Positions 1 through 64,000 of a stretch of DNA of 64,000 nt are shown piece by piece. Positions within the stretch are counted from its first letter, which is position 1. Every line of letters starts with the position of its first letter. The position numbers were made by a program, and so were the translations under genes. Source of the DNA: Cordylochernes scorpioides. Its lineage: Eukaryota > Arthropoda > Arachnida > Pseudoscorpiones > Chernetidae. The stretch is from NCBI GenBank assembly GCA_030710605.1, contig CP092864.1, forward strand, positions 141,363,368-141,427,367, given 5' to 3'. A model generated the notes under the pieces. That model saw only the letters and a program-made list of their open reading frames with translations, had not been told where the DNA came from and made no database searches.

Positions 1-755
1 AATTCACCAGAATATCTAAAAGAGCAAACAATGACCATATTAATGGACGATTTAATTCCTGAAGACGATCCTAATTTGGACAATTTTCAACAACAAATAA
101 TTAGAAATTTTAAGCCACGAATGAATAATCCAAGCATAATTATTATCGAAGTAGAAGAAATAATGAATATCATTTCTAATTCTGATGTTTAAAAAGCTCC
201 AGGTTTAGACAACATAAGTAACAATATTGTAGCGTAGAAATCAAGCCTTGAAATATCCTAAGATATAAAATAATTTATTGATGACGTCACAACGACGAGT
301 CGACAATTATTAACAAGTCAGCAAAACTATCTACAGCTAGGGAATCTTAAGCAAGAAAGCAAAGAAATATTTTAAAGATGATTTCACAAATATAGAGTAA
401 TATATTTTTTATAATCTGTTGAGTATTTTCATTGAATTATATTAAATTTAATAATAAAATATTTCTTCGCCACAATATGATCAAATGTGCTTACCCAAAA
501 ATTAAGCATATGTTATGCAAACTATTTAATAAATGCATTCAAAAAGGGGTATTATCCGGAGAAATGGAAAATAGCAGCTCTAAAGATAATTCCTAAACCA
601 CATAAATCTAATTTAGAATCAACAAAAAGTTATCGACCTATCTCATTGATTTCAAATCTTTCAAAAATTTTCGAAAAAATTTTGAAAAATCGAATTTATG
701 AATTTTATGAAAGTAATAATCTTTTGAGCTCCAGACAACATGGATTTGTCAAATA
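1..755 (+). pseudogene. Family C LINE, reverse transcriptase fragment (dead)
   Basis: Conceptual translation gives the stretch before the RT domain (a KAPGLD motif near base 195-210, just after a stop) and, after base 473, RT block 1 (WKIAALKIIPKP, then SYRPISLISNLSKIFEKIL). This order is typical of jockey/I/CR1-group LINEs. The frame is broken by a stop before KAPGLD, by a frameshift near base 540 and by an inserted solo LTR at 228-472. It runs off the left edge. RT blocks with the catalytic DD are absent: sequence between about 755 and 810 seems to have been deleted, since the C-terminal domain follows directly. Confidence 0.8.
228..472. mobile_element. Solo LTR
   Basis: A 245-bp insertion begins TGTAGCGTAG and ends TTCGCCA, so it has TG...CA termini, and is flanked by the 6-bp direct repeat CAATAT (222-227 and 473-478). 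It interrupts the LINE reading frame cleanly, because LINE coding resumes at 473. There is no internal region, so it is best read as a solo LTR left by recombination. Superfamily not determined. Confidence 0.6.
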
Positions 756-817
756 AAAATCAACGACAACGTGCTTGAATAAAATATTTATCGATCGAGG
801 ATCAACAGCGATACGAC

Positions 818-1115
818 TTGGATATTCCAGATATAATTGAAAATTTGATTAAATATAAAATTACACTATTGAAGAAAAATACTAACCAAACATTTCAAAG
901 TTTCTTTCCCGCTAATATTCCGAATTATTTTCGGGCAAATTTCCACAACTCTCAATTTATTACAAATCACGGAAATTTTAGAAGCTTTTTAAAATTCATC
1001 AAAGCAGTGCAGGATTCAAGATGCTTCTGTGGATGTGAGGAGCAAATTTCTATTCATCTGCTGCTAAATTGCCCCGTCTTTCAAGAGTATAGAGAGAGAA
1101 ATAAGGATAACCCAG
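818..1115 (+). pseudogene. Family C LINE, C-terminal zinc-finger domain
   Basis: Encodes TNQTFQSFFPANIPNYFR, then TNHGNF, and a CFCG...HLLLNC cysteine/histidine cluster. This tail follows the RT domain in the same LINE family as the fragment at 34948-35600, which shares TFQSFFP, TNHGNF and HLLL.CP. It is part of the same dead element as 1-755. The cluster probably binds nucleic acid in the parental protein. Confidence 0.7.
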
Positions 1116-1191
1116 GCCCCTGGAGCGCAAGAAACGCCAACTGCCCGGGCTGTCCAGCTAACTAGTAGAAACCAGTTACTCTAGATTATAT

Positions 1192-2012
1192 TTATATAGA
1201 GCCAATTGCAGAGCCGAACCAGCTGGTCAGGAAGTTCCATGCCTGCAGAGAACCCGGGAGTCCAGCCAACGAGACTGGGTCGAAGGAGGTCTTCCCAAGC
1301 AGCAGAGCTGTCTTCATTCTGTGTTGCATGAAAGCAGGGCATCTGAATAGAAGGTGGTCCACAGTCTGTTGTTCCTCCATACAATGTGGGCAAGATGGGT
1401 CTTCCCCAGGACGCCAGAGAACCAAGTCTGCCCGAACATGGCCATGTCCTGTAAGTAAGGTGGTGGTGACTTCTCCAGGACAGACCTTAGGGAGGAATTG
1501 GAGCATCCGGTCTGGAGTATGGGCTATTCTCCTCAGGTGTCTGTTGTAGTGGTCCTGGCAATAAACCTACGTCCATGCGTCTAGGGCTGCCGCGCGTGAG
1601 TGGTTACGGGCCAGGCTTCTAGGCAGAATGGAAAATGATGGCTCTAAGATCAAAACGGCCGCGTTCTTAGCAGCTCTGTCTGCTCTTTCCTTTCCGTCGA
1701 TGCCGCAGTGTCCCGGCACCCAACACAGATTTACGTTTTGGTTGGTGTTCAGTGCGAGAATAATCTTAGCTACTAATGTCGATCGAACTGGACCTGACGT
1801 ACATATGACTGACAGAGCTTATCTGCAGTCCGACGCGATAGTGATCGCATTTCTAGAATAACCTTCCTTCACCAGACGGACCGCCCAGCGGATTGCCAGA
1901 AGTTCAGCCTGGAAGGCTGTGCAGTCGGGATGGAGCCGTAAGAGAACGGGCTGCTGATCTTCTAATGAGGGAACAATTGCAGCGCCCACCCCATGCGCCC
2001 TCGGGCTAGATC
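1192..2012 (-). pseudogene. Family A LINE, RNase H and C-terminal zinc domain
   Basis: The minus strand encodes GVGAAIVPSLED, AFQAELLAIRWAVRLVKEGY and WVPGHCGIDGKERADRAA. These are the central and C-terminal RNase H motifs, with ExxA, WVPGHxG and ERAD. They are followed by LLTGHGHVRADL and CPHC...VDHLLFRCP, the usual zinc cluster of R1/I-group LINEs. At least one in-frame stop lies in the RNase H part. The N-terminal RNase H strand (IFTDGSK) is 1.8 kb away, beyond the insertion at 2021-3797. Confidence 0.75.
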
Positions 2013-2359
2013 TTTTGATCGACAGATATCACCAACTAATGACCAAATATCCTTTAGGATATCCTGGTCTTTACAGCACTAATCCTCAATAGAATCAGGA
2101 CCTCTACTGGTAGATGCAACTACCTACTAAATAAGTGGAACATGAGTCCAGACCAGAACTGCGACTGTGGACAAATACAAACAATGCACCATATCCTAAG
2201 GGACTGTCCTCGAAGATTCTTCCAGGGAACACTTGGGGATATCCACCGGTGCACAGAGGAGGCCCTGGAGTGGATTCGTCACCTCGACATTCCACTCTAG
2301 AGAAACTTGCCAACATTGTTGTATTGTGCTGTAAAAAACAATATCATACACAATATATA

Positions 2360-3778
2360 CACTGCGTGACATTGAAAATGGAACACCAAGAAATAGTGGC
2401 CTGAAAATTATGCAAATTTCAGGGTAGACGCACCTAAGCGAGTTATGCAAATGATGTAAAATGGGCAGCTCTCGTGCGCACATGGAGTAAGATATAAGGG
2501 AAGGAACTTGCAGAAAGGACAGTATTCGTGTCGTTATTTCTTCAAGGAAAATCATTGTAGAAATTTTGTTCTTGTGTCAAAAGACACGTGTAATAACAGA
2601 GAATGCCAGGTCATCGTAAACGGAGGCAGTTCAAGCAGACAGACGCTTTTACGAGGGGCATGGTGATCGGACTGAAAAGGGCAGGTTGGTCCATACGTCA
2701 AATCGCAGCTGATACACACCTTGGTGCGTCCACGGTGCACCGACTGTGGAGAAGATGGTTGGAACAAGGAAATGTGGCGATTTATAGGAATGTCGGTGCA
2801 ACCAGAGTGACGTCAGCACGTGTGGATCGGCGTATCCTTCGACAAGCAGTGGCGGCCCCACAAGCCGCTTGTACCGCCATTCTGCAACATGCGCAAGACA
2901 CCCTAGATCATTCCATCTCGACCAGAACCATTTCCCGTCGATTGGTTGCTAATGGCTTGCACTCATGCCGTCCGCTAAGAAGACTGCCATTGACCCCACC
3001 GAATAGGCGCCAACGTTTGGAATGGTGCCGGGCTAGATCGACGTGGATGACGGAATGGCACAGGGTCGTGTTCTCAGATGAGTCGGGTTTCTGCTTGTCC
3101 AGTGATAGTCGCCGTGTACGCGTGTGGCGTCGACGTGGAGAAAGGTCCAATCCGGCAGCAATTGTGGAACGCCCCACCGTGCGACAACGTGGAATCATGG
3201 TTTGGGGCGCAATCGCGTATGATTCCAGGTCACCTTTACTTCGTATTCAGGGCACTATGACGGCCCAACGATACGTTGATGATGTGCTGCGACCGGTGAC
3301 ACTCCCCTACCTTCAGGGGGTACCCAATGCCCTTTATCAGCAGGATAACGCCCGACCGCACACTGCTCGCATTAGCCAACAAGATCTGCAAGATGTACAG
3401 ATGCTTCCCTGGCCACAGTACTCTCCTGATCTCTCACCAATCGAGCACGTCTGGGACATCATTGGACGCCGTTTGCATGCCTTGCCACAGCCGCGTTCAG
3501 AAGACGAACTGTGGCAAATGGTTGAGAGGGAATGGAGAGCCATCCCTCAGGACGCCATCCGTACTCTGATTGACTCTCTACCTAGACGTGTTGCTGCGTG
3601 CATCGCCGTCCGCGGTGGTCCTACTTGCTACTAAGCCGACGCCGTTCTCGCTCTGTATTATGACTATCATTTTGAAATAAATATCACTTATTGTTCGTCC
3701 CTGTCTCTCTCTGTCTGCCGAGTTTCATCACTTTCTGGCCACTATTTCTTGGTGTTCCATTTTCAATGTCACGCAGTG
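2360..3778 (+). mobile_element. Intact Tc1 transposon
   Basis: A 1419-bp element with perfect 42-bp terminal inverted repeats (CACTGCGTGACATTGAAAAT...) at 2360-2401 and 3737-3778. It is flanked by TA on both sides (2358-2359, 3779-3780), as expected for Tc1/mariner insertion. One uninterrupted transposase gene lies inside. Perfect repeats and an open reading frame suggest recent arrival. Confidence 0.92.
2603..3634 (+). CDS. Tc1-family transposase
   Basis: A 343-residue protein of the usual Tc1 length. The N-terminal half has two helix-turn-helix units (around residues 20-55 and 75-115; SIRQIAADTHLGASTVHRLW is clear). The catalytic core shows FSDESGF, MVWGAI, YQQDNARPHTA and SPDLSPIEHVWD. 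It would bind the 42-bp end repeats and move the element by cut and paste at TA. By codon count 32 residues separate the second catalytic D (in QQDN) from the catalytic E (in SPIE), against 34 in typical Tc1, although surrounding motifs are normal. No frameshift or stop is visible, so it may be functional. The ATG used is the first after the left repeat region. Confidence 0.93.
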   Translation: MPGHRKRRQFKQTDAFTRGMVIGLKRAGWSIRQIAADTHLGASTVHRLWRRWLEQGNVAIYRNVGATRVTSARVDRRILRQAVAAPQAACTAILQHAQDTLDHSISTRTISRRLVANGLHSCRPLRRLPLTPPNRRQRLEWCRARSTWMTEWHRVVFSDESGFCLSSDSRRVRVWRRRGERSNPAAIVERPTVRQRGIMVWGAIAYDSRSPLLRIQGTMTAQRYVDDVLRPVTLPYLQGVPNALYQQDNARPHTARISQQDLQDVQMLPWPQYSPDLSPIEHVWDIIGRRLHALPQPRSEDELWQMVEREWRAIPQDAIRTLIDSLPRRVAACIAVRGGPTCY

Positions 3779-3805
3779 TATATACCCCAGCCTCATTTTT
3801 TGATC

Positions 3806-5710
3806 CGTCTGTGAATATTATAGGTGTTGTTATCTCCTCGATGTTTAGACTGAAAGACAATTGACGTCTATCTGGAGGGTATGGCAAAGAAGCAGGGCCT
3901 GGTCTAGATTCAAAATTTCCTTCATTGATTTCCTTCAGGAACGCCGTACGAGACCTAACAATAATATCGAAAGGAGGGCTGCCGGTGATGGAGATGGCTG
4001 AGACTGTAGGTGTGTAAGGACCTCCTCTCAGTACACGTTTCGCAAAATTGCAGTGAAGGCTCCTAAGTTGCCTATTGCCTTCGCTGGAGAGAGCACGACC
4101 TCCCCATGCTGACGCTCCGTCCAGCTGAAAAGAAGATTCCAAATTTACCCTGTATGGTGTGGGTGAGTCGTGGGATTATTGATCTGCATCTACGTGTGAT
4201 CTTGCGTAGGTGGGCGACAAATCCGCGGGTCTGGTAAAACTCCACTCCTAAGATTGTGACGGTCTTCTTGATGTTTAATGGTTGACCAAGGACTCTAAGC
4301 CCTGTCTCGGAGTTGGGGTGGACATTACGCCATTGGAACAGGCAAGCTTGAGTCTTAATGGGGTTTATATTAAGACCATTTTTCGTGCACCAAGATGTCA
4401 ACCTCTCCAAGAAGGTGTTAGCGGCAGAGACCGGCAGGCGACTACGAACCCGAGTCATAAGGGTGAAGTCGTCCGCGTAAGCTATTAATCGGCTATCTAT
4501 GATGGAGGGAAGGGTGAAGATGGTCCGAGCAACTATGTTCCACAGGAAAGGACTTAGCGCTGAACCCTGGGGAGTGCCGAGTTGGGAGGACGTACATTCT
4601 GTTGCTGTCCAAGCTGAGTAAGAAACCGTCCGGTATTCCAAAAAGCTTTTTACTAAACAGGTAATAGACTCTGAACAATTTAGACGTTCAAGATTTTGTA
4701 TGATTGCCGGCCTCCAAACAGTGTCGAAGGCCTTACTGATGTCCGAGCTGATGACAAGAGTTTTCCTCCAGTGAGCTTGTCTTTCTTCAATTAATTGAGT
4801 GATACTCGCCAGTGCATCTTCCGCTGAACGACCATTTACGGTACCCAATACGGTTTTGTATTGATCTTCAAAGAACCATCCATGACGATCCGCGAGCCTC
4901 TGAAGTCGAAACAGGATACATCTCTCAAATACTTTGGCCATAGTGTTCAATAAAGTAATAGGTCTGTATTTCTCCAGCTGACTGGTGGCTGAATTGGAGG
5001 ATTTAGGCAGAAGTATGAGGCGGCCTTCTTTCCATTGACGGGGGAAGTGGCCCATACGACGGCATTTGGCGAACAATTCGGCCAGCAGGAATTGCAAGGA
5101 AGGGCCGCCCAGGTCTAGGCATTTTGAACCAAGACCGTCAGGGCCCGGGGCTTTCCTTTTTCCACAGCGATGAATGGCTCGCAAAACTTCCCAGGGTTTG
5201 AATTCAGGTTCGTCTGAGTGAGCAGAAATTGCATTCCTTTGCGGGTGAGGTCTGGTGTCAGGTAGGAAAAAGTGATTTAACAGGGTCTGGCAAGTCTCAT
5301 GAGGATTGTAAAGAGAGCCGTTATCATGTTTGAGAAGTGGCGGACCTCGGGGGGAGCCGCGGCCCCGGGCGATAAATCGATGTATGTCACTCCAGTATGC
5401 GGATGACACCTCCTTGCAGAGATTAAACCAGGTTTTACTTTTAGCTTTCCGTATAGCCGCCTTCAGTCGATTATGGCACGCTCGGTATAAACCGCGGAAG
5501 AAGTTCCTAATAGAACACCGGACACTCTGACTGCAACGGCGGAGGGAGATAACCAACCTTCTGATCCGACTCAGTTCGGGGGTCCACCACGGCTTTGACG
5601 GTCTTGTAGTATTGGAGCGTCCCCCCATGGAAGAGTCACAAGCTGATTGCAGGATGGAAGTCAGAAGGAGGACCACCCTGTCAATATCTTCTGGGCTAGA
5701 GGCCTCGTTT
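3806..5710 (-). pseudogene. Family A LINE ORF2, reverse transcriptase to start of RNase H
   Basis: From 5676 to 4072 one open frame covers the linker and RT domain: KRKAPGPDGLG, WKEGRLILLPK, YRPITLLNTMAKVFE, SSDISKAFDTVW, LGTPQGSALSPFLW and the catalytic AYADDFTL. Near 4140 the frame shifts. A second frame then carries the thumb and connector (FAKRVLRGGPYTPTVSA) and the first RNase H strand IFTDGSKNEAG. The RT core is intact but the gene is broken by the shift, by the 5725-7567 LINE upstream and by the 2021-3797 insert downstream. Encoded product in life: RT for target-primed reverse transcription. Confidence 0.85.
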
Positions 5711-5724
5711 AATAAGGTAGTTAC

Positions 5725-7448
5725 ACCATCAAATTATAGGGGCATTGCCCTTATAAGCAACTTGTCAAAACATTTTACATCCATATTAAAAAATAGACTA
5801 AGTAATTGGATTGAAAATAGAAAACTCATAGCGGAAAATCAGGCAGGATTCAGAAAGGGCTACTCGTGCAAAGACCATATCTTCACGCTTACGTCACTAA
5901 TTCAAATGACATTAAACCGCAAAAGGAGGAAACTTTACACATTCTTGATCTTAAAAAGCGTTTGATACAGTTCCACATCTACTATTATGGAGAAAGCTTG
6001 CGCTTGTTGGTTTAAGTGGGCGATTTATCAAACTTATACAGAACTACTATGCTCAAATGATGGCAGCGGTCAGATGGAGCGGCTCTTTTACAGAATTTAT
6101 CAAAATACAATCAGGTGTTCTTCAGGGTGAACCTCTTTCACCGTATTTATTTATTATTTTCAATAACGATCTGGTTGCTACGCTGGATGATTCTGACCTG
6201 CCAGGTATATACTTACCGGGCCATGGAACTATACACCTGCTCCTGTTCGCGGATGATATAGTCTTCCGTGGTGAATCCAAGATAAGTATCCAAATAAAGA
6301 TTAATTTAATAAAAATATTTTGAGGAAAATAGTTTAACTCTGAACCAATTCCAGTCTAAAATCGTAGCGTTTCGAAATGGAGGCCGCTTGGCTAGATCTG
6401 ACGTTTGGTTTTGGGGCCAACAACCTTTGACAGTTACCTCAAAATATACGTATCTTGGCTACCCCTTAACAATCAAGAATCCAACTGCTTACGTGGCGCA
6501 GCACTTTAAAAGCAAAGCATTGATTGCTACAAACGCAGTATGGAGAATACTATCTAAGTCAAGAACCATATCGTTCGGAGCAGTGATGAAATTACTTGAC
6601 TCCATAGTTTTATCCACGTTATTATACTCGGCCCCACTGTGGGCGACGAATCAGATAGGAGTTGTAAACCAGATCCAGGATATTTTTCTTACGGCGATTT
6701 CTTGACCTTCGCAAATTTACACTCCGGGCTATATCTTACGAACAGAAACCGAAAGGATGTCCCTTGAATTAAACATTACGAAATAGATTCTAAAGTTCTA
6801 GATACGGATTTTAAAAATGGACAGGACAAGATTACCTTATGTTTGCTTGTTCCAGCTCTAGGAAGTTTCAATTTTAAGAAAAGCGGGAAACAACTTTATT
6901 TATAACCTGAATAACATCATTGACTCTTGGGGTTTTTCTTTTCTTAAGAACTGTGAAGATTATATGGTTTTGCGAGGAGAAATGCCTAGAATAGTTCAAA
7001 CCACAGTGGACCAGCTACTCCAATTTGACCGAGCTAAGATACAAAACTCAACTCATTGTATTCACTATCAATCTCTAAGTAGCTCCTTTATGACGGAGGA
7101 CTACTTACTATCAAACTTCTCTTTGAAAATAGCCCGTCAAAGGATTCTATGGCTATTTCCCCCCGAGGATATCACGGGATTTTGGAACAGCGACTCTTTA
7201 AATTTCTACTTCTGCAATGCTGGCGTCCAAAAAATTTGGTTCATTATCTATTCCATTGCCCATTCCTACAGGAAAAGAGACTGGAAATTCGCGAAATTTC
7301 GGGGCTAACTCACTATAATGAACAACATGTATATACAATTTTTACTACTCTCCAGCTGGATAAAACATTTGTTTATAAATATTTAAAATTTTTCAAGGCG
7401 ATTGACAAAATGAGGGAAGAAGTGCTCAACTCCCCAGACAACGGCTGA
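5725..7448 (+). pseudogene. Family B LINE ORF2 (RT to C-terminal tail), decayed
   Basis: Pieces in several frames: SNYRGIALISNLSKHFTSIL and ENQAGFRKGYSCKDHIFTL (RT blocks 1-2), IQSGVLQGEPLSPYLFIIF, then LLLFADDIVF (FADD catalytic box, about 6238-6267), ILYSAPLWA and a tail ending HYLFHCPFLQEKR. At least four frameshifts separate them. The order matches the better preserved copy at 46263-47149. Not functional. Confidence 0.8.
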
Positions 7449-7567
7449 TTGCTCCACCTCCCCTCTAAATTGCTTTTCCTCCTCACTCATGTACATATAT
7501 AACCTTTTAAGGGAATCCCCTTGTAAGACAATAGTGTCTTAATGAAGGTTTTTGTTGTTGTTGTTGT
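5725..7567 (+). mobile_element. Family B LINE, 5' truncated, inserted in family A LINE
   Basis: Inserted between AATAAGGTAGTTAC (5711-5724) and AATAGGGTAGTTAC (7568-7581), a 14-bp target duplication with one mismatch. It starts within the RT domain and ends in a (TTG)n tail at 7549-7567, the same tail as the family B copies at 11941, 46263, 59247 and 59728. About 1.84 kb long. Confidence 0.88.
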
Positions 7568-8318
7568 AATAGGGTAGTTACCTGGTGGAGAGAAGAGTTG
7601 AGGAAGGATTTAAAGGTCTGTTCTTTACATGAGGATTCAACCCAGGAGGATTTTGTCTCGTTATTGACCATGTCTAGGAATGTAGTCCAGATAGGCATAT
7701 GGTCAGTGAAGGCCATCTCATCTAATAAACCTCTAGTGACATGGATAGCCAGTGAGCTGGATGCCAGAGTTACATCTATAGAAGAAGATAAAGGCCCATT
7801 TGACCAGGTCGAGTCCACAGGAGGTCCCAAGAAATGAAGATCATTGAAGCTGGCGAACTCTTCAAGATTAGCACCCCGGAAGTCCAACCTCGCACCGATG
7901 CCCCAGGTAGGAGAGTGGGCGTTAGTGTCCATACCCAGGATCACTGGAAGAGAGGCCCGTCTTATCGTATCTTCCAGAAGAGGGATGAAATCAATGGCAG
8001 CTCTAAGGCCGTGCCAGTAGGCCGAGTGCACCACGATAATGCTCTGCTCTAGACATATGGCTATGGAGGTTATGGCGGTGTCTGGGGAGGTTAGAGGGAT
8101 GGGATGAAGGTTGCTACGTGCCACAATTCCCGAGGGGATGTAGGCGCCTGGGACAAAAAAAATGCCTGAAACCCACGTGTGGGCCAGAAGAAGTTAGTTG
8201 AGAGTTCTTGCAGGAGCACGATGTCGGCCTGTGTCGAATTTGCCAAATTTGCAATTTCAAGAATGACAGTTGGTGATTTTTTAGCGTTCACCTGCAGGAC
8301 ACGCAATGGCCTAGACAT
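7568..8318 (-). pseudogene. Family A LINE ORF2, apurinic-type endonuclease domain
   Basis: Two overlapping minus-strand frames encode the endonuclease. 8318-8091 has LRVLQVNAKKSPTV and QADIVLLQE (N-terminal strands with catalytic N and E). 8124-7568 has LGMDTNAHSPTWG, SSSIDVTLAS and FTDHMPIW (catalytic D/N, then D-H). This is the nick-making domain of R1/I-group LINEs. A frameshift splits it, and the family B LINE cuts it at VTTLL. The reading frame resumes at 5710 on the other side of that insert. Confidence 0.82.
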
Positions 8319-9461
8319 TGTTTCTTGTTCGGGCTATTCTCTCTTTTACAAAGGGACAGGTAGATAATGTGGCAAAGTGGTTGTGGGAGCTCCAGATTTT
8401 TTTTCTGCAGCGGCAGCAGCGGCTTTGGCTTGGCTCGACCGAGCATCGGATGCCCTCATGCTCTGCAGAGCCGCAGCGAGAGCAGATTGGATGGGCAGCT
8501 GGACAGGCAGAAGCGCAGTGGCCGAAGCCACAGCAATGGAAGCATTGCTTTAAAGTATGACTGCGCTCATACCTGTGCACTAGACCCGCCACAGGAATAC
8601 GTCCATGTTGACCGAGGATTTCGGCGACTTGGTTGTCCACTTCGATGAACACTGTACTAGTGCTGTGTGCCGCATTATTCGATCGATGGACTACCCTGAT
8701 TTCACGCTTTTCCAGGAGTGACTGCACGGAGTGGTTGGAGCGGAAGCTCTCGCATATCTCATCGTCCCGCACCTCCCCGTCCACTCTGAAGAGGCAGTAT
8801 CTTGGTAGGATAACCGGGCACTCGGGGCAGCTTAGGCCCGTTGGCAGGGAGGTCAGCCCAGTGGCCAGCTACTTTGCCATTTGGGTTGTTTTGGGGTGGA
8901 AAACCACCTCGCCGCTGGTGTTGATGGACGCCACCACGTGTTTTGATGACGCTAGGGAAGAATGAATCTTTTGAATTTCCCTCAAAAATTCCCTTGGGTT
9001 GCTTTGGGGTTAGCCGACCTGACGACGACATGCGATTCGAAGGAAGGAGCCAGATTCACAAATGTGGATTTCGCTTTGGGTTTCGGAGGTGCAGGCTTTA
9101 CCGGCTTGTCTTTCTCTGCCACTACCGAGGCGAAAGAGGTGGAGGGAATCGGGACGTTGGCTGTGGGATTGGGTCTTCCTAGACTGACTCCCTTGAAGGC
9201 GTCCTTAAGAAGAAGTTCTGCCTCTTGGACGAGAGTCAGTATCAGTCCTTTGGTGGCCATCTGTATTTTTTCGGGGGAGTCCAGGCTGGTGTCGGCAATG
9301 ATCGCTTCGAAGGTTTGGCACTCAAAGTTGAACAAGTTCGCCGTGCTGTTGAATTTAAATTGGTGATGGGAAGACGGGAGGAGGTCTTCGTCCTCAGAAC
9401 GCGGCCGCTTGTTGGCCTGCTGACTTCCTCCACCACCGCGATCATACTGGTTCAGCTCCAT
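8311..9461 (-). pseudogene. Family A LINE ORF1 (gag-like, three CCHC knuckles)
   Basis: The N-terminal part (9461-8982) is Q/K/S-rich and starts MELNQYDRGGGG. The middle (about 8960-8790) reads VVASINTSGEVVFHPKTTQM through a stop. The C-terminal part (8784-8311) has CFHCCGFGHCASAC, CSRCGSAEHEGIRC and CCRCRKK, three zinc-knuckle-like clusters typical of gag-type ORF1 proteins. It overlaps the endonuclease frame by 8 bases. At least one stop and one frameshift make it non-functional. Confidence 0.78.
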
Positions 9462-9714
9462 AAATAAAAACTATCAAAAAGCAAATCTACTCCAAAGAGA
9501 GTGAAAAAAGGCAGACCAGACAAAGAACATAATTCCGTTAACGAGATGAGGTGTGTATGGTTATTGGTTCGGCCAACAACAAATATCCAATTTATATACA
9601 CATATATTTTTACATAATGAGGTTTTGAAAAATGCAAATAATCTTCATCTATTTACATGCACAACAATTTATTTTATCATCACTACAGCATAAATCACTC
9701 TTGGTGAATTTTTT

Positions 9715-10768
9715 TATTGCAATTCAGAATCTGCCACTGAAGCTTTACAAGCGTTTCGTACCTTTAAAGGTATTCGAAGCGGTAAAGGACCCATGAGTTG
9801 CTACTCTCTAAGGCGAATGATAAAAACTTTGGAGAAGACTGGATCTCTGGAAGCAAAATCTCGGAGTGGAAGACCATCGACATGCAAGTCAGGGGTTGCT
9901 GCGGTTTCGCAGAATGTTGAAGCTATTGAAACGTTATCCACGTATGGAGATGTAAGTGCTCGACAAACGGGGATTTGGTATGGAACAGTTTGGAGAGCAC
10001 TAAGAATTTGTCTTAAAAAATACCCGTAAAAAAATTCAAAGACTTCACGAGCTAAAAGTCGGCGATTTTGAGAAGCGTCAAGAATTCGCTTCATGGGTTT
10101 TCCGGCAAATTGATATTGATGAAAACTGGCTGTTGAATATTCTGTGGACAGATGAAGCTCAATTTTCTCTGAACGGATAAGTTAACACTCAAAACAGCCG
10201 CATTTGGGCAACAGAAAACCCTAGGATATTTACAGAAATGCCACTTCATCAGCCCAGAGTTATAGTTTGGCGTGGGTTCACTTCTTCTTTTATTATTGGG
10301 CCATTTTTCTTTGAAGAAATAAATGGAAGAACATTTAAAACCGTTTCTGTAACTGGTGAACGTTATGTTCAACTTTTGAGAGAAAAGGTTATCCCCATAT
10401 TGCAGGACAGACAAGCACTGAGCGAAATAACATTCATGCAAGATGGAGAACCTCCTCATATCTCCCGCGGTGCCAAACAATTGCTGAAGGATACGTTCGG
10501 TGAAGATCGTGTGATAAGTCGCCACTTTATACACCAGTGGCCTTCAAGATCACCAGACTTGACGCCTTGCGATTTTTGGATATGGGGGTACATTAAGTCG
10601 CGTGCTTATCGATGCCGGCCTACCACATTGGCCATGTTGAAGGCTTCTATCAGACGGCACGTTTCATCAATTTCATCAGATATGTTATTTAATGCTGTCC
10701 ATTCTGTCATCTATCGTCTGCAGGCGGTGTTTGAGAATGAAGGGCGCCACATTGAGCAAGGATTGTGA
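9715..10768 (+). pseudogene. Mariner-superfamily transposase (DD41D-like), broken
   Basis: The translation starts ATEALQAFRTFKGIRSGKGP with a helix-turn-helix region (LRRMIKTLEKTGSLEAK, SGRPS). It continues, after a frameshift near 10025, with LWTDEAQFSLNG and a stop at about 10179. An open piece (10238-10768) has MQDGEPPHISRGAKQLL and SPDLTPCDFWIWGYIKS. By codon count 42 residues separate the last two catalytic D positions, close to the DD41D group. I could not find its terminal inverted repeats. Dead copy. Confidence 0.75.
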
Positions 10769-11930
10769 TCTAATACAAGAAACAAGGCCTCCAAGAGACA
10801 AGTTACCTCATGTGTTATATAAGCTGCCATGTATTATATTATCTACCAATATTTTGAAGCTCTTTGTGTTGGGTTATGGGTAAATAAATTCTGTCCTCAT
10901 ATCTTGTCTCTTTTTTATTTGTGAACAGTAATTTTTGTTTCTCATTTGCTCACATCTTATATTATGACGTGCAGACCAAAGTGTTATAACTTCTCAAATA
11001 ACACTGTACACACAATTTTACCCCTTATGTTTAATTTATCGCTTTTCGCTCATTAAAAGAAATAGCATAAGGAATATTCTCTGTAACCCCCCACCTTTAG
11101 AAATTTTGGGCAAAAAAAAAATACAAAATGATTTTACTACCACGTTTTTCAACGCAAAAGGTTGATTTAAAAATTATATTTATTTGAGGGGATACATTTT
11201 AAAAAATCGTGTACAGTATAATAAACAATGATAACATTTGACAAGCCCATAGGATATTTGGAATAAAGTACGACAAATGTATTTTGTCACTCCCATCTAT
11301 ATTTCATTTGTTGGATCATGACAAATTTCCAGTTAAATAGTCGAGTGTCGCCAATTATTCAAGAAATTACACATTCCTTATAGCAAGAAATCCTATTAGT
11401 AGTACCATCATAATTTTTGGTACTATATTAACATTTCAAAAAATCGTGTATTGAATTCAGCTATGTTTTTCAAACATTCAATATATTTGACAAAACTCTA
11501 TCAAAAATATAAATATTTTTTGCTACATGTTTTAATTTGCATATACCTATTTTACATATCTCAGATTGTATTTAAAAATCGTTAACCATTTCTTCAAACT
11601 TTTGGCGAAATGGTGCTTTATTAATTAACCATTTGATATTATTAGGATTCTTTCCTGGTATACAAAAAGGAAAAATACGTGTCGATCAGTTATATTTTTC
11701 AATTAATCAAACAATTTGGCCGCTGAATTTCTGATTCTGGTACAGCGCCATCTAGGGAATGAAATTGTAACTAAAATCAATTTCGAAATTTTCAATATTT
11801 GCCATAAAAAATCCCATTGCAATCTGAACACAATGGTGTTTACCGCATTGCTCTAGCGCAAATATTCGCGGAGTTATTAATTTTTAAAGTTGTGCGGGAC
11901 TTTTGGATCACCCTGTATATTAGGAGAATA
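10769..11930. other. AT-rich spacer with an orphan mariner-type end
   Basis: No convincing gene. At 11899-11926 the sequence GGGACTTTTGGATCACCCTG followed by TATA looks like the right inverted repeat of a mariner or MITE. No matching left repeat was seen upstream, so the element is truncated or its other end has diverged. Confidence 0.4.
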
Positions 11931-11940
11931 GTCCAATACA

Positions 11941-12112
11941 ACAAAACAAAACAAAAAGCCTTTATTTAGGGTCACTGACCCTATACAGGATTCACCAGAG
12001 GTATGCATAAGAACAAAGCAGTGAGACAAAGGAAATAACGATATATACAGAAGAAAAAGAAAAAAAAAAAACAAGAAAGAGAAAGAGGGAAGCAAGAAAA
12101 ACAACACAAAAT
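11941..12112 (-). mobile_element. Family B LINE 3' tip (172 bp)
   Basis: Flanked by the direct repeat GTCCAATACA (11931-11940 and 12113-12122). On the minus strand it ends with TGACCCTAAATAAAGGC and a TTTTG-repeat tail, matching the 3' end of the family B LINE at 47330-47382. A severely 5'-truncated retrotransposition product. It lies next to a 65-bp block that recurs at 35.9 kb and 39.9 kb. Confidence 0.85.
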
Positions 12113-12410
12113 GTCCAATACAGTATTTGAGCTCTAAGAAGCGGTCTGGTAGATTGAATTGGCAAAACGGTTGGGAGGGTTCGCCACTGATAAGCCAAGC
12201 CCTCCCAATATTTTTTCATCGCAGTAAAGATAGTAGAAGTTTGTTTTAGGTGTAAAAGAAACTTTCGTGTCTAAATGTTTTCTTTTCTCACATATAGATG
12301 GCGCGTTATTGCCCTAAATAAATAAATAAATAAAGGACAATTTCCTATGGAGGAAGAATTTCTTGCTCTTATCCCTCAGCGGATTAGCCTTTATTTATAA
12401 CTAGACGTAT

Positions 12411-12730
12411 GACCCGGCTTCGCCCGAGAATTCCCCCGAGTGCAATTTCCTTCATACTGAAAGTACATCAATAATAAATATTAGAAGTGCCATAGAATAG
12501 CAATACAGAAGTAACACATAAACTACAGGAAAAAAAGTGTGTGTAATGGCAAAAATTGTATTATATTAGTGTTTAGGTATTTGATTTAATTAATATAGTT
12601 GATATAATAATATATATTTATATTTCCTCAGGTTTATAAAAAGCGACATGCAAAATTTGGTACCAATTGGTTCAGTAGTTTTTGAGTTTATCGCGAAACA
12701 GACAGATATTGACTTTTATATATATAGAGA
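12411..12730 (-). mobile_element. Non-autonomous Helitron
   Basis: On the minus strand it starts near 12730 with TCTATATATATAAAAG and ends CTAG at 12411-12414, preceded by a GC hairpin around GGGCGAAGCC some 10 bases upstream. That is the 5'-TC...hairpin-CTRR-3' signature of Helitrons. The insertion lies between A and T, with no target duplication. About 320 bp, no coding capacity. Confidence 0.78.
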
Positions 12731-13033
12731 TTATAATGAAGGGATTATAATATTAACAAGTTAAGGGAAATATGTTTACACGTAAAATCGAGAGAATGAC
12801 AAGATGCCGAGATGAGAAGTTTCACTCCTCTAATCTTCCTTGTACTTGAGAGCACATATTTACTTCCTAGTGTTGCCAAACAACTGATTAGGGCCTAACT
12901 GACCATTAGGGCAACGGCCTAGTTAGCAAGAATTCACTACTTCCATGAAATAGCAGGAGATGCTCTCCAGAAGATGAATAACTTGAACATCCGGATTGGT
13001 AACGTGTACACATGAATCAAAATCAGATCATAT

Positions 13034-13209
13034 TATAGCAGAGTATTTATTATTTTATTAATAGAGTATCATTTTTTTATGTTTATATTTTACTACTCTG
13101 TAAACTTCCCTCATTGCTTATCTTATGTTTATCATTCATAGTTTGTTCTTGCCTTAAATAAATTGTTGTGTCATCCCGAAGTTTGCCTTTCCCATTTTTT
13201 TACGTGACA
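13034..13209 (+). repeat. TRIM left LTR
   Basis: Aligns along its length with 13549-13727. The shared core includes CTCTGTAAACTTCCCTCA and GTCATCCCGAAGTTTG. Its first bases (TATAGCAG) have drifted from the TGTARCAA consensus of the other copies. Confidence 0.7.
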
Positions 13210-13548
13210 TTTTGGTGGAGATGCTGGGTAAATTAGGGAAGACAAACTGAAGATCGCCGAGAAGACCTTGAAGCCATGGGTGCTGTGATCTACATTTTCA
13301 GAGACTGGATCCAGGATTCCACCGCCGTGTCAAAGCCAAGACTTCCCTCCAAGATGACGATGTCCCTATAGACGACGATACGACGACAAAGCCCCTCTTC
13401 CCGCCGCAAGAAAAAAAGACGCAAAGGTAATTGGGACAAATACCTAGACTTCGACGGAATACTTGGCAGAAGCACATCAATTTTGATCCATGTCAGTAAC
13501 TACAATAGTTGCAAGCTGCGGGTCACAGCTCCCATAGGGAAGGAGCTA

Positions 13549-13727
13549 TGTAACAAAGTATTTATTATTTTATTAACATAGTATCATTTTTTAATGTTTA
13601 TATTTTGCTACTCTGTAAACTTCCCTCACTGCTTATCTTTTTTTTTTTATTATTCATAGTTCGTTCTTGCCTCAAATAAATTGCTATGTCATCCCGAAGT
13701 TTGTCTTTTCTAATTTTCCACGTGGCA
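13549..13727 (+). repeat. TRIM right LTR
   Basis: Begins TG and ends CA. Related LTR fragments occur at 16455-16520 (+), 18208-18360 (-) and 21377-21416 (-), so this is a dispersed family. Confidence 0.7.
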
Positions 13728-14694
13728 ATATCAAAAGGGGAGGAAAGTTGAATGGGGCGGTAGCCTCGGATGCCATAAAAAAAGATTGTAAATAATCATA
13801 ATGATCTCAAAATAACAATAGTAATTTTAATGCATATCAAATTCAAATTTTAAATATGCATAAACGAAAATGTAGAACACACATAGAGGTACATACACGT
13901 ATAATATTCTAAATAACATGATATTTATTCCTGCTTAGTCTTTTGTTATTTAAGGGGATTTACGCGTAGCATTTGAGAAAATGAAAAGATACTGAAATTG
14001 GAAATTTCACTCTTCTAATCTTTATATTTGAGGGAACAATTTAAAATGTTGTAACTCCAATGTTGAGTCGATAAAATATTAGTTACAAGATTTGGAAGAG
14101 AAAGGTAGAGTTTGTGGGAACGACGAAAAAAAACACAAAAAACTTTGCCACATGCGCCAACAATCAACGGGACTGTTGCCATGTATCTACCTTGTGTATC
14201 CATTTTATTATATATTGTCGCGGAGATAAAATAAAGAAAGGGCAAGTTTGGGGATAATTAATTTATTATAAGGGGTATTTATAGGGAGAGAGAAAGTACA
14301 ACTTACCCCAAGTTAAAGATAATCCTAATGAACGGCGTCAGCCACCGTCCCGTTTTCCTTATTTTCAGATCAGCTTCAAAGAACCCCTCGCACCTGTGGT
14401 CCCCCCCGGGGTCCAGGGATGATTGACAGGTGTCCCATCTGGATGGAGCTACTTGACAATATTATATTACCTCAAGAGAATGACTGGAGATCGTGGAAAT
14501 TGACGATAATTGATAATAGATCTTCATATCGAAGACACAATTTTGATATTAACATTATAAAATGGAAAATAATCAATAAATACAATTTAGAAACACTTTC
14601 GGTCAGAAAAGGTTTTTATTTTCTCGACGTTTCGCGACAAAAAGCTTATGTACTCGTCTGGAAAAAAGAAAATAAAGCGTGAAGCGTTATAAAT

Positions 14695-14900
14695 GATTCA
14701 TTTATATTCTTATTTATTATGAAAATAGAGTAATCCATATTTAAATCTTTAGTTAATAAAAAGGCATATATTGGATTGAATAAAATAATGTAATGCCTTG
14801 ACAAAGGTTGGCGTTCAGCCAACCGAAATGTTGGCAAATGAATCTTTTATTCAATCTAATATATGCCTTTTTATTATCTAAAGATTATTATTTATAAAAT
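14695..14900 (+). repeat. Foldback element with a hammerhead-like core
   Basis: Inverted arms (CTTTAGTTAATAAAAAGGCA at about 14747 and its complement at about 14862-14882) flank a hammerhead-like motif. Followed by ATGCCGGCCAGGTAAAC, a sequence also found beside the 26.4 kb foldback. Same family as the foldbacks at 17.6 and 61.0 kb. Probably a non-autonomous Penelope-like derivative. Confidence 0.55.
14795..14836 (+). ncRNA. Hammerhead ribozyme-like motif (variant core)
   Basis: Stem II is a perfect 7-bp pairing (GGTTGGC with GCCAACC, loop GTTCA) followed by GAAA. The upstream core reads TTGACAAA rather than CTGANGA, so the C3 and G8 positions differ from the consensus. Probably a decayed ribozyme. 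Similar motifs are at 17.64, 17.85, 61.07 and 61.13 kb. Confidence 0.45.
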
Positions 14901-16270
14901 ATAAATGCCGGCCAGGTAAACCTCTATATTCAAGACAATTTAGAAAATCATAGATTTATCAATTTTTTTTTGGTTCATTGTTTGTAACAATAGTGACCAA
15001 CGTGAGAGAAATGCTTTTAAAAATTTTATTTTAATAACTCTAAGAGCCACTATTTATTACTATTTAGACTAAAAATGTAAGATTAAGCATTATTATTTTT
15101 CGTGAAATCTCATCATTTCAAAAATGTCGTTTTCTGTTTATAATCTGCCAATATTTTTTATCTGAAGACTAATCGAAATTATGATTGATTTCAAAAATAG
15201 ATTTCGAATCAAACTCTGGATGATTGACATAATCGTCTGATACAAATTTCTTCCTATTTGGGAGGGTAGGTAAATGACCCCTAAAAATTCCTAATTGCAA
15301 TACAAAATTGAAACGTATATTTTTAACGGCATTAATCAAAAAGGATTTTTTTTGCCTTAATTTAATATAATGAGAATTTCGCAGCCTGTGAAAATATAAA
15401 AGAGCTTCAAATATTTAGAAATTTTTATGTTGCCAAATTCACACACATAAAGAAAGAAATTTATATTAAGATATAAATCAATATTTGACTCAAATAATCT
15501 TCAAAAAAACTTTATCAAATTTGAAAAATATTGAAATCCGAAATTTTAGATGTGTGTAAAATTTAATTATTTATAAAATAATAATAAAAAAAATATTTAC
15601 TTTGCCAAAAAAGAAAATTTTGCAGCATAAAAATCAATTTAAAAGAATAATGCAAAAAAATATATATCTATGAAATAGATTTTTTTGGCTTAAAATGATT
15701 ATAGTGTATTTGAATTAATCTTTTAAATGTCCTCTTTCTTATCTTTTCAAATCTTGTAATTATTTAATTTTTTTTTTGTAATATAGTATCTGAATTTAGT
15801 GTTGTTATTGACGCAAGCATCCCTTGTAGGGATATCGCGTCTGATTTGATAAATAAATAAATAAATAAATAAATTTAAAAATATTTTAAAAACATGATAA
15901 AGTTCTAAAAAAAAAAAAGATACTGATTTTGTATTCTAAGAGCAGGGAAAAAAATGAATGCCATAAATTACTAAATAAGAGGGCCGCTTTGGAACGTTGT
16001 TTAATGACTCTACAACTTCTCTAAGGAATGAGGTCGATTCTGTTCTAATTATTAAACAAAAGAATTAAAGTGGCAACAAATTTCATTTTGGAAACCGATC
16101 AAAAATTTTTCGATTCCATTTATTTAATCCAGAATATATTTTTAAAACTACCAAAAAATCTAATCTGTCCGGAATATAATATAGATAACTTGATAATACC
16201 AAAGATATGCCAAGGTAAAGACAACCTACAAAATGAGAATGCAAATAATTAAAATAATAATATACAAATA
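14901..16270. other. AT-rich spacer with a family C LINE 3' end
   Basis: No gene seen. At about 15775-15875 the plus strand has GACGCAA, a small hairpin and GGGATATCGCG followed by a (AAAT)n tail. It resembles the 3' end of the family C LINE at 34.83-34.87 kb (complement strand), so this is most likely a severely truncated LINE tip. Confidence 0.45.
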
Positions 16271-16746
16271 CTAGCGGACGTACCCGGCTTCGCCCGGGTT
16301 TTACCCGAGTAAAGGTTTGTCTAACGAATCTCTCGATAAAGTGAATATTTTTTCCCGGTCTCTTTAAAAATACTCGATAAGTTGAATAAAATCAATATTA
16401 ATTGGTTCCCTCGGTAATTTGAAGTTAAAGGAATAGTATCTTGCCTTGGAATTGTATCATTATTCTTGTCTCAAATAAATTGCCGTGTCATCCTGAATTT
16501 TGTATTTCCTAATTTTCTACATTACAAAATCATCGTATCATCATGATAATATTAAGAGCAGATTGTTGAATTATAACAGATAAATTAGAATATTTATCTT
16601 GATTATTTTTAGGCGAAAAGTTATTTCAAAAATTTTATTTGCTAGAAACCATTTCCAGTACTATACTAAATAACTTCCCAAAGTTTCATGGCGTTCCAAT
16701 GAGTGGTTTGGTCAGGCATAAAGGACAGACAGACACACATACATTC

Positions 16747-16794
<48 letters not shown>

Positions 16795-16795
16795 A
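16271..16795 (-). mobile_element. Helitron containing fragments of other elements
   Basis: On the minus strand the 3' end is at 16271-16274 (CTAG, preceded by the hairpin CGGGCGAAGCCGGG). The 5' end falls in the TA-rich tract near 16790. Inside are a pogo-like MITE fragment (about 16323-16440, cf. 29.5 kb) joined directly to a TRIM LTR fragment (about 16455-16520). Neither has its own termini or target duplication. Confidence 0.55.
16750..16792. repeat. (TA)n microsatellite
   Basis: An uninterrupted run of TA dinucleotides at the presumed 5' end of the Helitron. Confidence 0.95.
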
Positions 16796-17594
16796 ATATA
16801 ATTCTCAAATGATACCAATTATTTCATCAGGGCGATTCGTTCTATTGCTGCAATTTAGCATACCTCTGAAATAAATGATAGCAAGTGCTATCAATAAACG
16901 TATGTATACTTTACATAGGTTTTACTCTAGTATATGTATAGGTTTTGTACTTTTATAAGACAACATTTTACTCTTTAATAACAACTTTTACATTTCAATA
17001 ACAATATTTTCATTTTTAATCGATATTTAAAAATATTTTAACAATTAAACACTATGGATATATATTTTTTCTATTTGAAATTGGTATATCTTTAACATTT
17101 TATATATATTTTAATCAAACATAATAAAGCATTTGAGATTTTCTCAAATAAAGTTAACCACTTCTTAATATGGTTTTGAAACTTTCCTATGTTCCTGCTT
17201 CAAGCTGCTTCCCATCTTAAACGTCAGCTATTTTCATAACTATTGTTTTAAGTAGCTTTTTTATATCTTGAATGAAAACATCACCCAAGTTAGTATTTTG
17301 GTTTAGATATTTCTCCATCGCATGAATGACGAACTAATTTGTGTTATTGTTATTATAATATCATTCAAAATTGAATATAATTATTAGTTTTAAACGATAA
17401 TATTGTGTCGAAAATAAATTTTAAATTTATTTTATTATTTAATTAATCAGAATGAAAATACACAGAAGATAATATAACTTTATTTGTTGAAATCATCATA
17501 TATGTTCTATAGCTTTGTTGTTCAATATTCTCTAGCTATATATATTCCGGGGCGTTCTGCGCTCCAGGAACCTGGGTTATAAATATCTCTGTTT

Positions 17595-17970
17595 TTTAAT
17601 TAAAAAGGCCTATATTGGATCAAAATATCATTTATTTTACCAATATTTCAGTTGGCTGAACGCCAACCTTTATCAAGGTGTTATAACATTTTTAACATTT
17701 TAAACATTTTGACACACTTGGCATATCCTGACCAGGAGCACATGTGCTTTACAGAAGGCAGAGCGCCATCTGGTGGAACAGAAATCAACTAAACATTGAT
17801 TTAGCCTGTTCCTTGATATTTGGCCAACTTTAAAATGTTATAACACCTTGATAAAGGTTGGCGTTCAGCCAACTGAAATATTGGTAAAATAAATAAAATT
17901 TTGATCCAATATATGCCTTTTTAATTAAAGATTTATCTATGGATTGCTCTATTTTCAAAAAAATATCTCT
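17595..17970. repeat. Foldback with paired hammerhead-like motifs
   Basis: Two inverted arms of roughly 95 bp (17600-17690 and 17840-17935) share TTAATTAAAAAGGC, GATCCAATATA and a hammerhead-like core in opposite orientations. Between them lies a part of the other hammerhead family (ATCCTGACCAGGAGCACATG, CAGAGCGCCATCTGGTGG). The same plan with a much shorter centre recurs at 61.0-61.2 kb. Confidence 0.6.
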
Positions 17971-18207
17971 GTATGTAATTAGTTAGTTATATTAGTCTTT
18001 CTGTGACGTAATAAATAAATAATCTTTTGCTTTATCATTATGATCTGTCTAGTCATCCACTACGCTACAATATTAGTTCCTATTCTTGAATGAATATTGA
18101 AACAGTCAAGGGAATTTCTAACTTAGTGATGTTTACTTTGAACCGATAAAAATCTATTAAAAACACATTTATTAAAATGACTATATAGGATAAACTGGTA
18201 AGCCTAT

Positions 18208-18360
18208 TGCCACGTGAAAAATTAGGAAAGACATACTTCAGGATGACACAGCAATTTATTTAAGGTAAGACAAAAAAAAAAAAAATTCAGGTAAAAATAG
18301 ACTATGATGATAAAGAAAAAAAAAAAGATAAGCAATGAGGGAAGTTTACAGAGTAGCATG
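18208..18360 (-). repeat. TRIM LTR fragment
   Basis: On the minus strand it matches the 3' three-quarters of the 13.5 kb LTR (CTCTGTAAACTTCCCTCA, GATGACACAGCAATTTATTT on plus) and ends at TGCCACGT on plus (ACGTGGCA on minus). The left end is missing. Confidence 0.6.
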
Positions 18361-18411
18361 TTGTCGAATCTATATATGGCGTGGATTATTATTAAATAAT
18401 ACGATAAATTC

Positions 18412-18730
18412 TATAAAATAACGCCAGGAGAAAATGATTTTTTATTAATCGACTACACGAGCTTTCGGGCAGTCACGCCCTTCAACTGGTAATGATACAT
18501 GATGGCAATAGGCCTTAAATAGGATTCCGTTTTTAAAGAGATATTTTCACATAGGAGAAAAATAATATAGGACGGCTAAAAAACAATTTAGTTAAAAGAT
18601 ATTTGCGAATATAAGCTATTATATAATATATTTATGTAACTATGCTAATCCTGTAATGCCGGTTGACAAATAAATGGTAGGTTTGTAATTGGCTAAAACA
18701 TGTGACTATATAATGAAGAGAGACTAGTAT
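18412..18730 (+). repeat. PLE left inverted repeat
   Basis: Complementary, with few differences, to 19466-19784. Contains the motif GAGCTTTCGGGCAGTCACGC, the complement of a hammerhead-like stem II and GAAA core. Confidence 0.88.
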
Positions 18731-18763
18731 AAAATTAATACAGTTAGAACGCTTACCAAGAGA

Positions 18764-19393
18764 TTGGTTACACATTGCTCCCTGCCCATTTTCAGATCAA
18801 TAGAGTTTGCTAACATTAAGAAACAACTTGCCCTCTCCCAATATCCACACCAGTTCATATATAAATATCAATACAACCCGGCCCATAAGAAACCCAATTT
18901 ACCCCATAGAAATACCTGCATCTTACCGTACTCAACACAATCCGCTGCAATATCTCACCTTCTTAAGCCTCATGGCATTAACACCTACTATACAAACAAT
19001 AGAAGCCTGGCCACCATTCTTAGACATCCAATTACCCGATTGCCGAGACCTGCCAGTGTTCAGTCATCGGGTGGCTCGGTCTACTCAGTCTCATGCAACG
19101 ATTGTAGTGCAACCTATATAGGTGAGACTGGTAGGTCCGTGGCCATCAGGATGACTGAGCATGGCAGGTGCGTCAATAACAAAGACAACAGGTCCCTCAT
19201 CTACAACCATATTCTTGATACAGGCCACTCTTTCGATTTAACTTCACCCACCACATTATACAATAACATCTCCAATAAATACCAAAGACTGATCATAGAA
19301 GCCATAGTATCCATATCAAAAAATAGCGTTAACCGACATATAGATTTACCTGCACAATATCAGGATATATGTAGTAACTTGAATAACCATTAA
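18764..19393 (+). CDS. PLE protein fragment with GIY-YIG endonuclease
   Basis: 209 residues open from the ATG; the parental protein is much longer and begins with an RT domain that is absent here. Residues 105-175 form a GIY-YIG nuclease: VYSVSCNDC, then TYIGETGRS, MTEHGRCV, YNHILDTGHSFDL and a later LIIEAIVS with the catalytic E. The CNDC and H residues fit the zinc-binding variant typical of Penelope endonucleases. The nuclease would nick target DNA for insertion. Lack of RT means this copy cannot reverse transcribe by itself. The start codon is only the first ATG in the remaining frame. Confidence 0.85.
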   Translation: MVTHCSLPIFRSIEFANIKKQLALSQYPHQFIYKYQYNPAHKKPNLPHRNTCILPYSTQSAAISHLLKPHGINTYYTNNRSLATILRHPITRLPRPASVQSSGGSVYSVSCNDCSATYIGETGRSVAIRMTEHGRCVNNKDNRSLIYNHILDTGHSFDLTSPTTLYNNISNKYQRLIIEAIVSISKNSVNRHIDLPAQYQDICSNLNNH

Positions 19394-19465
19394 ACCCCCC
19401 CCCCCCCCTCCCCCAGTATAGTTCCAATATGGCCGCTGATGGCGGGTTGAACAGTCGATATCCTA

Positions 19466-19784
19466 ATACTAGTCTCTCTTCATTATATAGTCACATGTTT
19501 TAGCCAATTACAAACCTACCATTTATTTGTCAACCGGCATTACAGGATTAGCATAGTTACATAAATATATTATATAATAGCTTAGATTCGCAAATATCTT
19601 TTAACTAAATTGTTTTTTAGCCGTCCTATATTATTTTTCTCATATGTAAAAATATCTCTTTAAAAACGGAATCCTATTTAAGGCCTATTGCCATCATGTA
19701 TCATTACCAGTTGAAGGGCGTGACTGCCCGAAAGCTCGTGTAGTCGATTAATAAAAAATCATTTTCTCCTGGCGTTATTTTATA
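19466..19784 (-). repeat. PLE right inverted repeat
   Basis: Mirror of 18412-18730. Here the hammerhead-like motif reads on the plus strand: AGTTGAAGGGCG, then CTGCCCGAAAGCTCGTG at about 19709-19740. Stem II (GGGC/GCCC) is intact but the CTGANGA core is imperfect. Confidence 0.88.
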
Positions 19785-20006
19785 GTATTTATATTCCAAG
19801 GAGAAAGTTTCTATGTTTAAATAAATACGATAAATTAAATGCACAAATGATTATATTTATTAACTTACAAAACAAAGGGAGAGATATTTAACACATATCT
19901 TATTTTTTATATGTTTAAATTTAAAGAAATATAATAAACAAAACAAACAGTTCTATATAAAAAAAAAAGGCTTCAAGACAAATCTAATAACAACAACCAA
20001 TTTATA

Positions 20007-21310
20007 CAGGGTGTACCAGGTAAATTGGGAATTTCAACAATAGTATTTCAACTGAAATTTTTTGCAAGTAAAAATTAAAATATCCGAATGAAATTTGACA
20101 CAGTAGTAGATAAAAGGATATAGTTTTTATTTATTCAATGTAGTTTCCATTATTAGCTACAATAGTCTCGAGGCGAGTGCGGAATGAAGCACAGGCCTTG
20201 GCGACGATGACCTTGTCCATTTGGGTCATCACCGTGTGAACTGCTTTCTTGACAGACTGGATGGTGGTATGAGGAGCTTTGTTGACATCTCTCTCAACAA
20301 CGCCCCATACATAGTAGTCGAGGGGATTGCAATCTGGAGAATTAGGGGGCCAAATATCAGGACCCCAGTGACTAGGGACGTTAAGTGTCAGCCACGATTG
20401 TGTCTTTTTTGCCTTATGGGCTGGAGCTGAGTCCTGTTGGAAGACATACTTCCTTCCTGCGGCCACCATGTCCATCCAAGGCTTCACAACGGTCTCCAGA
20501 ACATTGATGTAGGTGTCAGCGTTCATCCTAAGGCTCTTCTCAAAGAAATGGGGAGGCATGACATCACCTTCACTGCTGATAACGCCAAGGACCATTACGG
20601 AGGCAGGAAATTTCGTGTGCATCACGACAGGTATCTCTGAGGGGTCTTTACAGATCCAGCGATCATTCCTGGGATTTACCTTTTGGTCCACGTCAAAGTT
20701 CTTTTCGTCAGAGAAGAACCTTAGCATGCCAAAAGAGTCGTGTTTCAGGTTGTTGAGGAGGGCAGCAGCCTTTCCTTTTCTGTTATTCTTCATATTCTCA
20801 GTCAGCAACTGACCTTTCCGAAGGGCATAAGACTTGAGACCAAGGTCCTCATGGATAGTTCTGACAATTGTCATAGAGCCAACGTCCATTTCCTTGGCTA
20901 TGGCCCTCATGCTCTTCCCAGGGTTTCCATCAATCTTCTCCTTGACATTTTTGACAAATTCTTCGTCTCTTACCCTGTCCGATCGACGCGAGTGCTTTTT
21001 CCTTGTAGCTATCCCCTCTTTGTTACTGTCGGCCTCATCAAACTGCTTCTTGACACGATAAATAGTGGTTTTGGGCAACTTAAGAAAATCCACTATCTCT
21101 TTGGGGCTCCTTCCGGCGCGCAGAGCAACGATGATGGCAGCTCGATTTTCAAATTCTCGGTTACTCTTCATCACTACACTGCGCACACATGTATTGTTGC
21201 ATTTTACATGAATATGGCTACGTAATGAAAAAAAAAACAAGTTTTTAATCTCAAGTAGTTTTTGTTTTATGGACTGTCAAAGTTAGTCCCAATTTACCTG
21301 GTACACCCTG
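20007..21310 (-). mobile_element. Intact maT-type (DD37D) transposon
   Basis: A 1304-bp element with 24-bp terminal inverted repeats (CAGGGTGTACCAGGTAAATT...) flanked by TA at 20005-20006 and 21311-21312. Encodes one uninterrupted transposase on the minus strand. Confidence 0.9.
20131..21171 (-). CDS. Mariner-superfamily transposase, DD37D
   Basis: 346 residues starting MKSNREFENRAAI. An in-frame ATG 23 codons upstream exists, but this start matches the beginning of the DNA-binding domain. Two helix-turn-helix units are visible (SPKEIVDFLKLPKTTIYRVK and MRAIAKEMDVGSMTIVRTIH). Catalytic motifs are FFSDEKNFDVD, VFQQDSAPAHKA and SPDCNPLDYYVWG. I count 37 residues between the second and third D, which places it with the maT/DD37D group. 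The N-terminal half has a basic stretch (TRKKHSRRSDRVR) that may serve nuclear import. No stop or frameshift is seen. Confidence 0.9.
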   Translation of the reverse strand: MKSNREFENRAAIIVALRAGRSPKEIVDFLKLPKTTIYRVKKQFDEADSNKEGIATRKKHSRRSDRVRDEEFVKNVKEKIDGNPGKSMRAIAKEMDVGSMTIVRTIHEDLGLKSYALRKGQLLTENMKNNRKGKAAALLNNLKHDSFGMLRFFSDEKNFDVDQKVNPRNDRWICKDPSEIPVVMHTKFPASVMVLGVISSEGDVMPPHFFEKSLRMNADTYINVLETVVKPWMDMVAAGRKYVFQQDSAPAHKAKKTQSWLTLNVPSHWGPDIWPPNSPDCNPLDYYVWGVVERDVNKAPHTTIQSVKKAVHTVMTQMDKVIVAKACASFRTRLETIVANNGNYIE

Positions 21311-21656
21311 TATAATCTAAATCTATATATATTTTTAATTATAGTCTATCATGGCAAAATAAAAATATCAAAAATGATACTCTGTTTATAAAATAATAAA
21401 TACCTTGCTACAATATTTTAGTGGGAATATAGGAAAAATTCAACACCATATTAAACAGTGATCAACTTTATTTGATAAAAATATCAAAGGCTTTATTTTT
21501 AAATGCTTGATTAAAACAAATATAAACATTTATTTAAAAGACCAATTCCAATTAAAATAAAAGTATTTCGGTTTAAAATTATAATATATCTATTGTATAA
21601 TTGTTAAAAAAATATTCTTAAAATTCAAAGATATTGATTAAAAATAAAAATTTGAT

Positions 21657-21803
21657 TATTAAAGTGTAAAACGTTGTTGTTAAAGTGTGAAATGTTGTCT
21701 TTTAAAGTGTAAATTATTGTCATTAAAGCGTAAAATGTTGTTATTAAAGTGTAAAATGTTGTCCTAAAGGTGTAAAATGTCGTCTTAAAAGTGTAAAACT
21801 CCT
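21657..21803 (+). repeat. Minisatellite, about 22-bp unit
   Basis: About seven imperfect copies of ATTAAAGTGTAAAATGTTGT, with units of 20-23 bp. Low GC, no coding content. Confidence 0.8.
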
Positions 21804-24100
21804 ATAAAAGGTATTTACAATAATTTAAATCTTCATACATGGATATAGGTGGATCTGCAAAGTTCAAAGAGTTTGAAAATCGGATTTTTTTTTCAAGCTG
21901 AAGAGGTGTACACAAGTTTTAGAATTCTCTAAATGCTTTTACCAAAAATCTTCTAAATAGATTAGTTTAAAGTTCGAAAAATCCAAAACAATAGTAAACG
22001 GTCTGGTACATTAAACGGCGAAACAGCTGGAATGATGAGATATAGATGAGATAAGCCTAGTAATTATTCTTTCTTATTGCAGTAGATACAATGGAAATTA
22101 TTTTTAATTTTCCAAAAGAACATAAACTTTTAAAATGTAATTCAACTTTCATATATATAATATTAAAAAATTGAAAATAATACAAAAAAATAATAATAAT
22201 AAAAAAAAAGACTGATTCTGCTAACAGGAAGTTTATTGATAACGTTCTATATTAGTCAACAATAGTAGCCTGCCAAAAACGTAATGTATTATCAAAGTAA
22301 ACGATAAGGTGATTCCCTCAGATAAAACGCTATCCGGTCACTCTGGTTCCTGACGTAGCAGACGACGGGTTTAGTGGGACGTGGCCCAGAAAGTTTACTT
22401 TCTTCCAACCACTCAGGTAGGTAGGTGGGTCACTTGTTTCTGGCGTCTTCTGCTCGCATTTGATGGCTATTGGTTATGTTATACTTATGTGACGTGTGAA
22501 TGTTTTCAACGCCTCGTCTGCATTGTAATATTCCTGTGATTCAAATGTTGACATGTCAAACGATATTTTCTTTAAAAAAACCTTCCGTTAGATCGATTAT
22601 TCCCATCTTTTTTTACTATATTTTAATTAATTCCAATAATCAATTTTCAATTATATTTTAATGAAATAATTGTCTGGAATATTTTTATGTAATTTAAATT
22701 TAATTAAAATAGATTTTTGACCGAACTGCATAATTATCGGGTGGGCGTGAAAACAGTTTCCATTTATGTAACGTGTTCTAACATCTTTTTTTTTAATTAT
22801 TAATTTGAATCCTTTAACAGTTGAAAATCGAAAGGTTTCTTATTTTGAATTTAAAACAATAATTTTTGGAAATAAAAAGTTCTTAAATATTTTTGCCAAT
22901 CCTTATATTTCATAAACCATATAGATATAAACTTAATATTTTAATAGATAATATTTTATTATATTATTTAGATAATTTTTATTTAGTTCTTTTATATTTA
23001 TTTTTTATTTAATTTTCCTAAATGTATATTAGAGTTATATAAAAATTCGGTCATGCAATCTAAGAAGGAAAAAGGGCGAAAGTAGATCTAAAAAAAGTAA
23101 CGACACTAAAAACGTTTTCAGATATTTTGAAGGAATGTTGATAAAAAAAAAAAAAAAAAAGAACGATTTCAAATGTTTTAAATTTCCACCAAGTTAAATT
23201 TTCCTAAATACCCACGTACACCTTTTTAAACTTTCAACTATGGAATTATGCTTCGAAATGTCATTCTTAATTAGAAATAGCTAAATATTTATACTTTTGA
23301 CTACTAAAAGGAGTATTACTCTTCATTTTATAATCAATAAGTTAGGAAAATATGTCACAAAAGTTTAATTACTGTCAAAGAAGTAGAAAGAGTATAAAGT
23401 AAGTCTGTGTGTTTGAAATATATTCAATGAGAAATAAATAATATTTAAAACATTTTGACTACGCTTTCCTCACTGCTATATTAAATACTTAATGGGTGTG
23501 TTTCGCGCACAGTTACTGTTCTGTAATCTATGAGGGATTATTTAAATACTTTTTTTAAACGCTTTAAAAAGTTCTGCAAAATATATTTATTAAAATTTGA
23601 CATAAGCTTTTATCGTATGCCTCACTTAGTGATCTGTGGAGTCAAATTAGTTTTCAACACTAAAATAAGGATATTAGAGGATATTTGACGTTATGCCATT
23701 TGGATTAAAGGTGCGTTTTCCCCTCATAGGGTTTTTTGGAGATATTTGACGTGATGCTGTCATAATTATGGTAATTTTCATTAGGTTTCTTCTTGTTAGG
23801 AATAGACCAGGATGTTTTTATGCCTCTCTCATACTTGAATATCTTGCCCTTAGTTCTGTCGCTTTAAAGAATTTAAACTATAGAATCTGCTATGTGATTG
23901 AAAGATTTAGATTCAAGATAAAAGTTTCTTTATATCAAAACAATGGCTTATGTTGAGTTTTCTATGATATTATTTTATTTATTAATTTAATTTTCTGTGA
24001 TTATGTAAATATTGACCGCTGACTATCTTTGTATATAATTGAGTTTTTTTAATAAAGTGTGTTGTGAGTGTGAATAGTATTTTGGTCGTGCCTTTCTCTC
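21804..24100. other. AT-rich spacer with a GC-richer patch
   Basis: No gene or element recognised. Bases about 22310-22560 are clearly more GC-rich and hold an inverted CCAAT box (ATTGG in GGCTATTGGTTATG) and several GTAGGT/GTGGGT words. It could be a promoter or a 5' exon of an unseen gene, but nothing proves this. Confidence 0.3.
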
Positions 24101-24113
24101 TCTTTGGCTGAGG

Positions 24114-24398
24114 CATTGGAATCACTATTGGGGTGTCGCCTGGGCATTGGAATCACTATTGGGGTGTCGCCTGGGCATTGGAATCACCATTGGGGTATCG
24201 CCTGGGCATTGGAATCACCATTGGGGTATCGCCTGGGCATTGGAATCACCATTGGGGTGTCGCCTGGGCATTGGAATCACCATTGGGGTGTCGCCTGGGC
24301 ATTGGAATCACTATTGGGGTGTCGCCTGGGCATTGGAATCACCATTGGGGTGTCGCCTGGGCATTGGAATCACCATTAGGATGTCGCCTAGGTAGTTG
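24114..24398 (+). repeat. 32-bp minisatellite
   Basis: About nine head-to-tail copies of a 32-bp unit containing GGCATTGGAATCACCATTGG. It differs in sequence from the 32-bp satellite at 47.5-50.1 kb. The open frames across it in all three phases come from the repeat and should not be read as genes. Confidence 0.95.
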
Positions 24399-24616
24399 AA
24401 AACCTAAAGTACGGCCTTTTCCGTTAAGGACAAAGAAACCTTAACAGCTTAATTAGAGACATTTCCATAAAAAAAAAAAACGCATTCCAAACTTATTTGA
24501 TCTTGATACTTGTCATTTTTAACAACACACTTTCTGGGTTGTTATGTATATAATGTGATTGAATGAGAAAAATAGTGTTTTAAATATATATATGTTAATT
24601 TAAATAAAAAAAAAGC

Positions 24617-24910
24617 ATATCCTAACCACGTTCACATGAACTTTTTGATGGCAGGACGCCATCTGTTGAAACAGAAATCAACTAAACGTTGATTTAATCT
24701 GTTCCCTGATATTTAGCCCAACCCATTTTCTTGATAAAAACAAGAAAAGTCAATCACGAACGCGTTTCGGGATGTTGCCCCCCGTCAGCGTGGTGCAGAC
24801 TGTACCTCTACGATTCTTGAAAGGTCCAACCCCACCAGCGAGTGCAAGTAATCAAACGGGGCTTTGACACATTTGTAAGTGCAAAATCGAATTGCTTTTC
24901 ACATGTGTAG
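24617..24910. repeat. Hammerhead-bearing foldback family copy
   Basis: Shares CAGGACGCCATCTGTTG, the AGAAATCAACTAAACGTTGA segment and the ribozyme region with the copies at 37.1, 52.7 and 61.3 kb. Its ends are truncated. Confidence 0.65.
24754..24793 (-). ncRNA. Hammerhead ribozyme motif, one core change
   Basis: On the minus strand: CCACG, core CTGACGG (A9 changed to G), stem II with loop, GAA, the palindrome ACGCGT, T, then CGTGA. Same 40-nt plan as the intact copies at 52817 and 61435. The A9 change and a weaker stem II suggest decay. Confidence 0.6.
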
Positions 24911-25505
24911 ATATGTGGTGCACTTACAGTAAAATCAGTCGCCAACTTCTACCCATCACGATTATTATGACCTGTACTATGTGTACTAGGGATAAGCAAA
25001 AAAAAAAAAAGTTAAATTCGAGTCATCCAAATTGACCAAAGAAAAAAATCCCGAAGATTTTGTTCCTGGTATTGCCCAACTCTGCCATCCCCAAGTTTAT
25101 TTTAATCCTACTTCTCATCAGTTACAATCACATACAAACTATCTGAGGCGTTATCTTATCTGATGTCGCCAACTGTCACGTCAGCCAGTGTGACAGCCAT
25201 TTACATCTTGAGGACTTGATACCACCCGGATTCAAATCCTTGATTTGGTTAAAGGTAAAGGTTAAATATGTGTAGACATCATATAAGAATATATATGTTA
25301 TATACAGAGTATATATAGACATATATGTATTATATGCAACATACTATACACTCATCTACGTTACTAACACTATTCTGTGGTATATTCTAAATGGCCTTAT
25401 ATGCTAATACTAAATCATAATTCCTTTTATTCGCCACATGAAGTACAATGCAAGTTTCTCTTGATTATAAAAAAAAAAAAAAAAAACGAAAATATTTTAT
25501 ATATA

Positions 25506-25778
25506 CACCTATCCCCCGATTTACACGGTACTTGTTTTACACGTTTTCGCTTTTACACGGTTTTCCAAATAAGTTTTTGTTTTGTTTTTATCGCACTATA
25601 CTAAATGCTACTGTGATTGAACATATGCGCTGTGTACACACATCTCACGAGGAATCCCGAACTTATGTGCTGACTACATATTTTAACCTGTCAATGCATT
25701 TTATTTCTGTGTACACCTATCCCCCGATTTACACGTTTTCTCAGGAACGTATCTACCGTGTAAATCAGGGGATAGGTG
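25506..25778. mobile_element. Pogo/Tigger-like MITE
   Basis: A 273-bp element with inverted ends CACCTATCCCCCGATTTACA and a near-perfect complement, flanked by TA. A second internal copy of the end sequence sits at about 25714-25735. No coding capacity. The superfamily is inferred from the end style and TA target. Confidence 0.65.
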
Positions 25779-26044
25779 TATAATTTTTTAAATGATAAAA
25801 CTATTTTAAGGACGGTCAGGATACTGTGTGTAACCTATGCAGAAGAAAATAAGAGCTTAAACTAATTCATCAAAGTGTAACCTTGTCAATCAGGAGCAAT
25901 TTTTGGTCCTATTTATTTAGATAAAGGAAACTTCGTCCAGATAGGTTTTTATTTCTAAATCTTACTCCTAATCACAGGATCAAAATACAAATATGCAATA
26001 AAATCTACTGATATATATGCGGCAAGGCTTAAAAAAAAATCAAA

Positions 26045-26225
26045 AGAGTCGGTGGACGTGTGGGTAACACCCTCAATTCCAGACAGCCATGAACCGGGAT
26101 CTAATCCCGCGTTGGACCCTTTGTTTTAATATGTGAATAACCATCACATATTATTCATTGTTGTAAATATCATAAACTAGATTGTTCTTTTTGAGCGGTA
26201 CCTAATAAAGTGATTGTGGAACAAG
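26045..26225 (+). mobile_element. tRNA-derived SINE, copy 1
   Basis: The head resembles a serine-type tRNA gene: A-box-like TGGACGTGTGG and B-box-like GGATCTAATCC. The body (TAATATGTGAATAACC, TCACATATTATTCATTG, GAGCGGTACCTA) is shared with the copy at 63201-63380. The A and B boxes are degraded compared with that copy, so it is the older insertion. No target duplication was found. Confidence 0.75.
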
Positions 26226-26504
26226 ACGTTAAAATTTCACTTTCTTCCTCTCTTGTTCAATTTTTGATTCTGACGAGGGCAGACAATTTTTGCTGGAAAT
26301 ATCGAAGAACTAAAATCTTATCTGGTTGATATGTTCTTTATTTAAAAGGAACATGAATGCCGGCCAGGTAACTTACAACTTCAAGATAAGAGAGCCTATG
26401 TTTATTCAAAATTAATTGGATATTTCAAAGTCTTTTGAATTAAGGATATTTATGCTTAGTTCTTAAAATTAAAGATACTTAAGCCAGTAAATCTTTTTAT
26501 TATC

Positions 26505-26543
26505 TCGACGCTTCGACAAAATCTTTTGTCCTCGTCAGGAGCG
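26505..26543 (-). ncRNA. Hammerhead ribozyme motif (left arm)
   Basis: On the minus strand GCTC, intact core CTGACGA, a stem II built from GACAAAA and TTTTGTC, then GAA, GCGT, C, GAG. The A15.1 position is G instead of A. The predicted cut would follow a GTC triplet. Confidence 0.6.
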
Positions 26544-26575
26544 AACAAAAATGAAAATGTATTTTCAGAAATTTA

Positions 26576-26617
26576 GCTCCTGACGTGGTTAAAAGATTTT
26601 TGTCGAAACGTCGAGAT
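26576..26617 (+). ncRNA. Hammerhead ribozyme motif (right arm)
   Basis: GCTC, core CTGACGT (A9 changed), stem II, GAA, the palindrome ACGT, C, then GAGAT. Stem I is GCTC paired with GAG. Cleavage would follow GTC. Each arm has one core defect, at different positions. Confidence 0.55.
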
Positions 26618-26874
26618 AATAAAAAGATTTACTGGCCGAAGTATCTTTAATTCTAAGAACTATGAATGCTCTGGCCAGGCAGCCTCTATCTTTACGATTA
26701 ATGCATAAGTTAAAAGTTTATCTCATTAAAAAATTATTAGTCTTATTTTGAATTAATACTTCTATATGCACGGAAAGAATTAATTATATTCTATATTAAA
26801 GCTCAGATAGAGATGAAATTATCAATACATTTTTTACTTTGGAAATTTCACGTATAAAATAGACTTACATTTTT

Positions 26875-27022
26875 GTGAAGAATTTCAACTTCAAATTACC
26901 GAGGAGACCAATTAATATTGATTTTATTCAACTTATCGAGTATTTTTCAAGGGACCGGGAAAAATTTTCAAATTATCGAGAGATTCAAATTAACGAGTTT
27001 CAAATTATCGAGAGTCGACTGT
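26875..27022 (-). repeat. Pogo-like MITE fragment
   Basis: Complement of the left third of the element at 29488-29963, ending with ATTATCGAGAGTCGACTGTA. The other end is missing. Confidence 0.65.
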
Positions 27023-27390
27023 ATATATATTACTATATTTTAAAAATAAAAGATAATTAAGATTTTAAAGAAAGATTTCTTATTAAGTGCAGTCGTTTGT
27101 TACAAAAATTGAAAATATTTATTATCAAGTATAGTTTATTTTAAACTCTTGAGAATAAAATTCATATTACAAATTTTCCTAATTAATATAGACTCTTTTG
27201 AGTTAATCTTATAATTATGAATGATAAAATAAAGATAATTATTTACAGATAAAGTTTTAAATAAAAAAAATGAATAAAAGAAACACATATTAATTAAAAT
27301 ACAATGGCTTCGAAAAAATATGGTCAAAATGTTTATATATTTAATAATAATAAATAAAAAGACTATTTAAAATATATATACATTTCTATA

Positions 27391-27482
27391 AAAGGGCATA
27401 CCTGGATAGGTAAAGAAAAAAAAACAATTTTGAGAAAAAAATTGTTTTTTTTTTTACAGATCCAGGTATACCTTTTTATATA
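27391..27482. repeat. Short perfect-armed hairpin
   Basis: Inverted arms AAAGGGCATACCTGGAT and ATCCAGGTATACCTTTTTAT flank A/T runs that also pair. Could be a very small MITE or a foldback remnant. Confidence 0.6.
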
Positions 27483-27817
27483 AACTTATTTGATGGATTG
27501 TCTTTTGACTCAAAATATATATATAAAGTTATAAAAAATTACAAATTTCTCTGAGTGGTGTGTGTGTGTAAGATTTTTTAAAAAAAGTAGGTGACCTCAT
27601 TTAAAATATTTTAGGAAAGTATCAAAGGGGCATCCCTATAAAAAGGCTTTCCCCAGAAGAAGGAATGCCAGGCCAAATCTCACCCTACATCGCCCCATAC
27701 TTCAAAATACATTAGGATTTACCTCACACCTTTTTCCTTAATAGTTTATAAAAACTTCAAACACAGGTTTATATAATTGTGGAATCATATTATTCAGCAA
27801 ATTGGGTCAATTATCTA

Positions 27818-28183
27818 CACTCATAGACAAAATTTAAGAAAGTTGTACCTTTTAGCATGTATATCGAGATTCAGATAATAACTCTGAAAGATACACTCAT
27901 AGATAAAATTTAAGGAAGTTGTACCTTTTAGCATATATATGGGAATTCCGACAATAACTCTGAAATATACACTCATGGACAAAACTTAGGGAAGTTGTAC
28001 CTTTTAGCATATATATCGGGATTCAGACAATATCTCTGAAAGATATTTGATATACAGTGACCTTTATTGAAGACAAACGAGATAACCAAGTATGACCATA
28101 ATTGCCTCTGTTTTCTTCCTAAAAAAAAACTGACGATAGGCGACATTAAAATATGAAACTTGCTTAAATTTTGTTCATGAGTG
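27818..28183. mobile_element. Mariner-type MITE with triplicated left tip
   Basis: The ends are CACTCATAGACAAAATTTAA and a complementary TTCATGAGTG, with TA at both sides. The first 76 bp of the element occurs three times in tandem (starts 27818, 27894, 27970), each copy beginning with the terminal repeat. Compare the simple copy at 32534-32742. Confidence 0.8.
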
Positions 28184-28299
28184 TATTTATCTTTGGTTAT
28201 ATAAAATACATGATGATTTTTAAAAAGTCATCGTTTTTTTTAACTAATGTTTTCTATTCCCAGAAATTTTGGAAATAGGTAACAACGTTTATGTAGATA

Positions 28300-28530
28300 A
28301 AAAAAAAACAATAGAAAAAATAAAAAATAAAAAGGTCAGGTGTTGATATTAAAAAACAAAGTTTACAGAAGGCAGAGCGCCATCTGGTGGAACAGAAATC
28401 AACTAGAAATTGGGTTGGCCAAATATCAGGGAACAGACTAAATCAATATTTAGTTGATTTCTGTTCCACTAGATGGCACTCTGCCTTCTGCAAAGCACAT
28501 GTGCTCCTGGTCAGTATATGCCTACTTTGT
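28300..28530. repeat. Palindromic copy of the hammerhead foldback family
   Basis: Arms CAGAAGGCAGAGCGCCATCT (from 28364) and its complement (to 28491) surround about 45 bp. The ribozyme part is absent. Followed by AGCACATGTGCTCCTGGTCA as at 52.9 kb. Confidence 0.65.
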
Positions 28531-28969
28531 TTATGTAGATGATAATGTAGTGTTCCAATTTAATAGAATACATACAAAAGCCTTTATTAGGTCTTATACA
28601 TGGATTTACCCCGCATTTATCTATTAAAAGAGAAATTTGGTCCCTTGAGTATCCTATTAGTCTCTAAATAACTGCTTCAACAAAGAAACATTATCTTCAA
28701 GATTTGCCAAACTTTAGGAAAGTGTACTTTAATCAGTTCCATTTCATCCCAACCATAAAAATAAAATACTTGAATGACAAAATAGTAAGTTGTAATTAAT
28801 TTTAAATAATCATTCTACATCTATTCTTTAATGATATTTTGGTTATATTCAATATTTGAACTTTTTTTTTTAACTCAAAGCCTCACCAACGAGTAGAGAT
28901 TCATTTGCTTCGTGTTCTGTTATCATAGGTGCTTCTTCTGGTACATTAAACCGTGAAATGTCTGTACCA

Positions 28970-29085
28970 ACATGACCTTTTATCGGGATTCAGACAATAA
29001 CTCTGAAAGATTACCGTGACCTTTTTTGAAGACACACGAGATTACCAAATGTGAACAATCTCTGTCTCCTAAAAAAAAAAATAGA
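28970..29085. repeat. Internal fragment of the mariner-type MITE
   Basis: Matches the middle of the 32534-32742 element (TATCGGGATTCAGACAATAA, GACACACGAGATTACC) without either end. Confidence 0.6.
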
Positions 29086-29109
29086 CAACCGGTGAGCGTA
29101 GGTTTGTAA

Positions 29110-29395
29110 TGTAAATTTAATAGAAGAGGAATCTAGAGATGGAGGAAGTGTTTCTTTCATTTATAAACGTTTGTACTCCATGTTAGGAGCGGCTGCACAT
29201 GGCGTCTGTTCCTCATGTCAGAGGCGGCCATTTCTTTTGGAGCTAAGTTGGCCTGCTACTGAGTAGTGCTCCCAGTCTTAATGACAAAGGCAGACGCATT
29301 CTACTTCACTCAGTCATGATGGTTGTCACCCATAAACGTTTGTACAAGCTTTTGGCAAAAATCGCCATTCTACGGGCATCAATACATCAAAGAGG
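29110..29395 (+). other. GC-richer island, possible first exon of a host gene
   Basis: Unlike its surroundings this stretch is near 50% GC. An ATG at about 29315 opens 26 codons rich in K, R, L and I (MMVVTHKRLYKLLAKIAILR...), up to AAAGAG followed by GTATGAG, a good splice-donor match. A mitochondrial presequence-like start or a 5' exon are both possible. No downstream exon could be matched, so the call is tentative. Confidence 0.3.
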
Positions 29396-29487
29396 TATGA
29401 GTGATTTAATAGAGAGTGTTTTTTAGAAGAAATATAAAACCTCCTAATCTCATTTTTTAAATATAAAATTGATAGGAATGACAATTA

Positions 29488-29963
29488 AAGTCGACTCTCG
29501 ATAATTTGAAACTCGTTAATTCGAATCTCTCGATAATTTGAAATGCTTTCCCGGTCCCTTGAAAAATACTCGATAAGTTGAATAAAATCAATATTAATTG
29601 GTCCTCTCGGTAATTTGAAGTTAAAGGAATAGTATCTTACCACAAATGAACATTTGCGAATAACTCTACAAATGTTTAAAATATTAAATCACGAATTTTG
29701 AGAGCTCAAACTTTTGTTTGAGAAAAGGCAAGACCCGAAAGCGCTCTCAATAAATTTATTACTTTTAAAACTTGCGGTAAGTCACTTATTTAATCTTGTA
29801 TCAACATAGTATGTATATACCAAAACTGCCAAAACTTCAAACTCTTGTTTACTTGATTTTTTTTCCCTCCCTCATAGTCGTTTAAACTCCTGTTATTTTG
29901 AACTCTTGATAAAGTAAAATATTTCTCTGGTCCCTTAAGTTTCAAATTATCGAGAGTCGACTG
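29488..29963. mobile_element. Pogo/Tigger-like MITE, full length
   Basis: Inverted ends AGTCGACTCTCGATAATTTG and its complement (right end ...TCGACTG), flanked by TA at 29486-29487 and 29964-29965. 476 bp, no transposase. Fragments of the family occur at 16.3 and 26.9 kb. Confidence 0.72.
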
Positions 29964-30359
29964 TATATAAAACGTTAATATTTAAGACAAATTATTTGCC
30001 TTCTCTAAAAAGGTAACGGTAATATTCTATAAAAAATTGTCACTAATAGAAATTAAATTTAAAAATGCACTCTTACATAAAACATTAAAGAATAAAAAAA
30101 AAATCAAATGAGGAAGTCATTCCGTTTACAAAAAATCTGCTCTCTTTAGTTATTTCTAATGTTTACAAAAAAAAAAAAATCTAAAATAGAGGGTTTGTTG
30201 ATGACAAGTACAAAAAATATAGGTCACAGAAGGGAAACAATGGAGCAATCAAAACGTTCATTATGAGAGAGAGTAGAACATGGAGAAAATGATGCCGTGA
30301 TAGTTCGACATGGCTGTCAACATCTTAGCGTGAGTTAGGATTACAATGCATAGGTCAAA

Positions 30360-30600
30360 CGATGCATTGCTCAATTAAGAATCTTGTTTACATTTTTTTT
30401 GAAGACCATATAAAAACTATGAAATCAGAAAATCTCGTATGTGTATTGTGCAGGGATTATTTTGAGTCAGAACTAACTCACTTTACCTGCAATCATCTGT
30501 ATGAAGAAATGAAATTACTTTTTAATAATACGAGCGCTAATCATTTATCACTCTATGCCGTGCTGTCAGAAATGCTGAAAAGTAGACACAGTTCTAAATA
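30360..30600 (+). pseudogene. LINE C-terminal tail fragment
   Basis: Encodes LVCVLCRDYFESELTHFTCN, aligning with the zinc cluster of family B LINEs (ICTFCNSKLKNEITHYIFDC at 46.9 kb). Only about 80 residues remain. It starts and ends without recognisable LINE termini. Confidence 0.6.
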
Positions 30601-31949
30601 AAGTTGTAATGTTTTATGCTTACGTGAATTATTTTATAGGATAAAATGGACATAAAGAGAAAATAAGAAGATTTTGTGGTCCGAAAATTAAAATGTAAAA
30701 TATCTGTGAATATTGCTGCTCGTAGAGAGATCAAACGCAAGAGCTCGCTATACAACATGAATTAATACATCTTATTTAATCTAACATGTTTTTGTGAGAA
30801 ACTTTCAGATTTGGCGCATTAATGCAAATGTGAATTAATATTCTTGCCTCTTTTAGAAATGAGAATATATTATATTTTATAGAGATTTTTTATCTAAACT
30901 TTGCAGAAACATTTTTGCAAAATATATAAATAATACATGTAAAATAAGGGATATTATTTCTATTTCCATTGAATCGATTTATATATTGAAGAACTTTTAA
31001 AAGTTAAAAAAAGGTTCACAATTTTAAAATTTTAAATCAAACCACACATCCTATATTATAAGTATATATATTTCTAGTTTGTTTAAAAGTGTATTTTATT
31101 TCATTCCTAGTATTAAATCTTTATTTAAATGTAGAGATTTGTTTCAATACGAATTTAAACCTAATTTTTACGAAGTCGTACTTTAAATAGCTTACTTTTA
31201 TGGTGTTGCAAAAACAGGTTTACTTGTAAAATTTACAAAGTAGCATACAACATTTCATTTCAAATACGCTCAAATAGTACATTCAATTAACTTTCAAAAT
31301 GTTCAAATGGAGTCTAAAAAGATTTTCAAAGGGTTTGACCAATATTGAAAATTTGATTTGTATCTTTTAAAAAGTTTATGCGTTAATATTTGCAAATATA
31401 TAGGGAAAATCTCTTTAAAATGAGTCGCCAATTAGTAAAATAGTCGCAAAAGAATAAAAATAGTTAAGTTAGTCAATTAAAATTTAAATATAGTCTTATT
31501 TTTTACAAATGTTATTTATTCCATTTTGTCAATACACATGTATATATTAAAATTATTATTAAAATTTACTTTTGAAAACAACTATATTTTCATAAAGTGT
31601 ATATTTGTGACACAGAAAACAATTTAAAATACAAATTATGCCGATAATTTTCATATATAGTGCGCATAAGTAGAGCGAGAAAAATATATTGATTTTAAAA
31701 TTTTCTAAAATGTTCTCACACACAAAAATATATATTTATTTATATTTTAAAATCATCATCAAATTTATATTTGTAAACATTGGTTGAAATTTAATTCTTT
31801 GCCCCATACACGTTTTGAAATAAGAAGAATTATTAAAATAAGATATACATTTATATATATTTTGAAATATTTTATAATAAAAATAATACATTTTATTCTA
31901 GAGAGCACAAAATATATATTTAAAAATTGATAGAAAAGCCTCGAAGAAA
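30601..31949. other. AT-rich spacer upstream of the Golgin A7 gene
   Basis: No element or gene recognised. A splice-acceptor-like TTTTATTCTAG ends at about 31902, 48 bases before the Golgin A7 start codon, so a 5' UTR exon may lie upstream. Confidence 0.35.
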
Positions 31950-32372
31950 ATGGAGTACCATAGTTTAAATTCTTATGCCAACTTTCTACCACTCGATCGT
32001 AAGGTGTTTATTCAGCGGGATTACTCAGATGGAACAACGATTCGATTTCTTCTGAAGTACCCACAGGCTTTGAACAACGTTCTAGGAAAGCGTGAGTTTA
32101 CTGAAACCATTATGGGCATCAATGTGATACTTGAAGAATGCGAGAAGCTAGACTGGAGGACTTGTATCGAAAGTTGTCTGGGATGTTTGACGGGCTATGC
32201 TATCTACCTATGCATTGAGACAAACTATGAGAAGACGCTAAAGAAGCTTTCTAATTACATTAACGAACAGAATGAATCGCTATGGATTCCTCGGGGCCTT
32301 TTCATCACCGATCCCCAACTACGAGGTCTGCGTGTGATTGAGATCACTTTCCTTAACGACACCAGGCTCTGA
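31950..32372 (+). CDS. GOLGA7: Golgin subfamily A member 7 (GCP16/Erf4-type) homologue
   Basis: A 140-residue protein, close to the usual length of about 137. From residue 18 it follows the family closely: KVFIQRDYSDGT, REFTETIMGINVILEECEKL, a cysteine pair CLGC (C76, C79), YLCIETNYEKTLKKLSNYI, EQNESLW and TDPQLRGLRVIEITF. The known family member is a palmitoylated Golgi protein that partners a DHHC-type palmitoyltransferase (the Ras acyltransferase complex); C76/C79 correspond to its acylated cysteines. The N terminus differs, as usual for the family. The frame is complete in one exon, with no poly(A) tract or target duplication noticed, so it may be a genuine intronless coding exon or an old retrocopy. 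It is the only convincing host gene in the window. Confidence 0.9.
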   Translation: MEYHSLNSYANFLPLDRKVFIQRDYSDGTTIRFLLKYPQALNNVLGKREFTETIMGINVILEECEKLDWRTCIESCLGCLTGYAIYLCIETNYEKTLKKLSNYINEQNESLWIPRGLFITDPQLRGLRVIEITFLNDTRL

Positions 32373-32533
32373 TCTCATATTGAATGACACTTCTGGCATG
32401 AACCTGTAATATCCGATTGCTTTCAAAAATCGAATATTTGCAAATAGGTTACAAGAAAGAACGAATTCTGTTTTTTTTTTTCTATTAAAATGTGATCGTG
32501 CTTATAGCAACCTCACACTAAATATTACACATA

Positions 32534-32742
32534 CACTCATGGACAAAACTTAAGAAAGTTGTACCTTTTAGCATGTATATCGGGATTCAGACAATAACTT
32601 TGAAATATATTACAGTGACCTCTATTGAAGACACACGAGATAACCAAGTGTGAACAAAAATTTCCCCTGTCTCCTTCAAAAAACACGATCGGCGATGATC
32701 ACGATCAAAACATGAAACTTCCTCAAGTTTTGACCATGAGTG
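32534..32742. mobile_element. Mariner-type MITE, simple copy
   Basis: A 209-bp element with ends CACTCATGGACAAAACTTAA and a complementary TTGACCATGAGTG, flanked by TA at 32532-32533 and 32743-32744. It is the reference for the amplified copies at 27.8, 39.2 and 63.5 kb. Confidence 0.85.
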
Positions 32743-32876
32743 TATACACGTACACACATTTGACACAATATATCGCTTTATTAAAAGAAAAATAAAGAGC
32801 TAAAGTTTGAATATTTCTATAAAAAAATGCCAAACCAATAAGGCCAATAGAAAGATTTAAAAGTATGACATATATA

Positions 32877-33236
32877 TCTATATATATAAAAATCAATGTT
32901 TGTATGTTTGTTTGTTTGTATGTCCGGTATACAAATTCGCAGTAGTTCACTAATTCAAACCAAAATTTCCATACATAGGTAAAAAAAAATACGGGGAAGA
33001 CGATAGGCTATATTTAAAAAAATATATATATCAATTATTAAAACTATATATTCAAATTATTCGACTTAGCTCACGAACAGCGACCTCTATCAAAGATTAG
33101 ATTAAATTATGCTGATGCAAACAAATAGATAATGCTAATAACAAACAATTATAAAAAAATCTTATCTAAATATATATCACTCGGGTAGATATGCACACGG
33201 GTCAATCCCGGGGCGAAGCCCGGGTCACCCGTCTAG
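32877..33236 (+). mobile_element. Non-autonomous Helitron
   Basis: Starts TCTATATATATAAAAATCAA, ends with the hairpin CCCGGGGCGAAGCCCGGG, then TCACCCGT and CTAG, and sits between A and T. Nearly identical copies are at 38024-38382 (-) and 61689-62045 (+). Confidence 0.88.
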
Positions 33237-33269
33237 TTCTATATATTCTCTCTTATTTCAATATAAATA

Positions 33270-34719
33270 CACTGGTGTCCAAAAAATAAGAAACTTAACC
33301 AATATTGAAATTTCTCAAAAGCTAATTTATTAACAAATATAAAATTTAGTATACAAATAGTTTAAATTATGGAGAATTTGACTAGCTATATGAAAATTTA
33401 AAAAATATTTGAAATTATGAAATATGCAAATTATTACCAACATACCCAAAGCTAAGGTTTCAGATCTTAAAGAAATAAGATATCAATTGGGAGTATGATC
33501 ACCTCTAACAGCTATCAAGGTCTCACAGCGAGCCCTCATACTGTTTACCAGGCTTTGGAGGAGGTCCAGGGGTAGTAAACCCCACTCCTCTAATAGAGTA
33601 GTTCTTAGCTCAACGAGGGTTCTGGGAGAGGGGTGACGAGCTCCAATACGCCTCCCTAGAGCATCCCACACATGCTCTATTGGATTCAAGTCCGGAGATC
33701 TGGCTGGCCAATCCAACCTTCGAATATTCTCACTCTGGAGATATTCTTTGACTAGCCTAGCCCTATGCGAACGAGCATTATCGTCCATAAAAATTAAATT
33801 GTGACCAATTTGATCTCTATAAGGTCTTAGGGCTCAAGGATCTCGTCCCTGTACCTTTGGGCAGTTAAAGTGCCCCCAGAAAAAATGTGGAGGGGTGTGC
33901 GTCTTCTAGAACTGATGCCAGCCTAGACTAAGAGACTGCCCCCTCTAAAACTGTCTATTTCCCTGATGTTACTGGGATGATAGCGGGTTCCAGGCTCCCT
34001 CCAGATGAAAACTCGTCGAGAATCTGTGTTTAAACTAAATCTTGACTCGTCACTGAAGAGAACATTGGCCCACTGATCATAAGTCCAGGCGTGATGTTCC
34101 AAGCACCAATTCAAGCGGGCTCTCCTGTGAGCAGAGGTTAAAGGGATACAGACCATAGGTCGTCTTGCATAAAGAGTACCTTCGTGAAGCCTTCGGTAAA
34201 CAGTTTGTCTTGAAATTCTCGTTCCAGTAGCACTTGAGAGTTCATTAGAGAGTTGAATAGCTGTCATCTCCCTATGGCGCTTGGCAGTTACGACCAGATC
34301 CAATCCATTTTCTTTTGATGGTTCCTGTCTCAATGAACTGTTTCCATATTTTGCGACCACAGATTTATTTTCATTTAGCCATTTTGCTACTTCAACTTGT
34401 GATTGCCCTGCCTCCATTCTTCCAACAGCTCTCCATTTTAAATCATCTGCTAAAATTTTTCGTAAACTCATAATTAACTAAGGATTAAATAAAATTATAA
34501 TTGGACAATTCTTAGATGGGGTAAACGACACGCCAAATAGCACACTTATAAAGACAAGCAAAAATTTGCATATTTTCAATTTTACCGAATCGAATGGTTG
34601 CGATAAATAAATTCTACGACTTAAAATACCTAATTAAATTACTTTTTAGCTTTTAGCGTTGTATATTTTAAAACATATCATTAAAAAACAAAAGTTTCTT
34701 ATTTTTTTGGACACCAGTG
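33270..34719 (-). mobile_element. Tc1 transposon, broken
   Basis: A 1450-bp element with inverted ends CACTGGTGTCCAAAAAATAA, TA at both sides (33268-33269, 34720-34721), and a minus-strand transposase with one stop and one frameshift. Confidence 0.88.
33483..34471 (-). pseudogene. Tc1-family transposase, broken
   Basis: The N-terminal 182 residues are open (MSLRKILADDLKWRAVGRME, helix-turn-helix region, LFSDESRFSLNTDSRR with the first D). A TAG replaces the W codon expected after SLLV near 33923, and a frameshift lies around 33830. The C-terminal part reads MDDNARSHRA and SPDLNPIEHVWD. 34 residues separate the second D from E, the standard DD34E spacing. It needs an outside transposase to move. 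Confidence 0.88.
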
Positions 34720-34799
34720 TATATATTAAAATTATAGAGACGCTCTCTCTCTAAAAATTTCGTTTCCCACGATCCAACAATGATTCAGTCGGTTGGGAA

Positions 34800-35600
34800 T
34801 TGAGGTGATGATTTATTTCAACACACAAAACGCGATATCCCGGCTAGGGATAATTGCGTCGATTTACATTTTTTTAAGACAGAAACATTTATAAACATAT
34901 TATACAAGAAAAGGAATTAAAAATAAAAAGAGAAAAAATACTATATACTAGGAACCTGAACCTTTCAGACGCGAAAGACAATCATAAATATATTTACAAA
35001 AATAGTTAAACCTATGATAATTCTCTCTGCTATTTACAAATTGATATAGATCTACAACATTATTTATTGTCTGTTGTCTAGCGCTAGAAAAGAGTGGGCA
35101 TTCCAGCAGTAGGTGTCTTGAATCCTGGAATTCCTTGCCACAATGACAGCTAGAGTCCTCAACCGCTCCAATTTTTGATAAAAATCCCTTAAAATTTCCA
35201 TGGTTCGTTGTAAACTGAGCATTATAAAAATTCGAACGGAAAAATGTTGGAATTCCAAACGGGAAAAAGCTTTGGAATGTTTCATTTGTTTTTTGAAATA
35301 ATTCATCCATTTTTGCACTTAAAAATGAACCAATTATACTCGGGGAATACGGTCTAAAAGCATTTTGATCTTCCAGGTGAAGGCGGATCTGCTTTGAGAC
35401 TCTGTCCGAATTTACTTGTTTTTCCTCAGATATTGAGGCCTTGTCTTCCTCTCCCCCTGACTCTTTGAGACGGAGTCCATAGCATCGGCAGACCAGTTCC
35501 TGGCAGGGCCTGGACCATTAGCTTGGCCGAGTTATCTCGAGCGAGTTGGATGCTCTGGTTGTGCCTAAAGAGTGGAATAGGGCTTCAACGGAAGGCGAAG
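34800..35600 (-). pseudogene. Family C LINE 3' part with C-terminal tail
   Basis: A minus-strand frame runs from about 35500 (EEDKASISEEKQVNSDRVSK) through TNETFQSFFPFGIPTFFR, TNHGNFKGFL and CHCG...RHLLLECP to a stop at 34948. The 3' UTR ends with CGACGCAATTATCC, GGGATATCGCG and an AAAT-type tail near 34810. Same family as the fragment at 818-1115. RT is missing (5' truncation). Confidence 0.75.
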
Positions 35601-35656
35601 CGTCACTTTAAAATATGAGTATTAACTAGATTTATATATGAGGTTTTCTACTTTTT

Positions 35657-36060
35657 TTAGGTAAAGAAATGATGAGAATTTGGTAATATACCAATAATAA
35701 TAAAATAAACAATTTGATATTTGCGGAAGAGCGATTGCTCGAAGCATATTATATATTTATAATTGTATGTAATTCTACTGTCCTCAAAGCTTATGTCCAT
35801 AGTTCTTCTAAAATACACATTCAAAGAGTCTACCAACAGTATCACTATAAAAGGAAGTTCCAAAAATGCAATATAACAGCGGTATGGTAGATTAAACTGG
35901 CGAAACCGCTGATAGGGTTCACCACTGATGAGCCAGGCCCTCTCATTAAATTTTCCATTGCAGTAAGGGCAGTAGAAATTGTTTAATATCAAAAAGAATC
36001 TTACGCCTTTAGAATAGTTTTGAATTTTAATATACCAATTTGTTCTCTCAATACAAATTC
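35657..36060 (-). other. Unrecognised repeat with a CPYC motif
   Basis: A 111-residue minus-strand frame starts MILNNFYCPYCNGKFNERAW. The 65-bp block encoding RAWLISGEPYQRFRQFNLPY recurs near 12150-12200 (-) and at 39910-39960 (+). It may be a piece of an unrecognised mobile element rather than a gene. I assign no function. Confidence 0.35.
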
Positions 36061-36306
36061 TTGCATACCATGTGTATCAATGAATGGCACCTCTGAGTGT
36101 TTTAAAATAATTAATCACATAATCTCTCAGTGGTAGTCGAAATATATTTCTGAGATCATATATATATATGCTGGTTAAACATATAGGTAACATAGGCTCC
36201 TGTAGCGATACTGGTTCCATGAGAAGGTATGCCACATTGAGGAGAAAGAACGTTATCTGTTCCAATTCATTAATAAATTTGTACCTTGATTTTGAATTGA
36301 GTACCT

Positions 36307-36829
36307 ATACAGTTTCCACGCTTGTTCGCCGGTACATATACTAAAACTAGCCGAATGACCCGGGCAACGCCCGTGTTTTACCCGATTGAATGTTTTGATT
36401 CAAATACTATTTGTTACACAATTATAAATTGGCGCCTTATATAAATGCATATGTTAGTTAATAACTATAGCCTATGTGCTTTATCTGTCTATGTACTGTT
36501 GGCTTCCGTAAGGGTCTCATACTGGGAAAAAGAAAGAGAGGATTCCATTTAGTTATTAACTAATATATGCATTTATTTAAGGAGCGACCCGCTCCAACAC
36601 AATGGTTACAAAAACGAAAAAGCGAGTGGGGGGGGGCAAAGGTGGCGTTATCGTAGCCGACCAATAGGAGGGCGCCATTCCAAAAAAAAAAGCAAACGGT
36701 GACAGAGATGACTGATGAAGAATGACGCTCGTAACTGTATATAGAATTGGAACGATATAGAGAAGATTAGCATGGCCCCTGCGCAAGGATGACACGCAAA
36801 ATCGTGAAGCGTTCCACATACAGTTTCCA
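36307..36829 (+). pseudogene. U6 snRNA retrocopy, split by a Helitron
   Basis: The two halves of U6 lie at 36319-36346 (CTTGTTCGCC...ACATATACTAAAA) and 36747-36817 (TTGGAACGATATAGAGAAGA, ATTAGCATGGCCCCTGCGCA, AGGATGACACGCAAAATCGT, GAAGCGTTCCAC). The whole unit is flanked by the 12-bp direct repeat ATACAGTTTCCA (36307-36318 and 36818-36829), so it arrived by retrotransposition. There is no poly(A) tail, no T-run terminator and the 5' hairpin is altered. A Helitron separates the halves at AAAA/TTGG. Confidence 0.9.
36347..36745 (-). mobile_element. Non-autonomous Helitron inside U6
   Basis: On the minus strand it starts TCTATATACAG at 36745 and ends CGGGCGTTGCCCG, GGTCATTCGG and CTAG at 36347-36350. 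The last 90 bp match the element ending at 59024. One extra A at 36746 beyond the expected junction is the only irregularity. Confidence 0.85.
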
Positions 36830-37242
36830 TTTGTTCCACTAACAGATAATATTGGCAAGAAATTATATAACGGGAAGTATAAGAACGAAAGAGAAGAGTT
36901 AGAAAAAAGACACCTCGGAACTAAGGTGATTATAGAGAGTTAAAATGACAAGAAATTGGTGTCGTATTCGTCTTAAATACACCCACTCGACCTCATCTCA
37001 ACCATTCTTTGATAAATAGCTTTTTATATGCTTGGATTTATTTGAACAATCCTTTAGCGTATTTAAGCTGATTCATTACGATATATATATTAAAAATAAA
37101 GAAGGCATATCCTGATCAGGAGCATATGTGCTTTTTAGATGGCAGAGCGCCATCTAGTGGAACAGAAATCAACCAAACGTTGATTTAGCCTGTTTCCTGA
37201 TATTTGGCCATCCCATTTTATTGATAAATCAAGAAAAGCCAT

Positions 37243-37282
37243 CCACGAACACGTTTGGGGCTGTTGGCCTTTGTCAGCGTGG
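37243..37282 (-). ncRNA. Hammerhead ribozyme motif, decayed
   Basis: CCACG, core CTGACAA (G8 changed), then a shortened stem II and CAAA in place of GAAA, then ACGTGT, T, CGTGG. Two catalytic-core changes make activity unlikely. Confidence 0.55.
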
Positions 37283-37394
37283 AGCAGGCTGTACTACTGC
37301 GACCAAAAATGTTTTGGTCCCAGAGACTTCTTGAGAAACCAAGAAATGGGTATTTAAGGCCAAACTTGCGTAAATACGCTTAACCTAGCCTGCT

Positions 37395-37434
37395 CCACAC
37401 TGAAGAGGGCCAACAGCCCGAAACGCGTTCTTGG
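37395..37434 (+). ncRNA. Hammerhead ribozyme motif, intact core
   Basis: CCACA, core CTGAAGA, stem II GGGC-CAACA-GCCC, GAA, palindrome ACGCGT, T, CTTGG. All core positions fit the consensus (N7 = A). Two mismatches lie in stem I next to the core, so folding may be weak. Confidence 0.65.
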
Positions 37435-37584
37435 ATGGGTTAGGTTTATTTTTAAATTTTTATTCACAAATCTCTCTCTAGCTTTCGGGCACGGAAACCC
37501 TTTTAAAGGAGAAAAACTAGGAAACAATAAATCGCCAGAAGTATAATACTTTAAATATAATCAAATACTATTATATAAAAATAT

Positions 37585-37945
37585 AACTACAACAACAACA
37601 CAGCTTTATTAAGACCACCGGTCTTATACAGATTCACTACAGGAAAGAAAGGAAGCATAGATGGAGCTCCTGTACTCCAGGCAGCGCAGCACCCAACAAC
37701 AGCTTTCAGGTCCGACACATGTCCAGTGGCCACACCGTGCATACGTCAAGGTTAGCGTATCACTGAAAGGCCGGTGTTGAATCAGCCGCGTTCTAGTCTT
37801 CGCTTTCCTCATCCAAATGGACCACGACTACGGCGATTCTATTAATCTCCTCCGAACGGTGACTGCGGCCTTGTAGAATTTATATAAAACAAAGACCTTT
37901 ATCAAACAGCATTGTATTCATCCAGTTATATATTTGTTGACTATC
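37585..37945 (-). repeat. Family D LINE 3' end
   Basis: On the minus strand it ends GGTCTTAATAAAGCTGTGTT and a (GTT)n tail. An opposed copy of the same 360 bp is at 42405-42775. Contains GTCACCGTTCGGAGGAGATT. No clear protein domain in what remains. Confidence 0.55.
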
Positions 37946-38023
37946 GGGTTGAGACAAGGATAAGTCACCCAAGAGTTCCCCTCTTTGTTTCTCCAGGCAG
38001 GAGCAGCCAAATATATAAAAATA

Positions 38024-38382
38024 CTAGACGGATGACCCGGGCTTCGCCCCGGGATTGACCCGTGTGCATATCTACCCGAGTGATATATATTTAGATACGA
38101 TTTTTTAATATAATTGTTTGTTATTAGCATTATCTATTTGTTTGCATCAGCATAATTTAATCTAATCTTTGATAGAGGGCGCTGTTCGTGAGCTAAGTAG
38201 AATAATTTGAATATATAGTTTTAATAATTGATTTATATATTTTTTAAAATAGCCTATCGTCTTCCCCGTATTTTTTTTACCTATGTTAGGGGATTTTGGT
38301 TTGAATTAGTGAACTACTGCGAATTTGTATACCGGACATACAAACAAACAAACATACAAACATTGATTTTTATATATATAGA
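38024..38382 (-). mobile_element. Non-autonomous Helitron
   Basis: Minus-strand copy of the 32877-33236 element, with CTAG at 38024-38027 and the TC start at 38381-38382. 359 bp. Confidence 0.88.
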
Positions 38383-38499
38383 TAACTATTTCTATGCCCA
38401 AAAACTAGCGAGAGAGAGATTTGTGAATAAGAATTTTAAAAAGAAACCTAACCCTGACGGCTTGATATTTCTACCTTAAATATTGATACAAGGAATTAT

Positions 38500-39160
38500 T
38501 GTATCGAATTGTGGACACCAATTATAATTGGTATAATTATTTACTCTATTCTATTATTTACAATTCTGAAAGACTTGGCGAGAGGATTGGAAGGTTATGG
38601 AAGGATTGTATGAATGCCCAAAATAAGAAGTTGGAGAGAAAACTGGCTGCGGAGAGTGAAGAAGAAAGAAAGGGTGAACTACGGATCTCCACAGAGTATC
38701 TTGACCCGAGGGTTATCGTCCCTATATTTTATCCTATCAAGTGATAGATATTTTAGCCATCAATTCACTGTGGGGAGGTTTTTTTTCCTCAAATATGACG
38801 AAATCTATTTAAAAAACCTTCACACAGAATGCTAACGGTTCAAATTGAGAGGCAAAGAAATAAGGGGGACCTTCGAGAGGTTTCCGTGGGCAGCAGGGGA
38901 AACGGGTCTGGGGCGACGGCCTCTAGGAATGCAGCGGACAATATTGCCGGAGATATGGGCCGCTAGGGCATGCCTCAGTCGGCATCCTCCGTTATCACTA
39001 CACTCCGTTGGCGTTCACGATACCTCCCTTGAGAGATCGTCTGAAAACCTATGTCTTTCATTGCTGATTACTTCATGGCCAGGTCAAGATTATTTTGATT
39101 GATAAATATACATTTTTTATGACACTTCGCTTATATAATAAACACACAAATAGCCTCTAT
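38500..39160. other. Unrecognised stretch with an open frame and a GC-rich part
   Basis: A frame at 38560-38744 (+) reads GERIGRLWKDCMNAQNKKLE, KLAAESEEERKGELRIS and ends YLDPRVIVPIFYPIK before a stop. It looks protein-like (charged, helical) but I do not recognise it. Bases 38850-39080 are GC-rich and without a clear frame. Either could be TE debris or an exon. Confidence 0.25.
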
Positions 39161-39807
39161 ATACACTCATGGACAAAAATTAAGGAGGTTGTACCTTTTA
39201 GCATGTATATCGGGATTCAGACAATAACTCTGAAAGATATTACAGTGACCTTTATTGAAGACACACGAGATAACCAATATATACTCATGGACAAAACTAA
39301 GCAGGTTGTACCTTTTAGCATGTATATCGGGATTCAGATAATAACTTTGAAAGATATTTGATACACAAGGGCCTTTATGGAAGACACACGAGATAACTAA
39401 TATACACGCATGGACAAAACTTAAGGAAGTTGTACCTTTTAGCATGTATATCGGGATTCAGACAATAACTCTGAAGGATATTTAATACACAGGGATCTTT
39501 ATTTGAAGACACCCATGATAACCATGTGTGAGCATAATTGCCTCTGTCTTTTTCGAAAGAGATAGACATACACAAAAGCCTTTATTAGGGACTTTCCCCA
39601 TACAGATTCTCCCAATTGGGTAAGGTAATAATCATCTTGTGTTATTTACATTGGTAGTTAAATAGAAATTGAACTGGCTTTACTCTTCATCTCAAAGTCA
39701 TTCACTTGTTGACTGGTCCTTACAGAATGATGATCTAAAAAAATTATAGTAAGCTATTACCTTAGATTTGTTTGTTGATATTTTTGAAAGCAATACGTAG
39801 GGTGAAG

Positions 39808-40079
39808 TTAAAATTTTACACAAATAAATTTACTGGCAATGAGTTTCTTTTAAATATCATCAGATATTATCTCTACAGACCTTACTGCAATGATATGAGT
39901 TATTGAATGAGAGGGCTTGGCTCATCAGTAGTGAACCCTCTCAGCGGTTTCGCCAAATGATATATCTGATATCATTGATATAAAATAAATATCTGATGAT
40001 ATTTAAAAGAAACTCATTGCCAGTAAATTTATTTGTGTAAAATTTTAACGATAGATGGCAATAAAATTTAATTTACTAG
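39808..40079. mobile_element. PLE-type foldback element
   Basis: Inserted between two copies of TAGGGTGAAG (39798-39807 and 40080-40089). Inverted arms of about 62 bp begin TTAAAATTTTACACAAATAA and include GGCAATGAGTTTCTTTTAAA. A tail of about 30 bp follows the right arm. The centre carries the 65-bp block also found at 12.15 and 35.9 kb. Same plan as 18411-19823 and 41201-41518. Confidence 0.7.
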
Positions 40080-40397
40080 TAGGGTGAAGTGTTGGTACAT
40101 TTAATTTGTTGATATAGGGCCTTCCTCTCTGCATCAAGGGCTGTGCAATTTAGCAGGTAATGGGGGAGTTCTTCAGTAATTTCCTTATCACACAGTGTAC
40201 ATATTAAGTTTTTGGCCTCAAAAACGTCAGAACGTAGTTTTTTTTTAAGACTGTAAATAGTATTCTCGATTGAGCTATACATCGTTTGACTGGTAAAGGG
40301 AAATCATCGGTTAGGTAGCGTTCTGTTTCTATTGACGTATGGAAATTTTTATAATGTGGATAAAGTTTTGAATTTCTTATTCTTGATTGGTCTTCTT

Positions 40398-40927
40398 CAG
40401 TGTTGGGCATTAAAAAAATATTTTTCAATTAAATTGAAGTGCAATTAACAATTAATTAATTGTTAATTAGAAAAGTGCAATTAACAATTAATTAATTGTT
40501 AATTGTTAATTGTAAAAATTACAATTAACAATTAATCAATTGTTAATCTTTAATAAATCATTTTAATTAATATTTGCCCAACACTGCCTGAGATAAAAAG
40601 TGTTTTTATTAAATACAACACACCTTTACCATCGTCAGCTGCAGTTGAACGCCTTTTTTCTTTTGCGACAATGACAAATCTGCCAAAGAGTCACAAATTG
40701 TCGGACAGCATGTTCGAGAAGAGAGTGGTACTGAAATGCAGTGTTGGGCATTAAAAAATTATTTTTCAATTAAATTGAAGTGCAATTAACAATTAATTAA
40801 TTGTTAATTAGAAAAGTGCAATTAACAATTAACAATTGATTAATTGTTAATTGTGAAAATTACAATTAACAATTAATCAATTGTTAATCTTTAATAAATC
40901 ATTTTAATTAATATTTGCCCAACACTG
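40398..40927. mobile_element. Composite hAT element
   Basis: Flanked by the 8-bp duplication GTCTTCTT (40390-40397 and 40928-40935), the hAT hallmark. It consists of two nearly identical 189-bp units (40398-40586 and 40739-40927). Each unit has complete ends CAGTGTTGGGCA...TGCCCAACACTG, and they surround 152 bp of hAT transposase sequence. The units lack duplications of their own, so the assembly moved as one. Confidence 0.88.
40587..40738 (+). pseudogene. hAT transposase C-terminal (dimerisation) fragment
   Basis: The plus strand encodes FIKYNTPLPSSAAVERLFSF, then PKSHKLSDSMFEKRVVLK. This is the conserved C-terminal dimerisation motif of hAT transposases. No DNA-binding or catalytic part remains, so it cannot drive transposition. 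Confidence 0.9.
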
Positions 40928-41200
40928 GTCTTCTTGTATCGATTGATCTGACGTTGTCATAATAATCAAAGGAATATAACTTTGCAATATATTGTGATCC
41001 GAGCATCCAATAAGCCATGAGAAACCGGCGTTATTTAGTGTATTTGTTAAACTCTTTGTAAATCCAATATTTTCTTTGAAAGAGATAGATATCCAGCGAC
41101 ACCAAAGATTTTATACTTCCTAAAGTTTTGTCCATGAGTGTATCTTTAAAAAATGCTAAAAATGAAGAGATGAGCTTTCATAGAAACTATATTGATCTAT

Positions 41201-41518
41201 GTTCAAATCCAAAAACTTGAGGGATGAGTTTCTTTTGCAAATAAATTTATTTCGAGCTTTCGGGCAACGCCCTTCTACGGGAAAATTAAAAATAAAGTAA
41301 ATTAAATTATATTACACTGAGATTAAGCGAGGCAAATGTATAACAAACTATATAAAATAAATATCAGAAACAAACACGCGTGAGACTACTCGTGCGTCAG
41401 ATACATATGAATAAATCAATAAACTGAAATTTTATAAAATAATTTATTTGCAAAAGAAACTCATCCCTCAAGCTTTTAGATTTGAACATTCTATTAAGGG
41501 ATTAGCCTATTAATTATT
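41201..41518. mobile_element. PLE-type foldback element with hammerhead-like motif
   Basis: Inserted between TTGATCTAT (41192-41200 and 41519-41527). Arms of about 48 bp start GTTCAAATCCAAAAACTTGA and include GATGAGTTTCTTTTGC. A hammerhead-like motif sits on the minus strand at 41250-41285 (GAAGGGCGTTGCCCGAAAGC). A tail of about 30 bp follows the right arm. Confidence 0.7.
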
Positions 41519-41779
41519 TTGATCTATATCTATTACAGAAGAAATCTGTATCTCGCCTTATTAGCTGTAGATATATCAATGATATTCCCCAGCAATTTAT
41601 CTTTTTTCATTTTTTTTGCAGAAAGAAAAGAATATAAAGTACATAGAAACGTCTTTAACATTTTTAATTGGAATAATTCTTGGGATATTTTACTGTCCTC
41701 ATGTTACATGGATCGTCACACAAGTTTTCTTTCTTAAGATCTTGTCAGTTAAAAGCTAGATAAAGTTCTCCTCTTTCTT

Positions 41780-42110
41780 TTCCATTTTTTTTTATTTATT
41801 GTTACAAAAAGCACGAAGTCCAAAGGACTATTGTGCTGTGCCAGTATTATTTACATATATGTGATTAAATATTTACACGATGGATTAGTAGTGTTTTGTA
41901 AATTATTGTACAAATAGTTCTAAACTTAACAAAGTTCTCATAAGATAGAGTATATACACAAAGAGAATTTGGTAATGTTTCAAAGTATCTACATACAATT
42001 TGATTAGTCAGAGGGCAAGTTAAAAGAAGATGCTCTGGTGATTCAACATCTAAGCGGCATTCACATGTTGGATCTTTTCCATTCTCTTCTATGTTATCAG
42101 AAATTCCCTC
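41780..42110 (-). pseudogene. LINE C-terminal tail and 3' UTR
   Basis: The minus strand encodes DPTCECRLDVESPEHLLLTC, PLTNQIVCRYFETLPNSL and YENFVKFRTIC before stops, then a short 3' UTR ending AACAATAAATAAAAAAA. The zinc cluster has the same spacing as other LINE tails here. Strongly 5' truncated. Confidence 0.7.
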
Positions 42111-42404
42111 AATAATATATTTTCTCTATAGCAATTATCTTTCCAACTTTTTTTCTCTGGATCGACGCTATCTTTTTTATATAACCAGTTTTAAACACAT
42201 TAGGAAGGCTTATAGGTTAACTCTATCTTGCTCTGGTATACCATCATCTTCAGCGAGTGGATGTGACAGTTAGTCAGCACTATTTGGGGCTGATAGGATG
42301 GGAAATTTCCTATAAGTTTGGTTATTCCTTATAGCTTTACGTAAGTGTGTGAATTTAAAGATATATCTAAGTTAGAAATCGGCTGAATTGATATTTGATA
42401 AAAT

Positions 42405-42775
42405 ATATGGATAGTCAACAAATATATAATTGAATGAATACAATTTTGTTTGATCAAGGTCTTCTCTTTGGTTTATATATATTCTACCAGACCGCAGTCA
42501 CCGTTCGGAGGAGATTAATAGAATCGCCGAATGTCGTAGTCCATTTGGATGAGGAAAGCGAAAACTAAAACGCGGCTGATTCCAAACTCGCCTTTTTAGT
42601 GATAACCTATACACAGTGTGGCCACTGAACATGCGTCGGACCCGTAGGCTGTTGTTGGGCTCTGCGCTGCATGGAGTATAGGAGCTCCATCTATGCTTCC
42701 TTCCTGTGGCGAATCTGTATAAGACAGATGGCCTTAATAAATCTGTATACGTGTCTGTAGATTTGTTAAAATCAT
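42405..42775 (+). repeat. Family D LINE 3' end, opposed copy
   Basis: Inverted copy of 37585-37945, with GTCACCGTTCGGAGGAGATT and GGCCTTAATAAATC. The (GTT)n tail is absent, so the end is eroded. Confidence 0.5.
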
Positions 42776-43207
42776 CAGAAGACGGCAGGTGTTTTCTCTT
42801 TTGCAAACAAGATAGAAATATTCTTGGGTGCATGATGAACTGAATTCTCCTATATTCATCTGTCTTTGTGTGCCAAGTTTCTCCTTATAAAATGTTTGGC
42901 GAATCGAAAAAAGAGGAAAATGAAGAATTGTGGTATCGATGGTTTATTATGTACCTATATGTTGGCAGTTTTATAACAAACTGTTGGAATAGAAGTGTTC
43001 AAGAAAAATTGCTGGTTTTCTTTTTTTTTTTATCGCTACTTCAATATTAAAGAGAGAAATATCACAGTTTTATATTCCAATTTGACGAAAAAAGAGATGA
43101 ACCTTGCTTTTGAGATTCAAATGTGCTAATGAAATTGAATTTAAATGATTTTGATAGCCATTTCTTTGAAGCTGAAGTTGATTGTTTATATTTCTCATTG
43201 AGTCCCA

Positions 43208-46061
43208 GGAGCCCGAATTAAGAAAATTTGATGGTTCATTGTTTATCTTGGCCATTGTAGATCCAAGAGCCAGAATTATAAAAAACTTGATGGTTCATTG
43301 TTTATCTTGGCCATTGTAGATCCAAGAGCCAGAATTATACAAAACTTGATGGTTCAATGTTTATCTCGGCCAGTGTAGATCCAAGAGCCCGAATTATACA
43401 GAATTTGATGGTTCATTGTTTATCTTGGCCATTGTAGATCCAAGAGCCAGAATTATACAAAACTTGATGGTTCATTGTTTATCTCGGCCATTGTAGATCC
43501 AAGAGCCAGAATTATACAAAACTTGATGGTTCATTGTTTATCTTGGCCATTGTAGATCCAAGAGCCAGAATTATACAAAACTTGATGGTTCATTGTTTAT
43601 CTTGGCCATTGTAGATCCAAGAGCCAGAATTATACAAAACTTGATGGTTCAATGTTTATCTCGGCCATTGTAGATCCAAGAGCCAGAATTATACAAAACT
43701 TGATGGTTCAATGTTTATCTTGGCCATTGTAGATCCAAGAGCCCGAATTATACAAAACTTGATGGTTCATTGTTTATCTTGGCCATTGTAGATCCAAGAG
43801 CCCGAATTATACAAAACTTGATGGTTCATTGTTTATCTTGGCCATTGTAGATCCAAGAGCCCGAATTATACAAAACTTGATGGTTCATTGTTTATCTTGG
43901 CCATTGTAGATCCAAGAGCCCGAATTATACAAAACTTGATGGTTCATTGTTTATCTTGGCCATTGTAGATCCAAGAGCCCGAATTATACAAAACTTGATG
44001 GTTCATTGTTTATCTTGGCCATTGTAGATCCAAGAGCCCGAATTATACAAAACTTGATGGTTCATTGTTTATCTTGGCCATTGTAGATCCAAGAGCCAGA
44101 ATTATACAAAACTTGATGGTTCATTGTTTATCTCGGCCATTGTATCCAAGAGCCCGAATTATACAAAACTTGATGGTTCAATGTTTGTCTTGGCCATTGT
44201 AGATCCAAGAGCCCGAATTATACAAAACTTGATGGTTCATTGTTTATCTTGGCCATTGTAGATCCAAGAGCCCGAATTATACAAAACTTGATGGTTCATT
44301 GTTTATCTTGGCCATTGTATCCAAGAGCCCGAATTATACAAAACTTGATGGTTCATTGTTTATCTTGGCCATTGTAGATCCAAGAGCCAGAATTATACAA
44401 AACTTGATGGTTCATTGTTTATCTTGGCCATTGTAGATCCAAGAGCCAGAATTATACAAAACTTGATGGTTCATTGTTTATCTTGGCCATTGTAGATCCA
44501 AGAGCCAGAATTATACAAAACTTGATGGTTCAATGTTTGTCTTGGCCATTGTAGATCCAAGAGCCCGAATTATACAAAACTTGATGGTTCATTGTTTATC
44601 TTGGCCATTGTAGATCCAAGAGCCCGAATTATACAAAACTTGATGGTTCATTGTTTATCTTGGCCATTGTATCCAAGAGCCCGAATTATACAAAACTTGA
44701 TGGTTCATTGTTTATCTTGGCCATTGTAGATCCAAGAGCCAGAATTATACAAAACTTGATGGTTCATTGTTTATCTCGGCCATTGTATCCAAGAGCCCGA
44801 ATTATACAAAACTTGATGGTTCAATGTTTATCTTGGCCATTGTATCCAAGAGCCAGAATTATACAGAATTTGATGGTTCATTGTTTATCTTGGCCATTGT
44901 AGATCCAAGAGCCAGAATTATACAAAACTTGATGGTTCAATGTTTGTCTTGGCCATTGTATCCAAGAGCCCGAATTATACAAAACTTGATGGTTCATTGT
45001 TTATCTTGGCCATTGTATCCAAGAGCCCGAATTATACAAAACTTGATGGTTCATTGTTTATCTTGGCCATTGTATCCAAGAGCCCGAATTATACAAAACT
45101 TGATGGTTCAATGTTTATCTTGGCCATTGTATCCAAGAGCCCGAATTATACAAAACTTGATGGTTCAATGTTTATCTTGGCCATTGTATCCAAGAGCCCG
45201 AATTATACAAAACTTGATGGTTCATTGTTTATCTTGGCCATTGTAGATCCAAGAGCCCGAATTATACAAAACTTGATGGTTCATTGTTTATCTTGGCCAT
45301 TGTATCCAAGAGCCCGAATTATACAAAACTTGATGGTTCATTGTTTATCTTGGCCATTGTATCCAAGAGCCCGAATTATACAAAACTTGATGGTTCAATG
45401 TTTATCTTGGCCATTGTATCCAAGAGCCAGAATTATACAGAATTTGATGGTTCATTGTTTATCTTGGCCATTGTAGATCCAAGAGCCAGAATTATACAAA
45501 ACTTGATGGTTCAATGTTTGTCTTGGCCATTGTATCCAAGAGCCCGAATTATACAAAACTTGATGGTTCATTGTTTATCTTGGCCATTGTAGATCCAAGA
45601 GCCAGAATTATACAAAACTTGATGGTTCATTGTTTATCTTGGCCATTGTAGATCCAAGAGCCCGAATTATACAAAACTTGATGGTTCATTGTTTATCTTG
45701 GCCATTGTATCCAAGAGCCCGAATTATACAAAACTTGATGGTTCAATGTTTGTCTTGGCCATTGTAGATCCAAGAGCCCGAATTATACAAAACTTGATGG
45801 TTCATTGTTTATCTTGGCCATTGTAGATACAAGAGCCCGAATTATACAAAACTTGATGGTTCAATGTTTATCTTGGCCATTGTAGATCCAAGAGCCCGAA
45901 TTATACAAAACTTGATGGTTCAATGTTTATCTTGGCCATTGTATATCCAAGAGCCCGAATTATACAAAACTTGATGGTTCATTGTTTATCTTGGCCATTG
46001 TAGATCCAAGAGCCCGAAATATACAAAACTTGATGGTTCATTGTTTATCTTGGCCATTGTA
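43208..46061 (+). repeat. Satellite A, 59/57-bp unit
   Basis: Roughly 48 head-to-tail copies of a 59-bp unit (GATCCAAGAGCCCGAATTAT, ACAAAACTTGATGGTTCATT, GTTTATCTTGGCCATTGTA). A 57-bp variant lacking two bases in TGTAGATCC dominates the right half. Because 57 is divisible by 3, long open frames appear across it by chance. Copies are about 95% alike. Confidence 0.97.
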
Positions 46062-46262
46062 GATTGAGTAGCCATAATTACGCCAAACTTGACGGTTGAT
46101 TGCTTATCTTGGTCATTGTAGATCCAGTAGCCATAATTACGCCAAACTTGACGGTTGATTGCTTATCTTGGTCATTGTAGATCCAAGAGCCCGTATTATA
46201 CAAAACTTGATGATTCAATGTTTATCTTGGCCATTGTAGATTGAGTAACCATAATTACGCCA

Positions 46263-47149
46263 CACACCCAATATTAATAAAATCAAAAGCAAAGTCAATA
46301 AATTTATCAATCAAACTCTTTGATACAATAGTGAGAGCTGTCCTGATGTATGCCGCTCCATTGTGGGCAACAGAGCATAAAGACTTACTGGACAATATAC
46401 AAGACATATTTATCCGTAGGTTCCTGAATCTGCCCAGATACACTCCAGGTTACCTAATCAGATTAGAAACCGGTCGTATCTCATTGAGTGTAACAGCCTT
46501 AAAATCAACCCTGAAGTATTGGCTGCTGGTGTTGAATATGAGCAGTGACAGATTGCCACGTATATGTTTTAATAGAACACGGGAACTGTCTAATGCTTCG
46601 GGCAAACCCATCGGTTTCATTAAAAAGCTCACCAATCTGCTTAACAATAATGGATCCCCTGCACTTGTTTCCTGTGATGACCCTGAAACGCTGAGGAGCG
46701 CGATTACAGGGCTCTTAAAAACAGCGGCAGACCAATCTATACAAAACCACCTTACAAGAATGGATAAATCTAAGCTATACTCTCACTACAAAGACATTCA
46801 CATATCTTTCATGACGGAGGGATACCTTTTAGGGGATTTTCCTTTCCCGGTTGTAAGACTACTCGCACAAGTTAGAATACTTTCAAGTTTTTTTAGAGAA
46901 AACCACACCAAGATGCTCTGCGGTGAGGACCCGATTTGTACCTTCTGTAATTCAAAACTAAAAAATGAAATCACTCACTATATTTTTGATTGCTCTGCTC
47001 TGAAAGAAGAAAGAAGAACCCTTATGCTCAAAACTGGGCAACTCTGTGCTTCACTTCCATCAATAATTGACAATATGACCCAGAATAAGTATATTGCTAC
47101 GGCGTTTTATGGTTTCCACAAGTCCATATCTCAGAAGAAGGCCAAGTGA
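46263..47149 (+). CDS. Family B LINE ORF2 C-terminal part (5' truncated)
   Basis: About 295 residues are open and in one frame; a chance ATG in the flanking satellite precedes them. They cover the region after RT: FDTIVRAVLMYAAPLWA, RRFLNLPRYTPGYLIRLETG, a linker with FIKKLTNLLNNNGSPA, MDKSKLYSHYKDIHISFMTE, and the zinc cluster ICTFCNSKLKNEITHYIFDC, ending SISQKKAK. No RT catalytic box is present, so it is non-functional despite the open frame. The absence of stops implies a recent insertion. Confidence 0.85.
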
Positions 47150-47382
47150 TACTCACTCCTCACTTTCTTACTGCTACTCTTTTGTGTTGATTTCTTGCTT
47201 CCCTCTTTCTTATTATTATTATTATTTTTTCCTTTTCTTGTTTTTTTTCTCTTTCTCTTTTTACTCTGTATATATCGTTATTTCCTTTGTCTCACTGCTT
47301 TGTTCTTATGCATACCTCTGGTGAATCCTGTATAGGGTCAGTGACCCTAAATAAAGGCTTTTTTGTTGTTGTTGTTGAATAG
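46263..47382 (+). mobile_element. Family B LINE, 5' truncated, inserted in the satellite
   Basis: Flanked by the 14-bp duplication CCATAATTACGCCA (46249-46262 and 47383-47396). Ends TGACCCTAAATAAAGGC, a T run and (GTT)n. 1120 bp. Best preserved family B copy in the window. Confidence 0.93.
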
Positions 47383-47510
47383 CCATAATTACGCCAAACT
47401 TCACGGTTGATTGCTTATCTTGGTCATTGTAGATTCAGTAGCCATAATTACGCCAAACTTGACGGTTGATTGCTTATCTTGGTCATTGTAGATCCAGTAA
47501 CAATAATTAC

Positions 47511-50075
47511 GTCAAACTTGACGCTCCATGGTTAGTGACATCGTCAAACTTGACGGTCCACGGTTAGTGACATCGTCAAACTTGACGCTCCACGGTTAGT
47601 GACATCGTCAAACTTGACGGTCCACGGTTAGTGACATCGCCAAACTTGACGCTCCACGGTTAGTGACATCGCCAAACTTGACGGTCCACGGTTAGTGACA
47701 TCGCCAAACTTGACGGTCCACGGTTAGCGACATCGCCAAACTTGACGGTCCACGGTTAGTGACATCGTCAAACTTGACGGTCCACGGTTAGTGACATCGT
47801 CAAACTTGACGGTCCACGGTTAGTGACATCGCCAAACTTGCCGGTCCACGGTTAGCGACATCGCCAAACTTGCCGGTCCACGGTTAGCGACATCGCCAAA
47901 CTTGACGGTCCACGGTTAGTGACATCGCCAAACCTGACGGTCCACGGTTAGTGACATCGCCAAACTTGACGGTCCACGGTTAGTGACATCGCCGAACTTG
48001 ACGGTCCACGGATAGTGACATCGCCAAACTTGACGCTCCATGGTTAGTGACATCGTCAAACTTGACGGTCCACGGTTAGTGACATCGCCAAACTTGACGG
48101 TCCACGGTTAGTGACATCGCCAAACTTGACGCTCCACGGTTAGTGACATCGTCAAACTTGACGGTCCACGGTTAGTGACATCGCCAAACTTGACGCTCCA
48201 CGGTTAGTGACATCGTCAAACTTGACGGTCCACGGTTAGTGACATCGCCAAACTTGACGCTCCACGGTTAGTGACATCGTCAAACTTGACGGTCCACGGT
48301 TAGTGACATCGCCAAACTTGACGCTCCACGGTTAGTGACATCGTCAAACTTGACGGTCCACGGTTAGTGACATCGCCAAACTTGCCGGTCCACGGTTAGC
48401 GACATCGCCAAACTTGCCGGTCCACGGTTAGCGACATCGCCAAACTTGACGGTCCACGGTTAGTGACATCGCCAAACTTGACGGTCCACGGATAGTGACA
48501 TCGCCAAACTTGACGCTCCATGGTTAGTGACATCGTCAAACTTGACGGTCCACGGTTAGTGACATCGCCAAACTTGACGGTCCACGGTTAGTGACATCGC
48601 CAAACTTGACGCTCCATGGTTAGTGACATCGCCAAACTTGACGGTCCACGGTTAGTGACATCGCCAAACTTGACGCTCCATGGTTAGTGACATCGTCAAA
48701 CTTGACGGTCCACGGTTAGTGACATCGCCAAACTTGACGGTCCACGGTTAGTGACATCGCCAAACTTGACGGTCCACGGTTAGTGACATCGCCAAACTTG
48801 ACGGTCCACGGATAGTGACATCGCCAAACTTGACGGTCCACGGTTAGTGACATCGCCAAACTTGACGGTCCACGGATAGTGACATCGCCAAACTTGACGC
48901 TCCACGGTTTGTGACATCGCCAAACCTGACGGTCCACGGATAGTGACATCGCCAAACTTGACGGTACATGGTGTTTTACATCGCCAAACTTGACGGTTCA
49001 TGGTTAGTGACATCGCCAAACTTGACGGTTCATGGTTAGTGACATCGCCAAACTTGACGGTTCATGGTTAGTGACATCGCCAAACTTGACGGTCCACGGT
49101 TAGTGACATCGCCAAACTTGACGGTCCACGGATAGTGACATCGCCAAACTTGACGGTCCACGGTTAGTGACATCGCCAAACTTGACGGTCCACGGATAGT
49201 GACATCGCCAAACTTGACGCTCCACGGTTTGTGACATCGCCAAACCTGACGGTCCACGGATAGTGACATCGCCAAACTTGACGGTACATGGTGTTTTACA
49301 TCGCCAAACTTGACGGTTCATGGTTAGTGACATCGCCAAACTTGACGGTTCATGGTTAGTGACATCGCCAAACTTGACGGTACATGGTGTTTGACATCGC
49401 CAAACTTGACGGTTCATGGTTAGTGACATCGCCAAACTTGACGGTTCATGGTTAGTGACATCGCCAAACTTGACAGTACATGGTGTTTGACATCGTCAAA
49501 CTTGACGGTTCATGGATAGTGACATCGCCGAACTTGACGGTTAATGTTCAGTGCCATCGCCAAACTTGACGGTTCATGGATAGTGACATCGCCAAACTTG
49601 ACGGTTAATGTTCAGTGCCATCGCCAAACTTGACGGTTCATGGATAGTGACATCGCCAAAATTGACGGTTCATGGTTTGTGACATCGCCAAACTTGATGG
49701 TACATGGTGTTTGACATCGTCAAACTTGACGGTTCATGGATAGTGCCATCGCCAAACTTGACGGTACATGGTGTTTGACATCGCCAAACTTGACGGTACA
49801 TGGTGTTTGACATCGCCAAACTTGACGGTTCATGGTTAGTGACATCGTCAAACTTGACGGTTCATGGATAGTGACATCGCCGAACTTGACGGTTAATGTT
49901 CAGTGCCATCGCCAAACTTGACGGTTCATGGTTAGTGACATCGCCAAACTTGACGGTTAATGGATAGTGACATCGCCAAAATAAACGGTACATGGTGTTT
50001 GACATCGCCAAACTAGACGGTAAATGGTTAGTGCCGTCGCCAAACTTGACGGTAAATGGTTAGTGCCGTCGCCAA
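47511..50075 (+). repeat. Satellite B, 32-bp unit
   Basis: About 80 copies of a 32-bp unit (GCCAAACTTGACGGTCCACG, GTTAGTGACATC). Variants (TTCATGG, GTACATGGTGTTTG, TTAATGTTCAG) increase toward the right edge. Segments 48781-49040 and 49101-49360 are the same at a 320-bp offset, and 48001-48120 recurs at 48481, a 480-bp offset, showing recent block duplications. The CAAACTTGACGG core is shared with satellite A. Confidence 0.97.
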
Positions 50076-50900
50076 AAGAGCGAAGTACACATTAAAACGA
50101 AACTCTGGCAGCGGTAGGAAGTAATCGCCTAGAGCTGATAAAGGACACACCCCGTGACTGTCACATCCTGGAGAACATTTTCGGTTTCTTGATAGTGAAC
50201 ACATCCCCAACATTTCACAGATCTTTCAATATCAGAATTAAATACACTTCTGTTTGTTTGATAGTAGAGAAATGTTCTTCATGAAGGACTGTGTGAACAC
50301 ACTTTATTTAAATAATAGTTCCTCAAGATGTTGTTTTTATATTATCACCTAATTCTATATTGAAATTGTTAAGCAAAATAAGGTTAAAATATGTGTTTTA
50401 AACAAATACTCTTTATTTGTCGGGATAAAAACTACAGTAGCAAAAATCGTTTTAGGTAACAAGACTATTTTTATCCTAAGGCTGGACTGGCACCCCTAAC
50501 TCAATCCATACGTCTTATATACAGCTAGCACAAATAAGTTAAAAAGCAACTATGCAAATTGTGCCACACAAAGATCAAACATGCTAAGAGCAAATATGCA
50601 AAGATACAACACACCTGCTTACAATATGAAATATTAGTAGAGAGCTGCAATTATTCTTTTTTAAAACGGAGCCTGCGCTTAACAAATGGTTCTCCAACAT
50701 GACAAAGGGGGAACCGCTTACTTCTATTTATACACTACGTTTGAAAGTATACATTTATGGTACATGCTCTTTGTCTGGGTCACTCGGAATTCTGGTGAAT
50801 TTCCTATCTTAATTCATATATTTATTGGCTATTTATTTTCTATACTGTTTGTCCATTTAGCGTATTATTTTCTATTTTATACATACACATTTATAAAAGC
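50076..50900. other. Spacer, no feature recognised
   Basis: Unique-looking AT-rich DNA. Frames here (for example 50686-50904 +) have no recognisable domain and a composition like random AT-rich sequence. Confidence 0.4.
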
Positions 50901-50905
50901 ATAGA

Positions 50906-51292
50906 GCACCTCTCCCGACAAAATAGACGTCAAAACTAGTCGCCATCTAGTGACCGTCGCCGCAAACTAGCGGCTCGGGTCGGTGACAAAGCCGCAACAC
51001 CAGCTTTCGCAAACTAAGAAGCATCCACCTGGAGTACATGGTTTCGAGCTAATGGCCCTCGTTAGCCTAGGGAGGACTTTGTCACAAGAGATCCACAGGG
51101 GATCCAATGGAATCTTCACAATTCTCCAAAGAGGTGATTAGCTGACAAAGTGGCATGGTCAAATCTATGGCCCAAATATAGATGGAAACAAAGCTGGTGT
51201 TGTGACTTTGTCACCGACCCGAGGACGCTAGTTTTCAGCGACGGTCAATAGATGATGTAAAGTTTTGACGTTTATTTTGACGGGAGAGGTGC
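50906..51292. repeat. Foldback element with about 105-bp inverted arms
   Basis: Arms begin GCACCTCTCCCGACAAAATA at left, with the complement ending at 51292. Both contain GACCGTCGCYG, CTAG and GTCGGTGACAAAG motifs. A hammerhead-like remnant lies on the minus strand near 51030-51065 (CTAACGA, stem II, GAAACC). One related arm is at 52430-52535. Confidence 0.65.
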
Positions 51293-51349
51293 ACTATAGT
51301 TTTATTTATCAATTTCCTACAGGCAAATTTTCCATTTATAAACATTTAT

Positions 51350-51450
51350 ATTTTAAAAATAAGGCCTATTTTGGATTTAAATACGATTATTTATTAATCC
51401 GATATTTCGATGGACCAAACTTCCATCTTTTACGAGGTATTTTGCAGTGA
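51350..51450 (-). repeat. Degenerate hammerhead/PLE end fragment
   Basis: On the minus strand GATGGAAGTTTGGTCCATC forms a stem followed by GAAATATCGG and ATTAATAAATAATCG, like the GAAA side of the hammerhead repeats elsewhere. The first core half is lost. Confidence 0.35.
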
Positions 51451-52229
51451 AGCACGCAGCAGGTCGCGTGCCCCAGGTGAGCCACTAGACGTCTTCTAAG
51501 CTTATTGGGTGATATAAACCATCTAATATATACATTTTAAACAGAGTAAATATAATCAAAAGAAAAACCAATGCGCTATATGTAAATAACTTTTGAAAAT
51601 TAAGAGATATCGAATAAATTAAACAAATAAAATATCATAAAAATCGAAATGACTGCGACATTTATATAAACAATTTACTCTTGCTACTTAATATTTAAAA
51701 TCGTGGAAGTGTGATCATATTTTATATAGTACTTGTGGGTGGCATGGAATTCTAGGCGGAGTCAGATAACAAATTATTTATTGTAAAATAAACCTTTAAT
51801 TACATTTATTTAATACAAATTATCAGAAGGGGTTGCATTGTTGTATTATTACAGGTTGAAGTTATTTTTAATGTCTGTGTGTGTGGTCAAATATCAATTC
51901 TAGATTATATAATGTTAGACATATGTGCTTGACATATTATAGATAAATATTTACATTTCATATTATTTATGATTTATATTTAGAATGATGTATAATTATT
52001 TTATTATATTGATATGGCAACAATTAATTTGATATTAATGTTAATTCATATAATTTTAATAAAGTATATTTTATAAGCATTATATATTTATAAGATGAAT
52101 AATTTTAATATTTGAATTGAATAGTTATTAGACAAATTAAAACTTATAATGAAAATAGGAAAAGTTAATATTTGGGAGCCTCTACATACTATATAAAAAA
52201 ATAAAAGAAAAATTGTGTCAGGTGTTGAA

Positions 52230-52535
52230 ATTAAAGACAAAAGGCATATCATGAACGTTTAGTTGAATTTTATCCCACTAGATGGCAATATAAAATACTC
52301 ATGTGGGCGGTCATTAAGGTCTTTTTGTTTTGATGCAATGGTGAACAGGTGGCATTATGTGGATTGCCACAATACGAGGGCCATTAGCCCGAAACCATGG
52401 TCTCTAGGTGGACGCTTCTCAGTTTGCCAAAGCTGGTGTTGTGGCTTTGTCACCGACCTGATGCCGCTAGTTTGCGGCGACGGTCAATAGATGGCGTCTA
52501 GTTTTGACCACTATTTTGACGGGAGAGGCGACCCT
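52230..52535 (+). repeat. Partial foldback copy
   Basis: Combines CCACTAGATGGC (cf. the hammerhead foldbacks), ACGAGGGCCATTAGCCCGAA (hammerhead-like stem II and GAAA) and the right arm of the 50906 element (AAAGCTGGTGTTGTGGCTTT to GACGGGAGAGG). Confidence 0.5.
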
Positions 52536-52640
52536 TGTCTCTTTATAATATATATATTTATTTATTTAATTAAAAAGGCATATTTTGATCCAATATATGC
52601 CTTTTTAATTAAAGATTTATTTATGGATTACTTTATTTTC

Positions 52641-52673
<33 letters not shown>

Positions 52674-52675
<2 letters not shown>

Positions 52676-52945
52676 CATATTCTGACCAGGAGCACATGTG
52701 CTTTTTAGATGGCAGAGCGCCACACATCTAGTGGAACATAAAACAACTAAGCATCAATTTAACCTGTTCCCTGATAGTTGGCCAACCTAATTTCTTGATT
52801 TATCAAGAAAAGTCATCCACGAACGCGTTTCGCGCTGTTGGCGCTCGTCAGCGTGGAGTAGGCTGTACCACTGCGACCAAAAAGATTTTTAGTCTCAGAG
52901 GCTTCTTTGTGCTCCTGGTCAGGATATGTCTTTTTATATTTAATA
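52674..52945. repeat. Hammerhead foldback, well-preserved ribozyme
   Basis: Inverted ends TCTGACCAGGAGCACATGTG and TGCTCCTGGTCAGGATATG enclose the family markers and an intact ribozyme motif (52817-52856). Confidence 0.72.
52817..52856 (-). ncRNA. Hammerhead ribozyme motif, intact
   Basis: Minus strand: stem I CCACG, core CTGACGA, stem II GCGC-CAACA-GCGC, GAA, palindromic stem III ACGCGT without a loop, T at the cleavage position, and CGTGG closing stem I. All conserved positions are present. Compared with 61435-61474, the second pair of stem II is C-G instead of G-C, so pairing is kept. A loop-less stem III suggests action as a dimer. Confidence 0.78.
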
Positions 52946-53142
52946 TCAACCCCTGACCTTTTTATTTTTTTTCCATTATTTTTTCACATATATATATGTA
53001 TAGACAAATGTAAAAGCATACATGTATGACAGCGCAAGTGTCCCTAGGAGGACATAGCACTTTAAATTTAAATAAACCCCTATATATATAAGAGTCAGAA
53101 CAAAAGCAATTTTTATTCAGTCATATAAAACGTCGTTACATT

Positions 53143-56100
53143 TCAATTGTTAGTGGGGGAGGGGGTACAATTAAAATCTATCTCTATAAAATATTTGTAA
53201 ATTTCGTATTTCTTCTTGTTTAAAATTCGACGTAATTCTGGATTTCCGCGGTCTAGGATGAAGTTGGCTGGGCTGAAGATATATAAGCGGTCGACAATCC
53301 GACATTCTTCAGTAGCTTCTTTTATTTTCTTTTTCGTAAATTCACACTCTAGGTATCGATGTAGTATGTCTGGAGATCCTCCGCACGCAGTGCAGGTGGG
53401 CCTTCCATTCCTGGTCGGGTGTGGCAGGGCTCTTAATTTCAGTCTCCAGGCGATATCGTCGTAGATGTTACGTTTTTTATGCCAGGATGGCGCAGTGTTG
53501 AAATTCCACTTTGCAGCTTTTTCTTCAGCGCGTTTAAAGTTAAAATTGGTCGATAAAATTATATTTCGTAGTGCGTTACTCTTTATACGTGAGAAAAGGC
53601 GTGATTCGTAAACGACGGGAAGATGCACGCAGGAAGAATGGTCTTGAAGTTTAAAAGTCGTGTTTTTCGTCTGGTTGTAAAACTCGGCAATTCGTTGTAG
53701 ATCGTTTCTGATATTTCGCGTGGCATGGGAAAATAGATCATTTGCCTCGCGCATTTCGTCGTTCGTATCTATAAACTCTTTCAGGCGTTTCAAGTTTCTT
53801 ATGCTGAAGACGGCAGAGTTCTGTAGATAAAGGCCGTGTAAGAGGCGGCATTTCGGTATAACGAGGTGTAAATAATCTTTTCGCGAAAGCTGCTTGAAGT
53901 CAATATTAAATTTATGAACGATGCTACGCCAGCTTGCTAAAATTTGTTTTCTTCGCGGTGAGAGAAATCCGTGTAGATCGTAATTAAAAAGATTGAAGTA
54001 GTTGGTCGCATTTTTGTTCTCAAATAGAAATTCGTTTTCGTTCTGATGTCCATTAATTTGCCTTTGTATACGTTTTAACGTGAATAAATCGCGTTGCGTG
54101 GCGAGGTGGAGCAAAGCGAGGCCGCCGTTCTCGATAGGTAAACAATTTATTGAGGAATTTGTCCAGGTTGTATTTAGGTATAGGGCGACATCAATATCTT
54201 TTTGTATATCGTTGAGGATTACGTCTTCAGGTAGAGTCGCGTTTATTTTATATGTGAATTTCGGTATCAATCTTTCGTTAATATATCGCGTCTTCTGTAT
54301 AAGCGAGAGCGACGAAATATGGGATTTAACAACACGCACCGCTTGTTGAAATTCTTCGCGCAGGTTTTCTTTCTCCGTTTTGAAGGGCGTTTTTGAGTTT
54401 TCAACTAAGATGCCAAGCACTTTGATTTGGTCTCTCCTCATCTTAATTTCCCTCGGAGTGTCGGTTCTGTTGCCCCAGCTGCCACACCACAGCCCTTTGC
54501 TTTTCCCAAAGTTTATATTTATGCCGGAGACCCGCTTAAAATCTTGGAGACAGGAGTATATTCGGTCGAAGTCGCTTTCGTCTCTAATTAAGAACACCAG
54601 GTCGTCGGCGTAAATGTGCGTCGTTGTCGTGGAGCTCAGTTTGTCTCGTAAGTGAAAGATTAAAGCCGTCGTGGAGATCGAGAACAGTACCGCCGACAGC
54701 CCGCAGCCCTGACGAACTCCCCTTGTCACTTGTATGGATGGAGAGGTTTCTTCATTTACGTCAATCTTAATTGCACTGTTGTTCAAGATTATCTTGATCC
54801 ATTTGATAAATATATTTGGTATACCGATTCTCTCAAGAGTCGCAATTAGGAAGTTTCTGTTGAGCGAGTCAAACGCCCTCTGTAGGTCGAGGACGACAAT
54901 CGCGAGGGGCGTGTTGAGGAGGTTTGCCGCGTAGACGCTGTATTCGATATCAGGGAGTATGTCGAATATTGATCTATTCATAATTGCATATTTTTGTTCA
55001 ATAGGAACAATTTGCGGGGAGTAGGGTTTAAGTTTTGCGAGTAATAATTTTGACAAGATTTTATAATCTGTGTTCATCATCGTGATAGGTCTCCATTCAC
55101 CCAACGTCTTTGGGCTCGGCTTCTTTGGTAGGAGAATCAGCCTCCCCACTCTCATATGTTCAGGTAATTCATCTTCCTCTTGAGCATTAGTAAATATCGT
55201 GAGAAGTAGATCTGCGGCGTCGTTCGGGTATTTTTTATAAAATTCCGCGGGAATCTTGTCTTCTCCAGCCATCTTTTTATTGGGAAGTTGCTTAATTGCA
55301 TTAATTATGTCGCCTCTCGTTATAAAGTGTTGTTCATCGAAGTTGAAGTCGATGTCGAGGCGCGGGATAGTATTTGTATACGTTACGATGTCGTTTAGAT
55401 TGATAGATTCGTCGGCTCTGGATTGATCGCGGTAGTGTTTAAAAATATATTTTAAAATATTTCGATTATCGGTCAGCAGTATGTCGTTCTCGTTAAAAAG
55501 CGAAGTAATAGCGGGCTTGTGACCCATCGGCCTTGGGACCGTATGCCTCAGACAAGCATTAGCAACTTCCAAAATAAGTCTTCTTATACATCTCCATTTA
55601 GCACTTGCATTTAAGTTCATATAGTTCGAATAAAAGTTTTCAAGTTCAAAAGCATATATGTCATCGAAGAGGCGGGAGGTAAATATTCGTCTGTCAATTT
55701 TTCGCGCTAACTTCATTCTCTCGGTGCTTAAACGGGCGATGATAGCGTTGTGGTCAGATAGCGAGTAAGACAATGTTTTGCATTCTTCCAAGTTTCTTAT
55801 TAAATCGGGCGTAGTTAAGATATAGTCGATGCGTGTTTCAAAAGGTGTGCCGTTCACAGTCGCGAAGTGCGTGACCCCGTGAATTCCCGGATTAAGATAA
55901 CTAAATGCGTCGATTAGGTTATATTTTCTTTTAAAATCATTTAGCATTTTTCTCTTTCTCTGTGAGTCCGTTCTACCAGGCTTATCTCGTATGTTAAAGT
56001 CTCCAAGTATAATTTTGGACGTGTCGTTCGGGAAATTTTCAATATATCGTTCAATCAAGGTAAAGTCGTTAAAAGCTTCATCCGGATTGTGCGTAACATG

Positions 56101-56457
56101 TACATTTATTAGTAAAACGAGTTTTCTTTTCAAGGTGCATTCGATCGCGCAAATCTTTCCGCTTTTGATAACTTTGAAGTTTTCGTTAGGAATTGTGCGA
56201 TTTAGAATAATAAATTGTCCGCTTCCGAAATTGCTTTTTTTGTTTGCATATATGTCGTAGTTTTCAAATTCTTTTCTCGATAATAATAGGTCTTTGTTTG
56301 TTTCTTGTATAGCGTAAATGTCTGCTTTAAGCTTCTTCGTCCATTTGCTGAAGTAATCTTCTCTTTCTCTTCCAGATATACCGCGGGCGTTGAGCGTGAT
56401 TATTTCTAAAAATTCATGTTCAGAAACGTCGAAGGATGGCTGAGAACAGTCCAACAT
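53143..56457 (-). CDS. Tx1-like LINE ORF2: endonuclease and reverse transcriptase
   Basis: 1104 residues with no stop. Residues 15-240 are an apurinic-type endonuclease: N23 in LNARG, E52 in IQET, GDFN, RIDYILTT, and SLSDHNAI. The RT domain (about 420-720) shows GRLILLPKK, WRPITMMNTDYKILSKLL (the NTDYKI wording is typical of the L1/Tx1 branch), VVLDLQRAFDSLN, GVRQGCGLSAVLFSI and catalytic YADD at 616-619. A C-terminal zinc cluster (CTACGGSPDILHRYLEC) lies near residue 1021. The protein nicks target DNA and primes cDNA synthesis there. It starts 198 bases after the end of the ORF1 continuation. All key residues seen are intact, so it may be functional. Confidence 0.93.
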   Translation of the reverse strand: MLDCSQPSFDVSEHEFLEIITLNARGISGREREDYFSKWTKKLKADIYAIQETNKDLLLSRKEFENYDIYANKKSNFGSGQFIILNRTIPNENFKVIKSGKICAIECTLKRKLVLLINVHVTHNPDEAFNDFTLIERYIENFPNDTSKIILGDFNIRDKPGRTDSQRKRKMLNDFKRKYNLIDAFSYLNPGIHGVTHFATVNGTPFETRIDYILTTPDLIRNLEECKTLSYSLSDHNAIIARLSTERMKLARKIDRRIFTSRLFDDIYAFELENFYSNYMNLNASAKWRCIRRLILEVANACLRHTVPRPMGHKPAITSLFNENDILLTDNRNILKYIFKHYRDQSRADESINLNDIVTYTNTIPRLDIDFNFDEQHFITRGDIINAIKQLPNKKMAGEDKIPAEFYKKYPNDAADLLLTIFTNAQEEDELPEHMRVGRLILLPKKPSPKTLGEWRPITMMNTDYKILSKLLLAKLKPYSPQIVPIEQKYAIMNRSIFDILPDIEYSVYAANLLNTPLAIVVLDLQRAFDSLNRNFLIATLERIGIPNIFIKWIKIILNNSAIKIDVNEETSPSIQVTRGVRQGCGLSAVLFSISTTALIFHLRDKLSSTTTTHIYADDLVFLIRDESDFDRIYSCLQDFKRVSGININFGKSKGLWCGSWGNRTDTPREIKMRRDQIKVLGILVENSKTPFKTEKENLREEFQQAVRVVKSHISSLSLIQKTRYINERLIPKFTYKINATLPEDVILNDIQKDIDVALYLNTTWTNSSINCLPIENGGLALLHLATQRDLFTLKRIQRQINGHQNENEFLFENKNATNYFNLFNYDLHGFLSPRRKQILASWRSIVHKFNIDFKQLSRKDYLHLVIPKCRLLHGLYLQNSAVFSIRNLKRLKEFIDTNDEMREANDLFSHATRNIRNDLQRIAEFYNQTKNTTFKLQDHSSCVHLPVVYESRLFSRIKSNALRNIILSTNFNFKRAEEKAAKWNFNTAPSWHKKRNIYDDIAWRLKLRALPHPTRNGRPTCTACGGSPDILHRYLECEFTKKKIKEATEECRIVDRLYIFSPANFILDRGNPELRRILNKKKYEIYKYFIEIDFNCTPSPTNN

Positions 56458-56655
56458 CCAAAAATAAAAAATAAATAAAGTAAGAAAGAATTTAAACTGG
56501 TAAAGGAGAGTATATAAAGGAAGGTAAAATAAAATAAATCGTGTTAGTGTAAAAGGTAAAAATATACAAATAAATAAAAACGAGAAGGTAAGATAAAGAA
56601 GGTAAAAAAAAAGAGGGTAAAAGGAATCGTGATTAAAAAAAAAAGAGAAAGTAGG

Positions 56656-57255
56656 TTAAGTGAGGTTTTCTTCCTCCATTGTTTTCAAGAGATCCCTGAT
56701 TCTACTATAGTATTTTTGATAGACTTTCTTTTCATCTGGCTTCACTTTGTGCCAGGCATTCTTTCGTTGACGAATTTCTTCGCGGAAAGTTGTGAGGTCT
56801 TGCTTTAAGTTGGGGTGCTTGTCCATCTGTTCAATAATCTTGGTTTTTCTCGTGCGACCAGATTTACAACAAAGAGCCTTGAGGATCTTCACCATTCTAG
56901 GGTTTAACTCCGGTTCACAAAATTCAGATTCGCGCTCGAGTTGTGAGGATGCCACAGAAAGTTCTGAGAGCGCTACAGATTCGTTATCCTCTGATAGTTC
57001 GTCCTGCCCTCGCCTGGGAAAATCATCCTCGCTAGGCAAACCCTGCAGGATGTCTTCATTCGTAGGTTCCTGCGCTTCTTTAGGTTCTCCTTCTTGCATT
57101 GGTTCTACATTCTTGGGTAGGACCTCAGTAGGAGGGTTGGACTTTGGTCTCTTTCCGAGGTCGTTTAAAGCATAAGGGGGTGTTGGGACGTCAGTTAATT
57201 CTGCTAAGATTCTTTTTCTGCTCGTGGACTTTGTCTCTGGGGGTATGTTCATCAC
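56656..57255 (-). CDS. Tx1-like LINE ORF1 continuation (frame-shifted)
   Basis: 199 residues from a possible ATG: basic start (KSTSRKRILAEL), acidic middle (EDDFPRRGQDELSEDNESVA), and a C-terminal DKHPNLKQDLTTFREEIR region ending in MEEENLT. It overlaps the upstream ORF1 frame by 65 bases, in the +1 frame relative to it. The overlap begins near a run of five C. Most simply this is the C-terminal part of ORF1, separated by a 1-base change in the C run. A separate protein or ribosomal frameshifting are alternatives. Confidence 0.6.
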   Translation of the reverse strand: MMNIPPETKSTSRKRILAELTDVPTPPYALNDLGKRPKSNPPTEVLPKNVEPMQEGEPKEAQEPTNEDILQGLPSEDDFPRRGQDELSEDNESVALSELSVASSQLERESEFCEPELNPRMVKILKALCCKSGRTRKTKIIEQMDKHPNLKQDLTTFREEIRQRKNAWHKVKPDEKKVYQKYYSRIRDLLKTMEEENLT

Positions 57256-58102
57256 CTTCAGGTGGTGTCGGGACTGTAGTTGGAGTTCCTTCTAACATGT
57301 CGACGGTGACAAGTTGAGTTACGGTATCCCTGATATTTTTGTTGAAGGGACATTTATCTTTTTTGTGGCCGTGGCGCCTGCAATCTGCGCAGATCACATC
57401 CTCACCGACATAGATGCGGAATGATCTGTTCATATAATTTATAATGATCAATGCTGGCATGTCAGTCGAATCTTTTTTCTTAAATACGACCTCTCTCCTC
57501 AGGGATGACAGGTGTTTTAGTAAGGGGTTATCCGTGGGGAAGGGCAGGGGGCGGATGGAGATGGTCTGCCCATATGGCTCAAGGGCCTTGGCGATGTCTG
57601 CATCCTGGATAAACGCCAGGACACCTGATAAAATATATTTTTTAGGCACGTTGAAAAGCGGCGTAGGAAAAATTTTCGTTTTTTGCACCTCAAACCCATT
57701 ATTGATTAGGATTTGGGCGAGTTCTCCGTTGGCCACTGAGACGATCGCCTGGCCATTGATTTTTCCCACTGAGTGGATATTTTCATACCCGACAACCGCT
57801 GCAATTCCAGCCAGGTGTTCTTCAGCGGTGGAATTTGGTAGGCTTTGAAATTGTATAGCGGAATGAATATTTCCACTTCTTTTTTCATAAGTCGTTTTTC
57901 TCAATTCATCGTGCTTCTTTCTTTCTTCAATAGAGAAATGACGTTTTGGGGCATGCAAATTTTGTGAATTTGGATTTTTTGAAGATGATTGTGAAGGATG
58001 AATTTTCACCGTTTCATTAGGAGATGAGCTTGATGGGATGTGATTACTTGATGAGGTGGATGGCGAATCAGATGAAGCAACGACCGGCTTGGCCGTTGCC
58101 AT
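57191..58102 (-). CDS. Tx1-like LINE ORF1 (RNA-binding, CCHC knuckle)
   Basis: 303 residues. A Ser/Pro/Asn-rich N terminus (residues 1-65) is followed by a folded region (residues 65-235) that looks like an RRM-type domain (IVSVANGELAQILINNGFEV, KKYILSGVLAFIQDADIAKA). A zinc knuckle CADCRRHGHKKDKC (C-X2-C-X4-H-X4-C) lies near residues 239-252. ORF1 proteins of this group coat the LINE RNA. Start chosen at the first ATG, MATAKPVVASSD. It ends in the overlap with 56656-57255. Confidence 0.8.
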   Translation of the reverse strand: MATAKPVVASSDSPSTSSSNHIPSSSSPNETVKIHPSQSSSKNPNSQNLHAPKRHFSIEERKKHDELRKTTYEKRSGNIHSAIQFQSLPNSTAEEHLAGIAAVVGYENIHSVGKINGQAIVSVANGELAQILINNGFEVQKTKIFPTPLFNVPKKYILSGVLAFIQDADIAKALEPYGQTISIRPLPFPTDNPLLKHLSSLRREVVFKKKDSTDMPALIIINYMNRSFRIYVGEDVICADCRRHGHKKDKCPFNKNIRDTVTQLVTVDMLEGTPTTVPTPPEGDEHTPRDKVHEQKKNLSRIN

Positions 58103-58312
58103 GACAATGATGCAAAGCTACAACTTGTAGCTTTGCTAATTTATGAAAAATAGAAAATTTTAAACTTGATGAAAATTTATGAAGTATGAATTGAAATGAT
58201 GCCCGAACTTAGGCGAACAAGATGATATATATTAGGTTAAATAAACTTAACTTTAGAAAGCGAAAAAGGCGAAATACACGGAGCTCGCGCGACGCGTGGC
58301 CGCACGGTCAGT

Positions 58313-58350
58313 GTATGTATGTATGTATGTATGTATGTATGTATGTATGT
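58313..58350 (+). repeat. (GTAT)n microsatellite
   Basis: Nine or so GTAT units just upstream of the LINE 5' UTR and adjacent to the Helitron start. Confidence 0.93.
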
Positions 58351-58355
58351 GGGTA

Positions 58356-59024
58356 TCTATGTCGGCTATACACGTCCACAATACGTAACTAATCTGACTG
58401 AAATTTTAACAGTATATAGAGTAGAATCTGGAAAAACTTATAGTGAAAATTTCAGGTCTCTATCCCGAATATTCTTCGAGTTATTTGCAAATTGCGTTGC
58501 AAATTTGCCTTTTCGCTCGCAAGCAGCGCCTCTAGCGGTGAAGATGGGAGGTAATATCAGCTGACCTAATGTACATGTGAAACGTGTTTTGACAGGACAT
58601 AGAGAAAAATCTGGAAAATATATTTATCGGATTTTTAGCCAATAAAAAATAAAATTGACAGGTTCTGGGCAAAAATAGTTGTTTTTTTAGTCAGAAAATG
58701 ATGATGACAATATTGCTGTATTATGTTTGATTATCTGATACAAAATTATATCGGGAAAAATTCCAAAAAGCAGAGACCACGGGTGAAACCAGTTCATTTT
58801 TTTGTACGTAGGAACAAAATTCTAACAGAAAAACATTCTTTCGAGCAGAAAACAAAAGCCAGATCATCTTTCTATAAAAATATCGCTTCTCAGACACAAA
58901 GTTTGGAGCGGGACGTTTCACAAGAGTGACATCCACGGCGCCAATTTATAATTGTAACAAATAGTATTTGAATAAAAACATTTAATCGGGTAAAACACGG
59001 GCGTTGCCCGGGTCATTCGGCTAG
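58356..59024 (+). mobile_element. Helitron, longer relative of the U6-inserted copy
   Basis: The 3' end is secure: CGGGCGTTGCCCG, GGTCATTCGG, CTAG at 59021-59024, identical in plan to 36347-36440 and sharing about 90 bp with it. The 5' end is proposed at TCTATGTCGGC (58356), which follows an A. The interior has no helicase coding sequence. Confidence 0.65.
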
Positions 59025-59246
59025 TAAATGAATAAAAAACAGTGGAAGCTACAGTCCGTAGTTGTCCTCATCACCTCATAGCCACAACAATAGAAGCTGC
59101 CAAGTTTCCCTGAAGGCCTTCTTCAAGGCTGAAAATCCAGTTCTCACTGCTTCTCGCCAAGTCCTCTCAACCAAAACTTGTCTAGTATATAACCCGATAT
59201 ATTGTGAACACATTTTTACACCTATGTGCAAAACACTATTCGAAGT

Positions 59247-59561
59247 AGGTGGGCAACTCTGTGCTTCACTTCCATCAATAATTGACAATATGACCCAGAA
59301 TAAGTATATTGCTACGGCGTTTTATGGTTTCCACAAGTCCATATCTCAGAAGAAGGCCAAGTGACACTCATTCCTCACTTTCTTACTGCTACTCTTTTTG
59401 TGTTGTTTTTCTTGCTTCCCTCTTTCTCTTTCTTGTTTTTTTTTTTTTCTTCTGTTTATATTGGTGTTTCCTTTGTTTCAATGCTTTGTTCTTATGCATA
59501 CCTCTGGTGAATCCTGTATAGGGTCAGTGACCCTAAATAAAGGCTTTTGTTGTTGTTGTTG
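59247..59561 (+). mobile_element. Family B LINE 3' end (315 bp)
   Basis: Flanked by TATTCGAAGT (59237-59246 and 59562-59571). Nearly identical to 47033-47382, including the last 40 codons (GQLCASLPSIIDNMTQ to SISQKKAK) and the (TTG)n tail. A recent, severely truncated insertion. Confidence 0.93.
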
Positions 59562-59589
59562 TATTCGAAGTGGTTCAAAAAGATTTTTT

Positions 59590-60000
59590 AAAATAACAAG
59601 ATTCTATGACAAATTCTATAAAATTATTTGCTGGAACTCGAGACACCTACTGCTGGAATGCTGACTCTTCTTTAGTGCTGGACAACAGATAGTAAACAAT
59701 GTTGTACATCAATATGAATTTGTAAATCACTAATTAATGAAATATCAAAGAATAGGTATATAGCGATGGCGATATTTGGATTCCACAAGACTATATCCCG
59801 GAAAAAGGCCACACAGTGTTCTCCCCATCCCTTGTGAACTGGCGAATCTTGTATAGGGCGAGAGGCCCTAAATAAAGGCTTTGCTGTTGTTGTTTGTTGT
59901 TGTTGAATTTGTAAATAATAGAGATAATTGTCCCCAATTAAATATTTTTGTAAATATATTTATGATTATCTTTCCAACTTAGAAGGATCAGGTTGTTGTT
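59590..60000 (+). pseudogene. Family C LINE C-terminal tail, split by a LINE tip
   Basis: SRHLLLEC, QQIVNNVVHQYEFVN (59640-59727) then, after the insert, NNRDNCPQLNIFVNIFMII (59911-59970). This matches RHLLLECPLFSSARQQTINN and YQFVNSRENYHRFNYFCKYI of the 34.9 kb copy. Dead. Confidence 0.7.
59728..59904 (+). mobile_element. Family B LINE 3' tip (177 bp)
   Basis: Flanked by GAATTTGTAAAT (59716-59727 and 59905-59916). Contains AATAGGTATATAGCGATGGC, a diverged 3' coding end, and finishes GCCCTAAATAAAGGC with a (TTG)n tail. Confidence 0.88.
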
Positions 60001-60009
60001 TTTGTTGTT

Positions 60010-60510
60010 GTTTATTTCTCAAGTCGTTTAAACGATCTCCATTAGGTTCCATTGTCTCAGCTTTTCTATTATAGTCCTTGGGTTTTCCCAGAGGTCTTTT
60101 TTAGAGGATTGGATACAATTCAATAGATGTTCAGGACTGGCTGGTTGGAAATCGCATTTGGGGCATTCCAGGAATTTTTTTTTTATTTCTCCATTAAATT
60201 TGAGCATTCTAAGATGTCCTGTTCGTAATCTTGAAATAGCCGTTTGTTTTTCCCTTGTAAGGGTGTGGAAATAAGATTCGTTAGGAATGGGGGTGTACCA
60301 GGGGTGGTTTAGGGTGGATTTCCAGAGAGAGGTTATTATTTTTTTTTTGTGGATGGAAGACATTTCAGAATAGGTGAGTTGGGAGTTTTCAGGCTGGACC
60401 TTACAGCCTTCTTTAGTCAACTGATCAGCCTTCTCATTGCTGTCTAGGTTAACGTGAGAGGGAATCCATTGGAATGTGATCTGGTTTTCCTGATACAGTG
60501 GTACAGTGAA
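60010..60510 (-). pseudogene. LINE fragment: RNase H end and zinc tail
   Basis: The minus strand encodes ITFQWIPSHVNLDSNEKADQ (RNase H) and, in the same frame, KEGCKVQPENSQL, AISRLRTGHLRMLKF and CPKCDFQPASPEHLLNC, ending EIV. The 3' side has an (AAC)n-type tail in the minus sense. A jockey/I-type LINE, 5' truncated. Confidence 0.75.
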
Positions 60511-60544
60511 GTGAACCCAGGAGGAGCTCTAAACCTCACCAATG

Positions 60545-60800
60545 AGAGCATCAAACATCACTAACAAGATTTAGAACAGGCCATCTCAAGCCATTGAAGA
60601 TAGAAAATAATAACAAAATTTTCCCAAAATGTACCTTGGCACTTGCAGTTCCAGAGCACATTTTGGCTTGCATTAGATGCACTAAACAGGACCGTTGGGA
60701 GAGGCCGCTGCTCATCATAAAACAGCTCGAGGAGCATGAACTCATGGAATTTGTGTAATCTTTACACAAGGGGATAAGAAACAACAACAATCTGACTTAA
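60545..60800 (+). pseudogene. LINE fragment: zinc tail, opposite orientation
   Basis: The plus strand encodes LTRFRTGHLKPLKIENNN, FPKCTLALAVPEHILACIRC and LLIIKQLEEHELMEFV, a relative of the 60010-60510 fragment. It ends in an AACAACAACAA tail. Confidence 0.7.
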
Positions 60801-60960
60801 GGCGAGTAGAATAAAGGAAATAAAATATTACGTATTCACATATCTACAGAAAGATTTGAGCAGGCCAACGGGAAAAAACAACAATGTGTTTATCTAAGGA
60901 AAGCCGCGACATCTGGCGGTCGACTTTACAGAGTAGTTTTTTCTAGAAATTATAATTTAA
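60797..60960 (+). repeat. Dispersed repeat of unknown type, copy 1
   Basis: Starts CTTAAGGCGAGTAGAATAAA and contains GGAAAGCCGCGACATCTGGC. A second copy is at 62253-62455. Might be an LTR remnant, but no termini could be confirmed. Confidence 0.4.
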
Positions 60961-60999
60961 AATTAAATAATTTTTATATAAAATTATATAAAATATATA

Positions 61000-61225
61000 T
61001 TGAAAATAGAGCAATCCATAGATAAATCTTTAATTAAAAAGGCATATATTGGATCAAAATATCATTTATTTTACCAATATTTCAGTTGGCCGAACGCCAA
61101 CCTTTATCAAGGTGTTATAACATTTTAAAGTGTGACACCTTGATAAAGGTTGGCGTTCAGCCAACTGAAATATTGGTAAAATAAATGATATTTTGATCCA
61201 ATATATGCCTTTTTAATTAAATATG
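61000..61225. repeat. Compact foldback with paired hammerhead-like motifs
   Basis: Arms of roughly 90-95 bp (about 61030-61120 and 61130-61222) share TTAATTAAAAAGGCATATAT and a motif with stem II GGTTGGC/GCCAAC and GAAA, in opposite orientations (61073-61115 minus, 61134-61178 plus). The core reads TTGATAAA. Same family as 17595-17970. Confidence 0.65.
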
Positions 61226-61269
61226 TATGTGTGAAAAAACAATGAAAAATAAAAAATATGAAAAGGGTC

Positions 61270-61675
61270 AGGTCCATATTAAAAATAAAAGAAGGCATAT
61301 CCTGACCAGTCTCACATAAGCATTTCTAGATGGCAGAACGCCATCTAGTGGAACAAAAACAAACTAAACGTTTATTTAACTTGCTACTTGATATTTAGCC
61401 AACCCAAATTTCTTGATAAATCAAGAAAAGCCATCCACGAACGCGTTTCGGGCTGTTGGCCCTCGTCAGCGTGGTGCAGACTGTACCTTTACGACCAAAA
61501 GTTGGTCAAAGAGGCTTCCTGAGAAATCAAGAATTTGGTATTTAAGGCCAAGTTTGTGTGAAATACGCATTTCATGTGAAAAAAGCAATATAAATGAAGA
61601 AATGCTAAAAGGAAATCTAGAAATGCTCATGTGAGCCTGGTCAGAATATGCCTATTTTATTTTTAATATGTATAC
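61270..61675. repeat. Hammerhead foldback, longest copy
   Basis: Terminal inverted arms AAGGCATATCCTGACCAGTC and AGCCTGGTCAGAATATGCC enclose the CGCCATCTAGTGG block, TTGATAAATCAAGAAAAGCC, an intact ribozyme motif and a roughly 170-bp unique part. No protein. Confidence 0.75.
61435..61474 (-). ncRNA. Hammerhead ribozyme motif, intact
   Basis: Minus strand: CCACG, core CTGACGA, stem II GGGC-CAACA-GCCC, GAA, palindrome ACGCGT, T, CGTGG. 40 nt, all core positions conserved. Stem II differs from the 52817 copy by a compensatory pair swap. Predicted cleavage after the T that follows ACGCGT. Confidence 0.8.
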
Positions 61676-61688
61676 ACTTGTATATATA

Positions 61689-62045
61689 TCTATATATATA
61701 AAAATCAATGTTTGTATGTTTGTTTGTTTGTATGTCCGGTATACAAATTCGCAGTAGTTCACTAATTCAAACCAAAATTTCCATACATAGGTAAAAAAAT
61801 ACGGGGAAGACGATAGGCTATTTTAAAAACATATATAAATCAATTATTAAAACTATATATTCAAATTATTCTACTTAGCTCACGAACAGCGCCCTCTATC
61901 AAAGATTAGATTGAATTATGCTGATGCAAACAAATAGATAATGCTAATAACAAACAATTATTTAAAAATCTTATCTAAATATATATCACTCGGGGAGATA
62001 TGCACACGGGTCAATCCCGGGGCGAAGCCTGGGTCACCCGTCTAG
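61689..62045 (+). mobile_element. Non-autonomous Helitron
   Basis: TCTATATATATAAAAATCAA start, hairpin CCCGGGGCGAAGCCTGGG, CTAG at 62042-62045. Third copy of the 32877-33236 family; 357 bp. Confidence 0.88.
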
Positions 62046-62252
62046 TATGTTATAATAGGAAAAAAGAAAATATTTTTCTGTTTGATTTTTGATAATTAGT
62101 TATATAGAATTAATACTTGATGCTGATTATTTTGAGAATAGAGATATTTGTTGAGCAGTCGTGGCAATGATTAAATAAAATCAGTTATCAAAATAGATTT
62201 AATTGATCTTATGAAATATATGAAAACATGGTTTGATAAAAGTAATGCCTGG

Positions 62253-62455
62253 CTTAAGGCGAGTAGAATAAGGAAAACAAAAGATTATTTACATAATGTA
62301 CAAAAGTTTTGAGCCGGCCATTGGGATAAAACAACAACGAGTTTTTATAGGGGAAGAGTGGCCTTTGGCGGTCTATTTAACAAAGTATTTGAATCTATGA
62401 AATATAATTTTAAATGGAATAATATTTTAATATAACATTTCCCCCCTGTGAAGAG
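62253..62455 (+). repeat. Dispersed repeat of unknown type, copy 2
   Basis: Matches 60797-60960 from CTTAAGGCGAGTAGAATAAG and continues to AACATTTCCCCCCTGTGAAG. No gene. Confidence 0.4.
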
Positions 62456-62602
62456 AATAATATGGGTTAATTAAGAGTAAAGTGATAAAAATATAGCTTA
62501 AAAAAAAAAGATAAAATGATTAGAAAGAAAGGTGAGAGGTGATATTCACTAAATATATAACAAAGTTACTTATATTACAATATAATACACTGCGGCCTGT
62601 GA

Positions 62603-62892
62603 TTGTAAAACGACACTTGAAGTTACACCGCATGAGTTTCTTTCAACGAAAAATCAAAATTTGTATTTCAAGGTGAAATATCTACCATTTCTAACCTTTT
62701 TTGGATGAGGTATGAAAGGATGAATTATGAAGAGTAATGACGAACGGATAAATAAAAGTTTCAAGGGATGGGAATCCTTTCATACCTCATCCAAAAAGGT
62801 TAGAAATGGTAGATATTTCACCTTGAAATAAAAATTTTGATTTTTCGTTAAAAGAAACCCATGCGGTGTAACTTCAAGTGTCGTTTTACAAA
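62603..62892. repeat. Large palindrome, 115-bp arms
   Basis: TTGTAAAACGACACTTGAAG at 62603 and its complement ending 62892. Arms are nearly identical and both contain ATCTACCATTTCTAACC and a GGATGAGGTATGAAAGGAT end. Spacer about 50 bp. The GCATGAGTTTCTTT word recalls the PLE foldbacks at 39.8 and 41.2 kb. Confidence 0.85.
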
Positions 62893-63200
62893 GTTGCCGG
62901 AGGATAGTATCCATGTTCCTGAATAGCCACCTCTTACTTTAAAATGCATTAAATAAATGCTTTTTGCTTATTACTTTAGAACAAACCCCGTAAAGGTGGT
63001 TAAAAAATTGGCCACAAGCCCATTTTGAATGCCAAAGCCCAAGACCATAATATTACAGGTAGTCTTTTGTCTGAATTTGCCAAATCACCGTTTTGAACAA
63101 GGCTGATAATACATTGTTTTAATACATTTTAAAGGGAGAGGTGCCTCTTGCCGCAACAAATTATATTATTTATACTTATTTATATTTAATGGAAACGCTT

Positions 63201-63380
63201 AAATTAAGTCGGTGGCCGAGTGGGTAACCCCCTCGATTCCCGACAGTCATGAACCGGGATTGAATCCCGCGTTAAAATTTGTTTAATATGTGAATAACCT
63301 TCACATATTATTCATTGTTCAATTATCATGAACTAGGTTGCTCTTGCTGAGCGGTACCTATTTATGTGAATTTGAACCAG
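63201..63380 (+). mobile_element. tRNA-derived SINE, copy 2, with target duplication
   Basis: Flanked by the 12-bp direct repeat ATGGAAACGCTT (63189-63200 and 63381-63392). The head has a perfect-looking A box TGGCCGAGTGG (63213-63223) and a B box GGATTGAATCC (63257-63267), resembling a serine-type tRNA gene. The body matches 26045-26225. Transcribed by Pol III if active and moved by a LINE. Confidence 0.88.
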
Positions 63381-63539
63381 ATGGAAACGCTTTTCTATAA
63401 CTTAAAATATTTTAACGCTTCTACAAAAAAGTGTATCTAAAATTATGGATAAAGGAAGTGCAATGTCTTTAATGTCTACGGTCATCTAATCTTTGAAGGA
63501 GACAAAGAAAATTTTGTTCACACTTGGTTATCTCGTGTG

Positions 63540-64000
63540 TCTTCAATAATGGTCAGTGTGTATCAAATATCTTTAAGAGTTATTGTCTGAATCCCGATAT
63601 ACATGTTAAAAAGTACAACTTCCTTAAGTTTTGTCCATGAGTGTATCTTTCAGAGTTATTGTCTGAATCCCGATATACAAGTTAAAAGGTACAACTTCCT
63701 TAAGTTTTGTCCATGAGTGTATCTTTCAGAGTTATTGTCTGAATCCCGATATACAAGTTAAAAGGTACAACTTCCTTAAGTTTTGTCCATGAGTGTATCT
63801 TTAAGAGTTATTGTCTGAATCCCGATATACAAGTTAAAAGGTACAACTTCCTTAAGTTTTGTCCATGAGTGTATCTTTAAGAGTTATTGTCTGAATCCCG
63901 ATATACAAGTTAAAAGGTACAACTTCCTTAAGTTTTGTCCATGAGTGTATCTTTAAGAGTTATTGTCTGAATCCCGATATACATGATAAAAGGTACAACT
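63540..64000 (-). repeat. 76-bp satellite derived from a MITE tip
   Basis: At least five tandem 76-bp units (TTATTGTCTGAATCCCGATA, TACAAGTTAAAAGGTACAAC, TTCCTTAAGTTTTGTCCATG, AGTGTATC). In complement each unit equals the terminal repeat plus the first part of the MITE at 32534. A longer MITE portion precedes it (from about 63470). The array runs off the window. Confidence 0.9.

What the first reader, a model, noticed from the sequence alone, without database searches (positions are those of the whole stretch)
61435..61474. Minimal hammerhead ribozymes with a compensatory stem change between copies
The copies at 61435-61474 and 52817-52856 (both minus) have all conserved hammerhead positions: CTGACGA, GAA, and an A-T closing pair of stem III before the cleavage base. 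Stem II is GGGC/GCCC in one and GCGC/GCGC in the other, a pair swap that keeps pairing. A third copy (37395-37434, plus) has an intact CTGAAGA core. Stem III is the loop-less palindrome ACGCGT, so a single copy would fold poorly while a dimer would fold well. Penelope-like elements and retrozymes are known to carry such minimal hammerheads. Seen directly: motifs and covariation. Inferred: activity and dimer action.
Basis: partly seen in the sequence, partly recalled or inferred. Interest (0 to 1): 0.8.

Follow-up and report, generated by a model that had tools for sequence, protein, structure and literature searches.

The report
Hammerhead ribozyme elements spread by Penelope
Small genomic repeats carry a tiny RNA-cutting ribozyme that probably works only in pairs, and their ends suggest that they are copied and inserted by the enzyme of a Penelope-type retrotransposon, which makes an open question about such elements testable.

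Summary
The motifs are real. The copies at 61435-61474 and 52817-52856 (-) are full minimal type I hammerheads, the only two in the window to pass a strict descriptor; 300 simulated windows gave none. Exact genome counts are 8962 GCGC/GCGC and 916 GGGC/GCCC against 80 + 75 half-swapped stem II versions: pairing is kept, mainly as a difference between subfamilies.

The ribozyme sits in a 349-nt unit that repeats head to tail. Related or separate units (338 and 319 nt) also carry minimal hammerheads with a loop-less palindromic stem III. Ends fall at two sites 47 nt apart, at an RNA hairpin; inverted copies have one end at each (27 of 28 with both ends classed). The local Penelope-like element does the same (6 of 6 pairs). 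That is a Penelope 'tail' signature, so these are most likely non-autonomous retrozyme-like elements inserted by Penelope machinery, a link so far proposed only. Cleavage, dimer action and circular RNA are inferred. Against: the third copy has a damaged stem I, Rfam misses every copy at its own threshold, and derivation from an unseen Penelope element's pseudo-LTR is not excluded.

The parts
61435..61474 (-). intact minimal hammerhead, stem II GGGC/GCCC, stem III ACGCGT, cut expected after GTT
61232..61669 (-). element around it: inverted copy, one end at u191 and one at u237 of the unit
52817..52856 (-). intact minimal hammerhead, stem II GCGC/GCGC
52656..52986 (-). element around it: inverted copy, ends u191 and u237; its edge lies 157 bp past the stop of a LINE ORF and is a separate insertion
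37395..37434 (+). third copy: core intact, stem I with two mismatches
37243..37282 (-). decayed hammerhead facing away from the third copy (head to head)
37087..37456 (.). inverted element holding both 37-kb hammerheads
24754..24793 (-). decayed hammerhead, A9 changed, stem II GGGG/TCCC still pairing
24593..24813 (-). partial unit around it
28303..28532 (.). unit fragments in both orientations, without hammerhead
17720..17828 (-). unit fragment without hammerhead
52374..52408 (+). remnant of a family B hammerhead (stem III ACCATGGT), core start lost
18728..19393 (+). 5'-truncated ORF of a Penelope-like element; family abundant in this genome (150 matches scored of 52163 first-look candidates). 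Naming rests on motif and anatomy: Pfam gave no family for it
18404..18730 (-). inverted pseudo-LTR of that element, end without tail
19466..19792 (+). pseudo-LTR of that element; a tail of about 30 nt follows it. Its hammerhead-like motif is non-canonical (TTGAAGG for CTGANGA)

Best explanation
The repeats are non-autonomous, retrozyme-like retroelements. Each unit of about 350 nt has one minimal hammerhead, several hairpins and a Penelope-type start region for reverse transcription. Transcripts of tandem units would be cut by hammerheads acting in pairs, since stem III (ACGCGT) has no loop and can form fully only between two copies; a ligated single-unit circle would then not recut itself. 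A Penelope-like enzyme acting in trans would copy circular or multimeric RNA from one of two starts at the hairpin and insert it at AT-rich DNA, either from one strand (direct copies, mostly without tail) or from both (head-to-head copies, one end with tail, one without). Shown: motif, covariation, tandem unit, two end sites, their asymmetry, and the same anatomy in the local Penelope-like element. Inferred: cleavage, need for a dimer, circular RNA, trans action.
For: Pairing kept genome-wide: 8962 and 916 paired against 80 and 75 half-swapped. Family B has other stem I pairs, paired in 9 or 10 of 10 copies at each position. Tandem units of 349-353 nt: 25 of the first 100 copies; five intact hammerheads 350 bp apart in one array. 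Mixed ends in inverted copies: A 27 of 28, A2 6 of 7 and B 3 of 3 adjacent pairs (read off by eye), Penelope-like element 6 of 6. The inner end lies in the loop of a hairpin in A, A2, B and the Penelope-like element; between A and A2 two stem pairs change on both sides. 15 of 47 direct copies are longer than one unit, one of them by 1 nt only. Published: the Penelope tail is the stretch between two RT starts, and both strands are cut and extended; an inverted pLTR with an optional tail at one of the two is typical.
Against: No cleavage, circle or trans activity was tested. Nine of 37 inverted A elements have an end outside both classes and one has two tails; A2 L008 has both ends at the inner site, and so has a further A2 locus (L001/L006/L007, near-identical) whose two arms lie 229 bp apart. 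Most direct copies show only one end class and no opposite arm. Target duplications are hard to tell in AT-rich flanks: 24 of 36 against 39% of mismatched pairs. No sequence similarity to the local Penelope pLTR. In all four pairs tested, another dimer fold is predicted to be more stable than the hammerhead dimer. HHR-dead mutants of an Anolis Penelope still insert in vitro, and its start sites did not differ between strands.
Confidence: 0.72

Rival explanations
1. The unit is the pseudo-LTR of a Penelope-like element multiplied without its ORF (an internal-deletion derivative); tandem transcripts serve as template and no circular RNA is involved.
For: Same order of parts as in the local Penelope pLTR (hammerhead-like motif, hairpin, tail). 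Known Penelope pLTRs carry minimal hammerheads and occur in tandem. 5' ends do not mark the ribozyme cut.
Against: No similarity to the local pLTR, and no unit in the 110 loci L006-L115 was seen interrupted by a Penelope ORF; five distinct loci do contain pieces similar to the endonuclease, so the test is weak.
Confidence: 0.33
2. The motif is a relic: the elements spread without using it, and its pairing is inherited from old masters.
For: Single copies decay with one-sided changes; an Anolis Penelope inserts without ribozyme activity in vitro.
Against: At least three families keep different but paired stems, the core and a palindromic stem III.
Confidence: 0.12
3. A foldback DNA transposon (MITE) with terminal inverted repeats that happens to hold a hammerhead.
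For: Inverted ends in 37 of 90 mapped elements.
Against: 47 of 90 are direct; units tandem with fixed period; arms of variable length and always head to head; ends at two different sites.
Confidence: 0.02
4. A ribozyme in the 3' UTR of the LINE at 53143-58117.
For: Same strand, 157 bp past the stop.
Against: The element has its own two ends, and its family is inserted at many other places.
Confidence: 0.01

Closest known systems
Metazoan non-LTR retrozymes (PMC7229834; passages and Discussion read)
   Same: Small unit (170-400 nt there), one type I hammerhead per unit, head-to-tail tandem copies, non-autonomous
   Different: Minimal hammerhead with loop-less palindromic stem III; Penelope-type ends and inverted copies; no circular RNA data here
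Minimal hammerheads of Penelope pLTRs and Terminons (PMC7761336, passages; Cervera 2014 and Lunse 2017 known only through citations)
   Same: Type I, helix III almost absent, dispersed in thousands, proposed to act as dimers
   Different: Here the motif sits in ORF-less units of fixed period, and the local Penelope-like element has a non-canonical motif
Penelope-like elements (PMC11167929, main text read; PMC3846280, passages)
   Same: Two RT starts with a tail between them, hairpin at the start, head-to-head inverted copies, AT-rich targets
   Different: No RT or endonuclease ORF in the unit; no sequence similarity to the local one; tail of 47 nt against 30-40

Membership tests
Hammerhead ribozyme, type I (minimal) | Conserved core: CUGANGA, GAA, A15.1-U16.1, H17 | tested here: met
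   motif definition recalled
Hammerhead ribozyme, type I (minimal) | Stems I and II conserved as pairs | tested here: met
Hammerhead ribozyme, type I (minimal) | Stem III | tested here: inconclusive
   six pairs possible between two copies, not within one; energies do not single out this dimer
Hammerhead ribozyme, type I (minimal) | Self-cleavage | not testable with these tools
   needs the bench
Metazoan retrozyme | Small non-coding unit with a hammerhead, in tandem | tested here: met
Metazoan retrozyme | Circular RNA | not testable with these tools
   no RNA data
Penelope-like element (autonomous) | ORF with RT and GIY-YIG endonuclease | tested here: not met
   unit of 349 nt has no long ORF; so not filed as a Penelope-like element
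Insertion by Penelope machinery | Two end sites, tail on one of two inverted ends, head-to-head arms | tested here: met
   with the exceptions given
Insertion by Penelope machinery | Short target site duplication | tested here: inconclusive
   clear in some (L019 15 bp by eye; L091, L066, L071); overall 24 of 36 against 39% of mismatched pairs

The most novel reading that the evidence does not exclude
A division of labour: dimer-only ribozymes cut tandem transcripts and leave stable single-unit circles, and a Penelope enzyme inserts these in trans by priming both DNA strands, one strand starting at the outer (tail) site and the other at the inner site of the same RNA hairpin.
Probability: 0.3. 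Interest if true: 0.8.

Novelty: new variant of a known kind. Interest (0 to 1): 0.6.

Why it matters
What moves the ribozyme-bearing retrozymes of animals is an open question; the 2020 paper proposes Penelope-like elements from shared features and co-occurrence. Here three kinds of unit carry a Penelope insertion signature, so the proposal can be tested at the bench. A ribozyme that works only in multimers would also offer an answer to that paper's puzzle of why the circles are not reopened. The near-rule of one end with tail and one without is a constraint on how Penelope inserts.

Tried and rejected
Rfam at gathering threshold found only a U6 gene. One scan of viral contigs found no match. 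The LINE 3' UTR and MITE readings were dropped (see rivals). Clustering of 5' ends at the ribozyme cut, expected if linear cut monomers were the template, was not found: 1 of 47 direct copies starts near it, and the 30-mer starting at the cut occurs 18776 times against 16602 for one starting 5 nt upstream, a difference that CpG decay could explain; the sample was chosen to hold an intact core, so it cannot see copies that start at the cut. Similarity of the unit to the local Penelope pLTR: only short chance-level matches. Whole-element folds are very stable, which inverted repeats explain. One search misaligned family B and was replaced. In one search a frame check of L042 used the wrong frame and is not used.

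Orientation: within 1000 bp, neighbours in the first 100 places shown were divergent / convergent 5/0, 13/0 (104), both; 12/0 (116), 9/0 (117), 7/1 (121); the list holds one convergent pair, seen by eye. Lists 44, 104 and 114 overlap.

Full report
Observation. The two minus-strand motifs are as described. A strict hammerhead descriptor finds only these two in the window and none in 300 Markov simulations. The third copy has the core but a damaged stem I. Rfam models do not reach their cut-offs.

Genome scale. The window lies in an unnamed assembly of 2.62 Gb in 24 contigs. The pattern CTGANGANNNNCAACANNNNGAAACGCGTT occurs 15031 times, its reversed control never. Exact 30-mers: GCGC/GCGC 8962, GGGC/GCCC 916, GCGC/GCCC 80, GGGC/GCGC 75. 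In the first 100 listed copies the second stem II pair is C-G in 79, G-C in 15, and other in 6. Pairing is thus kept where subfamilies differ, while other changes are mostly one-sided, as expected for copies decaying after insertion. Other intact versions: loop CAAAA 4037, A2 with GUC 9777, and family B with stem I CTAGA/TCTAG and stem III ACCATGGT 8774. All have a loop-less, self-complementary stem III. A looser pattern that also takes in other Penelope-like hairpins gave 208618 against 27083 for its reversed control.

The element. L061 carries two hammerheads 349 bp apart in head-to-tail units. Of the first 100 places of a downstream pattern, 25 have a same-strand neighbour 349-353 bp away, 13 neighbour pairs are head to head and none is tail to tail. 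L127 shows two intact hammerheads from an array of five with period 350. A2 neighbours are mostly 338-339 bp apart, B neighbours 319 (3 of 3). A and A2 units are 68% identical. I mapped 87 distinct loci and three window elements onto the A unit: 37 inverted, 47 direct, 6 complex. Of the 47 direct ones, the 3' end is at u191 in 30, at u238 in 7 and elsewhere in 10; 15 are longer than one unit, so their template was multimeric or circular, or their source a tandem array.

The Penelope signature. Of the 37 inverted elements, 28 have both outer ends in one of the two classes: 27 have one of each, one has two tails, none has two without; 9 have an end elsewhere. If ends were drawn independently at even odds, 27 of 28 or more would have p about 1e-7. 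The window's Penelope-like element and five further pairs, chosen by eye as short inverted pairs from the 150 rows, have one end with a tail and one without in 6 of 6. In both kinds the inner end lies in the loop of a hairpin and the tail runs through its 3' strand. A2 and B behave alike: 6 of 7 and 3 of 3 adjacent pairs are mixed (classes read by eye); L008 has two inner ends, as has a separate A2 locus (L001, L006, L007) whose arms are not adjacent. Published work defines the Penelope tail as the stretch between two RT starts and shows cutting and extension of both strands (PMC11167929, main text), and describes a tail as optional at one of the inverted pLTRs and head-to-head copies as the most frequent (PMC3846280, passages). 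The near-strict one-of-each pattern is what these counts add. The Anolis work saw no difference in start site between strands in vitro, which does not predict it.

Mechanism. Two 46-nt hammerheads can form a joint fold of -31.5 to -32.7 kcal/mol sharing a six-pair stem III, against -14.6 to -14.9 for the best, non-hammerhead fold of one copy; but in all four pairs another dimer fold is predicted to be more stable by 2.9 to 7.4. Energy alone therefore does not prove dimer action. Tandem arrays supply paired ribozymes within one transcript. Insertion 5' ends do not mark the cut, which fits circles or uncut multimers as template.

What is known. Minimal hammerheads without helix III are described as dispersed by thousands in animal genomes, partly in Penelope pLTRs, and as possibly dimeric (PMC7761336, passages). 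Animal retrozymes are 170-400 nt tandem units, and Penelope-like elements were proposed, not shown, as their mobilisers (PMC7229834). My literature searches (listings only, apart from the papers named) showed no title or abstract start reporting Penelope-type ends on retrozymes; most subscription journals are not held, so this is weak evidence of novelty.

Verdict. Real, and a new variant of a known kind: minimal-hammerhead, retrozyme-like units with a Penelope insertion signature, of three kinds in one genome. Activity, circles and trans action are inferred. After re-checking, confidence was set at 0.72 because of the A2 exceptions.

Noticed in passing
window 61332-61351 (-); unit position u118 in L061: The unit holds CCACTAGATGGCGCTCTGCC, which resembles the insect CTCF motif as I recall it; a repeat with thousands of copies could spread such sites.
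   Followed up: no
G000; L002, L004, L005: Very many CTGAAGATGGTAACA...TGTTACCGAAAC hairpins with one extra base after A9: probably other Penelope-type hammerhead relatives.
   Followed up: no
window 61000-61233, 17595-17936, 14712-14886: Inverted-repeat elements with TTGATAAAGGTTGGCGTTCGGCCAACTGAAA, which looks like another decayed hammerhead-like hairpin.
   Followed up: no
window from 47382: A 32-bp tandem satellite (79 registers of a 300-nt window at 32-bp steps).
   Followed up: no
window 53143-58117 (-): LINE with an open 1170-codon frame (endonuclease and reverse transcriptase by Pfam) and two upstream frames.
   Followed up: partly
L045: By eye, an ATG right after hammerhead stem I opens a frame of about 35 codons in some units; perhaps a remnant of a Penelope ORF start.
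   Followed up: no
window 38018-38384, 32870-33237, 61687-62051: Three copies of a repeat that looks Helitron-like (label from memory); the 61-kb element lies next to one of them.
   Followed up: no
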